Source: Lampris incognitus (lineage: Eukaryota > Chordata > Actinopteri > Lampriformes > Lampridae). Taken from it: a stretch of DNA of 64,000 nt. The stretch is from positions 62,753,506-62,817,505 of the forward strand of contig NC_079216.1 in NCBI RefSeq assembly GCF_029633865.1. The letters are read 5' to 3'. The notes below the pieces were generated by a model. It did not search any database and was not told the DNA's origin. It saw nothing but the letters and a program-made list of their open reading frames with translations. The position numbers were made by a program, and so were the translations under genes. This document shows positions 1 to 64,000 of the stretch, in pieces. Each line of letters starts with the position of its first letter. Position 1 is the stretch's first letter.

Positions 1-2015
1 CAGACCACCAGACTATCCTGGCAGTCACTGGGCGGCAGGCGAGGAGACACCCTGGACAGACCGCCAGACTATCCCAGCAGTCACTGGGCGGCAGGCGAGG
101 AGACACCCTGGACAGACCGCCAGACTATCCCGGCAGTCACTGGGCGGCAGGCGGGGAGACACCCTGGACAGACCGCCAGACTATCCCGGCAGTCACTGAG
201 CGGCAGGCGAGGAGACACCCTGGACAGGCCGCCAGACTATCCCGGCAGTCACTGGGCGGCAGGCGAGGAGACACCCTGGACGGACCGCCAGACTATCCCG
301 GCAGTCACTGGGCGGCAGGCGAGGAGACAACCTGGACGGACCGCCAGACTATCCCGGCAGTCACTGGGCAGCAGGCGGGGAGACACCCTGGACAGACCAC
401 CAGACTATCCCGGCAGTCACTGGGCGGCAGGTGAGGAGACACCGTGGACAGGCCGCCAGACTATCCCGGCAGTCACTGGGCGGCAGGTGAGGAGACACCG
501 TGGACAGGCCGCCAGACTATCCTGGCAGTCACTGGGCAGCATGCGGGGAGACACCCTGGACAGGCCGCCAGACTATCCTGGCAGTCACTGGGCAGCATGC
601 GGGGAGACACCCTGGACAGACCGCCAGACTATGCCAGCAGTCACTGGGCAGCATGCGGGGAGACACCCTGGACAGACCACCAGACTATCCTGGCAGTCAC
701 TGGGCGGCAGGCGGGGAGACACCCTGGACAGACCACCAGACTATCCTGGCAGTCACTGGGCGGCAGGCGGGGAGACACCCTGGACAGACCACCAGACTAT
801 CCTGGCAGTCACTGGGCAGCATGCGGGGAGACACCCTGGACAGACCGCCAGACTATGCCAGCAGTCACTGGGCAGCATGCGGGGAGACACCCTGGACAGA
901 CCACCAGACTATCCTGGCAGTCACTGGGCGGCAGGCGGGGAGACACCCTGGACAGACCACCAGACTATCCCGGCAGTCACTGGGCGGCAGGCGAGGAGAC
1001 ACCCTGGACAGACCACCAGACTATCCCGGCAGGCGGGGAGACACCCTGGACAGGCCGCCAGACTATCCCGGCAGTCACTGGGCGGCAGGTGGGGAGACAC
1101 CCTGGACAGACCACCAGACTATCCCGGCAGTCACTGGGCAGCATGCGGGGAGACACCCTGGACAGACCACCAGACTATCCCGGCAGTCACTGGGCGGCAG
1201 GTGGGGAGACACCCTGGACAGACCACCAGACTATCCTGGCAGTCACTGGGCGGCAGGCGGGGAGACACCCTGGACAGACCACCAGACTATCCTGGCAGTC
1301 ACTGGGCGGCAGGTGGGGAGACACCCTGGACAGACCACCAGACTATCCTGGCAGTCACTGGGCAGCAGGCGGGGAGACACCCTGGACAGACCACCAGACT
1401 ATCCCGGCAGTCACTGGGCGGCAGGCGGGGAGACACCCTGGACAGACCACCAGACTATCCCGGCAGTCACTGGGCGGCAGGCGAGGAGACACCCTGGACA
1501 GACCACCAGACTATCCCGGCAGGCGGGGAGACACCCTGGACAGGCCGCCAGACTATCCCGGCAGTCACTGGGCGGCAGGTGGGGAGACACCCTGGACAGA
1601 CCGCCAGACTATCCCGGCAGTCACTGGGCGGCAGGCGAGGAGACACCCTGGACAGACCGCCAGACTATCCTGGCAGTCACTGGGCGGCAGGCGGGGAGAC
1701 ACCCGGGACAGACCACCAGACTATCCGGGCAGTCACTGGGCGGCAGGCGGGGAGACACCGTGGACAGACCGCCAGACTATCCTGGCAGTCACTGGGCGGC
1801 AGGTGGGGAGACACCCTGGACAGACCACCAGACTACCTGGCAGTCACTGGGCGGCAGGCGAGGAGACACCCTGGACAGACCACCAGACTATCCTGGCAGT
1901 CACTGGGCGGCAGGTGGGGAGACACCCTGGACAGACCACCAGACTATCCTGGCAGTCACTGGGCAGCAGGCGAGGAGACACCCTGGACAGACCACCAGAC
2001 TATCCCAGCAGTCAT
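1..2015. repeat. 56-bp minisatellite derived from a SINE fragment
   Basis: About 36 head-to-tail units of 56 bp run from the first base of the window, so the array continues to the left. Units differ mainly at a few sites (cagaccRcc, ggcRgca, gcgRgg). The unit equals about 55 contiguous bases of the dispersed SINE-A family as read on the plus strand near 23045-23100 (ctatcccagcag... to ...ccgccag) plus one base. Because 56 is not a multiple of three and the unit lacks stops, long open frames exist in all three plus-strand frames; these are artefacts of the repeat. Two units near 1021 and 1511 share the same 14-bp internal deletion. Confidence 0.97.
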
Positions 2016-2047
2016 TGGGATACATATTTGTATCCCAATCACTGCTG
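2006..2047. repeat. Hairpin at the right edge of the minisatellite
   Basis: A 19-bp inverted repeat (2006-2024 and 2029-2047) with a 4-base loop and one mismatch. The left arm is the last partial minisatellite unit and the right arm is a reversed copy of it, so the array ends in a fold-back. Confidence 0.85.
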
Positions 2048-2276
2048 CATATTTGTTGCTGCATATTTGTTGAAAATGTGCACCTGTTTGTTTTGATAGA
2101 TGTTTTTTTGTTCGCTTGTTTGTTTGTTTGTTTGTTTGTTTGTTATATTTAACACACATTACTAAAGAGTTCTGGGTGCCCTGCTAATGGTAAGAGTATC
2201 ACGAAGTCAATACATTCTAGGAAATACACAAATCTCAAATCAATTTATGTTTTTCTGCTGGGCTTTCTCCTTGCTG

Positions 2277-6414
<4,138 letters not shown>

Positions 6415-7380
6415 GAGGAGCCGAGGTTCTCGCCTGAATCAAGGCGGCGCCTGGCGTCCCGCGCGCCCGGTTTTTACCTCCCAGGCACTTCAGCTGCAGA
6501 ATGTCGGAAGCCGGTCTGGGGAAAAGGACGGGATCACAATTTGAATCGATTCCCTTTTTTACTTACTCGTGGCCACGGCGTGGCTCCCCGGCAGTGCCCT
6601 TAAGCAGCACGAACAGGCTGCCTGTGGCCGGTGCCACCTGCAGTACGGCTGCAGAGCATTACGCCATTCACGGCTAATGCAACATTCAATTCCGTTCCGT
6701 TTGTTGTCATTAAAAGCAATGTGCAGGGCACGTGTTAGAAATGAGATGACGCGGATAACGTGCGGATCAACCGGAAGTTTAAATCAGACGGTGGTCCAGC
6801 CTGACCGGTCTAAATGCCTCTTCTCAGGCAGCACCATACGGACACGTGCAATAGGAGCCGGAGCAAACCACAGGCGCCTTCATGGATGGCCGAGACAGAC
6901 GGCGCCCCCTCGGTCCCTGCCGGTGCCCCACTCAGCAACCGGACCTCGGATGGAAAAAAAAAGGAAAAGAGCCACGCGCTCAAGTCCCGGACGTCGGTTC
7001 ATCTGGGCCGAGGAGGTGAGGAGGCTACCCAGCTGGCGTCCAAACCTGTGGCGCGTCCGTCCAGTCGAAACGGTCCCCGGTCATTATGTCCCCCTGTCTT
7101 TATTTCTTATACCGAGGTTAAATCTGCTTCTAATTAGCCCCCCCCCCCACCACCCCCCGTCCGGTTTCTCGGGTGACGGACGAGGCGCGCGACTCCGCTC
7201 AGACCGACGGGTGACCGACGCGGACGCTGCGGTCTCGTTACCTGGAGCGGAGGTGCCCGTGCCTCGGTCTCGCGGCTCTGATGGGGCTCCCCTGACTGCG
7301 CGCGCGCGTCTCTCTTCATTCCGTTACACCGGCGCGGGCGGCGGGTTGAGTGACAGGCAGCGGACCGACGTCCAGTAGCA
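6415..7380 (-). promoter_or_regulatory. Upstream region of the GnRH receptor, CpG-rich
   Basis: This stretch flanks the receptor start codon and becomes rich in CpG from about 6780 to 7380. It would hold the 5' UTR and promoter, but I see no certain TATA box or transcription start. An upstream untranslated exon cannot be excluded. Confidence 0.35.
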
Positions 7381-7435
7381 GGATGCTTGTATCATGGCGT
7401 GATATTCGAGTATCTGTCAATCCATCGTTCCGTCT

Positions 7436-7439
<4 letters not shown>

Positions 7440-7518
<79 letters not shown>
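7440..7518. repeat. (AATC)n then (ATCT)n microsatellite
   Basis: Ten or so caat/aatc repeats pass directly into ctat repeats. Confidence 0.96.
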
Positions 7519-7612
7519 AGAGGGAGAGAAAGAGTGATTACAATGATAATATATTGGTGACAACACTGCACTGAAATTCTCAGTTTACTGAAACACATCA
7601 AGCAGGATTGGC
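7519..7612. repeat. Core sequence flanked by tetranucleotide arrays (copy 1)
   Basis: This unique-looking segment between two microsatellites includes atattggtgacaac and cactgaaattctcag. It matches, in reverse complement, the segment at 30801-30885, which also sits between tetranucleotide arrays. Confidence 0.7.
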
Positions 7613-7624
7613 ACTTGATATCTA

Positions 7625-7627
7625 CAT

Positions 7628-7673
<46 letters not shown>

Positions 7674-7699
7674 CAAATTGATTAGATAGACAAATTGAT

Positions 7700-7752
<53 letters not shown>

Positions 7753-7776
7753 CAATTGATTAGATAGATAAATAGT

Positions 7777-7832
<56 letters not shown>
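7625..7832. repeat. (GATA)n/(GACA)n microsatellite
   Basis: Blocks of gata, gaca and gata repeats separated by two copies of caaattgattagatag. Confidence 0.97.
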
Positions 7833-7835
<3 letters not shown>

Positions 7836-8601
7836 ACAGGTTGATTCGTTGAATGGTTGGTTGAGTGGTTGATAGACGGATCGTGCAGTAGAAAAGAAAG
7901 GCATATGAGAAAGCCCGTCTGGCCTCCTTGAAGCTAAAATTAAACGTTGTAATTCAGCAAGGACGACACTTCATTCAGAGGCGCCGGAGATGCTGACATA
8001 CTCGAGACTTGCCTACTCACTGGTTCCCGCGGCTGTCTTTTCAGAACACAGCCAAGCACGACCTCGCTCAAGCCCATCAGGGTTATTCCAGTAGAGAGTC
8101 GGTACTGGTAATGGAGCCCACATTCCTGCAGGCAGGCAGGAGTGAAGGACGCACACGTGGCATCATAGTACGCATCGTATACCCAGAGAAGGACTCGTGC
8201 ACGGGAATGTAATGAAATAAGAATCAGACAACCCCTTTATAAATCGTTTTATTGCCGGCGTTGAGCTGATTGGGTTTTCTCTCTCTGACACCGACCGAGA
8301 AATAATCACCGGCATAACGCGATTCATTTTTGGCTGCTTCAGTTGCCCCTCAAGCCTCAAGAGTTCCAAGCACACTATATATAGCACGCTTTAAGATGTA
8401 GCGTGCTATACGTACACAGATCAATACATCGACCAAATCCGGTCCACTTTTAAGTGTCCTCAGCAGCATTCCTACAGCAGCTCCCACTATTGCTTCCTGC
8501 TCTCCACATGGACCTTTTACATGTACGCTGGAAGTACTGGACGCCCGCCTGAATTAGGGTGTTAGAGGTTGTTTTCTCTGGCAAGCATTAAGTATTTAGC
8601 C

Positions 8602-8846
8602 CAGTGTTTCTCAACCCTGTCCTCAAGGACCCCCTATCCTGCAGATTCTCTTTGCAACCCTGAATAGGCACCTGTTTGTAGTTATTCAACCAATCAGCAA
8701 TGACTTTTGTCAGACGTTGCACACCTTGCATAATTAAGCGCTGCGAGATGATTGGTCGAGTAAGTACAAGCAGGGCTACCTATGCAGGGTTACAATGAGA
8801 ATCTGCAGGATAGGGGGTCCTTGAGGACTGGGGTTGAGAAACACTG
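8602..8846. mobile_element. hAT-type MITE, 245 bp
   Basis: Terminal inverted repeats of about 55 bp (cagtgtttctcaacc... at the left, ...ggttgagaaacactg at the right) bound a 245-bp element with no coding capacity. The flanks are atttagcc (8594-8601) and atttaggc (8847-8854), an 8-bp target-site duplication with one mismatch, as expected for hAT transposons. Confidence 0.88.
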
Positions 8847-8854
8847 ATTTAGGC

Positions 8855-9734
8855 TGATGGGTGTACAGACTGAAGCCCCTTACCACGCTGATAAGCGTTT
8901 GGATTATAAGATTATGGGTTTTCGCTCAATTCAAATGATTTTATAGACGTGCTGGTTCTGTTAACCGCTCAAAGAGGCCCGGATTTGGTTGTCCTTTCAT
9001 GGGGTTGGTGAACAGGTCACGTGGCCAAAGCCACGCTCGCCCTGTGCTGAAGCAAGGGCGATCGTGTGCCATCTGATGTAAGCAACCCATAGGTCGCACG
9101 GGGATAAGCAAGAGGCGCCACGCCGGTCGACGCACGTTGAATTATAAGACCTCCAAATCATCGTTGCCCCATCTTTGGCTCAGAAAACTCGTGCGTGGTG
9201 ATCAGGAGCTAAACGCGTGGGTGGGTTACCCAACGGGCCCAAAGAGCCCAGGCCCGGCGGCGCAAGGGCCCAGGGGGCCCCTTAACCAGAGCCTCTGCAC
9301 GAAATATCTGTTATTAACTTCGCACTTCTCGTCGTGGGGTCAAAGGGCTCGTCGGCGAGAGCCCCGGCAGTCCTGCTGTAAACCTGAGGGGAGCTGCGGG
9401 GGAATGTGTACGCCTCAGCTGATACGCCGCTGGCATCGATTGTGTGTACTCGTCAAAGCTGCCATCCTACACATGTGCGCTGTGAATCCTGTTGAGGTGC
9501 AGGGGAATTTAGTTGCTGTGCTGTTGGCTGCAAGTCAGTGTACCTGCCCTGCCCGGGGAGGGGGGGGGGGCTTTTATGTGTCCGTGCCTGGGGGTCCATT
9601 GTCTCATAATCCGCCTATGGCTCTCAGTACTTAATTACGATTCCAATTACTGCTTTATTCGTAAGGGGAATCTACTCCCGTATTGTCACACTGTGTGTCT
9701 GTGTGAGAGTCTTGATTCTTTGTGGAGGTTATTG
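8855..9734. other. No recognised feature
   Basis: Mixed-composition sequence with short open frames on both strands. I see no recognisable domain, splice structure or repeat. Confidence 0.5.
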
Positions 9735-10380
9735 GGGATGATCAGGGACACCTATAAAAATAGCAGAACATTAAAATTATGCATAAATATACAAAATATG
9801 CATTTTTCTAAAAATGGCTAAAAACCACTTTTCTCGGCATTTCAGGTGATTCTGAGCATCTTTGATTTTTTTCACCTATATAAAAAAAAATTTCTGGGAC
9901 TTAGAAATGTTTTGGCATTATGCAAAATATATGCATTTTTGCAAAAATGCACTGATGATCCTCTTTTTTTTGGGAGGTGGTAGGTATTGTTCCAGAGAGG
10001 ACCAGAAAAATAGCAGAAAATTAAAATAATTATGCATAATTATGCATAAATATGCAAAATATGCATTTTCTAAAAATAGCTAAAAAACCACTTTTCTCGA
10101 CATTTCAGATGATTCTGAGCATCTTTGATTTTTTCACCTATAACATTTTTTTTCCAGGACTTAGAAATATTTTGGCATTATGCAAAATAAGTGCATTTCT
10201 GCAAAAATGCACTTATGATCCTCTTTTTTTTTTGGAGGTGGTAGGTATTGTTCCAGAGAGGACCAGAAAAATAGCAGAAAATTAAAATAATTATAATAAT
10301 TATTCATAACTATGCAAAATATGTATTTTCTAAAAATGGCTGAAAACCACTTTTCTCGGCATTTCAGATGATCCTGAGCA
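9735..10380. repeat. Tandem repeat, period about 262 bp, roughly 2.4 copies
   Basis: The segment ctaaaaatggctaaaaacc recurs near 9810, 10072 and 10332, and ttgttccagagaggaccag near 9988 and 10248. Each unit holds clusters of tatgcat and atgcaaaat and a poly-T run. It is strongly AT-rich against GC-rich flanks. Confidence 0.9.
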
Positions 10381-10384
10381 TTTG

Positions 10385-11195
10385 GGGGGAGGGAGTTGGA
10401 GTGGAGGGGGGGGGGTTTAGGGGCAGGGGGAAGGCGGTTAGCTGGCAGGATGAGGAGGAGGGAGATTTAGACGGGTGGAGAACCAAACCGCTACATTGTA
10501 GCGGGGTTCTCCTAGTGTGAAAATAAAGTCACTGAAGACCGAGGCATTACTCAGAATGTCAGACAAAAAGGCTTTTTAGTGTTGTTTGTAATGTGGGCAT
10601 GCAAATAATAGCCGACGCTTTTGGTTCATCTCATATCCTACAAGTGGTATTTTTTCAAGGCCGTATGCCGTGAAGAGAGGCGGCTGAAGGGAAATGTCAC
10701 GCATCTCTTTCGGGGAGCCGCCGATAGATTTACTAATCTGAAAAGCCAGCGCCGAGGCAGGTACGAGACAGGGTCGTGCTCCCCATGATGTTAAAAGGCG
10801 CCAAAACCAATCCCGTCACTCACTCCTACGGCTTTTATGGGATTTGTTGGTGATTTGACCCCTCTCTCCACGCCTTGAAAAGGCAGGCCGTGAAATGCTA
10901 CGCGTTCACCGAGAGGGTGGGATGGAGAGGGGCGAATGGGAAGGGAGGGGGTAGTCAAGAGAAATTATTCACCGTTTCGGGCATCTTGTAATTTTCTTTC
11001 TCGGCGGGCCAATTCTCTCTGCTGCGAATCGGTCGGGTACGCTTGAGCTCGCGTCAACGACAGGATGATGTTTTTGCTTTCGGGAATGGCTCACCTCATC
11101 ACTGCTGTGCCTGCAGCGTCCGTACTCAAGTTTCAAGTCAGCAGACCCAAGACCCTGTTGTAAACCAGTGCTGTCTATCCCGCTGGATGACTATA
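10385..11195. other. No recognised feature
   Basis: G-rich at the left (runs of G at 10384-10440), then mixed sequence. No gene or repeat is recognised. Confidence 0.5.
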
Positions 11196-11199
11196 TATA

Positions 11200-12398
11200 C
11201 ACAGTGATCAGCCAAAACATTAAAACCGCCTGCCTAATATTGTGTGGGTCCCCCTCGCGCCGCCAAAACAGCTCCGACCCGTTGAGGCATGGACTCCGCA
11301 AGACCTCTGAAGGTGTCCTCTGGTGTCTGGCACCAAGACGTTAGCAGCAGATCCTTTAAGTCCTGTAAGTTGTGAGGTGGGGTCTCCATGGAGCAGACTT
11401 GTTTTTCCAGCACATCCCACAGATGCTCGTCTGGATTGAGATCTGGGGGAGCAGACTTGTTTTTCCAGCACATCCCACAGAGGCTCGACTGCGGTATTTG
11501 GAGGCCAGGGCAACACCTTGAACTCTTTGTCATGTTCCTCAAACCCTTCTTGAACAGTTTCTGCAGTGTGGCAGGGTGCATTATCCTGCTGACAGAGGCC
11601 GCTGCCATCTGGGAACACCGTTGCCATGAAGGGGTGTACTTGATCTGCAATAATGTTTAGGTAGGTGGTACGTGTTAAAGTAACGTCCACATGAAGGCCA
11701 GCACCCAAGGTTTCCCAGCAGAACATTGCCCAGAGCATCACACTGCCTCCACCGACTTGTCTTCTTCCCATAGTGCATCCTGGTGCCGTCTCTTCCCCAG
11801 TTAAACGACACAAACGCACCCGGCCGTCCACATGATGTAGAAGAAAACATGATTCATCAGACCAGGCGACCTTCTTCCATTGCTCCATGGTCCAGTTCTG
11901 ATGCTCACGTGCCCATTGTCAGCACTTTGGGTGGTGGACAGGGGTCATCATGGGCACTCTGACCGGTCTGCAGCTACACAGCAAGCTGGGACGCACTGTG
12001 TGTTCTGACACCCGTCTATCATAGCCAGCATGAACCTTTTCAGCAAATTGAGCTACAGTAGCTCTTCTGTGGAATCGGACCAGATGGGCTAGCCTTCGCT
12101 CCCCATGCGCATCAATGAGCCTTGAGCGCCCATGACCCTGTTGCCGGTTCACCGGTTGTCCTTGCCTGGACCACTTTTGGTAGGTACTGACCACTGCATA
12201 CCAGCAACACCCAACAAGACCTGCCATTTTGGAGGTGCTCTGACCCGGTCGTCTAGCCATCACAGTTTGGCCCCTGGCGGTCGCTCAGATCCTCACGCTT
12301 GCCCATTTTTCCCCGCTTCCAACACATCAACTTCAAGAACTGACTGTTCACTTGTGGCTTAATATACCCCACCCCATGACAGGTGCCACTGTAACGGG
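11200..12398 (-). mobile_element. Tc1-like transposon, decayed, right end missing
   Basis: The left terminus cagtgatcagccaaaacatt begins just inside a TA. The transposase lies on the minus strand, in at least two frames: the N-terminal DNA-binding part ([22 protein letters not shown]) near 12263-11940 and the catalytic part (WSDESCFLLHH, GGGSVMLWAMFCW, QQDNAPCHTA) from 11888. A 32-bp direct duplication 58 bp apart (11391 and 11449) disrupts the region around the third catalytic residue. The right terminal repeat is not present after about 12398. It belongs to the same family as 52157-53036. Confidence 0.88.
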
Positions 12399-12599
12399 GA
12401 ACATCCAGCTGAGGATTGAGAAATGTAATTTAAAATCAGTGAAAACGGCTTCTCCGGTGTGTCTTAGCTCGATGTTGGACCCTCTGGCAAACTAATGTTC
12501 GCTTTTCAGATGCACTGCCGAAACAAGCACCATTTCATCAAGTTAAATGAGACTTTTGTAAGAAAAGACGGGTCATTTCCACACCAGCCCTTTTGTGGT

Positions 12600-12727
12600 T
12601 CCATCCATCCATCCTTTGTCGTGCTGTCAGGGTGGCGGGGATGCTGGAGCCTATCCCAGCAGTCAGTCCCTGGGCGGCTAGCGGGGAGGCACCCTGGACG
12701 GGCCGCCGGGCCACCACAGGGAATATA
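12600..12727 (-). repeat. SINE-A fragment (3' half)
   Basis: It begins with ccatccatcc and continues with ggatgctggagcctatccc and the ggaggcaccctggacgggccg block shared with the other SINE-A copies. The tRNA-like head is missing. Confidence 0.85.
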
Positions 12728-12728
12728 C

Positions 12729-12770
12729 GAATACAGCTGAGGAACCTTCTGTGGTTCTTCAGCTGTATTC
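12729..12770. repeat. 18-bp hairpin
   Basis: Arms 12729-12746 and 12753-12770 pair with one mismatch around a 6-base loop. It directly follows the SINE fragment. Confidence 0.75.
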
Positions 12771-12774
12771 TCTC

Positions 12775-13940
12775 TACAAACTAAGGAGCCTTTTGCCCCT
12801 TTTTAAGTTAACGTAACTCATGAAATAAGACAGGCGATATCTGATGTAACTTTTTAAGTTTTCTGGTAGACTTCTTTTTTTTTTTTTTTTACCTTTCCGA
12901 ACCCGACTTCAAGTCTGCTTCAAAGCCTTGAAATGCTCTTCTGAGAGTTCATCCAATCCATTTTTAGAGTCATGTGAGAGCAATGTGACCTTAAAAGCTG
13001 TCTTTACAAGCAAATCACCGGAGATTTCAGAAAAAAAATGATTTTTTAAAGTTTTTTTAGCTGCTTTTTTGGTGATTATCTCTCTGTGGTGCCTCACTAA
13101 AGAGTGTTTTGTCTTCACTACCGTTCCCCGAGTGCATGGAATAGGAGGACCACCGTGTTGAGCTGTGCTGAATTGTGACTTCGGACGTTGTTCGGCTGGA
13201 AAGTCGTAATCAGGCAGTGGGATCCGCTGCAGCCCTGGAAGGATGCGACTGACCGTGCAGCGTTGCGTCGGTCTGAAAGGACTTTAACCCAGGCGTTTCT
13301 TTGTGCTCTGAAGGCAAGTCCACAGCATGGCGCCGCTGCCGTGAGCCCGAGATTTGGACACGGCGCATGACGTCTTCATCAACTTACGTGGCTCTCCCAT
13401 CCCTTCGCCCACCCATTCATCAGAAACCGGCAGCATCCGTTATTCATCGGACGCTAGCTGTTGTGCCGATCCCTTGTTTTCCATCCTCAGCCCAGCGCAA
13501 CCGCACTTTGTTGTTGTTTTGTGAAATAAGTCAAAATATGCACACCGCCAACGCTGGCTGCCATACTCGGTCTGCCATAGCCGCCATCTCCAGATACAAC
13601 AAACGCTGTGCTGGATGCTGGAAGAAGCGGCCCGGTGAACTGGCAGACAGGTTTTGGTGTCGCCTCTCGCGAGTGTAACTGGGGAGAGAACGTGAAGGAC
13701 ATCAGCAAACGACGTGTCATCTGTGGCATGCCGGGCTGTGGAGGCCCATGTGCTGTTTGGACACGGCGGTGGAAACCGATCTAGACGTCAACACAGAACA
13801 ATGCAGGCATAAAACCTCGCAACGGTGCGCTGAGACTCCGCTCCTGTAGAACAGGGATCACCGTGGACCATAAGACCAGCTACCGCACTGAGTTTACACC
13901 ATGTCCGCTTTCTTCAATAATCAGAGGAACTGAATAAAAC
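12775..13940. other. No recognised feature
   Basis: Short open frames only. None shows a familiar domain or plausible exon pair. Confidence 0.5.
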
Positions 13941-13942
13941 CT

Positions 13943-14294
13943 GGGCGGCGCGGTGGTCGGCGCGGTCGCCTCACAGCAAGAAGGTCCTGGGTTCGAGCCC
14001 CCGGGGTAGTCCAACCTTGGGGGGGGTCATCCCGGGTCATCCTCGGTGTGGAGTTTGCATGTTCTCCCCGTGTCTGTGTGGGTTTCCTCCGGGGGCTCCG
14101 GTCTCCTCCCACAGTCCAAAGACCTGTAGGTCAGGTGACTCGGCCCTACTAAATTGCCCCTAGGTATGATGGCCTAGCGGCCTGTCCAGGTTGCCCCCCC
14201 CTCCCCCCCACCGCCGCCCAATGACTGCTGGGATAGGCTCCAGCATCCCTGAGAGCAGGATAAGCGGTTGGGATAATGGATGGATGGATGGATG
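13943..14294 (+). repeat. SINE-A, near full length
   Basis: A tRNA-derived SINE. The head carries a B-box-like gggttcgagcc after cctcacagcaagaaggtcc, followed by a tRNA-unrelated body (gtttgcatgttctccccgtg, tccaaagacctgtagg, agcctatcccagca read in reverse) and a terminal (GGAT)n. This copy defines the plus orientation used for the family. Confidence 0.9.
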
Positions 14295-14639
14295 AACCAT
14301 CATTACGCACAATGATGAGAGCATAAAGCTAGGTGATTTACATTAACACAAAAGGCCGGGCCCCCAACACACACATACACAGTACAGCCCTTAGACGGGT
14401 CATAACAACAATGGTTTTTATGTAACATGCGTGTCTGTGGTTGTGGGAGGAGACCCACGCAAACAGAAGGGAATCAAGCACACCGGCCGGCGAGAGATGA
14501 GCCCGGGCTCCTCTCGTTGCGAGGCGACAGCGCTGGTCACCGAGCCACCATGCCACGTAGTATATAAAGGGCTATCATGGATACAATGTTTGTTGGAACG
14601 TTGTGATTTCAATTTATATTTCAAATTCCAATGTGCTCA

Positions 14640-15375
14640 TGTCAAGTCCATTTTATTTGTGTAGCCCAGTGTCACAAATTACAAATTTGCCTCAAGGGGC
14701 TTTGCAGCAGCACAACATCCTGTCCTCAGACCCTCGCGTCGGATAAGGAACAACTCCCTAAACAAATACCCTTTAACGGGGAGAAAGACATAGGGAGAAA
14801 CCTCAGGGAGAGCGAGAGAGGAGGGGTCTCGCTCCCAGGACGGATAACGTGCAATGGAGGTTGTGTTTACACAACACAACAGTTGAAGGACCCCTCCTCT
14901 ATACCAAGTCTGGCTGCACTCAATTCAGTTCCTTTGGATAACCATGACCTGGATGAACGAGAACGTTCACAGACGACAACTGAAAGAGGATAACAGAATT
15001 ATAATGGAATTAAAAAAGATATGACGAACATGATGAGGAGGATGCCAAGCGGTGTCCAGACGCCACCAGAACAGCCCAGGACCAGAGCCACGCGCCCACC
15101 ATCGCCATGGTAAAAAACATAATTAGTCACACATCCTAGTGAGAGAAGGATATAACATTAAAACAGGATAACAAGATTGTATGGATTTACAAGATATCTA
15201 AAAAGAAAATGGGATGAGGGGGATGCCGAGCAGTGTCCAGGTGGCGACCGCCATCACCATGGAGACCTGGGAGGAGGACCTGGGAGACACGTCACACCGT
15301 TCACACACAGAAGAAGAGAAAGGAGAAGACATCGTTCAGAGAGAGAGAAAAGACGTGAGAGAAGAGAACAGTTTG
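14640..15375. repeat. Interspersed repeat of unknown class
   Basis: The segment with tttgtgtagcccagtgtcac, acaaatttgcctcaagg and acctcagggagagcg looks like a common teleost interspersed repeat. A degenerate, inverted relative is at 36760-36830. Two sub-blocks containing gtgtccag (near 15052 and 15233) also resemble each other. I cannot assign a transposon class. Confidence 0.5.
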
Positions 15376-15394
15376 CAATAGCCAGTAATCTATA

Positions 15395-15978
15395 CTCCAT
15401 AATCTATACTCTATAATTTATACTCTATAATCTATACTCCATAATCTATACTTTATATTCTATACTCCATAATCTATACTCTATAATTTATACTCTATAA
15501 TCTATCATTTATACTCTATAATCTATAACCTATACTCTATAATTTATACTCTACAATTTATACTCCATAATTTATACTCTATAATCTATACTCTATAATT
15601 TATACTCTATAATTTATACTCCATAATCTATACTCTATAAATTATACTCTATAATCTATACTCTATAATCTATACTCCATAATCTATACTCTACAATTTA
15701 TACTCTATAATCTATCATTTATACTCTATAATCTATACTCTATGATTTATACTCTACAATTTATACTCCATAATTTATACTCTATAATTTATACTCTATA
15801 ATCTATACTCTATAATTTATACTCTATAATTTATACTCCATAATCTATACTCTATAATCTATACTCTATAATTTATACGTTATAATCTATACTCTATAAT
15901 GTATACTCTATAATCTATACTCTATAATCTATACTTTATACTCTATAATTTATACTCTATAATCTATACTCTATAATC
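15395..15978. repeat. AT-rich minisatellite (ctctataatctata unit)
   Basis: About 40 degenerate units of 14-15 bp of the form tactctataatYtata. It is nearly free of G on the plus strand, which gives strong strand asymmetry. Confidence 0.97.
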
Positions 15979-17078
15979 TCGTCGGCAGAACAGTGCTTGG
16001 TAGATTCACCGAGACAGAACCCAGCCCACCATGCAGTACAGATTGTGAAGCACTCAATTTAAAGGCAACTAATGTCCTCGACAATATAATGAATACAGAG
16101 TCGATATAAAGTTAAACAACAGAATAATTTTGAAATACCTCTTAGAAGTGTTGAGATTTTGATTTGATTGACTTTATTGTCCATCTCAGTGGAAATTTGT
16201 CTTTTGCTTCTCCCAAGGTGCAGCAAAGGTACATACACTACACATAGCATAACACAACATGAAAATCATACAAAATATACAACCCATCAGTGGCTGCTGG
16301 TGCTAGAAAGCTTTGGGGGGGGCAGTTTACCTTGGTGTAGCACACCTGACAGCTGCTTTAATGTCCACACAGTCACAGAGTTATTAAGGAGGACAACGTA
16401 GCCTATAGATTTTATTAGGGTTCGGAGACGGTGGATGATTGACAGTCGAGACGAGGCGTCGTGGTGGGTGTGAACATGACTGACAGCCATGAGAATTGTG
16501 CAGCCGGATCCTAAATGAACGGCGGCTTTTATTTTGACACGGAAGGAAGTTGAGTTTGGCGGTTGTCGTGCATAGGCCACGAAGAAGAAGAAAAAATCAT
16601 TCACGAAGAAGAAGAAAGATTAAGGGGCGCTCAAGGGGAGGGGCGGAGGCTGGCCGTCTACAGGGACGCCGCTGTGTGACGTCTTGAGTTGATGCAGTTG
16701 GAGGACGGTAGGGGGAGCTAGAGGACAAGATAGGATGTAAGCGACTCTAAGAGGGGAGAAGGAGTGTGACGTGAGTCGTTCAAGCGAAGAAGCGTGTGCT
16801 AACAGACGCGTGTCTTGGACTGGTCCCTTAGCAACACAACACACTGGTGGGCTAATTAATCCTTTTTTGTCATTGGAATTAATTGGTGGTTAGCGTTACT
16901 GTTATAATTAATTGCTAGTTAGCATCCTGGTATTCGGCTAATGTTAAAACGGTGCGCTAATCACTCAGATTGCCTTGCTGTGTAGTGTATCTCACGTGTA
17001 TTCCAGTTGAGGTCAGCCATGTTGTGTGCAATTAAGTGCAGTGTGTATGGTTATGTATCGATTTAATCTGGTAAAGGA

Positions 17079-17377
17079 CATAGGCGTTCCTAGCCCATTT
17101 TTGGGGGTGCTGCAGCACCCCTAAATTGAACCCCAGCACCCCTAAAATTGAAGAGATTTTTTTATCTTTTATTGTATGTCCATGTTTAATAAGCTGAAGA
17201 AATGTCAAAACCATATCCAGTATATGGTTTAAACGTAATATTTTAACAACAAAAATACAGCACCCCCCCATGCTTCGAAAATGGTTTGATCCACCCCCCC
17301 CAAAATTTATCTTGCCTGGCCGGCCAGCACTCTGGGTGCTCAGCACCCCTAAAGCTCTGATCCTAGAATCGCCCCTG
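17079..17377. mobile_element. hAT-type MITE with perfect 8-bp TSD
   Basis: A 299-bp non-coding element from cataggcgttcctag to ctaggatc-type inverted terminus (gatcctagaatcgcccctg). Both flanks are gtaaagga (17071-17078 and 17378-17385), a perfect 8-bp target duplication. Near the ends are gggtgctgcagcacccc and gggtgctcagcacccc palindromes. Confidence 0.9.
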
Positions 17378-17913
17378 GTAAAGGATGTAGAATATGAGTG
17401 AGATTAATGTTGTTCATACCCTTAAAAAGAATGACTAAGTAAAAAAATGAGGTTTATTTTTCTGTACTTGTGGAATGAAATGAGCAGTAATGGCAGCATT
17501 ATTATTATTTTTTCTCTTGTTGTATTGTGAAAGTTTTCCACCTAACAACACAATCATCAAAAAGCTTGAAAGTTGAACCAATTCAATGAAAACGAGACTA
17601 AAGAAGATTGGTGTTTTGAGTTGTGCCATAAACTCCCTGTGGTTGGCTAAGGCCTTTTTCCAGTTCGGCCAGGAGCTGAAGCAAATGCCCCTAAATAACT
17701 TGACAAGAATTGCCCAATCACATTAGATAAAAAAACCAAAACATTAAAACGATACTAATTCACTGCCAATAAAAGTGGGGGTGTCTGGGGCAGCACAGAT
17801 CTGCGCCCCATGGGAAATCTGAAGAAACCAATCAGAGAGCAGCCTCGGGGTCACCTGCTCGCCACAAGTTTGAGGGCTTACATAAGGTATCATTAGGCCG
17901 GCGCCCCTCACCC

Positions 17914-18003
17914 AGGAAGTGTATGTATTCAGACAGGAAGTATATGTATTCAGACAGGAAGTATATGTATTCAGACAGGAAGTATATGTATTCAGACAGG
18001 AAG
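17914..18003. repeat. 21-bp tandem repeat, about 4.3 copies
   Basis: The unit aggaagtatatgtattcagac is repeated with very few changes. Confidence 0.97.
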
Positions 18004-18199
18004 CACCCAAACACCATTTGAGCCAATATTTCATGGCTGCTGACAGGCGCTCACAGACTGAAAAACACCTTTAATTCATAATTACTTGCATTATACAGCT
18101 AAATTATATTTCGCGTGTTTAAGTAGATTTTCATCTCTTGATGTTTGAAGGGAGCGGCGCCCCAGTGCCCTGTACTGGCCAGCCGCCACTGCAACATAC

Positions 18200-19435
18200 A
18201 ATAATGCAAATGGCCAGAGAGCAGCAAATGGTCGTGTAAATCACATCCAAATCTTATAATATAACAAGTGTTCCCTGGTGCGGGCCCTCTGTGTTCAATG
18301 CCTGCATGGCATAGAGAATAAAACACGTCTTGTATATGCTCCAGCTGGCCCTTGGGACCCTGAACTGATGGCCAGGTGGGAGCAGCTCAAACTCCTGACT
18401 GTCGTGGGTGTGAGGTATCTGTAGTGATATGTTAAGCCCTCCTGCCAGTCTCCTTCTCTGTAAGCTTAATAATTGTGGAGAGCTCGTTTTTGCTCTTTAC
18501 ACCGAAGTTGTCGTACCGAGCCGTTATAGTAAATGATCAAATGCTTTCAGCCAGACCACTGAATGCCATGTCAGGTATGTGTTGGCGAACGCTAAAGCTC
18601 CTCAGCTTCCTGAGTACGTCTAGAGATGTATAAGATAGATGTCTTGAGAGCTTAGGACATGTCTGTGGATACTCCTACGCATAGAAGAAGATGCTGTCTT
18701 ATATTATTCTTATTTTTTTTCTGTTTTTTAAGCCCTAGACTGTTGCTTTTATGTATTTTGTTTTCTTGACATTGAACATCTTAGCCGGAGAATTTCCTCA
18801 TTCGTGTAAACTCATTTGGTCATTGAACTCGGACACGTAAATGGAAATCGCATAATACAGAATGCTCCTTTCCACCGGATAAGGGTGATCGTTATGTTCA
18901 CGGTATATATGATTTCAAATACTTCTGAATGTGAACTATGCTGGGAAACCTTTGGGTTGCTTCAGAACAAAGGGTTTTTCCATCCTTCGTGCTAGCTTGG
19001 TTTAAACATCTGCTTTTCGTGGACTGACATTCAACATGAGTCCCCCTGAATCCCCCTGAGATCAGATCCGGCGATCAGTCACCTGACCTGGGACCCCTGC
19101 ACACATCTATCAATCAGTCAGTCTGTCAAACTGGCCCATTAAATACATAGCGCAATGCAATGTGCCTTACATGACTATGAGTAATGATAAATGAAATGTA
19201 TAAATAAAACGAGACACAAAATGAGAAATAAACAAATATACACGTGGGATATGCAAAGTATACTCAAAAAGGAGAGATAATAAAGATAGATGAACGTGAC
19301 TTGTGTATAGAAGGTAAATATGTATGTGCGAGCATACTTTGGCAGCATCTCATCAGGAGCAGGGCTGTGAAAAGAAAAGATAAGCAAAAATGAGCTGAAA
19401 ATCTGTCTAAATCTAAAATTTGCTGTGCGGTGCAA
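18200..19435. other. No recognised feature
   Basis: Ordinary AT-moderate sequence. No gene, RNA or repeat is recognised. Confidence 0.5.
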
Positions 19436-19439
19436 AAGC

Positions 19440-19761
19440 TTTGAAACGGGGTAAGATGAGACAAAGCCAGAGAGGCAAGACTGAGATGGCCTGGACATGT
19501 GTGGAGGAGAGATGCTGGGTATATTGGGAGAAGGATGGTGAATATGGAGGTGCCAGGGAAGAGGAGAAGAGGAAGGCCAAAGAGGAGGTTTATGGATGTG
19601 GTGAGGGAGGACATGCAGGTGGCTGGTGTGACAGAGGAAGATGCAGAGGACAGGAAGAGATGGAGACGGATGATCCGCTGTGGCGCCCCCTAAGGGGAGC
19701 AGCTGCAAGTAGTAGTAGTAGTGGTGGTAGTAGTAGTAGTGGTAGTAGTAGTAGTAGTGCC
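19440..19761 (+). pseudogene. RTE-type LINE 3' end, second copy
   Basis: Contains the same terminal coding region as 4690-5185 (VWRRDAGYIGRRM, PGKRRRGRPKRRF, MDVVREDMQVAG) and ends in gcgccccctaaggggagc plus (AGT)n with ggt variants. It is more severely 5'-truncated. Confidence 0.85.
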
Positions 19762-19996
19762 AAGGCTTTAAAATAAGGGTAAGGTGGGCTCTGTTTTTGG
19801 TGTTAGTTAAAACTCTTTCTTCTACAGTGTGTTGTGGGAGTTGCAGTTGCCCACTTGGCTTTTGGGGAAGGCCGGCGAGCAACGCATTACTGTCGCCCAC
19901 TTTGCTAGTTTTACAGTTTTTCTTCCTTAGGGGAAACGCACAGTCTTATGAAAAGCGGTCAGTTGCAATATTTTTCCAGTGGTAAAAGGCAGTTTT

Positions 19997-20420
19997 GTGT
20001 CCGGGTGGCATGGCGGTCTATTCCGTTGCCTACCAACACGGGGATCGCCGGTTCGAAACCCGGTGTTACCTCCGGCTTGGTCGGGCGTCCCTGCAGACAC
20101 AATTGGCCGTGTCTGCGGGTGGGAAGCCAGATATGGGTATGTGTCCTGATCGCTGCACTAGCCCCTCTTCTGGTCGGTGGGGGTGGGCCTGTTCGGGGGG
20201 AGGGGACTGGGGGGGAATAGCGTGATCCTCCCTCACACGGCGTCCCCCTGGTGAAACTCCTCACTGTCAGGTGAAAAGAAGTGGCTGGCGACGCCCCATG
20301 TGTCGGAGGAAGCATGTGGTAGGCTGCAGCCCTCCCTGGATTGGCAGAGGGGGTGGAACAGTGACCGGGATGGCTTGGAAGAGTGGGGTAATTGGCGGGT
20401 ACAAATAGGTAGAAAAGGTG
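19997..20420 (+). repeat. SINE-C (tRNA-derived), near full length
   Basis: The head has a tRNA-like A box (gtggcatggcgg) and B box (ggttcgaaacc). The body includes cagacacaattggccgtg, actgtcaggtgaaaag and tgtcggaggaagcatg. A second copy in reverse orientation lies at 32470-32905. Confidence 0.85.
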
Positions 20421-20779
20421 GGGGGGCAGTTATATTTACATTCTTTGTCCGTTTACACAGTTTTCTATGGGATTGAACTTGAATATGTTCATTTTGACAC
20501 CGTTTTCTGTCTTTGCCCCTTTGCACTAGTCAGCGACACCTTCGGTTTTGCCTCTGTGCGTCATCTCTGCCAGTCAAAACCAATAATACCACGCGCTCAG
20601 ACGCTGCCCCCTAATGGACGTATATGTAGAGACTCAAACTTCAAACTTCTAAAAACAGGCAGTCGTAAAGCTTTTTTTTCTGAAGCCTGCAGGGATAAAG
20701 TCAAGGTCACTGGAAGAGAGCTCAAGTCTGTCTACTATATTGTGTCCCAAGATGTCACCATAAAAAAGACACCCATGTT

Positions 20780-20903
20780 AGGGTTAAAATTCACTCTGTC
20801 TCTGCCCCTGGTCCCCGGGTGTGCTGCAGCTGCCCACTGTTCCTAGCTACACAGCTAGGATGGGTTAAATGCAGAGAGGAATTTCCCCACGGGGATCAAT
20901 ATT
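20780..20903 (+). repeat. SINE-B 3' part, left of a nested SINE-A
   Basis: Contains ctgcccactgttcctagc, tacacagctaggatggg and ttccccacggggatcaat, the 3' end of SINE-B. The tail continues after the nested element at 21263-21302. Confidence 0.82.
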
Positions 20904-21262
20904 CCCATCCATCCATTATCCGAGCCACTTATCCTGCTCTCAGGGTCGCGGGGGATGCCGGAGGCTATCCCAGCATTCATTGGGCGGCAGATGGGGAGAC
21001 AACCTGGACAGGCCACCAGTCCATCACAGGGCCGACACATTCACACCTAGGGACAATTTAGTACGGCCGATTCACCTGACCTACATGTCTTTGGACTGTG
21101 GGAGGAAACCGGAGCCCCCGGAGGAAACCCACGCAGACACGGGGAGAACATGCAAACTCCACACAGAGGACGACCCGGGACGACCCCCAAGGTTGGACTA
21201 CCCCAGGGCTCGAACCCAGGACCTTCTTGCTGTGAGGCGACCATGCGCCACCGCGCCGCCCG
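20904..21262 (-). repeat. SINE-A inserted into a SINE-B tail
   Basis: A full-length SINE-A in minus orientation, from ccatccatccattatccg to the tRNA-like head (gaacccaggaccttcttgc, tgtgaggcgaccatgcgcc). The flanks gggatcaatat and gggattaatat form an 11-bp target duplication with one change. Confidence 0.88.
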
Positions 21263-21309
21263 GGATTAATATAGTATATCAAAATCCAAAAAAAAAAAAA
21301 AGTTCCCCC

Positions 21310-21763
21310 TTACAGTCGCAGCAAAACTGTGAGAAGTGCTTTATAGGGTGGTGAAATGGGAACAGTAACCTCATTTGAGGAAATAAAAGTCCTTGTGTTC
21401 GATATCATACCATTGTGTGGCCAAAGCATCAATGGCACAATAATGTCTGAGGTCAAATTTATGCACCGGTTGCAATCGAAAAGACGGCCTTTAAAATGAT
21501 CATAAATTAACCCGTCATCTGGTTTTCCTCCACTTACGCTCCGCCCTGCGGCAATCGCTTTCAACACTCGCTGTCTGTTTAGTCTCACACGGGATTATTT
21601 TGTAGCTGTTTCCACGTTAACTGGTGCAACAGAACTCAGCTGTGCTCTTCATTTTGCTCAGAAATGGTCAACCTGTACCGGGGGATGGACAGAAAGGACG
21701 CTGCTGTCCAGGAAACGTCGTCAGCATTTAATTTGCATGTTGCAGGGGTCAGAAACAGCGCTG
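21310..21763. other. No recognised feature
   Basis: Unique-looking sequence with no recognisable gene. Confidence 0.5.
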
Positions 21764-21780
21764 TCAGTCACAGATTGTAT

Positions 21781-22483
21781 CTTCTTCTTTCGGCTTGTTC
21801 CCTGTTTCTCGGGGTCGCCGCAGCGGATTTGATAGTTTCCATTGGTACCCTGTGAGGGTACAGCGCCAATCCCAGATAGCAAAATTGCTGTGGCCTGGAC
21901 CCGTCCCACACCAACACTTCATCCGTCCCACATACCGCGTAGATCGATGACACTTTGGTGGTCCGCTCCTGTTTGCCAGAGCTGGGCCAGAACCAAGCCA
22001 TAGCAATGCCGCATGTGCCATATATTTGCCAAAGGTGGCCATATTTGTTTTGTGATATTTGGGCCATATTCACCATTTACCACACGGGCCACTTCAGGGT
22101 CACATCCAGATTACATGTTACCGAGAGGGCCGCAGCTTTTGCCAAAAGAGGCCCACATTTGATTTGGCATGTTTGGGCCATATTTGCTATTATACACGTG
22201 GGCCACTTCAGGCTCACATCCATTTTGTCAGGGCCAAAAGAAGGCCATCAGTGCCGCATCATTGCCTGAAGTGGCCCACATCCGGATGCTATCTGGGATG
22301 GCGGTCGTTGTTAACCCGGGCCTTGACCGATCCGGTATGGTTTTGTCAATCCGCATAATGATTTGGCAAAATTTTCCATCGGATGCCCTCCCTGACACGA
22401 CCACTAACCCCATGGACGGGGGCACAGGTAAAGCGCTGGATGCCATCCCAGTATTCATGGACTTGCACCCGTGCCTGTCGCCA
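21781..22483. mobile_element. Inserted repeat with 17-bp flanking duplication
   Basis: The flanks are tcagtcacagattgtat (21764-21780) and tcagtaacagattgtat (22484-22500), one mismatch in 17, as expected after retroposition. The outer sequence (ctcggggtcgccgcagcgg, gttttgtcaatccgcataat) resembles a common teleost repeat. A second element is nested inside at 21871-22297. Confidence 0.7.
21871..22297. mobile_element. Non-coding element with cccagatagc TIRs
   Basis: The termini cccagatagcaa and tgctatctggg are inverted repeats. The interior has imperfect tandem units around gggccatatt and gggccacttcagg. No coding capacity and no clear target duplication were seen. Confidence 0.65.
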
Positions 22484-22978
22484 TCAGTAACAGATTGTAT
22501 ATCTTTGAAAAATTAAAAAGAAACAAACAACTGTTTACCTTGTGCCGACAGGTCCGAGGTACTCCCTCGTGTGGGAGTATCAGGATAGGCTAAAGGTCAA
22601 ATCAAAATTACACCGAGTTCTCTCACCCATTGAACACTGCCGCGGTTGAAAAGGTTGAGGTGGTGGTGCTTTCAAAAGAAATGGAAAAACCTTTCAAGAC
22701 GAGGTGGACAGATTTTTCTCTTCATTGCTTTCTATACGTGTAGTCCCTCTCCCAAACAGCCCCCTGGCTGCAGCCCAGCTCTTGTTTCCACACTTAGGGT
22801 GCACCTAAAGCACACCAGTACACGTCCTCCCTTATTCTCGTCCTCATTTATGGAGGTTTTCCATCTACCGAGAGTCCTCGAGCATTAAGGAGACCCAACG
22901 TGTGCCCATGTTTTCAAGCAGGTTCCCTGACATACCGTCCAACAACCGCTCAAGCCCGCGAAATCTAACAGGGTTGTC

Positions 22979-23319
22979 TATCCATTATTATCCATTATCC
23001 GAACCGCTTATCCTGCTCTCAGGGTTGCGGGGATGCTGGAGCCTATCCCAGCAGTCATTGGGCGGCAGGCGGGGAGACACCCTGGACAGGCCGCCAGTCC
23101 ATCACAGCCAGTCCATCACACCTAGAGACAATTTAGTGCGGCCGATTCACCTGATCCACATGTCTTTGGACTGTGGGAGGAAACCCACACAGACACGGGG
23201 AGAACATGCAAAGAGGACGACCCGGGACGACTCCCCAAGGTTGGACTACCCCGGGGCTTGAACCCAGGACCTTCTTGCTGTGAGGCGACTGCACTAACCA
23301 TTGCGCCACCGTGCCGCCC
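22979..23319 (-). repeat. SINE-A, near full length
   Basis: Runs from tccattatccgaaccgc through the 55-bp block that matches the minisatellite unit (23042-23096) to the tRNA-like head ending gcgccaccgtgccgccc. Confidence 0.9.
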
Positions 23320-23324
23320 TCAAG

Positions 23325-25205
23325 TGTTAGCTTTTACAAGCAAATTCTATCCAAAGGGTCCGAACCCTTAAGTGCTTATGACTTATGAGCATATTTTGAA
23401 TACTGCAAGGAAATAAGTGGGCTACTTTAACTAAGCTGTACGGTTTATGAGGGGATCGTCTATATGTGAAGGTTAAAATGTCCCATAACGATCATGTGGT
23501 CACGGTGTGGTTGGATTGACCTGAATGATAAGTAGCATCAGAGAGAAGTCTTGGAAAGACATGGGGCTGTTTTTAGAGGATGTGTGCAGTCAAACTTGCA
23601 GTATGGAGAGGAGTTACATAAATGTGGTAAAATTGCTCAATGACTGTTATGACTAGCTGTCATGATAGCTAGAGGATGCCAGGGTCTTACCGAAAGGACT
23701 ATGTGCTGCATGCGAGACATTAACAACAACAACAACAACAGCAAGACATAAATTACAAACATATGCAACATTTGAATGAAGGCACGGCACCAACTATTCT
23801 AGCAGTTCTAGGTAGGGAAATATAAAAACGAAGCGACAAGTGCAAAATTGGTACAGCGGTCCATAAAGTTTGCCTTGCATTTGTCCCCAAAATATTCACT
23901 GGGGGGGCTTTGAAGAGATATGTAAAAGAGGGTAAAGTCACCCAAACCACCTGCTGGGGTCCAGCCCCATCATGTCAAAAGATGAGTATGATGAGTGAGT
24001 GCTGACACCTGTCTGTGCTGAAGTGGTGACACCTGTCTGTGCTGAAGTGGAGAGTTAGAATATGGTAATTAGTTAGGATGTGAGAAAAATTTTAAAACCC
24101 CCCCCATGTATTTATTTATTTAGTTGCAAGAGCCTGATGGCAGCAGGTGCACATAGCATGCAGAGAAAACGGATCTGGCTTTACTGCAGACGTGTCTGCA
24201 GAGCAGCTCAGAGACCGGGGGCCTGCCGTTGGCCAGGGTAGCTGCTAATTCTGCAGTTTCCACTTTTGACTTTCAAGTTCTCGAACCATGAGATAAAAGA
24301 AAACATCACAATAAACTCCGCGAAGGACTCGTAAGAACGAAGCAAAATAAACCTCAAATGTCTACAGCTTTTAAGAAAAACTGATGCTGCTGCCTTTCTT
24401 TCTTTTTTTTCCAGATCTTGAAAGAAAAATAATCGGGTGCGGATGCTTCAGGTAACAACCGGTTATAAATATATTATCTCTGACCAATGTTTTGAGAAAA
24501 TCCACATGAATAGGCTGAGAACAGTTGCAATTTGTCAGTTTTCGCTGTGCAGTTGTGCATGCAAAACGTGTTGGGACGGATGCCTGTCTGACATTTGTCA
24601 CGATCGGTAACAAACGGAGCATGAAACAAGAGAAGGATCTGAGCAGGGTACGGCAACCGAGCATCAAGGCCCGGTTGTTGGAACGAAGCCATATCACGAA
24701 TGCTTCAGGGGAGCAGAACCACTGTGGGGAGAATTCTGCATCACAACTGACAAATGCATGCAGTAAAATGAAGAGAAATGCAAGTGGGGGAAAGATAAAT
24801 AAACACCACAATGCATCGATCTGTATTGAGTTTGTTAAGGGCAAACAGATGGTAACATTAATGTACCTCTCCATCCACAAATGGATAACACAACCCACAG
24901 ATCCGTGTTGATGTGCGAAGAAGTAGAAACGTACATGTCTCTCCATCCACAAATAAATGATGAGTTACTTATGTTACGTAAACCATCATATAGACATGTG
25001 TTGGGGAGGACATATGGAGTGGACCCTGTGGCAGGAGATCTTTAGCACTATCTTTAGAACGTACTATTACATGATAGACAGAAAGAGAGAGAGGGAGTGA
25101 GAGAGGGAGAGAGAGCACTCAAGCACCATCAGGCATTCATCTAACTTGAGGTCATAACATAGCTGGATTGTAATATTTAATTATATTTTTCCATTTATAT
25201 TTCTA
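23325..25205. other. No recognised gene; short direct repeats
   Basis: A 24-bp unit tgacacctgtctgtgctgaag occurs twice in tandem at about 24003-24050, and ctctccatccacaaa occurs twice near 24867 and 24939. A 193-codon open frame on the minus strand (24952-24371) has no recognisable domain and I do not accept it as a gene. Confidence 0.5.
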
Positions 25206-25279
25206 TTCATTTTGTTGCATACAGTACGCCCGGGTCGATGCTGCAGTGTCCTCCCCTACTGGGCTATACAAATAAATAA

Positions 25280-26045
25280 AACTGACTCATTGTTACCAAC
25301 ACAAGGGAGCGCTATCGCCCCAGTGCTATTCATTCTATATACAAACCAACGCAGGACTGACTCATCTGATGTGTTTAATGTCACATTTGCTGATGACACC
25401 GTGACCCAATGTCCTCTCTGGTGGATTAATACAGTATTTCTGTTTCTGGTTCTGGTTCTGGTTGTTGGTTTGATCACTGAAGATGAAACAAAGTATCACG
25501 GGTGTGTGGACGAGTTTGTTAATTGATGTCACGCTAGTTTTGTTCAGCTCAATACCAGAAGACTAAGGAAATGATCTGATTTGTCCCCAAGCAGAAGGAC
25601 ACACCAACAGGTAGCTAGCTAGTAATGGTGGCTGTATTGAGGTTGTAAATGAATATAAATACCCAGGGAGGTGAGAGTAACTGATGAAAAACTGTCATTT
25701 ACAGGGGAGGATTACAATTGTTATACTTCATGTGTGAACTTGGACAGTTTGGAGTGGACAGACATGTACTGGTCCTTTTTTATCGTTCATTTGTGGAGAG
25801 TATTCTGACTTCCTCACGGCCTGTAGTTAACAAGAACAAACTCATGAGATTGTCGCCATGTCTGGCAGGATTGTAGGTCCACAGCCACACAGTGTGACAC
25901 TGCTCTGTGAGTCCTGAGAGGTGGGGAAAGGGCAGGCAACCCCTCGGTGATGTATCCCACCCTGCCTCTCTATGGTGGACACGAGTTGTGACCATCAGGA
26001 CGGAGGCCTCTGCAGACTTCCCATGCCCAGAGATACTTTATACCT
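25280..26045 (+). pseudogene. Non-LTR reverse-transcriptase remnant (Rex-like)
   Basis: Degenerate translation on the plus strand shows an LFILYTN-type block and FADDTVTQ, the reverse-transcriptase catalytic box, followed in shifting frames by EYKYPG, WTVWSGQTCTG and GRIVGPQP-like segments typical of fish Rex-type LINEs. Several stops and frameshifts show it is inactive. A stretch of ggttctggttctgg interrupts the sequence after the catalytic box. Confidence 0.7.
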
Positions 26046-26051
26046 TCCACT

Positions 26052-26572
26052 CAGTGTTGGGGAGGTTACTTTTGAGATGTGATTATTTACAGGTTACTAG
26101 TTACCCTGTTAAAATGTAATCTGTAATGTAACTATTTTAATCACTTCATCGAAGTAATATAACCTCTTGTATTTCATTACTTTTTGATTAATTTTCTAAC
26201 AAATCTTTTAAACTGGGCAATAAAGCTGGAAAGTCCTAAAAAAAAACATAAATTTAGACCAGGGATTGTACCCCTCACAGCAGTACTCGACACTGATTAC
26301 TGTCAAGCTTTTATTCAAAAGTTCTTCAGAATAACTTGAATTAAGTTAGGAATGTTTTGATTTAAAAGCGCAACCACCAAAACAAATAACCTGGTTACTG
26401 AAAAGAATATATTCGGGTGTAACCCCTTTGTAATCACCAACATTTTGATTAGGAGCTGCAATTTTACTACATATTTTTTCTCAGTAACTGTAACGGATTA
26501 CCATTACATGTATTTTGTAATTTAATTATGTAACGTCATTACATGTAACTAGTTACTCCCAGCGCAGCTCTG
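26052..26572. mobile_element. Possible DNA transposon remnant with TIR-like ends
   Basis: The left end cagtgttggggag and the right end actcccagcgcagctctg are imperfect inverted termini. The interior is AT-rich with repeated gttact and ttacatgtaa motifs, a pattern known from common fish elements. No target duplication was seen. Confidence 0.55.
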
Positions 26573-26593
26573 TTGAACAAATCCTGATGATAT

Positions 26594-26836
26594 GATGTGA
26601 TGTGTTGTGTTGTGTTGTGTTGTGATGTGATGTGATGTGATGTGTTGTGATGTGTTGTGTTGTGTTGTGTTGTGTTGTGTTGTGTTGTGTTGTGTTGTGT
26701 TGTGATGTGATGTGATGTGATGTGTTGTGTTGTGTTGTGTTGTGTTGTGTTGTGTTGTGTTGTGTTGTGTTGTGTTGTGTTGTGTTGTGTTGTGTTGTGT
26801 TGTGTTGTGATGTGATGTGATGTGATGTGTTGTGAT
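26594..26836. repeat. (TGTGT/TGTGA)n pentanucleotide array
   Basis: About 48 pentamers, tgtgt blocks alternating with tgtga blocks. The pattern produces spurious HNTTQ-like open frames on the minus strand. Confidence 0.97.
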
Positions 26837-26994
26837 ATCCTGGTGCCTCCGGTGTGGGAAGATGGCAGCATGAACTCACGTTTGCAGCGGCCTCACCCAG
26901 TACCGACTATGCAGCGTCTTTGTCCACATCTGTGTCTAAGTTTGCGTCATCGTGTGAAGTTTTCATTTTTGATCGTCGATTTTTTTTCTTTTTT

Positions 26995-27490
26995 TTCGTT
27001 TAATGGCTGGGAGAGCCTGGTTTGCTGCGTCCTGTGGGCCCAGGGACCACGGCCCTGCCTAGAGCTGCACCCAAGAGGAAACAACAAGGCGGTCTAGCGG
27101 CGGCCTCGCCTAGTGCAGAGTTTTTGTCTGCGTTTGTGTTGTCGTGTGGAGTGCGGGGGAGGTGTGTCGATGGTGTCTGGCTGGGAGAGCTGGTGTTGGG
27201 TCGGCTAAGGGAGCCTGGTCTGCTGCATCCTGTGGACCCCAGGGACCACGGCCCTGCCCGGAGCTGTGCCCAAAGAGGAAACACCGAGGCGGTCTGGTGG
27301 CGGCCTCGCCTAGTGCAGAGTTTTTGTCTGCGTTTGTGTTGTCATGTGGAGTGCGGGGGAGGTATGTCGAAGGTGTCTGGCTGGGAGAGCTGGTGTTGGG
27401 TCGGCTAAGGGAGCCTGGTCTGCTGCATCCTGTGGACCCCAGGGACCACGGCCCTGCCCGGAGCTGTGCCCAAAGAGGAAACACCAAGGG
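26995..27490 (+). repeat. 200-bp tandem triplication
   Basis: The segment starting ctgggagagctggtgttgg repeats at 27181 and 27381 (period 200 bp). A shortened third copy starts at about 27005. Copies two and three are nearly identical, so the last duplication is recent. Open frames of about 125 codons run through the units but no domain is recognised. Confidence 0.92.
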
Positions 27491-27499
27491 CGGTGTGAC

Positions 27500-28195
27500 A
27501 GGATGCGGGAGCGGGGTAGGCTAAGCTAACTGCTAGCCCATGCAGACCGGCAGTCCCGTCAGTCCTCCTGGCTGGAGCTCATTCTCCGGACAGGAATTTT
27601 TGGACTGTGTTGCACTGAGTGGACTGTGTTGTTAACTTTCTTTTTCTTTTCTTTTTTGTTTTGCTTTGTTCTCTCTGTTGTTGGTGGCGTTGTTTTGGGA
27701 CATTTTGGTTGTGCGTTTTTATCTTTTGTGTCGCGCCGCTGGGAGCTGGGAGCAACAAAATGTCGTTTCTTTTGTGTACGCAAGTACATGATTGTAATGA
27801 CAATACATTGTTGCCGGTCCCCGGTGTGAGGCGTGGGTCACTTGTATTTTGTTGCGCTTAATTCTTGATTGTTGGGGATGTTTTTCAATGTCTCTTTAAT
27901 TGTAGTGTCTTTTCTGTTGTGGTTCTGTTTGTCTGACAGTTGCCGCAGACACCGAGAGAATTTCTGAAAGGATAACAAACAAAACTAAACTCATAAAAAA
28001 AATAAAATAAATTATACAGTATTTGTGAATTGCACTGAATTGCACATTGCACTGTTGGGAAATGACCCAGGGGGTGATATCAATCAAATCTCACTTTATT
28101 CAGACACAAAGGTAGGGCCATGTTAAAGACAACAACAAAGAAATACAACACAAGACAAGAACACAAAAATATAGCTAAAAACAGCAGCAGCAATG
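27500..28195. other. No recognised feature
   Basis: A T-rich stretch with a gtaatgacaatacattgttg motif like the 3' ends of some fish retroposons, but no element could be delimited. Confidence 0.4.
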
Positions 28196-28950
28196 ATTAA
28201 AAGCTGTGCAGACATTTGTTCCAGTGTTTCCAGAAACAAGAGGCGCACCTGGTGTCACTCTGTGTAGGCTCCGTTAGCAGCATTATAATTACATTCTTAG
28301 AATCAATTAGTCGACACATAAATTTGCACATAAAACTCCTCAACACGGCATGAAAAGTGGGAACATTACTCGTCACAAACGTAATGACTTGCACTTGTCC
28401 ATCTTGGAAGCTTGAGCAAGATTCTGAATGCATCATTATTTGCTACCTGCAGCTTTTCCATTTTTGCTTTACCATAAGTGCGCCACAAGTGGGCTGCGTA
28501 GAGTGGAGTACAGAATAGGGTGGAGTACAGAATAGGGTGGAGCACAGCCGGCCCTAAAAAGAGCAGTTTTAACCTCATCTGTACACATATGGAATTTGCG
28601 TGCCAGCATATTGGCTTGTGCGTACGGTTTGCAACACTGGCGCTGCACATCCTCATCATCCCATAGATCATTCCTGATGATGTGACCCGGATATCTTTCT
28701 TTGTTCACCACATTTAGGGCTTGGTCTGCCAAGAAGAATGAGGGAAAAGTTTGCTTCTGATCCTCCGTGGTTTTAGCGATCTTGAAAACAGTCTTTTTAG
28801 AGTTAAGTGTGATGTCACGCTGCACACCATGACTTGAGCAGACTCTGAGCGGCTGCCGTAAGCCAGCAGTATAAGGGGACAGGAGGGCCGAGTCATCAGC
28901 GTACATTAGATGGTTAATGAGGCTATCCCCCACCATACGGCCAGACTTAC
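28196..28950 (-). pseudogene. Non-LTR retrotransposon RT remnant (YADDS)
   Basis: Translation on the minus strand shows NHLMYADDSALLSP, then ARKFHMCTDEVKTALFR, then in another frame AHLWRTYGKAKMEKLQVANN and finally LIDSKNVIIMLLTEPTQS with a terminal stop at about 28199. The RT catalytic box and thumb region are recognisable; frameshifts make it inactive. One frameshift is explained by a local duplication of gagtacagaatagggtg at 28507-28540. The LINE clade is uncertain. Confidence 0.8.
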
Positions 28951-29124
28951 ACTCTTCTAACTTCTATACTCTCCGCTGCACATCAGCTTGGTGCTTACTC
29001 CATATTCTGGTCTGACAGAACAAGTCTGACGCAGCAGAACAGATCAGCCGCGTGCTGTGGGTTTATGTACTCGTCTTTTTGCTTGTCTGTTTGAGTGACA
29101 GCGCGCACTCAGCACCTTCTCTGG

Positions 29125-29327
29125 GGTCCAAAGACATGTAGGTCAGGTGAATTGGCCGTACTCAATTGTCCCTAGGTGTGTGTGTGTGTATGCCCTGTGA
29201 TGGCCTGGCGGCCTGTCCAGGGCGTCTCCCCACCTGCCCCCCCCCCCCCAGTGACTGCTGGGACATGCTCCAGCATCCCCGTGACCCTGAGAGCAGCATA
29301 AGCGGTTCAGATGATGGATGGGTGGAT
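29125..29327 (+). repeat. SINE-A 3' half
   Basis: From ggtccaaagacatgtagg through gatggcctggcggcctgtcc to a terminal gatggatggg. The head is missing. Confidence 0.87.
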
Positions 29328-29334
29328 GTTATTG

Positions 29335-30040
29335 TTTAAGTAATTACAGCAAATCCTTACACTTATGCGCAATTGTTAGTCCTGAGACCTGGGATTATTT
29401 TTGGAGGCAATAATTGGCGTCAAGAAGCAGCCAAGTGCATCTCAGATTTTGAAAGAAAAAAAAAAAACAAACCCCTCAACAACAGACTCAGAACCAGGTG
29501 TGTCTCGGTGAATGTGCTATTTATCTGATATGGGCGTATATTTCCCCTGTGCCGTGCTAAGATCTGCCAGTGGTTCAGGAATACTGACATTAACTTCAAC
29601 AACAAAAAAAAGGAATTACAACGTTCGCTGCATGCTGAGGGCACTAAGGGCTGCAGACTCAGAAGCACACTGGTCATTCACAGAATTGCACAGTGCACTG
29701 AATGACTCACACTGGGTCTCAGCCAGGGCGACGGGGCTCTTCACTGAGTATTGATTTACCTTGAGACGACCGGAAAAGCCGAAGGCAAGTATAGTTATTT
29801 GCCCGAGCGCTGCTTAAGCACACCATATGCTGATCTTTAAAGCAGCAGGTCGCGTTTTACTTGGTCTATTATGTCCGCCAAGGGGCTCATTGTGTCTTGT
29901 CCTCAGCATGTGACAAGAAGACGGGTGCATTCATTCACAAGCTATAGCTCAAAAGACTGTTATCGGAGAGGAAGAGCTGCGTTCACAGGCGAGGAAAAGT
30001 AAAATTGCTATACTTATCTCGGGTGACACATCACAGCACA
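29335..30040. other. No recognised feature
   Basis: No gene or repeat is recognised. Confidence 0.5.
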
Positions 30041-30044
30041 AACC

Positions 30045-30235
30045 AACATGAAGGGCCTTAATAAGGTGTTGGTCCACCATGAGCCCCCAGAACAGCTTCG
30101 GTGCTCCTTGTCACGGATCCTACCAGGCTCTGAACTCTACTGGGGGGGGGGGGGTGGAGCACCGTTCTTCCCAAGGTTATCCCCTCATGTGGCGTTTTGA
30201 TGACGGCGGCGCCATTATGTTTTCACCCAAGGAAA
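30045..30235. mobile_element. Possible Tc1/mariner-type fragment
   Basis: The stretch aggtgttggtccaccatgag, cagaacagcttcggtgctcc and ctggaactct-like text resembles a fragment of a common fish DNA transposon. It is short and interrupted by a G run. Confidence 0.4.
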
Positions 30236-30239
30236 ACTG

Positions 30240-30525
30240 GTTGGAACAGCGGCTGTAGAATGAAATCAAGTACGCCTTGATTTCTTGCAGGTTGTGGGTC
30301 CGGGTAACGAGAAGTATGACAAATAGTCACTGACGAACAAGTGACAAACAGTTTCTCCCAGCGCAAGACTTGATTATGTTCGAATGCTTGGACACGTCTG
30401 CAGACTAATGTGGTAGTAAGCCTACACACTCATGCAGTACAAACATGTAGTAAGCTCTGTCTATGTGTTGTTCTGAGACCCCTAAGACTAAATAATTATT
30501 TATATGATTACAGTTTTGACTATCC
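30240..30525. other. No recognised feature
   Basis: Spacer left of the large microsatellite. Confidence 0.4.
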
Positions 30526-31115
<590 letters not shown>

Positions 31116-31184
31116 TTAACAGCACCGTTACACTTGAGAGATTGTCTAATTTTCTTCTTACAGAGACAGGCACCATTATACTTC

Positions 31185-31251
<67 letters not shown>
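31185..31251. repeat. (AG)n dinucleotide repeat
   Basis: About 33 perfect ag repeats. Confidence 0.99.
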
Positions 31252-31254
<3 letters not shown>

Positions 31255-32465
31255 TTGACTCACTCTGTCTAATGTACAGTCGGCGTCAGAGCACCACCAG
31301 AGATGTGCAAAAGAAACCGCTAAAATATAACAGTAGATCTGTTGGTTCATTTCCAGATGGTGCACTGGTGCATTATGGATCTATGACAACAGCTATTCGG
31401 TGTAAGAAAATCTAGTCTGCTGTCTGTTGCAGAGTGTATCTGATTCTTCTTTGAAGAATGTAACGACATGAGAGAAAAAAAATAAGAATTTATGATCGAA
31501 TCTGAAATCATCGCCGTTTGACGAAAACTTAACTTTCTGAAAAATAGATGTGACATTCTAGAGGTGGGGTCAGATCCTCGTGAATGGGATAACCTGGCAT
31601 CTGCGTGCATGTGTGCGTGTGTGTATATACCTGGTTCTGGACTAACTCAGATCCAGATCACACAGATGCAGTCTAGTAGTTTTGTGTCTTTGATGGACAG
31701 AATATAGATAGCGTACGAGGCTCCTGAGAAATCGCATTTAAGGTCAGAAAAGTGAATCGACATCGAATGAACTTTGCTCGACTTGGATGCGTGGCCTCTG
31801 TGTGTTGCAGAACAGCCAGGCTCTGGTTTTACTATCCAGCTGATAATGAATCATTTGCTGTGAAATCTCAGCCATGTTTTGATGAGAGGTCATCGTTACC
31901 CCTGTGATTTTTGACCCATTGAAGAGGTAGATCGGTCCTGGCGTATTTGTCACCACCGGGCATGGTCATCCATAGCAGCTCATCGTGATGGAGAAGCACT
32001 TTACTGCTCCAGCCGCGGTGCCTGGGTGGGTGTCGGTACGCCTGTGGGCAGGTCACAGACTGGGACGGATTCATGTGAGCTTCTTTTCATGAATAAAATG
32101 TCAGCAACTCAGGTGCCGCCATGCTGTCAGATGACAAGCCCGTCGTGTTCCTCCTGTGCCAGCCAGCCTCTTTCCATCTACATCTGACTGTCCCCCATGG
32201 ATAGAGGTGTGCCCAAGGGCCTCTGCCCGGCTCGTCAGCTCCTCGTGTAACGGACTTTGGAGGGTTAGAGAGCACTCCAAACCTTCTCTCCCCCACCTCC
32301 CTGGCTTAGGAACCCTTTTTTTCACTATTTTCAGCACGTCGAGCATTTGCACATCGAGGGACTCATAAGAATAGTGCCTCTTTGTGGCCCTCATACTCTT
32401 CTGCCCCCATGTCCACCTCTTCGCACCTCCTTGACTCCTTTGTCCAGATATAAGCCCTTTTATTT
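31255..32465. other. No recognised feature
   Basis: A minus-strand open frame ending near 32101 runs partly through the neighbouring SINE and is not credible as a gene. Confidence 0.5.
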
Positions 32466-32469
32466 TTTT

Positions 32470-32905
32470 AATATAGATATATTTTTTATTTCCCCCCCTT
32501 TTTCTCCCCAATTGTAGCCGTCCCGGTCTCTGCTCCACCCCCTCTGCCGACCCGGGGAGGGTTGCAGGCTACCCCACGCCTCCTCCCATACATGTGGAGT
32601 CGCCAGTCGCTTCTTTTCACCTGACAGTGAGGGGTTTCACCAGGGGGGCGTAGCGCTTGGGAGGATCACGCCATTCCCCCCAGTTCCCCCTACCGTCCCC
32701 GAACAGGCGCCCCGACCGACCAGAGGAGGCGCTAGTGCAGCGACCGGGACACACACCCACATCCGGCTTCCCACCCGCAGACACGGCCAATTGTGTCTGT
32801 AGGGACGCCCCGACCGAGCCGGAGGTAACACGGGGATTCGAACCAGCAGCCCCCTGTTGGTAGGCAACGGAATAGACCGCCACGCCACCTGGACGCCTAG
32901 TTTCA
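32470..32905 (-). repeat. SINE-C, near full length, reverse orientation
   Basis: Reads from the T/C-rich 3' end (ctccccaattgtagccgtcc) to the tRNA-like head (ggtaggcaacggaatagacc, gccacgccacctggac). Same family as 19997-20420. Confidence 0.86.
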
Positions 32906-32909
32906 GTCT

Positions 32910-34370
32910 TTCTGAATAGACTAACAGGCAAACGTCCACCTGCACTGATGGTGTGAATACATGGCTTTACCGACCGGCTGGATGTGATTGAAAGTGTGAC
33001 ACCAGACCTCTGTAGAGCAGAATGACTCTGACTCCTCTGGCCAAAACTGAGGCAAAGTCTTTGTCACTGGGGGGGGGGGGGGGGGTTGTGACTCCTCACC
33101 TCATTTAGTGTCTCTTTCACTGCTGCTGCTTGATACGTATGTGAGAGCAAGCGTCGGTGACCACATTTGGCTCAGGGCCACGTTTTGTTCCAGACAATTG
33201 GCCGGTGAGCCAGGGCGTACAGAGCATTAAAGGGCCGAGGTTTGCTAGACAGCGCAGCAACGGCACAAGAAGGAGCTCACTCGTCTTTTCACCACATGTG
33301 AAAACAGCATAATCTCAGTGCTCAGCGCCCACAGAGATTATTAGTTTGCCTCCGTAATGCTGACGGCTGGGAGGAAGATGCCATGTTATTTTGTCAAACG
33401 GGACTTAAAATCAGGGACGTGCTGGCGAAGTGAACCGGAGCTCTCTAAAGGTCTCGCAATGAACTTGGGTGATGAAAAAAAAAACATAGAAAGACGGAGA
33501 TGTGCATTCATCTCGCCTTCGTTCAGCAATGCCAAGCCGGCGTCTTGCAACGCTATCCCCGTTTGCAAAGAGCGCAAACTCAGGTGTCGTTTCCATGCGG
33601 CCTTTCCTCTCCCGTCAGCGTCCCGAAGTAGAAAGCCGAAGCGCCGAAAGCCGGTTACCGAGTCCGACAGACCGACAGAGTCCTGGTTTGTGGTTCGACG
33701 TGCAACAGGAAGTCGCAAGTGCATCCCTAGGTGCTGTATCCAACCCACCCCAACACGCCCCTCAACAAATCCAGAGGGGTTTGAAAGAGTGAGGAACCGA
33801 TGCTCAGCCGGGCCCAAAAACGGTTCCCCTGGCAACCGACTGACAGTTTATTTTGAACTGGTATTTGGCACGAGGCCTACTCGCGTCACGAGTCAGAACA
33901 TGTTTGACCCCCTAGCTCAGAAGCTCAACAGCCTTCACTTCGCCGTCCCGCCGTGTCCCCGACCGCATTTTTAAGTCATGTTGATATGTCTCCTCAGCGA
34001 GGAGTGTGGGATTACTGTTGACTTTGTGGGCAGAAGCGGCGGCGTTTCTTGGACGAATGGCTTCCTTTCGCGTAAGCGTCGCCTCTCGTCTCAAGGAGCT
34101 GCAGTCGCGTCTGTTTTTGCAGAGACGAGAGAGATGTGTCGCCGGGTTTCAGGGAAAACGTGTGCTCGCATGAAATACGGCCAGGGGGTTATGTTTCTCT
34201 AACTGTGGTTATCTAGCCCGCAGATCACAGCGGACAAACTTGGGCCAGTCGACTCTTCTAGATCTCCAGGGAGTCCATGAAGGACTCTTTCACTCCTTTT
34301 TTTCCTTTCCTACCAGTGATACAATCTTGAATATTACTAACAACTTGGCTTGACGCCTGTGAATGTTCTC
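32910..34370. other. No recognised gene; CpG-rich stretch
   Basis: From about 33360 to 34200 CpG is frequent and long open frames overlap on both strands (205 codons plus strand 33357-33974, 149 codons minus strand 33835-33386). I recognise no domain in either. They are more likely a by-product of base composition than genes. A G run of about 18 lies at 33069. Confidence 0.4.
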
Positions 34371-34393
34371 GTTCGTCCAGGTCATGGTTATCC

Positions 34394-34479
34394 AAGAGTT
34401 GAATCAAGTGCAACTGGACTTGGTATATATCCGTGAAAACGGATATATACCAAGTCCAGTTGCACTTGATTCAACTCTT
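34394..34479. repeat. Perfect 41-bp palindrome with GAAA loop
   Basis: Arms 34394-34434 and 34439-34479 are perfect reverse complements and the 4-base loop is gaaa. The arms carry gaatcaagtgcaactggac and ggtatatatccgt. It lies upstream of a Penelope-like remnant. Confidence 0.95.
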
Positions 34480-34510
34480 TCGGATGACTTGTCTTGATGC
34501 ATGCTGTATC

Positions 34511-34576
34511 CAGTTCATCTGGGTACAACGTTTATTGACAGATAAACATCAGTAAACGTTGTATCCAGATGAACTG
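34511..34576. repeat. Second inverted repeat, 24-bp arms
   Basis: Arms 34511-34534 and 34553-34576 pair with one mismatch around an 18-base loop. The right arm and what follows (tccagatgaactgattcaac) resemble 35590-35615 (tccagatgagctgactcaac). Confidence 0.9.
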
Positions 34577-34730
34577 ATTCAACCTTCTTTGATTACTGAC
34601 GACTGTTCTGTGCAGTTAGTACGTGTGTGCAGAAAACGAACGGGAAGAACTGCGGTCGTTTAATCTCCTCCGCCACTAGAAATGTGATCTTGACACTGAT
34701 GTATTCAGCATGTAGTCAGTATTCAGTATG

Positions 34731-35046
34731 GGTGGCCCGGTGGTTAGCGCTGTCACCTCACAGCAGGAAGGTCTTGGGTTCGAACCCCGGGGTTGTCCAA
34801 CCTTGGGGGTCACCCCGGGTCGTCCTCTGTGTGGAGTTTGCATGTTCTCCCCGTGTCGCATGTTAGGGTTCATACTCCTGTCTGTGCCCCTGAGCAAGGC
34901 AACGGGAAAAGAACTGGAGTTGGTCCTCCGGTGCAGCATGAAGGCGGCAGCCCCACTGCCCCTAGCTACACAGATCACGGCTAGGATGCGTTGAGTTGCA
35001 GTAAATGAGTTTCCCCAAGGGGGTTAATAAAGGAAACTTAATTAAA
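34731..35046 (+). repeat. SINE-B, near full length
   Basis: The tRNA-like head (cctcacagcaggaaggtctt, gggttcgaacccc) is shared with SINE-A, but the 3' half differs: ctgtctgtgcccctgagc, ctagctacacagatcacgg, gtttccccaagggggtt. It ends in an AT-rich tail. Confidence 0.87.
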
Positions 35047-35190
35047 GTTGCATGAGCTTGTTTTGAATGCATATGCCCCAGTAAGTGCCTGGTGTGACGT
35101 GTCGATTCACCTAAAACTCGTAGCGTTCTTTCATTACTGGATCAAGCTCTACCTCTTTCTAGAAGGCGTAAACAATCGACCCGTGTCAAG

Positions 35191-35640
35191 AGGATGGCAC
35201 AGCACAGGAGAGCTAACAGCCCTCTGCAGGCCGGTGGCCACTCTATCAAGGATGAGGATGTGCACATCCTTGATAGGGAGGAATGCTGGTTTGAATGGGG
35301 AGTCAAAGAGGCCGTCTGTGTGAAGAGGGATCGACCATCCCTGAATCGAAGGAAGGGGGGGGGGCGCTAAGAGTACATCTGTCGCCATCTTACAATGCTG
35401 TGATTGCAACTATTCCCCGATCCTCTGTGACTAGTGCACATGGCCACTGTAAATCTAGATAATGGTCACGGCAGTTTGCATATGAAACCCATCGTTTTCC
35501 GTCATTATGTCACTGCTGGCAGTCAGCTGAGACTGAAGAGGTCACTTAGATGAGTGATGAAACGTTTCTCTCTCAATAAACGTTGCGTCCAGATGAGCTG
35601 ACTCAACTTGCTTTGATTTTCTTATCTGGATTGTTGAGCA
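35191..35640 (+). pseudogene. Penelope-like element 3' remnant (C-terminal GIY-YIG region)
   Basis: In one frame from 35191 the translation reads MAQHRRANSPLQAGG, then KDEDVHILDREECWFEWG, VKEAVCVKRDRPSLNR; it then shifts frame within the G run at 35355-35364 and continues GALRVHLSPSYNAVIATIPR. This matches my memory of the conserved C-terminus of fish Penelope-like retroelements next to the GIY-YIG endonuclease domain. The trailing sequence to about 35640 (gatgaaacgtttctctc, aataaacgttgcgtccag) looks like the 3' UTR. A single frameshift and 5' truncation make it inactive. Confidence 0.75.
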
Positions 35641-35832
35641 TGCATCACCACAATCAAATCTGCGTTTCCCCCTAAGTGCCACTGTCATCACTTTGGTGAC
35701 TAGTGATGAAGAGGAAGCCCATCCTGCGGAAGATGTCCCCCCCCCCTCGTGAATCTAGAATTACACAAGGAAGGAATCTGTGTGGACTATGATGGGTCAA
35801 ATGCACGAGATTATCACGTAACACCATTTAGC

Positions 35833-36176
35833 ACGGTCGCCTCACAGCAACAAGGTCCTGGGTTCGAGCCCCGGGGTAGTCCAACCTTGGAGGTCGTCCC
35901 GGGTCGTCCTCTGTGTGGAGTTTGCATGTTCTCCCCGTGTCTGTGTGGGTTTCCTCCGGGGGCTCCGGTTTTCTCCAACAGTCCAAAGACATGTAGGTCA
36001 GGTGAATCGGCCCTACTAAATTGCCCCTTGGTGTGTGTGTGGTGGGGCGCCTGTGTGATGGCCTGGCAGCCTGTCCAGGGTGTCTCCCCGCCTGCCACCC
36101 AGTGACTGCTGGGATAGGCTACAGCACCCCGCGACCCTGGGAGCAGGATAAGCGGTTTGGATAATGGATGGATGGA
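35833..36176 (+). repeat. SINE-A, near full length
   Basis: The head is slightly truncated (cacggtcgcctcacagc), followed by B-box gggttcgagcc, the body, and terminal (GGAT)n. Confidence 0.9.
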
Positions 36177-36179
36177 TGA

Positions 36180-36734
36180 TTAAGAAAGCTCTTGGTGTGA
36201 GGACTAAGAACATGTTGTGGACTAAATGTAAGTTTTCATGTATTTTGAAGCTGAACAAGTTTGTTTACATCTGAGATGCTCGTAAATATTAGCATGAGAA
36301 CAGACCTGTCCAAGAACATTTGCGGTATTAAATTCTGCATTGGAACTACTCAAATTTGCAATTAAAATGTGAACGCTTGATCGTTTGTAGATAGACCAGC
36401 TTTACAAGTTTTCTTGGTTAAGAAACATCAGATGGGGGAAATTGGTCTGTGGCTGCCAAGAATACTTGAGCGTGCTGAATTGGCCAGGACAGAAACTGAA
36501 CAAAAGCAGATGGAGCTGCAGAATCCTCCGTCCTTATTGTCTGATCACCCAGACGTTGTCAAAGTCTGTTTAGTGTGAATGGAGAGTTACACGTCAGGCG
36601 GTTAGCATGTACTGGGGGGGGGGGGGTCACATGTTCAATTATAGCTGGATACAGTGAGCTGTGTGTTGAAGTACAAATATTTCAGTGATGTAAAGTAAAT
36701 AAATAAACGGATTATATTTATTTAATGGCGCCTT
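36180..36734. other. No recognised feature
   Basis: Unique-looking AT-rich sequence with one G run at 36616. Confidence 0.5.
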
Positions 36735-36835
36735 TCATGACACTCAATGTCCCCTTGCATCAAATACAAAGCCCCTTGAGGTAAATTTGTATATTGTGAT
36801 ATTACACTATACAGATAAAATGGACTTGACTTGAC
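36735..36835. repeat. Fragment related to the 14.6-kb interspersed repeat
   Basis: The sequence aagccccttgaggtaaattt is the reverse of the acaaatttgcctcaagg block at 14682. Confidence 0.5.
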
Positions 36836-36879
36836 CATTAGGATTTTGGTTCACTTTTTCTATACCCCCCCCCCCGCCG

Positions 36880-36943
36880 CCCCCCAACTCCCCCAATCTG
36901 ATCCCAGGTTAGATTTGAGAGCCTATTTGGGGGAGTTGGGGGG
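36880..36943. repeat. 17-bp perfect hairpin with C/G-run arms
   Basis: Arms 36880-36896 and 36927-36943 are perfect reverse complements around a 30-base loop. A run of C precedes the left arm. Confidence 0.9.
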
Positions 36944-37021
36944 TAAAAAGCGCTACATGCAGATGCCACTAGATGGCGCCCGATGACTTACACCTACCAT
37001 GCCTGAAACCATTGACCGGTG

Positions 37022-37119
37022 TCCGACTCCCCCTCGGAATCTGACTCCCCTCTGCGTGAGGCGAACCACCCCCCCCCCCCAAACCGTAAAGGGGAGCCAG
37101 ATTCTGCGGGCCAGTCGGA
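37022..37119. repeat. Imperfect 30-bp inverted repeat
   Basis: Arms 37022-37051 and 37090-37119 match at 25 of 30 positions, with a C-run in the loop. Confidence 0.8.
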
Positions 37120-37639
37120 AAATTCTATAACACCGGAAGTGATTTCTGAACAGCGCTGTTTCCCTGCTGTGTCAGCCAAACAGCCCGACATGCGCTGGAT
37201 GGACCTGGGTAGAGAAACCGGGGTTGTGCGGTACGGCCGGAGAGGACGAGAACGCTGCTCTTTGTGTCCGTGGGTCTGTCCTCTGCCTCACACATAGCCG
37301 GCCTGTGGCACTGACAAGGTAAATGACCTCCGCTGGACAAACGGCGGCGGCCCTCTGCAGCGCCGCAGCAGGAAGCGCTGGGAAAGATGCCCAGCGTGAC
37401 TTCCGCTGCACCCCTGACTGCCCTCCCGCCACGGGGCAACGTCACATTCTTAGCGAATGCTGTGCTGGCTAGTTAGCATTATAACTGCCCATGGGATTTA
37501 GGGAGGAAAGGCAACATCCTCCCCGAGTTATGATGGGTAATAAATTACATCTCATGCACAGTTAAATGGTGGGTGTGTAGGAGGAGGAGCACAATAATAA
37601 TGGAGCAAAACAAAGACACTGCAGTTTTGTGTGTGTGTG

Positions 37640-37780
37640 TGGGGGGGGGGGCGGTGTGATGGCCTGGCGGCCTGTCCGGGGTGTCTCCCCGCCTTGCCGC
37701 CCAGTGACTGCCGGGACAGGCTCCAGCACCCCCCGCGACCCCGAGAGCAGGATAAGCGGTTCGGGTAATGGATGGGATGG
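37640..37780 (+). repeat. SINE-A 3' part
   Basis: From gatggcctggcggcctgtcc to ggataagcggttcgggtaat and gatgggatgg. Confidence 0.85.
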
Positions 37781-37994
37781 ACGGAAAGCAAGTGAAACAC
37801 TTTGAAAAGATGTCCTTGTAGTCAGTGTGCGGGAATACAGTATTTTTCATGGTGGGTGTAGTGATATAACGCCATGTATATACACTGGAACTACACCCCA
37901 AGTATTACTTCAGTGGGGTGTGACCAGTAAACCTTATCCTATACATGTGATTACTGGTCATTGTCTCACGTCGTCACAGTTTGTGGTTACGTTG

Positions 37995-38205
37995 TTACTC
38001 TACGTGTGGGGGAGATAAGAGCACGTGTGGTATGTAGCGAATTCGGGGGGGACAACGCAACCACAGGAAGTGCCGCGGCCGGGAAGCGAACCCGTATCGC
38101 CCGCACCGCAGGAGGCATCGCTGACCGCTCGACTAAAGGGTCGGACCCGCCGGCCAGCGGCCAACGTGTCTTCTTATCCATGCACGTTACACGTTACCGC
38201 CGTAC
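37995..38205 (-). repeat. SINE-D (tRNA-derived), reverse orientation
   Basis: Contains, in reverse, a tRNA-like A box (tagtcgagcggtc) and B box (gggttcgcttcccgg). The same sequence lies in plus orientation at 59252-59410. Confidence 0.8.
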
Positions 38206-38439
38206 GCTGATGGAAACATAACGGGGGAGATGACACATCAAAGTAGCCCAAGGGTGATTATTTCATTCCTTTTTTTTTCTTTTTTAATTTATTTCTACTT
38301 TTTCCCCTTATCCCACCTGATTAACCCAATGGCCGGAACTCTTGTCGAATGACTGCCCTGCCTCACGTTTCCACAGGAAGGAGATAGTCGCAACACCAGC
38401 TTCCGTTCAAACTGGTGTCGGCTGCTTGGTTTTTTTTTT

Positions 38440-39003
38440 CTTCCCGCACCCGCATTCCGGGAACTCTGCCTCTGATTGGCTAGTACTCGTTGGTTAGGTT
38501 GGTATAGGGTTAGCCAATCAGAGATAGAGTAGGGGTGGGTCTCGCTATTTTCCACGCCGAAGCCTCGCGTGGATTGCATTACCTTCAGGCCGCGAAGGAG
38601 ACGTAGGGAGAACGCTTCCGGTTGCTTGGCTGCAGGCGCCCAGGTGGGCCAGAGGGGTCGCTGGAGAACGACCAGTCCCCGAACACTACACCGAGCTACA
38701 CCCACTATCCCCTCGGGTAAGGGTAGAGGCTAGTTCCCGTCGATGCAGAGAACGGAAATGGAGTAGAGAACGGTCAACTGAGCATGCGCGAAATGCCTCT
38801 ACCACGCCTCCACATGCCCCGCGTAGCGTCCAGGCGCTAGGATTCTAGGAAGACCCGCCCCTACTCTACGTCTGATTAGCTAACTTTAACCCTAACCCCG
38901 CCCTAACCCTAACCTACCCAAAACAACGGAGGCGACGAGTACTTGCGCATGCTCAGTTGACCGTTCTCTGCATCGACGGGAACTAGCCTCTACCCTCGGG
39001 TAA
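38440..39003. repeat. Nested inverted repeats, GC-rich fold-back region
   Basis: A perfect 34-bp pair (38722-38755 with 38961-38994), a 24-bp pair (38766-38789 with 38945-38968) and an outer pair (38510-38542 with 38851-38883, 4 mismatches in 33) fold the whole block. It contains ccaatcagag and gcatgcgc motifs and two runs of ccctaaccctaac. Confidence 0.9.
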
Positions 39004-39029
39004 GTTGGCCTAATGAATGCCTTACCCCG

Positions 39030-39130
39030 TGGACGCTCTGGCCGTGACCGAATACGGCGAGTCTGGGATCGAACCTCCCAGCCGCATGACGAGCGGGTTG
39101 CCAGAGCGGCGGCTTATTCCGCTCGGCTAT
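39030..39130 (-). repeat. tRNA-like sequence, probably a SINE head
   Basis: On the minus strand tagccgagcgg resembles an A box and ggttcgatccc is a B box, 50-60 bases apart. The implied fold is not a clean cloverleaf, so a functional tRNA is unlikely. Confidence 0.5.
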
Positions 39131-39301
39131 CAGATTATAGCACAAGAGGGAAATCAGCACATTAGTACGTAAGCGTCGAATGTAACGACAGCCGCATGTG
39201 TGTGGGTGGGAACTGGATGGTGCAAAAAGCCCAGAAAGAAAACAAGGTTAGCTTTCTCAAGTGCCCGACAATGTGAGACAGGCCTTCCTTGTTGCCTAGG
39301 C

Positions 39302-40031
39302 CAGTGTTTCTCAACCGGGGGTCCGCGGACCCCTAGTGGTCCGTGGTGTAATTGCAAGGGGTCCGTGAAAATAAAATATCTTTTAAAAAAAAGATCCTAT
39401 GACATTTATAGAAATAGGATTATTTTACTCAAATGTGACTGAGACCTTTATCTACCTAAACTATAAAGGGTAACAGGACTTTTTTCTCTAATTACATCTG
39501 TTTCACAAGTGTAATTTATTGTATTTTAATAAGAGATCTCGCTCCCGTTTGCATTGTTAAAAGTTACTGCATAAAAATTCTGTTGTTACATATATCTGAA
39601 AGTTACTGAATACATATTCTGTTTTGTCACATATATCTGAAAGTTACTGCATAAGAATTCTGTTTTGTCACATATATCTGAAAGTTACTGAATACATATT
39701 CTGTTTTGTCACATATATCTGAAAGTTACTGAATACATATTCTGTTTTGTTACATATATCTGAAAGTTACTGCATAAGAATTCTGTGTTGTTACATATAT
39801 CTGAAAGTTACTGCATAAGAATTCTGTTTTGTTAACTATATCTAAGTTACAACTGAAAGCTCTTATTTTTGCCCCAAAGAGTGAATAAATGCTATAATGC
39901 AATTTAAAATGCAGTTTCTACTGTTTCTATCAAATTGCAACCCTCCTCCCCCAAGATCAGGTGGAGGGGTCCTCAGGGTAGATCAAAAATACGCAGGGGG
40001 TCCAGGACCCCAAAAAGGTTGAGACCCACTG
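39302..40031. mobile_element. Non-autonomous hAT element with perfect 8-bp TSD
   Basis: The ends cagtgtttctcaacc and ggttgagacccactg are inverted repeats. The flanks gcctaggc (39294-39301) and gcctaggc (40032-40039) are identical. The element is 730 bp, has no transposase and carries an internal 41-bp tandem repeat. The outermost bases resemble those of the MITE at 8602-8846. Confidence 0.93.
39559..39850. repeat. 41-bp tandem repeat inside the hAT element
   Basis: About seven units of gaaagttactgaatacat... in two variants (gaatacatattc and gcataagaattc). Confidence 0.95.
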
Positions 40032-40044
40032 GCCTAGGCAAGCC

Positions 40045-41105
40045 TCAACTCCACCTCTTGAGCCCCGCAGATAAGTGAGCCAAAGCTGCGAAGATCTTTT
40101 CTAATTCCTTGCACTAGCGCCCCTTTCCTTCCACGCCCGCTGTCTTCATAGTGAAGCAGGTGGGAGAAGCTGTTTAAAGCATCTCCCGGCTGCAAAAACT
40201 GAGGCAAGTCTTTGGTTTTTGAGCGCGGTGTCATGCCCAGAATCTGACATCAGCGGATAGAATTTTTTAAGTAACAATATGAAGGGTTTTTTTTTTAGAG
40301 TAAACTTTGATATTTTGAGGTGGGTGTGCATAACAACTTTCAGTATCTATATAAACATTTTTTCTCCCCCCTCTTTCCTTATTGAGACACAGTCTGAACT
40401 TGAGTCCTTGAAAGGCACAGTGTAGAAAACCAGCTTGTGCAAACAATACATCAAACAGATGACTGAGCTGTGCTCTGGATAGTGGACTTAGAATCGGTCC
40501 AAGTTATGATTTTGGTCTTAAACAGCTGACGTCCAGCTATGATGATGAAGTAACGCACAAACTTTCCCCAAATGGTCCTCAGTCTGACTCTTAGGAGAGG
40601 CGAGGTGGCGAGGGAGACGAGGAACAGGGGTGGAAATAAAGCCGTGCCATGTACCTGAGGAAACTGAGCGAGTGAACGCTAATCTCCCGCAGAAACTGAC
40701 GTCTCTTTTAAGTAAGCAATGCCAGTTTATTTGAAAGCTTCCTAAAATTACTTTTTACCCATACATTGTTCATTGTTGCTTTTTACAAGGCGCTCTCTAA
40801 TACAGGCCTGCCCACAGAAATAACTGGGCCCCTGAAAAGGTCCAGTGAATGCCGCCGCCCCCCCCCCCATATCTGCTTTACTCGTGTCAACACATGCATG
40901 TGCTCTCTCTCTCTCTCCCTCCTACTAAACACATGCATGCAAACTGAGAAAGAATTGCTCAGTAACGGGGGCTACATAGGCAGGCGCACACACACACACC
41001 AAGGTCAGCAAAGATCTGCTACTCTTACACCACACATTTCTTGGTAGAAAATGCAGTTTCTTACGTTATGGCTTGATCTTTGCCTCTTATACATTATATA
41101 TTGCC
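40045..41105. other. No recognised feature
   Basis: Mixed sequence. No gene is recognised. Confidence 0.5.
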
Positions 41106-41109
41106 TCTC

Positions 41110-41224
41110 ATCCTGTCCAGGGTGTCTCCCCGCCTGCCGCCCAATGACTGCTGGGATAGGCTCCAGCATCCCACCACCCTGAGAGCAGGATAAGCGGTTT
41201 GGATAATGGATGGATGGATGGATG
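41110..41224 (+). repeat. SINE-A 3' fragment
   Basis: From catcctgtccagggtgtctc to ggataatggatggatgg. Confidence 0.85.
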
Positions 41225-41229
41225 ATTAT

Positions 41230-43615
41230 TGGTGGCCTTCATGGCCCCCCTAGTGGCCGGGCCCCAGAGAACGTCCTTCTTTCCCCCGCTTATGGGCGGC
41301 CCTGAGTACGTATATTAGATCCAATCTGTAAAGATAAACTTCCCCGGCTGTTCCACGAGACGTCTGAGTGCATTTCAACAAACTGAGCTATGTGAAAGAA
41401 CAGGATACATCCAAAAATGGTGTGAATGACTCATAACTACAGATATGAGTTGGTCCCCTGCGGCTCCTTATCACCACACTGTTGGTTTTCAGTGGTTAGA
41501 GAGGAAGTGCTCATGACATACTGTACTGCCTTGAAACTCTAATTGTGATTCATGGCGTTGTACCTCCTGTGTATCGTGTCATTGTGACCTCCACGATTGC
41601 TAATGACAAGGATTTCTGAACTACTGTATACAGTACATCCATAACCATGATGCGTCGAAGACGTCAGAAAACCATGTAAATCCCGTGTCAGGGAGGCGTA
41701 TAAAGTCTGCCAAGAGAGTTCAGTCAACTTATTGCCCAACCTTAGGATGCAACTGTCAAATTCATGTCTTAACAGGCTAATAATGATACGCTAACGTTTA
41801 TGAATTTACAGCATTTTTGTACAATAGGACAAACATAATGGTGGTCAGGTGAGTTCCTTATGACCCATAAAGAAGTACTCTTCTTATTTTCAAACAGTCC
41901 TATTTTGTGATAAAAAGTCATAGTCAATAACAGGTGACTGGTCCATGTAGCCAATATAGATTCAATCTAGTATAGAAAACGTGAGACACCCAGATCGCAG
42001 AAATCTTCTGATACTGGACCAAATTGCACATATCAGATATTGTGCTTTTTATTTTGGGGCAACAGATGATATTAAATTCACATCCTTGGATTTCATGTCT
42101 TCTGTTCCCCTGTACCCATCTACAGGTATGCTGCCCATCGGTGGTGCAGATGGGTCACCGTGAACGCACTGCAGCAAAATTTACGATTGAAATCGAATTG
42201 CAACGTTAAGTATTGCATGGGTTAGTTTGACTTGCCTCCTTACATTGGTGAAGTTGAACCCATATAATATTTCTGTAACACTTACAGTGTAAAAGATTGT
42301 TTTCCGGAAGCTGTTGCATAACATAGCATTTGTTTTGGATATACGAAGTCCTGTCCTATTTATCAGTCATCAAGTGTTTGAATAATGCTGATAAGTGATG
42401 ATAGGAGGTTCTTGGACGAAAGACGGAGACATGCTCTTCCTTTCATTTCCCTGTGCAGCAGCTGAGAGCGCTCCCTGTACTCCATCCAGAATTGGATATT
42501 TCTGGGGAACAGGAGTCCAGTGTTGGTGCTCCTGGCCCAGAGCCCGGCCCCAGTAGATATGGGCCTCTGCCCAGAGCTGTGTGCAGCGGTGCCGTCCACA
42601 GACAGCCAGCAGGTTCAAACACATCATGAGTCAGGGTCAGGACCCGGTCACATGCATCCCTCCAGTGTTGCTATACTAAACCAAAGCAGTAAGCTTTTCC
42701 TAGACTCTGGCTCCTGGATCTAATTATGAAGGCATATCAACACAAAGTTATTGCATCTGACATTTTTAGCAAACGGGATTACACAGGTCGGAGAGACACA
42801 TACCGAACCTTTAAAACAAGATTATGCAGTTCAAAATGCAATATGCATCTGTTTTTATGGTTAAAAATAGTTGCATATTGCGTAAGACCAGGGTTGGGTA
42901 ATACTGTAGGTGTATTAAACATATCAAGTAGGGTGAAAATGATTAAAGGAACATTCCAGTTGACCTTCCAATACAATTATCTTAAGAACTCACACATTTG
43001 TTTTTAGACCTTTTGTAGTCATGGTTTACTTCAGAGGGATGCAATTTATTACTGCATAGGTTCACTTTGATGAACAAGGTTTTGCCAGATTTTAACCAAA
43101 GCCGTTGAATCTTCATCAGCAAAAGCCAGGGATTACCCTCGCGTCACTGATGACCTCAGTGTCATACACGTCCTGCCATCATCATGACTCATGCTGTTGG
43201 TTCAGTCTTTGTGTGTTTCAAGTGCATTTGTTGAGTCCGGCCTACCAACGGATTTCTTTAATAGTCTCTCTATGTGATCTCTGCGAGATCTTTTCAAACT
43301 GTAATCGGTAGCATTCTTCACATTCAGCACATACTGTATTCACTGCACCGCCCCGACAGCATGATTCAGAGGTTGGATGTTGGACAAAGAGGTTGAAGGG
43401 AATGTTACACAACATTGCAGCCTGGGCTCGGGTCACTCTGGCAGACAGCCAAGACTGTTGCTGTGCATATGTAAGACACATTATGGGCACGCTGTGCAGG
43501 GTAGGCACGTTGCACGTAAAGTGGTTATAAAGTGAAACGGCTTATGCTAAGCCAATGTTAAATGGAAATTCCTCCCTTAAACAGAATTCACATAGCTCGG
43601 ATACCTTCTTATAGA
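41230..43615. other. No recognised feature
   Basis: About 2.4 kb of unique-looking sequence with only short open frames. Confidence 0.5.
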
Positions 43616-43804
43616 GATCACCCTCATGCGTGAATCGTGCGTACGCTCAGATTTGGTCTTAAGTTGTGCGTGCGAACAATTTAAGAACTATTGCAGCATT
43701 CACCAATACTTGCGTACTTCCCACTTGTTCTTACATAAGAAGAGTGCCCTAGACCCCATGTAAGCCAATATGCACAAAGGCCAACTTCCGTTTTGTGCTG
43801 CCAA

Positions 43805-43836
<32 letters not shown>

Positions 43837-44159
43837 AAAACTTATGAAAACACAGAGGAAAAATCTATTTATTCATTTAATATTCTTAAATGTTTACACT
43901 TAAACTAAAGATGATTAGGGCTAGCCTAAATGACAACAAAATTAGACCAATTATGCCCACACACACACACGTGCGTGCACACACACACACACACACTTGT
44001 CCAATCATTAGTTATGACAACACACGTCATTAATTGTGATTTTTCATAGTATATAAAGTAGTATGAAGGGGTCCCCCAACCAAATCTGCTACTGCTCAAT
44101 GCATTGGCCAACCAAGCCTTGAGAAAAGAGCATCTATTTAAAGACTGAGCAGATTTGGT

Positions 44160-44490
44160 TGCTGAGCATGCCGAGTGTCCCATAAGCCGTTTTTGATTAC
44201 CGAGGCAGATTCTTCAAAACCTGTGTGCCATTCTGGAGCCCCAACTCAGATCAGAGACAAAACCATCTGATCCAGTGCCACCCCATCTGCAAGTACTCAC
44301 TGCTATTGGTTTCCATGGTTACCAGGATCTTCCAGAGAGAGATTGGTGATAGGTCTGGCATATCCCAGTCAACTGTTAGTCGTGCACTCCCCAAAGTTCT
44401 CCAGGGTATCATCCAGTTTCTATATACACCTGCTCAGCAGACCCAGATAAGAAGGGATTTTTATGCCATTGGTGGACTGCCCAAAAAATG
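44160..44490 (+). pseudogene. Harbinger transposase, N-terminal fragment
   Basis: Translation shows LEPQLRSETKPSDPVPPHLQ, then after a frameshift FQREIGDRSGISQSTVSR, and TQIRRDFYAIGGLP, matching the helix-turn-helix region and the lead-in to the DDE domain of HARBI1-type transposases. It is cut at about 44490 by an interspersed repeat. Confidence 0.8.
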
Positions 44491-44763
44491 GTAATGGACT
44501 GCATTTATATAGCATTTTTCTAGTCTATTGACCACTCAAAGGGCTTTACAATGTATGCCTCACATTCACAAACACATTCATACACTGATGGCAAAGGCTG
44601 CCATGTAAGGCCCCAACCTGCTCAACAGGAGCAATTAGGGGTTCAGTGTCTTGCTCAAGGACACTTCCACACACTCTCTGGGGGAGCTGGGGATCGAGCC
44701 AGCAACCTTCCTATTACTAGACGGCCCGCTCTATCTCCTGAGCCACGCCACCCCAATACTATT
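44491..44763. repeat. Interspersed repeat (teleost-type)
   Basis: Contains gactgcatttatatagcat, aagggctttacaatg and gtgtcttgctcaaggaca, then ctggggatcgagccagcaac, and ends tgagccacgccacccc. It has no coding capacity. Confidence 0.65.
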
Positions 44764-44864
44764 TGAGCAATCGACTGTACTCATGTGCGCATCAAGGCAC
44801 CATCCCCAAATCTGCTCTCCTTCCTCAATAGAAAACAATTCCATTCAGTCAACATCCAAATAGT

Positions 44865-45690
44865 ATGTGATGTACAGAATTGCAGATGATGTGGTTTTTT
44901 TGGCTTCACCAGAACGTGACTTCCAGCGTGCACTGAGGCTGTTTGCAGCTGAGTGTGAAATGCCTGGTATGAGAGTCAGCACCTCCAAGTCTGAGGCCAT
45001 GTTGTCTACCGAAAAATGGTGGATTGCTCCCTCCAGGTTGGGAATGAGTTGTTGCCTCAAGTAAAGGAGTTCAAATATCTCAGGGTCTTGTTCATGAGGG
45101 TAGGATGGAGCAGGAGATTGACAGGCAGATTGGTGCAACATCAGCAGTAATGTGGACGTTGTACCGGACCATTGTGGTGAAGAGGGAGCTGAGCCAGAAG
45201 GCAAAGCTCTGAATTTACCAGTCAATCTTCGTTCTAACCCTCACCTATGGTCATGAGCTTTGGGTAGTGACCGAAAGGGTGAGATTGCAGATACATGTAG
45301 CTGAGATGAGTTTCCTCCGTAGGGTGTCTGGGCTTAGCCTTAGAGATAGGGTGAGGAGCTCGGACATCCGGAGGGAGCTCGGAGTAAGGCTGCTGCTCCT
45401 TCATGTCAAAAGGAGCCAGTTGAGGTGGTTCGGGCATCTGATTAGGATGCCTCCTGGGCGCCTTCTTTTGGAGGTTTTCTGGGCACGTCCAACTAGGAGG
45501 ACACCCCGGGGTAGACCCAGAACTCGGACTACATGTCCAATCTGGCCTGGGAACGCCTTGGGATCCCCCCAAGAGGAGCTGGAGGGCATTGCCGGGGAGA
45601 GGGACATCTGAAGTGCCCTACTTAGCTTGCTGCCACCGTGACCCAACCCCGTAGAAGCAGCTGATGATGAGATAAGATGAGATGAGAATC
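44865..45690 (+). pseudogene. Non-LTR retrotransposon RT C-terminal remnant
   Basis: The translation has IADDVVFLASP, the RT box (YADD with Tyr changed to Ile), RLFAAECEMPGMRVSTSKSE, and, after frameshifts, AEMSFLRRVSGLSLRDRVRS, RSQLRWFGHLIRMPPGRL and RPRTRTT. This is the 3' part of ORF2 of a common fish LINE. It ends in a gatgagatgagatgag tail near 45665-45690. Confidence 0.82.
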
Positions 45691-45799
45691 ACATGTTGAA
45701 TGAAGTGGCTGGGGGGGGGGCACCAACTCTTTGGTTCTGCATAACAGTTGGGTAGGTATGCGGTTGGATCGAAGAGCTGCTGGAGATGGGTGGCTTATT

Positions 45800-47545
45800 G
45801 GTAAGCGCTCCCCTCTCCCCTGGCGAGGTCCTCAACCTCATCACATCCAGTCTCTCCACCACATGCTCCCTTGACCCGGTCTCTTCCCCTCTTCTTCAGT
45901 CTTAGCACCTTAACCCCTTCCCTTTCTAACCCACCTCATCAACACCTCCCTCCAAGCAGGATGCTTTCCATCTGCCTTCAAGACTGCTAGAGTCTTCCCC
46001 CTTCTCAAGAAAACATCACTTAACCCCTCTGACATCAGAAACTACAGACCGGTTTCCCTTCTACCCTTTCTATCCAAAACTTTGGAACGTGCTGTCTTTA
46101 ACCAACTTTCTTTGTACCTCCACCAGAACAATCTCCTGGACCCCAACCAGTCTGGGTTCAAGGTGGGACACTCAACAGAGACAGCCCTCCTTGCAGTGAC
46201 AGAATCGCTGCACTCTGCGAGAGCAAACTCTCCTCTGTCCTGATACCCCTGGACCTGTCAGCTGCGTTCTACACAGTGAACCACCAGATTCTCCTCTCTA
46301 CCCTCGAGGGGCTGGGTGTCACAGGCTCTCTGATGTTTTTATCCTACCTGACGGGTCGCTCCTACCAGGTGACATGGAGGGGATCTGTGTCGGAGCCTCG
46401 CAGACTAACTATAGGTGTTCCACAGGGTTCAGTTCTGGGTCCTCTCCTTTTCTCCCTGTACACGACATCCCTGGGTTCTGTTATTCGCTCGCATGACTTC
46501 TCTTACCATTGTTATGCCGATGACACCCAACTGATCTGGTCCTTTCCTCCCTTTGACACACAAGTGGAGACACGCATTGCTGCGTGCTTGACTGACATCT
46601 CGGAGTGGATGGCGACACACCACCTGAAGCTCAATCTGGACAAGACAGAGCTGATGTTCCTCCCGGGGAAAGGCTGCCTGCACCGAGACCTGGCCATCAC
46701 CATTGACAACACCATGGTGACGCCAACTCGGACTGCGAGGAATCTGGGTGTGATCCTGGATGACCAACTGTCGTTTGCTGCAAACGTTGCATCGGTTGCT
46801 CGCTCCTGCTGATTTCTCCTCTATAACATCAGGAGGATTTACCCATTCCTCACCGACGAGATGGCACAGGTGCTCATCCAGGCTCTGGTCATCTCCCGGC
46901 TGGACTACAGCAACTCCCTCCTTGCTGGCGCCCCGGCATTGGCCATCAGACCTCTGGAGCTTGTTCAGAAAGCTGCAGCTCGTCTGGTGTTCAACCGCCC
47001 TAAGTTCTCCCACACAACTCCCCTTCTCATGTCCCTACACTGGCTCCCAGTAGCTGCTGGCATCCAGTTTAAGACTCTGGTGCTAGCCTACAAGGCAGTG
47101 AAAGGAACAGCTCCTTCCTATCTCCAGGCCATGGTCAGGCCCTACACCCCCGCCTGACCACTTCGCTCTGCTGCCTCAGGACGCCTGGTTGCCCCGTCGC
47201 TCAGAGGCCCCTGCTGCCGATCGACCCGGTCCCGGCTCTTTTCTGTCCTGGACCCACAGTGGTGGAATAAACTTCCCACTGATGTCAGGACAGCGGCGTC
47301 AACAACTACTACCCTGTTACTTGCTCTTAGCACTTATTTTATTCACTCATTTAAAAAAAAAACTCTTTCTTGCACTTTACTTTAGCACTGGTTTTGCTCT
47401 TAGATGCTTGTTTAGATGCACTTATGACCTCTGATGACTAGTAGTTCTCCTAATTTCCTATGTTAAATGCACTTATTGTAAATCGCTTTGGATAAAAGCA
47501 TCAGCTAAATGACTGTAATGTAATGTAATGTTATATATAATATGA
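45800..47545 (+). pseudogene. L2-type LINE, 3' part with RT domain
   Basis: The coding remnant shows [18 protein letters not shown], then [44 protein letters not shown] and [18 protein letters not shown], and later SRLDYSNSLLAG and QWWNKLPTDVRTAAS. In-frame TGA stops at 46810 and 47155 look like CGA decay, and frameshifts lie upstream of 46220. The 3' end aatcgctttggataaaagc followed by (TGTAA)n is characteristic of L2. Confidence 0.92.
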
Positions 47546-47571
47546 TATAATTTGCACCTTTCAACATAAAT

Positions 47572-47900
47572 CCAACTTTTAATTGGGTGATCGGGGCTAG
47601 CCACTACTATCGTGGCTTATGACACTTCTTACCAACCATGAGAACCAGCAGGAGGTGGCCTATAACCAGAAACTGACACGCACTATTAGTATGCTGAAAG
47701 GCTGGTGGCTATGCTTAGACACAGCAGGTGGCAAGCCTTTATACTGTGCAAAATATCCATGGCCTGCTGTGTTCTGCACAATAAAGCAATGCAACAACAT
47801 GGTGTGCCCTCACCTGAAGACATGGAGGTTGACGGCTTCGTGGGACCTGACACAAGATGTGGCGTTGAAACCCGACAGTGACTCATTTCACCTTTTTTAA
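47572..47900 (+). pseudogene. Harbinger transposase, C-terminal fragment
   Basis: The translation has NWVIGASHYYRGL, then after a frameshift LMTLLTNHENQQEVAYN and MLKGWWLCLDTAGG, then after another ISMACCVLHNKAMQQHG and PSPEDME, the C-terminal end of HARBI1-type DDE transposases. The expected catalytic Asp in GDSGY is replaced (GASHY). It resumes directly after the L2 tail. Confidence 0.82.
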
Positions 47901-48345
47901 CATGTAAGCAGATCCCTTTCATTACGTTATGAAATGACCTAGGCCTATACTCAAGGCAGAACATTTGTAATGGCATTTATTTGTAGCGTTTCATTTATTT
48001 CTTTGAGAGTGCCATTACTTTGTGAAGAATTGGATGACCCATGCTGAGGAGTCTCTTGACATCTTGTCTTGATTTTGTAGGACTGAGTCCGGGATCTGTG
48101 CTCGGGCGGATCATCTTGATGGTGCAGGCACGTGCTCTGACAGGTGGATTTCATGCTGGAACCAGATGCATCTGTCTTTTTTTCTTCTTTCTTTTATTCA
48201 TATACCCATGATTTAAACTGGGCATATGGTAGGCTATAGATTAGGTAAAATTCACGTGTTTTTAAATACGTTTCATGTGGAATCAATGAAGCAATCAACT
48301 TAACTAAATTCCCTTTGAAGATTAAAACATTGGATTGACGCTTAC

Positions 48346-48625
48346 CGTAGTCTTCAGACCTTGTGAGATGATCCTGGGGTATGCTGCCAGGTGCTGACGA
48401 GATGTTTCCTGGCTGTGGTAGGTCACTGTCCGGTGGACTACCAGACTGCACCCCCGACAGAGAAGCCTCTCCAATGATGGCTCCAATGTGCTCATCCACG
48501 TCTGTTGTTTGGACCATTTCCTGGCCCGCCTCCCGTGGCTGTAACAATGTGCCTGGCAGTAGACTGTTGTTTTTTTGGCATCCATTTCCAGATCAAACCA
48601 TGATTATTTTTTTTCTATTTCAATG
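48346..48625 (-). pseudogene. Possible Harbinger accessory (Myb/SANT-like) gene fragment
   Basis: Minus-strand translation has STARHIVTATGGGP, then after a frameshift VDEHIGAIIGEASLSGVQ and SGSPPDSDLPQP. TGGGP followed by an acidic IG-rich block recalls the Myb-like protein encoded opposite Harbinger transposases. A donor-like cg|GTAAGC lies at 48345. Assignment rests on weak similarity and position. Confidence 0.4.
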
Positions 48626-48664
48626 AAAGTTCTTTCTTCTGAATATACAGCATTATGTTATTAT

Positions 48665-49025
48665 GGGCGCCATGATGGTGCAGTGGTTAGCGCTGTCACC
48701 TCACAGCAAGAAGGCCCTGGGTTCGAACCCCGGGGTTGTCCAACCTTGGGGGTCATCCCAGGTCATCCTCTGTGTGGAGTTTGCATGTTCTCCCCGTGTC
48801 TGTGGTGGGTTTTCTCCAGGTGCCCCGGTTTACTCCCACCATCATAAAGACATGTATGTTAGGGTTAACATGACCGAGGCATGGCAAGATGAACCGGAGT
48901 TGGTCCTCGGATGCTGCACGGCGGCTGTCCACTTCTCCTAGCTACACAGCTAGGATGGGTTAAATGCAGAGCATAATTTCCCCACGGGGATCAATAAAGT
49001 ACCTCAAAATCAAAAATAAATAAAA
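48665..49025 (+). repeat. SINE-B, near full length
   Basis: The head is gcgccatgatggtgcagtgg, then cctcacagcaagaaggccc and gggttcgaacccc. The 3' half is ctagctacacagctaggatg and ttccccacggggatcaataa, with an A-rich tail. Confidence 0.9.
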
Positions 49026-49504
49026 AAGAAGTCATTAATTGCAATGGTAATCTCTTGCCATGCTTTGCGCTTTTCTGGACCCCACTGTTCACACTTGAAA
49101 ATGAGATTTTTATTTTCTTAATGAAACATCATTAAGTAAAGTTTCTGTCTCTGCAGAATTGGCTTTTTCTTCCTTTTTGCTGCACTCAGGCGACATTTCC
49201 CTTTCCTTTTTTCTCTTTCTTTTCTTCTTTTGTCTGTCCATTACCTGTAAATTGCAGTGGCTTGTTGGTTTGCACACGACACCTAGGTGGGTTTATTGGG
49301 GCGTTTCTTCACGCTAATGGAAACGTGCCTGGCATGTGCATCCAATTCAAGATCACATGCAATTCATCAGTAAACTCGGGTGGGTGAGAACAAAATTGGC
49401 TGGTGTGAACTTTTCATGAATCCCACTTATTTTCCTCTTATTGCTTTGTGCAAGAACAAATATAAGAGAGAAAAAAGAAAGCGTTCATGCATGAGGCCCA
49501 CTGT

Positions 49505-50510
49505 GTGTGAAGATGAGAAACTCCATTTCACTGCAAGAACAAGAGAAACAGGACTCTGATATAAGTACGATGTCACGAAGGAAAAAGAAAATACCTGCTT
49601 GATTCACAATGGGCTCTAAACCAACTGCAGCCTGAAGTGATTGTTTGGGGTTTGACGTCCAAATATACACGACTTTGCTCATGCACGAAAATATCAGACC
49701 TCGGAGTTGTCTCCGTCTCCCTCTGGAAAACGAAAACTTTCCAGCACTATCACTGGGTCCGTTATTTCATTACCCAGTCCTTACGAATTAAGCAGTTGTG
49801 AGACTCGGCAATACAGTCTTTGTATTGTTCTGTGCTTTGGGAAAGCCCAAAAAAAAAAAGCTAATTTTCACAATTCAAGGATGAACCGTCTAGCATCACT
49901 GCAACTGCCACTGAAAAATTACCCAAAGTAACAGCTACCGTATACCTGACGGTGAGGTTTCGAAGTGGGGCATTGATTTGTAGATTTAAAATAACCATGT
50001 GTCACTGGCGTGTGGTTTAAAGATTACATCCCAGGGTGTCAAATGGGTGTGCATGCTGTGCCTGCAGGCAGTGCCACCTGGTCAACAATACCATCAGCCA
50101 TTATGGTGCGCTGATCCACTCATCCCAGCACCTGATTTAATTTACTAGCTCACATGCCACAGATCGATCTCGCTTCCCCTTCGTGTGAACTCCTCATGTG
50201 AGAGAGGGGGGGGGGGGGAAACTCTTTCTAGCCATCCCAACTCCATCACCCACTCCATCTTAGATCAAAGCACTGTCAGCGCTGCCCTCCAGACATGGCG
50301 GCCCAGTGTTCAGCGCTGTAGAAGGATAATAGTGTCTACCTCTTCTTGAGAGGCAAAAGTTGTTTTAAGACGCACTCGCGTGCAAAGCTTAAAAAAAGGT
50401 TTATTTTACCATTTTATAATTTCCTTTTTCGATTCATCCTTTTTCTCTCCAAGGAAATCGGAGCATTATGGGAGAGAATGATTGACAGGGGGAAACTTTC
50501 TCTCTCGAGA
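49505..50510. other. No recognised feature
   Basis: No gene is recognised; a G run lies at 50208-50218. Confidence 0.5.
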
Positions 50511-50512
50511 TA

Positions 50513-52145
50513 CAGTGGCTTGCAAAAGTATTAATACCCCTTGAACTTTTCCACATTTTGTCACGTTTCGACCACAAACATAAATATATTTTATTAGGAA
50601 TTTACGTGAAAGACCAACACAAAGTGGCACACAATTGTGAAGTACAAAGAAAATTATACATGATTTCAAAAAAAATTTACAAATAAAAAACTGAGAAGTG
50701 CGGTGTGCAAAAGTATTCAGCCCCCCTGAGTCAATACTTTGTGGAACCGCCTTTTGCTGCAACTACAGCTGCAAGTCTTTTGGGGTATGTCTCTACCAGC
50801 TTTGCACATCTAGAGACTGAAATGTTTGCCCATTCTTCTTTTCAAAACAGCTCAAGCTCAGTCAGATTAGATGGAGAGTGTTTGTGAACGGCAGTTTTCA
50901 GATCTTGCCACAGATTCTCAATTGGATTTAGGTCTGGACTTGGACTGGGCCATGCTAACACATGAATATGTTGTGTTTTAAACCAGTCCATTGTAGCCCT
51001 GGCTTTATGTTTAGGGTCGTTGTCCTGTTGGAAGGTGAACCTCTGCCCCAGTCTCAAGTCTTTTGCAGACTCCAACAGGTTTTCTTCCAAGATTGCCCTG
51101 TATTTGGCTCCATCCATCTTCCCATCAACTCTGACCATCTTCCCTGTCCCTGCTGAAGAGAAGCACCCCCAGAGCATGATGCTGCCACCACCATGTTTGA
51201 CAGTGGGGATGGTGGTGTGTTCAGAGTGATGTGCAGTGTTAGTTTTCTGCCACACATAGCGTTTTGCATTTAGGCCAAAAAGTTGAATTTTGGTCTCATC
51301 TGACCAGAGCACCTTCTTCCACATGTTTGCTGTGTCCCTCACATGGCTTCTGGCAAACTGCAAACGGGACTTCTTACGGTTTTCTTTTAACAATGGCTTT
51401 CTTCTTGCCACTCTTCCATAAAGGCCAGATTTGTGCAGTGCACGACCAATAGTTGTCCTGTGGACAGATTCCCCCACCTGAGCTGTGGATCTCTGCAGTT
51501 CGTCCAGAGTCACCATGGGCCTCTTGGCTGCATCTCTGATCAGTGCTCTCCTTGTTCGGCCTGTAAGTTTAGGTGGACGGCTGTGTCTTGGTAGGTTTGC
51601 AGTTGTGCCATACTCTTTCCATTTCCGGATGATGGATTGAACAGTGCTCCGTGAGATGTTCAAAGCTTGGGAAATCTTTTTATAGCCTAACCCTGCTTTA
51701 AACTTCCCCACAACTTTATCCCTGGCCTGTCTGGTGTGTTCCTTGGACTTCATGATGCTGTTTGCTCCCCAATATTCTCTTAACAAACCTCTGAGGCCAT
51801 CACAGAACAGCTGTATTTGTACTGAGATTGGATTACACACAGGTTGACTCTATTTAGTCCTTAGGTCAACATTCGATCATTCAGCAAACATAAGGCAACT
51901 TCTGAAGGCAAATTGGTTGCACTCAGAGAAAAGGGGGCTGAATACTTTTGCACACTGCATTTTACATTTTTTTATTTGTAAATTTTTTTTTTAATCATGT
52001 ACAATTTTCTTTGTACTTCACAGTTGTGTGCCACTTTGTGTTGGTCTTTCACATAAAATTCCAATAAAATATATTTATGTTTGTGGTTGTAACGTGACAA
52101 AATGTGGAAAAGTTCAAGGGGTATGAATACTTTCGCAAGCCACTG
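50513..52145 (-). mobile_element. Tc1-like transposon, near intact
   Basis: Both termini are present: cagtggcttgcaaaagtatt at the left and aatactttcgcaagccactg at the right, each flanked by TA. The inverted repeats extend about 200 bp, with the text tgtggaaaagttcaagggg repeated inward. The 1.63-kb length is normal for fish Tc1 elements. Confidence 0.96.
50731..51753 (-). pseudogene. Tc1 transposase with one in-frame stop
   Basis: The product would be a DDE (DD34E) transposase of 340 aa, the usual Tc1 length. From MKSKEHTRQ at 51753 the frame is open through the paired-like DNA-binding domain (KISQALNISRSTVQSIIRKW), and the three catalytic residues lie in WSDETKIQLFG, QQDNDPKHKA and SPDLNPIENLW. 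A TGA at 50844-50842 interrupts it (codon 304); the same frame then continues KEEWANISVSRCAKLV to GSTKY and a normal stop at 50733-50731. No other disabling change was seen, so this copy is young. The frame also extends upstream to a Met at 51840, but MKSKEHTRQ is the family start. Confidence 0.95.
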
Positions 52146-52156
52146 TATATACTATA

Positions 52157-53036
52157 CGCTGATCTTCCAAAACATTAAAACCACCTGAGGTCGCTGCCGC
52201 AAGGGAACACTGTTTCCATGATGGGGTGTACTTTGTCTGCTATGACGTTTAAGTAGGTGGCACGTGTCAAAGTGACATCCACATGAAGGCCAGGACCCAA
52301 GGTTTCCCAGCAGAACATTGCCCAGAGCGTCACACTGCCTCCACCGACTTGCCTTATTCCCATGGTGCATTCTGGCGCCATCTCTTCTCCAGGTCAATGG
52401 TGCACACATACCCGGACGCCCGCATGATGTAGAAGAAAATGTGATTCATCAGACCAGACAACCTTCTTCTATTGCTCCGTGGTCCAGTTCTGATGCTCAC
52501 GGGCCCATTGTAGGTGCTTTCGGCAGTGGACAGGGGTCCTCATGGGCACTCTGACTGCTCTGTGGCCACGCAGCCCCATACACAGCAAGCTGTGATGCAC
52601 TGTATGTTCTGACACCTGTCTATCATAGCCAGCATGAACATTTTCTGCAATTTGAGCTACAGTAGCTCAGACCAGACGGACTAGCCTTCGCTCCCCATGC
52701 ATATCAATCAGGCACCCATGACCTTGTCGCCGGTTCACAGGTTGTCCTTCCTTGAACCACTTTTGGTAGGTACTGACCACTGCATACTGGGAACACCCCA
52801 CAAGACCTGTCATATTGGAGATGCTCTGACCCAGTCGTCTAGCCATCACAATTGGGCCCTTGTCAAAGTCGCTCTGATCCTTATGTTTGCCTATTTTCCT
52901 CCTTCCAACACGTCAACTTCAAGAACTGGCTTTTCACTTGCTGCCTAATGTATCCCACCCCTTGACAGGTGCCACTGTGAAGAGATAATGTCATTCGCTT
53001 ACCTGTCAGTGGTTTTAATGTTTTGGCTGATCGGTG
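52157..53036 (-). mobile_element. Second Tc1-like element, internally deleted
   Basis: Termini cgctgatcttccaaaacatt and aatgttttggctgatcggtg lie next to TA at each side. The transposase remnant on the minus strand shows [34 protein letters not shown] and QVGGGSVTLWAMFCWETLG, but the C-terminal catalytic part is deleted next to the left end. It begins 11 bp from the end of the previous Tc1. Confidence 0.9.
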
Positions 53037-53039
53037 TAT

Positions 53040-54065
53040 AAATAGGTGTCAGATATCCATCTCATTCAGTGATCATTCATTACTGCGTTAACCTGGACAG
53101 AATTGCACGTTAACACAATGTCGTCCTGCAAAATTCTTGTGCAAGTCTAAAAATGACAGTCCTTGCGTAATAATATGAAGGGGGGTAAAACTGAATAGAG
53201 AACAGAAACAGTCTGGCATGTGTTGAGAGAAATTCGGCCAAAAATGTATGTGTGCACACAGACAGATGAAAGTTAGTTAGTTCGCGTTCCTGTCTCCTTG
53301 ATGCACTGATTGCACTGTTTAGCCGTTATGTACACGACTGGTAGCACGACAGCCTGTAACAGCAACACAGCTATTTACAGACAGCTCAAAGCAAGGCGGA
53401 TCCATGCCCTGTCATTCTGACACAAATACACTTACAGTTATAAACAAAGCGGGGTAATGATAAAACAGGATGTGCCAGAGCCATGTTACCTAACCATGAG
53501 AAAGAAGATTGTGAAAAACAATTTGCAGGCTTTGAATAATTTGGTATATCAGTGTTGTGAGCTTCAAGAATCATTAAAAATATGGGTGTAATTAGCCACT
53601 AGCATTCTAACATGAGCAAAGAACACAGTCGATGATTACTATGGTTGCTTTGTGGACATCCTCTGCATACAGAATTATAGCTGCATGCTTTTCAGGAATT
53701 ATGGTGGCACGCTTAATAGGGGGGGGGGGTCTTAATTCTTTGCGGAGCGCTTTTGAATAAGTAAAGAATAAAGACAAAAGGATGGCAGGTATTTTTGAAC
53801 AGTTAACACATTGCTTAGTTAATCTAGTTCACAACAGGGCACCTTTCAGGCCTTTAATTTTTACTGTTCACACATTCCAGACCCCCTGTGTAAATCCTTT
53901 ATTGCAAAATTGAAAGTCAATGTCAGGTTGTCAGAGGCTATAACACCACAAGGTGGGATCCAACGGTTAGCTTCGCTTGGCTGAAAGGTGGGACATTAGG
54001 TCCTGACTTGACTGCATTAACACTCGTATTACCAAAGTAATTATACCAGGCCCACAATAGAACAG
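53040..54065. other. No recognised feature
   Basis: No gene is recognised. Confidence 0.5.
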
Positions 54066-54069
54066 AACA

Positions 54070-54262
54070 CATGATATGAGATGACATGACATGACATGAC
54101 ATGACATGACTTGACTTGACATGACATGACATGGCATAACACGACATGAGATGACACGCATGACATGACATGACATGCAAGACATGAAATGACATGACAT
54201 GGCTTGACACATGACATGACATGACATGACATGACATGCCTAACATGATATGACATGACATG
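54070..54262. repeat. Degenerate (ACATG)n array
   Basis: About 38 pentamers of acatg with variants such as acttg, gcatg and aacac. Confidence 0.95.
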
Positions 54263-54264
54263 AT

Positions 54265-56970
54265 ATTGTGTTTAATTAAACACTGTTTAGAGTGACTTTA
54301 AAAATGTTTGGCGCATGTGTCCATGCTAACATGGTGAAGTTATTGAGGGACAAGAAAAGGGATTTGATTTGCATGTACCCAATGAAAGTTTTAGTTTTAT
54401 TGTGGAGGAGTTTCTGTTCCTTTGTTTCATGAGATGAGGCATTTAGTCACAACCAAAACCATGCATGTTGTCAATGTTGCTCACCCAGTATTGACAAGAA
54501 GTCCTGCTTGGATTCATGAGGACAGAGGATGTCACATTATGCAAGCAGCTGCATAGTGTCTAAAGGGTCGCTGTAACATCGTCTCACCGTGGAGTTGATC
54601 CAAACTGATTATTAAATGATTATTTTCTGTATCCTTTACTTCCGTTATACCAAGCCATTTGTCTGAAGATGTTGCGTAGTTGATGGCACACTCTCGTTAC
54701 CATGACTGTCACCACAGTGTTAGGAGACAAATTCAGGTCAGGTAGGCCGGCAGGGCGAGACACAACAAAATTAAAGTAAAACTGAAAATTGCCACAAAGA
54801 CACGCAGTTCTCTGGTAAGCACACACACACACACACAAAATTGAGTTTATTCAAAATGAATAATGGTAGGGTTGTTGTTATCTGGCCAGGGGTGTGGAGC
54901 TACACACTGTTTCCCCTGCCTTGGGTTTTCTCCCCTGACCAAGCGGCTGAGATATAGCTCTGTAGATGAGCTGCAAAACTTTGAAATTGCCTGCACTGCC
55001 GCAGACCGTGGTTTTCTTACAACGCGGGAGTTGGCTGGTTCGGTCGTCGGGGGCGGACGTGATCAAGCTGATGCATGTTTTGGAACTGTTGAGTCTGTAA
55101 CCGAGATGCTGCCTCGTTTGTTTAGGCTTCTTCTGCCTTTGTCTCCAAGAGTGAAAGTTTATCTCAAAATAAACAGGGGAGACTGGGTTCTGCAGAGGCT
55201 TGGTTAAGGTCCCATTTATCTCACAGCAAAATAGTCCGGATACAGAGCCAGCACAGATCTCCCACTGTCAGCCAGCACGGAGCTTAACGTTTTAAACGAG
55301 ATGTGCGCCGAGGCCGGCGTCTACCTCGCTCAGCTTTATGCTAAATCTTCCAGATAGCTCACGACAGGCCCTGTGATATCCATGCATAAATGTAGCCCCT
55401 TTTTTAACTCGGATTTATTTAAATATGTTAAAGGAAATTTTGCCTGTATTGTCATAGTAATGGCAATCTTGGCTGTGGCTTTGCTTCGACTAAATGTCCA
55501 GTCCATATACAACACATAAGCGTGATGTTAATTAGCTGCATACAGGGCTCATAATGCAGATGTGAGCACAGGTGAAAGATCCTTATCTGCCTGGTGTTTT
55601 GTCTCAGTCCCGCTGTGCAGTGACCCCCCGCGGGGTCAGGAAACGTGACAAAGGCCGTTAAAGGCAAGAAGCACACCCAGCCTTGGTTTGTTAACCCCAT
55701 GCCTTGTTCCTGTCAGAAATCCCTTGCAGACATGAAGACCAAAGGGGGGCGATTCAAATCCAATTTGGCATCGTTCTACCTGCCATCTAACCTCCAAGGC
55801 TGGTGCCTTGATTCAAACAGAGATGGCTATCTTCCACAGACTTGAGGAGTTAATCCTGGGGTTTGAGGAGGGTCAGGGAAGAGGAGACAAACAGCGGGCA
55901 CGTCTACCTCCTGATCTCAGGGGTCAGCTCAAGTTTACTGGAGCAGGCTGATGCCGAATCCGAGGGTTGTTTTTTTTTTTTTCAGGGGACGTGGTCTCCT
56001 GGTAGCGGAGTGGAATTCACAGCTCCTCCTTTGCGCAGATGAGTGTGAAGTTAAGGCTCAAAACAGTTTCAGATATCAGGTGGACGAGGAAGGACGCCGA
56101 TTGCCCCATGGCTGGGCTACACAACTATGAGATCTGATCCAACATCGTCTGTTTGGGCAGTTACATCTATGAAGTTTGACAGAATTCTGCAGTCAGACAA
56201 GATTTTAAAATGATTTGAAACTTACTTTCTCTTTGTGTGTGTGTGTGTGTGTGTGTGCTGGTATTTAACAGGCAAGCAAGCTACAATGCAGGAAATAAAT
56301 AATCAAGTTCTTTGACAGAATAACAAAAGCTAGCTTAATATGACAATACCATGTTTAATTTTCAAGTTGCAAAGCTTTTGACAGTTTTCACATAATGTCT
56401 TTGGTCAGCAAACCTGAAATAAAGGCATATCAAGCTTGTGTACGTACAATGAAACACCGTCCCGTAAGAACAACATCTTGTAAAATTGCATAAAATAAGG
56501 CAGAAAATGAAATTAGCTCGCAGTCCACCAAATCCTCTCATCAAAAATGAAAACATTACCATGCATACCTAGTTTTCAACGCCAGTATATTTTGAATCGC
56601 ATGTTCATTTTTGCTTCTCAGGAGGCTACTTGCGATTTTTAATTAAATTGCATCGACGTAGGATCGTTTGTAGTGCAAGCAGTGATTTGTTTAGTTTCAA
56701 CAATTGATTATTAATTAATCACAATACGTCTATTGTCTCTGTAAAATCCTGGGGCTTTCTGATCTCAGTGAGCCCCCAGGCTTTCTTTGTCTTTGGTTCA
56801 AAATTTAAAGCAACCACCAAGCATCAAAGCCACTTCACTGTTTGCTTCCTCTGGCACATCTCCCATCTCAGTTTAACGACAGGCCCTGAGGTCCTTCGGG
56901 AGGGGAAGTATAAAGTGTTGCAGATCCAGTTAGTGGACCGATTGACCATTTCGCTTTTCCCTCTCATATC
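54265..56970. other. No recognised gene downstream of the small GTPase
   Basis: The part nearest 56976 may be the 3' UTR of the GTPase gene. There is a (GT)n run near 56236-56257. A 114-codon open frame on the plus strand (54863-55207) has no recognisable domain. Confidence 0.45.
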
Positions 56971-56976
56971 ATGTTC

Positions 56977-57405
56977 TTATCCTAAGGAGTCTGTCAGTCT
57001 TCTGGTAAACACTGCAGACATGCTTTTAACTATGCCCTTGAATCCTAGTGGTCTCTTTGGGGTGCACTTGGTGTCTCTCATCCTCTCCACCAGCCCGTGA
57101 AACACCATAAGCGTGCTGTGGTAGTTCTCAGCTGCCGACACCTCATAGAAGTGGCAGTCTGTGCTGAGGGCCAGCAGCCTGCCTTCCTCACTCAGGACCG
57201 TCCGCCTGTGACGCAGATCTCTCTTGTTACCCACGATCACGATGGGCACCTTGTCCGAGTTTAGGTAGTCTTTAATGGATTTAATGGTCTGAATGAGCCT
57301 GGCGACGCCGTTGAAGCTGGTCCTGTCACAGATGCTGTAAACAAGAACAAAGCCGTCTGCCCAGTGGACTCTCTTCTCGAGTAGCGACATCTCCATGGAC
57401 AGGTG
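56977..57405 (-). CDS. GTPase exon 4 (G4, G5, C-terminus)
   Basis: The acceptor ACATTGCAG precedes 57405. Codes 142 residues from HLSMEMSLLEKRV through VGNKRDL and EVSAAE to a basic tail, SMSAVFTRRLTDSLG. Confidence 0.92.
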   Translation of the reverse strand, partial: HLSMEMSLLEKRVHWADGFVLVYSICDRTSFNGVARLIQTIKSIKDYLNSDKVPIVIVGNKRDLRHRRTVLSEEGRLLALSTDCHFYEVSAAENYHSTLMVFHGLVERMRDTKCTPKRPLGFKGIVKSMSAVFTRRLTDSLG

Positions 57406-57963
57406 CTGCAATGTCAGGCAACAAGGGAAACAGCCACAAAATGTCATTAATAGCTATGGAAATACCTACGGTGGACGACACAATGCATAAGCCCAAAATT
57501 AATATGGGAAATGTCGACGATAGCAACTGTAAGAATCAGCACGTTCACATCTTCTTACCTCAGAACAAGGAGAATCCCAGATATTGAGGGTGACTTCCCT
57601 CCCGTCAACCATAAAGTTATGAGTGTAGATGGATTCTGTGAAAGAGTAGCGGGGAAGTTAATGGACGTGTAGTCCAGTCCAGCGCTGTAAATTACACAGG
57701 CTGACTAAAGTCAAGAGACGTGCACTTACCAATATCTCCATATTCTCCGATAAATCTTCGGGTCAAGAGGCGCACGGTCAATGCTGTCAATGAACAAACA
57801 CACGCCACCCCACGTCATCATCATTACTTTGCGAGCGTTACTCCTTATGTGACAAATCTGCAAAAATTCAGATTGGTGGATACAAACAAAGTGAATGGAA
57901 AAGCTTGGTCTCACCTGATTTACCAACGCTTTCTGTCCCCATAACAACAATGTTGGCATCCAT
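56977..57963 (-). CDS. RERG/RERGL-like small GTPase (four exons)
   Basis: A Ras-superfamily GTPase, most like ras-related and estrogen-regulated growth inhibitor-like proteins. Exons on the minus strand are 57963-57915, 57783-57730, 57635-57559 and 57405-56977. Joined they give 609 nt (202 aa plus stop), open throughout, with GT-AG at all three introns. G1 is GTESVGKS (9-16), switch I lies around DIESIY (33-38), G4 is NKRD (120-123) and G5 is SAA (150-152). The G3 position reads WDSPC (54-58) instead of DTAGQ, so the catalytic Gln is absent, as in RERGL. There is no C-terminal CAAX box, so lipid anchoring is not expected. The role cannot be fixed from sequence; the family acts in growth regulation and smooth-muscle biology (general knowledge). 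An alternative label is a RASL-type protein. Confidence 0.92.
57559..57635 (-). CDS. GTPase exon 3 (switch I to G3)
   Basis: A 77-nt exon coding ESIYTHNFMVDG and NIWDSPCSE, flanked by TTTCACAG and GTAAGA, ending in phase 0. Confidence 0.9.
57730..57783 (-). CDS. GTPase exon 2
   Basis: A 54-nt exon coding ALTVRLLTRRFIGEYGDI, flanked by TTGACAG and GTAAGT, phase 1 at both ends. Confidence 0.9.
57915..57963 (-). CDS. GTPase exon 1 (P-loop)
   Basis: Codes MDANIVVMGTESVGKS and the first base of the next codon. The donor is TCAG|GTGAGA at 57914. Start is the ATG that opens the P-loop frame; a second ATG one base out of frame at 57959 is not used. Confidence 0.9.
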
Positions 57964-58200
57964 GTTCAGTGAAACAGCCCTCATCTGGGTTGATGCTGCT
58001 GGTTAACCTGCCTGGACTCGCATACCTCCATCTGAGAGGGCTTGCAGGGAAGACTTGTGACTCACGCCCAGCAGCCGAGAAGCACTGGGTTTATAGGGGG
58101 ACAGGCGGTGGGGGCGTGGATTTGAGAAAGAGAGAGAGAGAACGGGGGGGGGGGAGTAAAGGGGGGGGGGCAGTAAACAATGATAAACGAGGAAATCTCG
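57964..58200 (-). promoter_or_regulatory. 5' flank of the small GTPase
   Basis: Immediately upstream of the start codon; would hold the 5' UTR and promoter. No certain core-promoter motif was seen. An (GA)n and G-run block lies at 58125-58172. Confidence 0.3.
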
Positions 58201-58204
58201 AAAC

Positions 58205-59240
58205 GATGTTCCACAATTGAATCGACCTATACAACATTTACACCGTCCAAGAAGCGAATGAAAATAATAACATCAAATAGTCCAGTCGAAGAATAATCAC
58301 ATGTTCACACACCCACCCAGGTGATGGGCGGCTATAGACGTGACTTGGTCTAAATGTGTGTAGATCTGAACTGTGCTGCTGGTAACGTTGGAGGTACCTG
58401 CAGTCAGCTGAGACTTGCCTAAATCACTAAGATGAGTGACGACCCCCCCTCCCCAAAACCCCCAAAACCCTTTCGTCCAGACTGACCCGACTGTCCTGGG
58501 GCTGCACACGTGGATAACAGCGCATCGAGACACACGCGGGAGCAGGTTTGAGGCGAGAGCCGGGTCCGTGACGTCACCGCCGGGCAAGTGTCGCGATATT
58601 ATTAGTGTCCAGGCGAGGGAGGCAGAAGTCAACAAATGGCCTCCTTCTCAAGACCGGGTAAGGTACGTCCACCGCATTAGATGCCTCCTCTTCCTTACAG
58701 TTAGACACGGTCCGCTCCTCTTCTCCGTTCCCTCGGCCTCGCCTGAAAACGGGTCAGAGGTCAAAGCACAAGGGGGGCCACTGTACGCGCCGGCGTCTCG
58801 GCGGAATCGGTTGCGCGGCTTCGTGGAAGTCCCACGATAGGGTGACGCGGCGCCCCCGTCCAACGGGAACGCTGCAGATTGATTAAAAAGAAAAGCGCGC
58901 TTAATTACGCGCCACATTGTGGCCCGTGTCGGAAGAAGCCCCCGCCATTTTGAATCGCCATCGCGGTGTATTTTACATTTCCTCGCCAGCTGGGGTGACG
59001 TGTGCGCGCTTTACTGCGGGTCTGCTGTCACAACCTACAGGTAAACCGGCGGTAACGACCAAGAAATAGCTTTTTGCCGTCTTATATAAGCCGTAAAGAC
59101 TGGACCAAGCGCGTATCCTGACATTTCTCGTGACCCGCGGAGGTCAGTTGTCTTTCCCGCCATTTACAGACCCGCAACACGGATGGAGAAGTTCTGTTCT
59201 TAGGTGATGACCGCCTTATGTTCTGTGCGTGTGGTTTGTA
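58205..59240. other. CpG-rich stretch, no recognised gene
   Basis: From about 58480 to 59160 CpG is frequent. It could be a promoter-type CpG island for a gene outside the window or for an alternative first exon of the GTPase. A short stretch at 58405-58445 resembles the 3' tail of the Penelope-like remnant. Confidence 0.35.
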
Positions 59241-59251
59241 TTAGATATTGT

Positions 59252-59410
59252 AACGTGCATGGATAAGGAGACCCGCTGGCCGCTGGCCGCTAGTTGGCGG
59301 GTCTGACCCTTTAGTCGAGCGGTCAGCGATGCCTCCTGCGGTGCGGGCGACACGGGTTCGCTTCCCGGCCGCGGCAGTTCCTGCGGTTGCCCCCCGAATT
59401 CGCTACAATG
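59252..59410 (+). repeat. SINE-D (tRNA-derived)
   Basis: A-box-like tagtcgagcggtc and B-box-like gggttcgcttcccgg are 40 bases apart; it ends at gccccccgaattcgctac. It is a reverse copy of 37995-38205. Confidence 0.8.
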
Positions 59411-59414
59411 TATT

Positions 59415-60356
59415 CTGTACTGCAGCGGGTTGCAGATGCTGACACTGGTGTATTTAAGCTTTATAGATTTTCCTGGTTTGTTTGGGTTTATTTTGCCCAT
59501 GAGCATCTTATATAATGCTGTATTGAAGCAAACCATCTCAAATGGGCCCAAGTAAGCTGTGCATTTTGGTTAATGAAGCGTGTTCCAGCCCCTTTCAGTC
59601 GGAACGGCCATGTTCAGTTTCAAGAATATAAAGAACAATTTTAAAATAGTGATAACGATTTAAAGAAGGGGGGGGAAGGCCAGACATATGTCAAGAAATC
59701 CTAGGGGGGCTAATAATGGCTATGAGGATTCATTCTAATGCAGATTAATCAAGGTTCGGAAAGAAACAACAGGGCATTCTCTCTAGCCTACAATCAAAAA
59801 CAATTCTGATAGTACACATGGGGAAAAAAACTAAAATAAGGATTTTTTTTTAATATGGTGGAATGTTCTCATTTACAGTCATTACTTTAAACCCTACAAC
59901 CCTACATGTATCAGTGGTTTCGGTAGCTCATTAACAAACATTTGCATCCTTTCTCCGCATACTGGTGATTCAACTTCTCTGTCCTGATGATTATCCTTTG
60001 CAGTTCAACAGAAAACTTCCAAGCATGTGTTATGTAAACGGAAATGTCAAAGGACTGTGGTCCGGAATCTGGTGTTTTCTTCTGCCAAGGATGGTGCTGT
60101 GTTGCCTTGCTGGAAAGAAGCAACAAGGAAGCAATGAACTTCTTTTCTTTCACAAAATGTACAATTCGGGTGCTCATTGCCATGGTTGCCGTGGAAATCC
60201 CTTCCGGGTCACCCATGTATTCCAGGAAGGTTCCCTGGTTTATAATTCGCATGCAGTCTGTATGTTTCTTTTCCAAAGTTGATTCTGTTCTCTCAAGGTA
60301 ATGGCAAGAAGTTGTCAAAAAGTGGTCACATTTTTACTCTCAACCGAAGATGTAAG

Positions 60357-60395
<39 letters not shown>

Positions 60396-62200
60396 CTTAT
60401 TGATTTTTGAACCAGTGTTGCATACAAAACATTGCACAAAATGTCCAATTGAACTGGTTTCATACATGTATAAACAGAACCTATTATAGTGGGATATACA
60501 AACAGTGGGGGGGGGGGGGAGCAGCAACAAGAATAGTGATCAATCCCTATTCCAATTGATTCTTACCCAATCTTCATATACCCATTAGCCCCATAATTCC
60601 TCCCACCCACTTGCTACAAGAGGGGGGAAAACACCAAGTGAAAGGCAAATAGGTACACTCGTTATACCTATTATTAACCCAATAACATTTCCCACCCAAA
60701 TTCTTCCCACTGGCTATTAAAAAAAAAGGGGGGGGGGCGTCTAGTTGTCGTCTGGGTGAATGGTAGCCATCTTCAAATAATCTTCTTTATCTTCAAATAA
60801 GGAAAATCTATATTAGTTTTATTCTCCTATGTGCAAAAACAGGTCTTCATGCATGTCGTATTTCACAGTGGGATTATTGGCCCTTTTAACTTTTAGAATG
60901 ACTTACTCCTGTGCAAAAAGTGACCTCTGAAGATAATTCTGCTGCAAAACACAAAACAACCGAGAGTTTGCATAGTGGAATTTACATTCACAGAAAATAC
61001 CCAAATCAACTACTTGTATCAAGATTTGCAAATATGCAAGTCAGGATCTGAATGAATGCTTTAGAGGATGCAAACTTGAATTATGTTTTATCGGTTATTC
61101 CTGCCAAAATATTTTTGGCACTAAAATACAACCTTTTCAATAAAATATATCCCCCGTTGGCTATTGCAGCCTCTCAAATTATAAAATTGGTCATCACAAA
61201 TACTGAAATCCTTGCGCTCTCATTCTTGCTACTATTGTTGTGAATGTGGTGCAAAACACTCAAGACCTTGTAGAGTGAAGGTTTACATTCGCAGAAAATA
61301 TTCACACACTCATGTCAAGAAATGTGAAGTCACAGAGGGAGTTTACAAATGAGCCTCTCAGTATATGAATGAATGCAAAAGGAATAACAAACATGACCTG
61401 TAGAATATTTTCTTACATATAAGCTTTTTTCCCCCCTTGAATACTGTGTATATTTCTAGCTCAACTCAGTATCTACTCAAATCAGCCATCGTAGATTCCT
61501 CAAATGTGTTGATGCTAACATATAGAAAGTACAGCAAAGAAGATTTTATTTGGATTCCTCTTGTAATTCAGAAATGTTTAAGTCTGCATGCACTGTTGCA
61601 ACTATCATTGCAGCAAATGTGATTTGAGTGCCTATCTAACCAAGGTGTTTCAAGTAACGAACATGTGGGAAGGATGAGGGGCTTCCAGTGTTCATTTGTC
61701 TTTCTGGCCAATCAGAAAAGCCCTTTTAATAGGCTTTCCCCATAGGCAAGGTTTTGTAGGCTTTCTCCATAGGCAAGGGGTCAGTAACTGGCACCCAGAG
61801 GACAAATCTTGTCCCCGCTCAAAATCATTTGGCCCCTCAAAATCAATTTGAAAGTTCAAATATTTTCAGATTTGTGATGCAAATGGACCTAATTCCAAAA
61901 TAAAAGGTCAGTCAGTTGCACTGGGAAACTTTTCCGCCTAACTAAGCCTGGCCAGTACGACTCATCAACAATTCAACTCAGCAGGCAGCAGGTCTAAGAA
62001 ATGTCAGTATGGACTTCTCAGCGGTCAGTTCCTCAAAAAAGTCTTTAAAAAACTCAGCATTTGTGAAAGGGATTGTTTAGAGCCCAGGCAATATTTAGGG
62101 AGTCAGTGAAACTTAGCTAATCATTTGTCTTACTGAGCTGTGTTTACATTTTCTGTTTGCAATATTGCAGTGTAAATTGCAGGGTGCATTTTCTTTTTGC
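59415..62200. other. No recognised gene
   Basis: AT-rich sequence. A 135-codon open frame on the minus strand (60318-59911) is the longest; its translation (TLEKKHTDCMRIINQGTF, HFVKEKKFIASLLLLS) is unfamiliar and has no flanking exon I can pair with it. It could be part of an unrecognised exon or chance. An (AT)n run lies at 60358-60393. Confidence 0.4.
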
Positions 62201-62206
62201 AATGTG

Positions 62207-62370
62207 TACTACTACTACTACTTCTACTTTTGACTGCTCCCATTAGGGGTCGCCACAGCAGCTCATCCGTTTTCATTTCTTCCTGTCCTCTGCATCTTCC
62301 TCTGTCACACAAGCCACCTGCATGTCCTCTCTCACTACATCCATAAACCTCCTCTTTGGCCTTCAACTGT
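62207..62370 (-). pseudogene. RTE-type LINE 3' end, third copy
   Basis: In reverse orientation: (ACT)n, then gctcccattaggggtcgcc, then the terminal coding region (RGHAGG and DRGRCRGQEE in a shifted frame). It is the shortest of the three copies. Confidence 0.82.
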
Positions 62371-62374
62371 AACT

Positions 62375-62626
62375 CCAAAATTTTAGATGAGCATCTACAC
62401 TATATGCACCAATAACTTAGTGTATCTAACAAGCACTTCATTTGTGTTTTCTTCCTGCAGACACTGGAAATCTCAATGAAATTTGCCTCAAGAAATCAAA
62501 TGAAACTCTCAAATATAACAGAGTATTTGTTATTTTGAGTCATAAGAGACTAGCTCATATAAAAAACAACATGACTCATCACCCCAAAGTCATAAAGGGT
62601 AACGTGAGACATAAAGTTAAAATATA
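62375..62626. other. No recognised feature
   Basis: Spacer. Confidence 0.4.
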
Positions 62627-63010
62627 GCTGCAAGCAGCAGATGTTGGCTGGAGTCTAAGCACCTGATGACCAGTGAGATGACCAGTGAGGCGTAGTATGT
62701 GTGATATGGACCTATGTGCAAGTGTGATCCCTGTGGCATTTTTGGTCTCTGAGATCCTGTTACTTTCAGGGGAAAATAAATATTAATGTTACTAGAACAC
62801 AGATGCCAACTTTCAAGAGCATTGAGACTACAAAGACCATTTAAGGGCTGCTGAACTTTCATTGGCTAGTGGTGTCCATGTCTTTCCATCAATCAAGTTG
62901 ACTTTGTAGAATCAGGTGCAACACATACCAAATTGACCATGATCGTCAAACCATTGACGAGTTACAAGAAATTTTCTATGGTAGCGCCCTCTATAGGCCA
63001 AAATAGCCTA
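62627..63010. repeat. Possible interspersed repeat
   Basis: Begins tatagctgcaagcagcag and ends near tagcgccctctataggcc, motifs familiar from a common teleost repeat. Class unknown. Confidence 0.45.
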
Positions 63011-63076
63011 CATTTTCCGTGCTAGTTTCAAGTCCATGTTTGATGACATATTGCCCCTCGCACGGGGCAAAACATT

Positions 63077-63362
63077 GGGCAGCATGGTGGCGCAGTGGTT
63101 AGCGATGTCGCCTCACAGCAAGAAGGTCCTGGGTTTGAACCCTGGGGTTGTCCAACTTTGAGGTCGTCCTTTGTGTGGAGTTTACATGTTTTCTCCAGGT
63201 GCTTCGGTTTTCCCCACCATAAAAAAGACATGCATGTTAGGGTTTAAATACTGCTGTCTGTGCCCCTGACCGAGCCATGGCAAGACGAGTTGGTCCCCAG
63301 GTGCTGCACAGCAGCTTCCCACTGCTCCTAGCTGCACAGCTAGGATGGGTTAAAAAAAAATA
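63077..63362 (+). repeat. SINE-B, near full length
   Basis: This copy has the clearest A box of the family (tggcgcagtgg) and a B box with one change (gggtttgaaccc). The 3' half is ctgtctgtgcccctgacc and gcacagctaggatgggtt, and it ends in poly(A). Confidence 0.88.
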
Positions 63363-63527
63363 TTGTAGCACCCGGGGAAGATGGTCGCTGGACTGATGAC
63401 AGCTATGCGGTGGGGAAGTGCAAGGGATTATGGGACTGATAGGTTCAGATCATTGTTTTTATTAATGTTGTGTTCATGTTTTGATTATTGTTGTGTTGTC
63501 GGTTGTTTGTTTTTTTTGGGGGGGGGG

Positions 63528-63668
63528 TTCTGCCTTTATTTGATAGACAGGGGAGAGAGGGGATGACATGCAGCAAAGGGCCCAAGCCAGATTCGAACCC
63601 AAGCCACCGTGGTAAGGACTCTGCCCTGTGTGGTGATGCACTCTACTAGGTGAGTCACCAGGGCACTC
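63528..63668 (-). repeat. SINE-E (tRNA-derived), reverse orientation
   Basis: On the minus strand gtgccctggtgactcacc, then a B box gggttcgaatctgg, then gcatgtcatcccctctctcc and ctatcaaataaaggcag. A different tRNA-derived family from SINE-A to SINE-D. Confidence 0.75.
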
Positions 63669-63669
63669 C

Positions 63670-64000
63670 CATTTGGATGTTTGACTCAGTCTGGGTATAT
63701 GACCATTTTACAGACTGACTGACTGTAGGACCGTGACGGGTACTGGTGTGTTCAATAGTGACCTTGTTACGGGAAGTCATTGTTCAGCAACCATTGGGCA
63801 GGGGCAGAATAAAGGAGCACTCCTGGAGTTGTGAGGTGTATGGGATAAGGAGCTGCCATTCAAATGAAATCCTTACCGCTTGCCTCTCCTTCCCCATCAG
63901 TTTTCTTCATTTCTGATGGTGTGTTTAAATTAAACAGCACTCCTGGGGTCGTGCAGTGTATGGGACTCAGGAGTTGCGCCACATTGGTGTCAAAAGTGGG
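63670..64000. other. No recognised feature
   Basis: The text gcactcctggagttgtgag (63820) and gcactcctggggtcgtgcag (63940) form a loose direct repeat, each followed by tgtatgggat or tgtatgggac. Confidence 0.4.

Follow-up and report, generated by a model that had tools for sequence, protein, structure and literature searches.

The window analysed here, a stretch of 64,000 nucleotides (C9:62753506-62817505; genome searched: 1.48 Gb in 537 contigs), starts within a tandem array that is followed by three exons of a receptor gene of the rhodopsin family (7tm_1) on the minus strand (2277-6438); the first of these exons matches the GnRH receptor among solved structures (E 8e-56), and the array lies approximately 260 bp beyond the open-frame end of the last one. 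An open frame on the plus strand (4605-5129) would, by its motif RLRWLGHV, resemble a LINE reverse transcriptase in its C-terminal portion. Further tandem arrays are present at 15386-15979 (units of 14 bp), 39560-39850 (41 bp), 27013-27494 (200 bp) and 9775-10381 (260 bp). Besides the array at the left end, ten other copies or fragments of one SINE family were found in the window by blastn of its copy SINE-A (see Table 1 for selected copies), and the A/B-box pattern of a Pol III promoter gave seven matches in the window versus 0.33 expected; a tRNA match in the SINE head was obtained neither by ARAGORN (window) nor by Rfam (20850-23400). The family is perhaps V-SINE or an Ac1- or DANA-like fish SINE, a name that we assume as a lead only. 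The likeness consists in a tRNA-like head with A and B boxes, a body and a tail of short repeats, as outlined in parts of the published description (PMC6887750). A second family with A/B-box-like spacing (TGGCRTGGCGGTCTATTCCG...), which is probably another tRNA-derived SINE, occurs at 20006-20060 (plus strand) and 32834-32887 (minus strand).

Table 1. Positions (window coordinates) of the tandem array, its variant units, the direct repeats at the unit ends and selected SINE copies.
Feature	Position	Strand	Evidence and remarks
Minisatellite array of 56-bp units	1..2019, plus 44 bases leftward beyond the window	+	Tandem Repeats Finder, blastn, unit cutting
42-bp variant unit, first; 14-bp deletion between GCAG repeats	1016..1057	+	blastn, unit cutting
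42-bp variant unit, second; 490 bp after the first	1506..1547	+	blastn, unit cutting
Terminal partial unit, 20 bases, CTATCCCAGCAGTCATTGGG	2000..2019	+	followed by non-SINE DNA
SINE-A, dispersed copy of the parent family	22980..23330	-	blastn; tail at 22980, head near 23330
A-box/B-box-like Pol III promoter in the SINE-A head	23254..23308	-	pattern search
Imperfect direct repeat at the unit ends, left member CTATCCCAG	23043..23051	+	read directly
Imperfect direct repeat, right member CCATCACAG, exactly 56 bp further on	23099..23107	+	read directly
SINE copy, SINE-A family	20911..21261	-	blastn; A/B boxes 21206-21250
SINE copy, SINE-A family, orientation opposite to SINE-A	35828..36169	+	blastn
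SINE copy, SINE-A family, orientation opposite to SINE-A	13944..14281	+	blastn

Tandem Repeats Finder reported a period of 56 and 36.6 copies for the array (window 1-2019). Cutting at the motif CCAGACTA, with the left flank (L021) included, yielded 37 complete units (34 of 56 bp, two of 42 bp, one of 55 bp) and the terminal stub; the total length is about 2.06 kb. The original prediction (1..2015) had recognised the array correctly, the limits being 2019 on the right and, on the left, 44 bases beyond the window. In the plus-strand orientation given here the unit reads CTATCCC...CCAGA, opposite to the direction of SINE transcription. At two of its positions the stub has A and T instead of the G and C of most or all full units. 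An exact search with a 26-base piece gave no match in the viral and none in the prokaryote collection. Two open frames of 553 codons cross the array (435-2152, plus strand); the GC-rich repeat lacks stops there, and the frames are not regarded as genes.

The blastn comparison of SINE-A with the window matched the full units at 84-88% identity and the two short units at 90% (E 2e-20 to 3e-13), and the terminal stub was matched as well (E 1e-4). Compared with a SINE consensus that was built from 21 non-array copies of the window and of fetched loci (four array-bearing copies excluded; the sample is biased, many source loci having been picked for their likeness to the array), the unit corresponds to 56 contiguous SINE bases (consensus positions 0-55), 3 of which are different in the array consensus. 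The unit had been described as 55 bases of SINE-A plus one extra base; this proved mistaken, the supposed extra A being the native SINE position 55, which is polymorphic among the 21 copies (A in 10, G in 6, T in 5) and occupied by T in SINE-A. Since CTATCCCAG and CCATCACAG stand exactly 56 bp apart in SINE-A, the duplication has brought together a pair of imperfect direct repeats. With the plain consensus, exact homology at the window junction is limited to 1 base, a point against a step that uses microhomology; position 57 is T in 4 of the 21 copies, and the right member then starts with CTATC, which gives 5 bases. SINE-A itself contains a perfect 14-bp tandem duplication (GCCAGTCCATCACA; 23093-23120) where the window unit has its right breakpoint. 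Slippage driven by hairpins was considered and dropped, because neither the unit nor the SINE segment folds better than dinucleotide shuffles.

At the left edge (L021), a SINE 3' tail (ATCCATCCATTATCC...) passes unbroken into the first unit; the array is thus located inside that SINE copy. At the right edge it stops mid-unit, with non-SINE DNA beyond. The source copies that had been proposed to persist in the same window are present as members of the family, the direct parent being the array-bearing SINE copy itself. A genome-wide search for the window junction returned 52 matches, 32 of them at the window locus and 20 as isolated singles elsewhere. This search, suggested by the original prediction, found the junction repeated at the window locus only; given this and its length, the array is a single-locus minisatellite rather than a satellite, a term that the original prediction had used besides minisatellite, its tandem origin from the SINE being upheld.

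The window array is not unique: the same SINE segment has made tandem arrays repeatedly. A 17-base core of the segment (GGGGAGACACCCTGGAC) occurs 26,234 times in the genome, and the first list of genome matches already showed tandem matches on C22, C6, C1 and C16. Searching for two exact copies of the core with 13-43 bases between them produced 152 matches, and the reversed control pattern none; two narrower searches supplemented the matches listed. Grouping of matches within a few kilobases resulted in at least 24 tandem loci, a count that excludes about 13 matches with spacings of 44 or 60 bp. Seven of these loci, of which C13, C16 and C26 hold two each and C24 one, entered the count by position alone. 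Further arrays lie beyond the reach of the pattern (C22, 50 bp; C1, 68 bp; C16:3405227, 63 bp). The direction proposed originally, from a dispersed retroposon to a tandem array, is clear from these numbers of dispersed cores and tandem loci and from the position of the array inside a SINE copy.

Twenty loci were read, the window included, and in 19 of these the SINE 3' part adjoins the array (in L024, the 3' side adjoins a run of N). Both the 3' and the 5' part of the SINE flank the array in ten loci (L023, L064, L067, L070, L071, L072, L074, L076, L077, L078); in nine others the 3' part is accompanied by little or no 5' part (window, L022, L025, L065, L066, L068, L069, L073, L075). The arrays range in size from about two units (L025, L069, L070, L077) to the 37 of the window. 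The SINE copy of L067, which holds a 60-bp array of 17 units, contains in its body also a 24-bp array of about 12 units (3035-3320).

Three control cores of the same SINE were searched with the same design: the tail core (17,291 copies) gave 35 matches at 2 loci, the body core (21,924 copies) 6 matches at 4 loci, and the head core (11,414 copies) 16 matches at 4 loci. One of the two tail-derived loci is a 54-bp array (C6:1012616-1014306). Tandem arrays are thus born along the whole SINE and are several-fold commoner per copy in the hot segment, less clearly so in comparison with the head: at least 24 loci per 26,234 hot cores versus 10 per 50,629 pooled control cores correspond to an odds ratio of 4.6 (P = 3e-5; core counts include the repeated copies within arrays), and the excess was significant against the tail (P = 4e-4) and the body core (P = 9e-4), but not against the head core alone (P = 0.067).

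We consider it likely that the minisatellite arose where it now stands, by growth of an internal segment on the 3' side of a single copy of this abundant fish SINE. According to this scenario, a SINE copy that is now devoid of its 5' part would have settled downstream of the GnRH-receptor gene, about 260 bp from the last coding exon; the 56 bp between the imperfect direct repeats CTATCCCAG and CYATCACAG would then have been duplicated head to tail, presumably by a DNA event using microhomology (slippage at a stalled fork or microhomology-mediated break repair), and the repeat would have expanded and been partly homogenised in blocks of several units, possibly by slippage or unequal exchange. 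The same route would have been taken from the same SINE segment, with other junctions, at two dozen or more other loci.

The use of microhomology is suggested by the junctions, which could be placed in 18 of the 20 loci read (L025, with a mutated repeat, and L069, with a 3-base filler, were left out). Exact microhomology averaged 2.9 bases at these 18 junctions versus 0.83 at 1,070 breakpoint pairs of the same segment (reached in 0 of 20,000 resamples), a comparison weakened by the placement of junctions and templates by hand after the loci had been read. The mean was 2.33 with the unmodified consensus for all 18 junctions (0 of 100,000 resamples) and 1.93 with recurrent junctions counted once (15 junctions, P = 0.0006); scoring L069 as 0 lowers the 2.9 to about 2.7. 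Two junctions speak against the use of microhomology, that of L066, with a score of 0, and that of L069, with its filler.

Short homologies are equally compatible with template jumping, and the first duplication could have occurred during retrotransposition: using short homologies, reverse transcriptase would have moved back to a stretch of the SINE RNA that it had already copied, and the insert would have arrived as a dimer or longer, sometimes 5'-truncated inside a later unit. This alternative appears unlikely to us, although it accommodates the four of the 20 arrays read (window, L022, L024, L065) that end mid-unit with no SINE past the right breakpoint of the unit; in these, duplication may have preceded insertion, or a later deletion may have removed the rest. 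The search for target-site duplications (two loci scored against shuffles; seven loci without statistics, the left flank being found for four) gave TATCAAT on both sides of L022, which would agree with insertion of a preformed repeat, though 10% of shuffles reach the same; CAACTTAAT was seen on both sides of the SINE of L023 (by eye, without statistics), and around the window array no convincing target-site duplication was found. The ten arrays that are situated between SINE 3' and 5' parts, on the other hand, argue against duplication on the RNA template, as do the later growth in blocks, clearly a DNA-level process, and the distribution of the arrays along the contigs.

Of the 24 counted loci, 15 are no more than 5.2 Mb away from a contig end (expectation per locus 0.159, P = 3e-7), a threshold that was picked after the positions had been seen; a threshold-free test of relative position against uniformity gave P = 2e-7, with the lengths of C13, C24 and C25 estimated from rank. 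The fifteen do not include the window array, which is 7.0 Mb away from its contig end. Among the control loci, 4 of 10 are within 5.2 Mb (P = 0.07) and 8 of 10 within 10 Mb. At the end of C1, the hot core is barely denser than in the genome as a whole (18.8 versus 17.7 per Mb), with 13.6 versus 11.7 for the tail, 17.4 versus 14.8 for the body and a denser head core (11.9 versus 7.7); as this is the one contig end at which density was checked, SINE density is only partly excluded as the cause of the clustering. The clustering at the ends leans towards DNA-level processes rather than the insertion step.

Growth at the DNA level is visible within the window array. Adjacent full units differ on average at 2.87 of 56 bases, compared with 2.96 to 4.4 for all other spacings. 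A 544-bp stretch recurs, at least 97% identical, after 490 bp, which is also the distance between the two 42-bp variant units, and a 312-bp stretch recurs at 224 bp; both are block duplications, as slippage or unequal exchange would generate them, and suggest that the array is unstable. The 14-bp deletion of the 42-bp units is also found in L066 and in a SINE copy of L024. The array most likely behaves as a neutral variable-number repeat, judging from one genome, and no function is proposed.

It is far less probable that a single tandem SINE arose once, was spread by retroposition or segmental duplication and drifted afterwards. In favour of such a spread, some units recur among the loci read: a 21-bp unit, cut at a 5-base CAGGC repeat, in L068, L074 and L075, and a 44-bp unit in L023 and L070. 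The arrays as a whole, however, comprise about 20 unit lengths between 18 and 68 bp (a few could be doubles of shorter ones) with differing junctions, and the window junction is arrayed at the window locus only. In addition, comparison of 600 bases per side of the 20 loci revealed matches only among L070, L074, L075, L076 and L078 (43-387 bases at 80-96% identity; offsets and orientations vary between them, as would those of a dispersed repeat) and no sign of a common duplicated region. That the satellite came first and the SINE took its segment from it, the reversal named alongside the original prediction, is the least credible reading, for which no support was found: it fits neither the 26,234 dispersed cores versus a few dozen array loci, nor the differing units that each match the SINE, nor the SINE parts on both sides of half of the arrays read, and an old, widely shared satellite of fixed unit was not seen in the searches.

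Such births have parallels in other animals, SINE-derived tandem repeats being already known from reptiles, human and mouse; the useful part here is the recurrence on one template. The study of SINE-derived satellites of squamates (sSats) reports a longer end unit that extends to the SINE terminus, independent variants and a subtelomeric preference (PMC10702118). The present arrays resemble the sSats in that their units derive from part of a SINE (contiguous here, 56 bases with 3 differences), and the end unit of the window array runs on to the SINE terminus, i.e. the 3' tail in L021; the subtelomeric preference may have a counterpart in the 15 of 24 loci close to a contig end, with SINE density controlled at one end only. 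In contrast, the sSats can reach up to 1000 units with one variant at many loci, whereas each locus read here has its own junction apart from few recurrences, the units are shorter, and other SINE families and other animals are concerned. The words "microhomology" and "junction" are absent from the main text of that article, whose authors regard the restriction of sSats to squamates as uncertain (PMC10702118).

Expansion from within SINEs is likewise exemplified, in a review, by a VNTR family of the mouse that goes back to SINE B1 (Bois et al. 1998) and by human Alu-associated minisatellites, and microhomology-mediated joining is put forward there as a proposed mechanism (PMC9659126; repeated in a passage of PMC12628747). 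The mouse B1 unit is given there as a hexamer, (GGCAGA)n (PMC9659126); the present units measure 18-68 bp and come from a single segment on the 3' side of a fish SINE. Among fishes, satellites with SINE-derived parts are described for Harttia catfish, as complex mixes of parts of several elements (PMC11955569); they share the SINE-derived sequence with the present tandem repeats, which consist of one internal SINE segment repeated in place. The main text of a paper on a killifish minisatellite makes no mention of SINEs (PMC2688266). Among the top-ranked open-access literature, judged by titles and the beginnings of abstracts, no account of minisatellites born repeatedly from one fish SINE segment was recognised.

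The 3'-side segment of the SINE might, as a tentative proposal that we rate at somewhat less than even, be an intrinsic hot spot of tandem duplication, the thousands of dispersed copies serving as so many trials and microhomology at short direct repeats, together with a subterminal location on the chromosome, deciding which copies become minisatellites; if so, the first step of minisatellite birth would be directly measurable in a vertebrate. The start of a minisatellite is usually hard to see, the ancestral sequence having been lost. In the present case thousands of copies of the ancestor, a SINE, still exist, and stages from near-dimers to about 37 units are present, most with a readable junction; in consequence, the first duplication becomes open to statistics on breakpoints, microhomology and chromosome position. 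The loci constitute a natural experiment on minisatellite birth, in which many births can be compared side by side, and provide a fish parallel to the SINE-derived satellites of reptiles.
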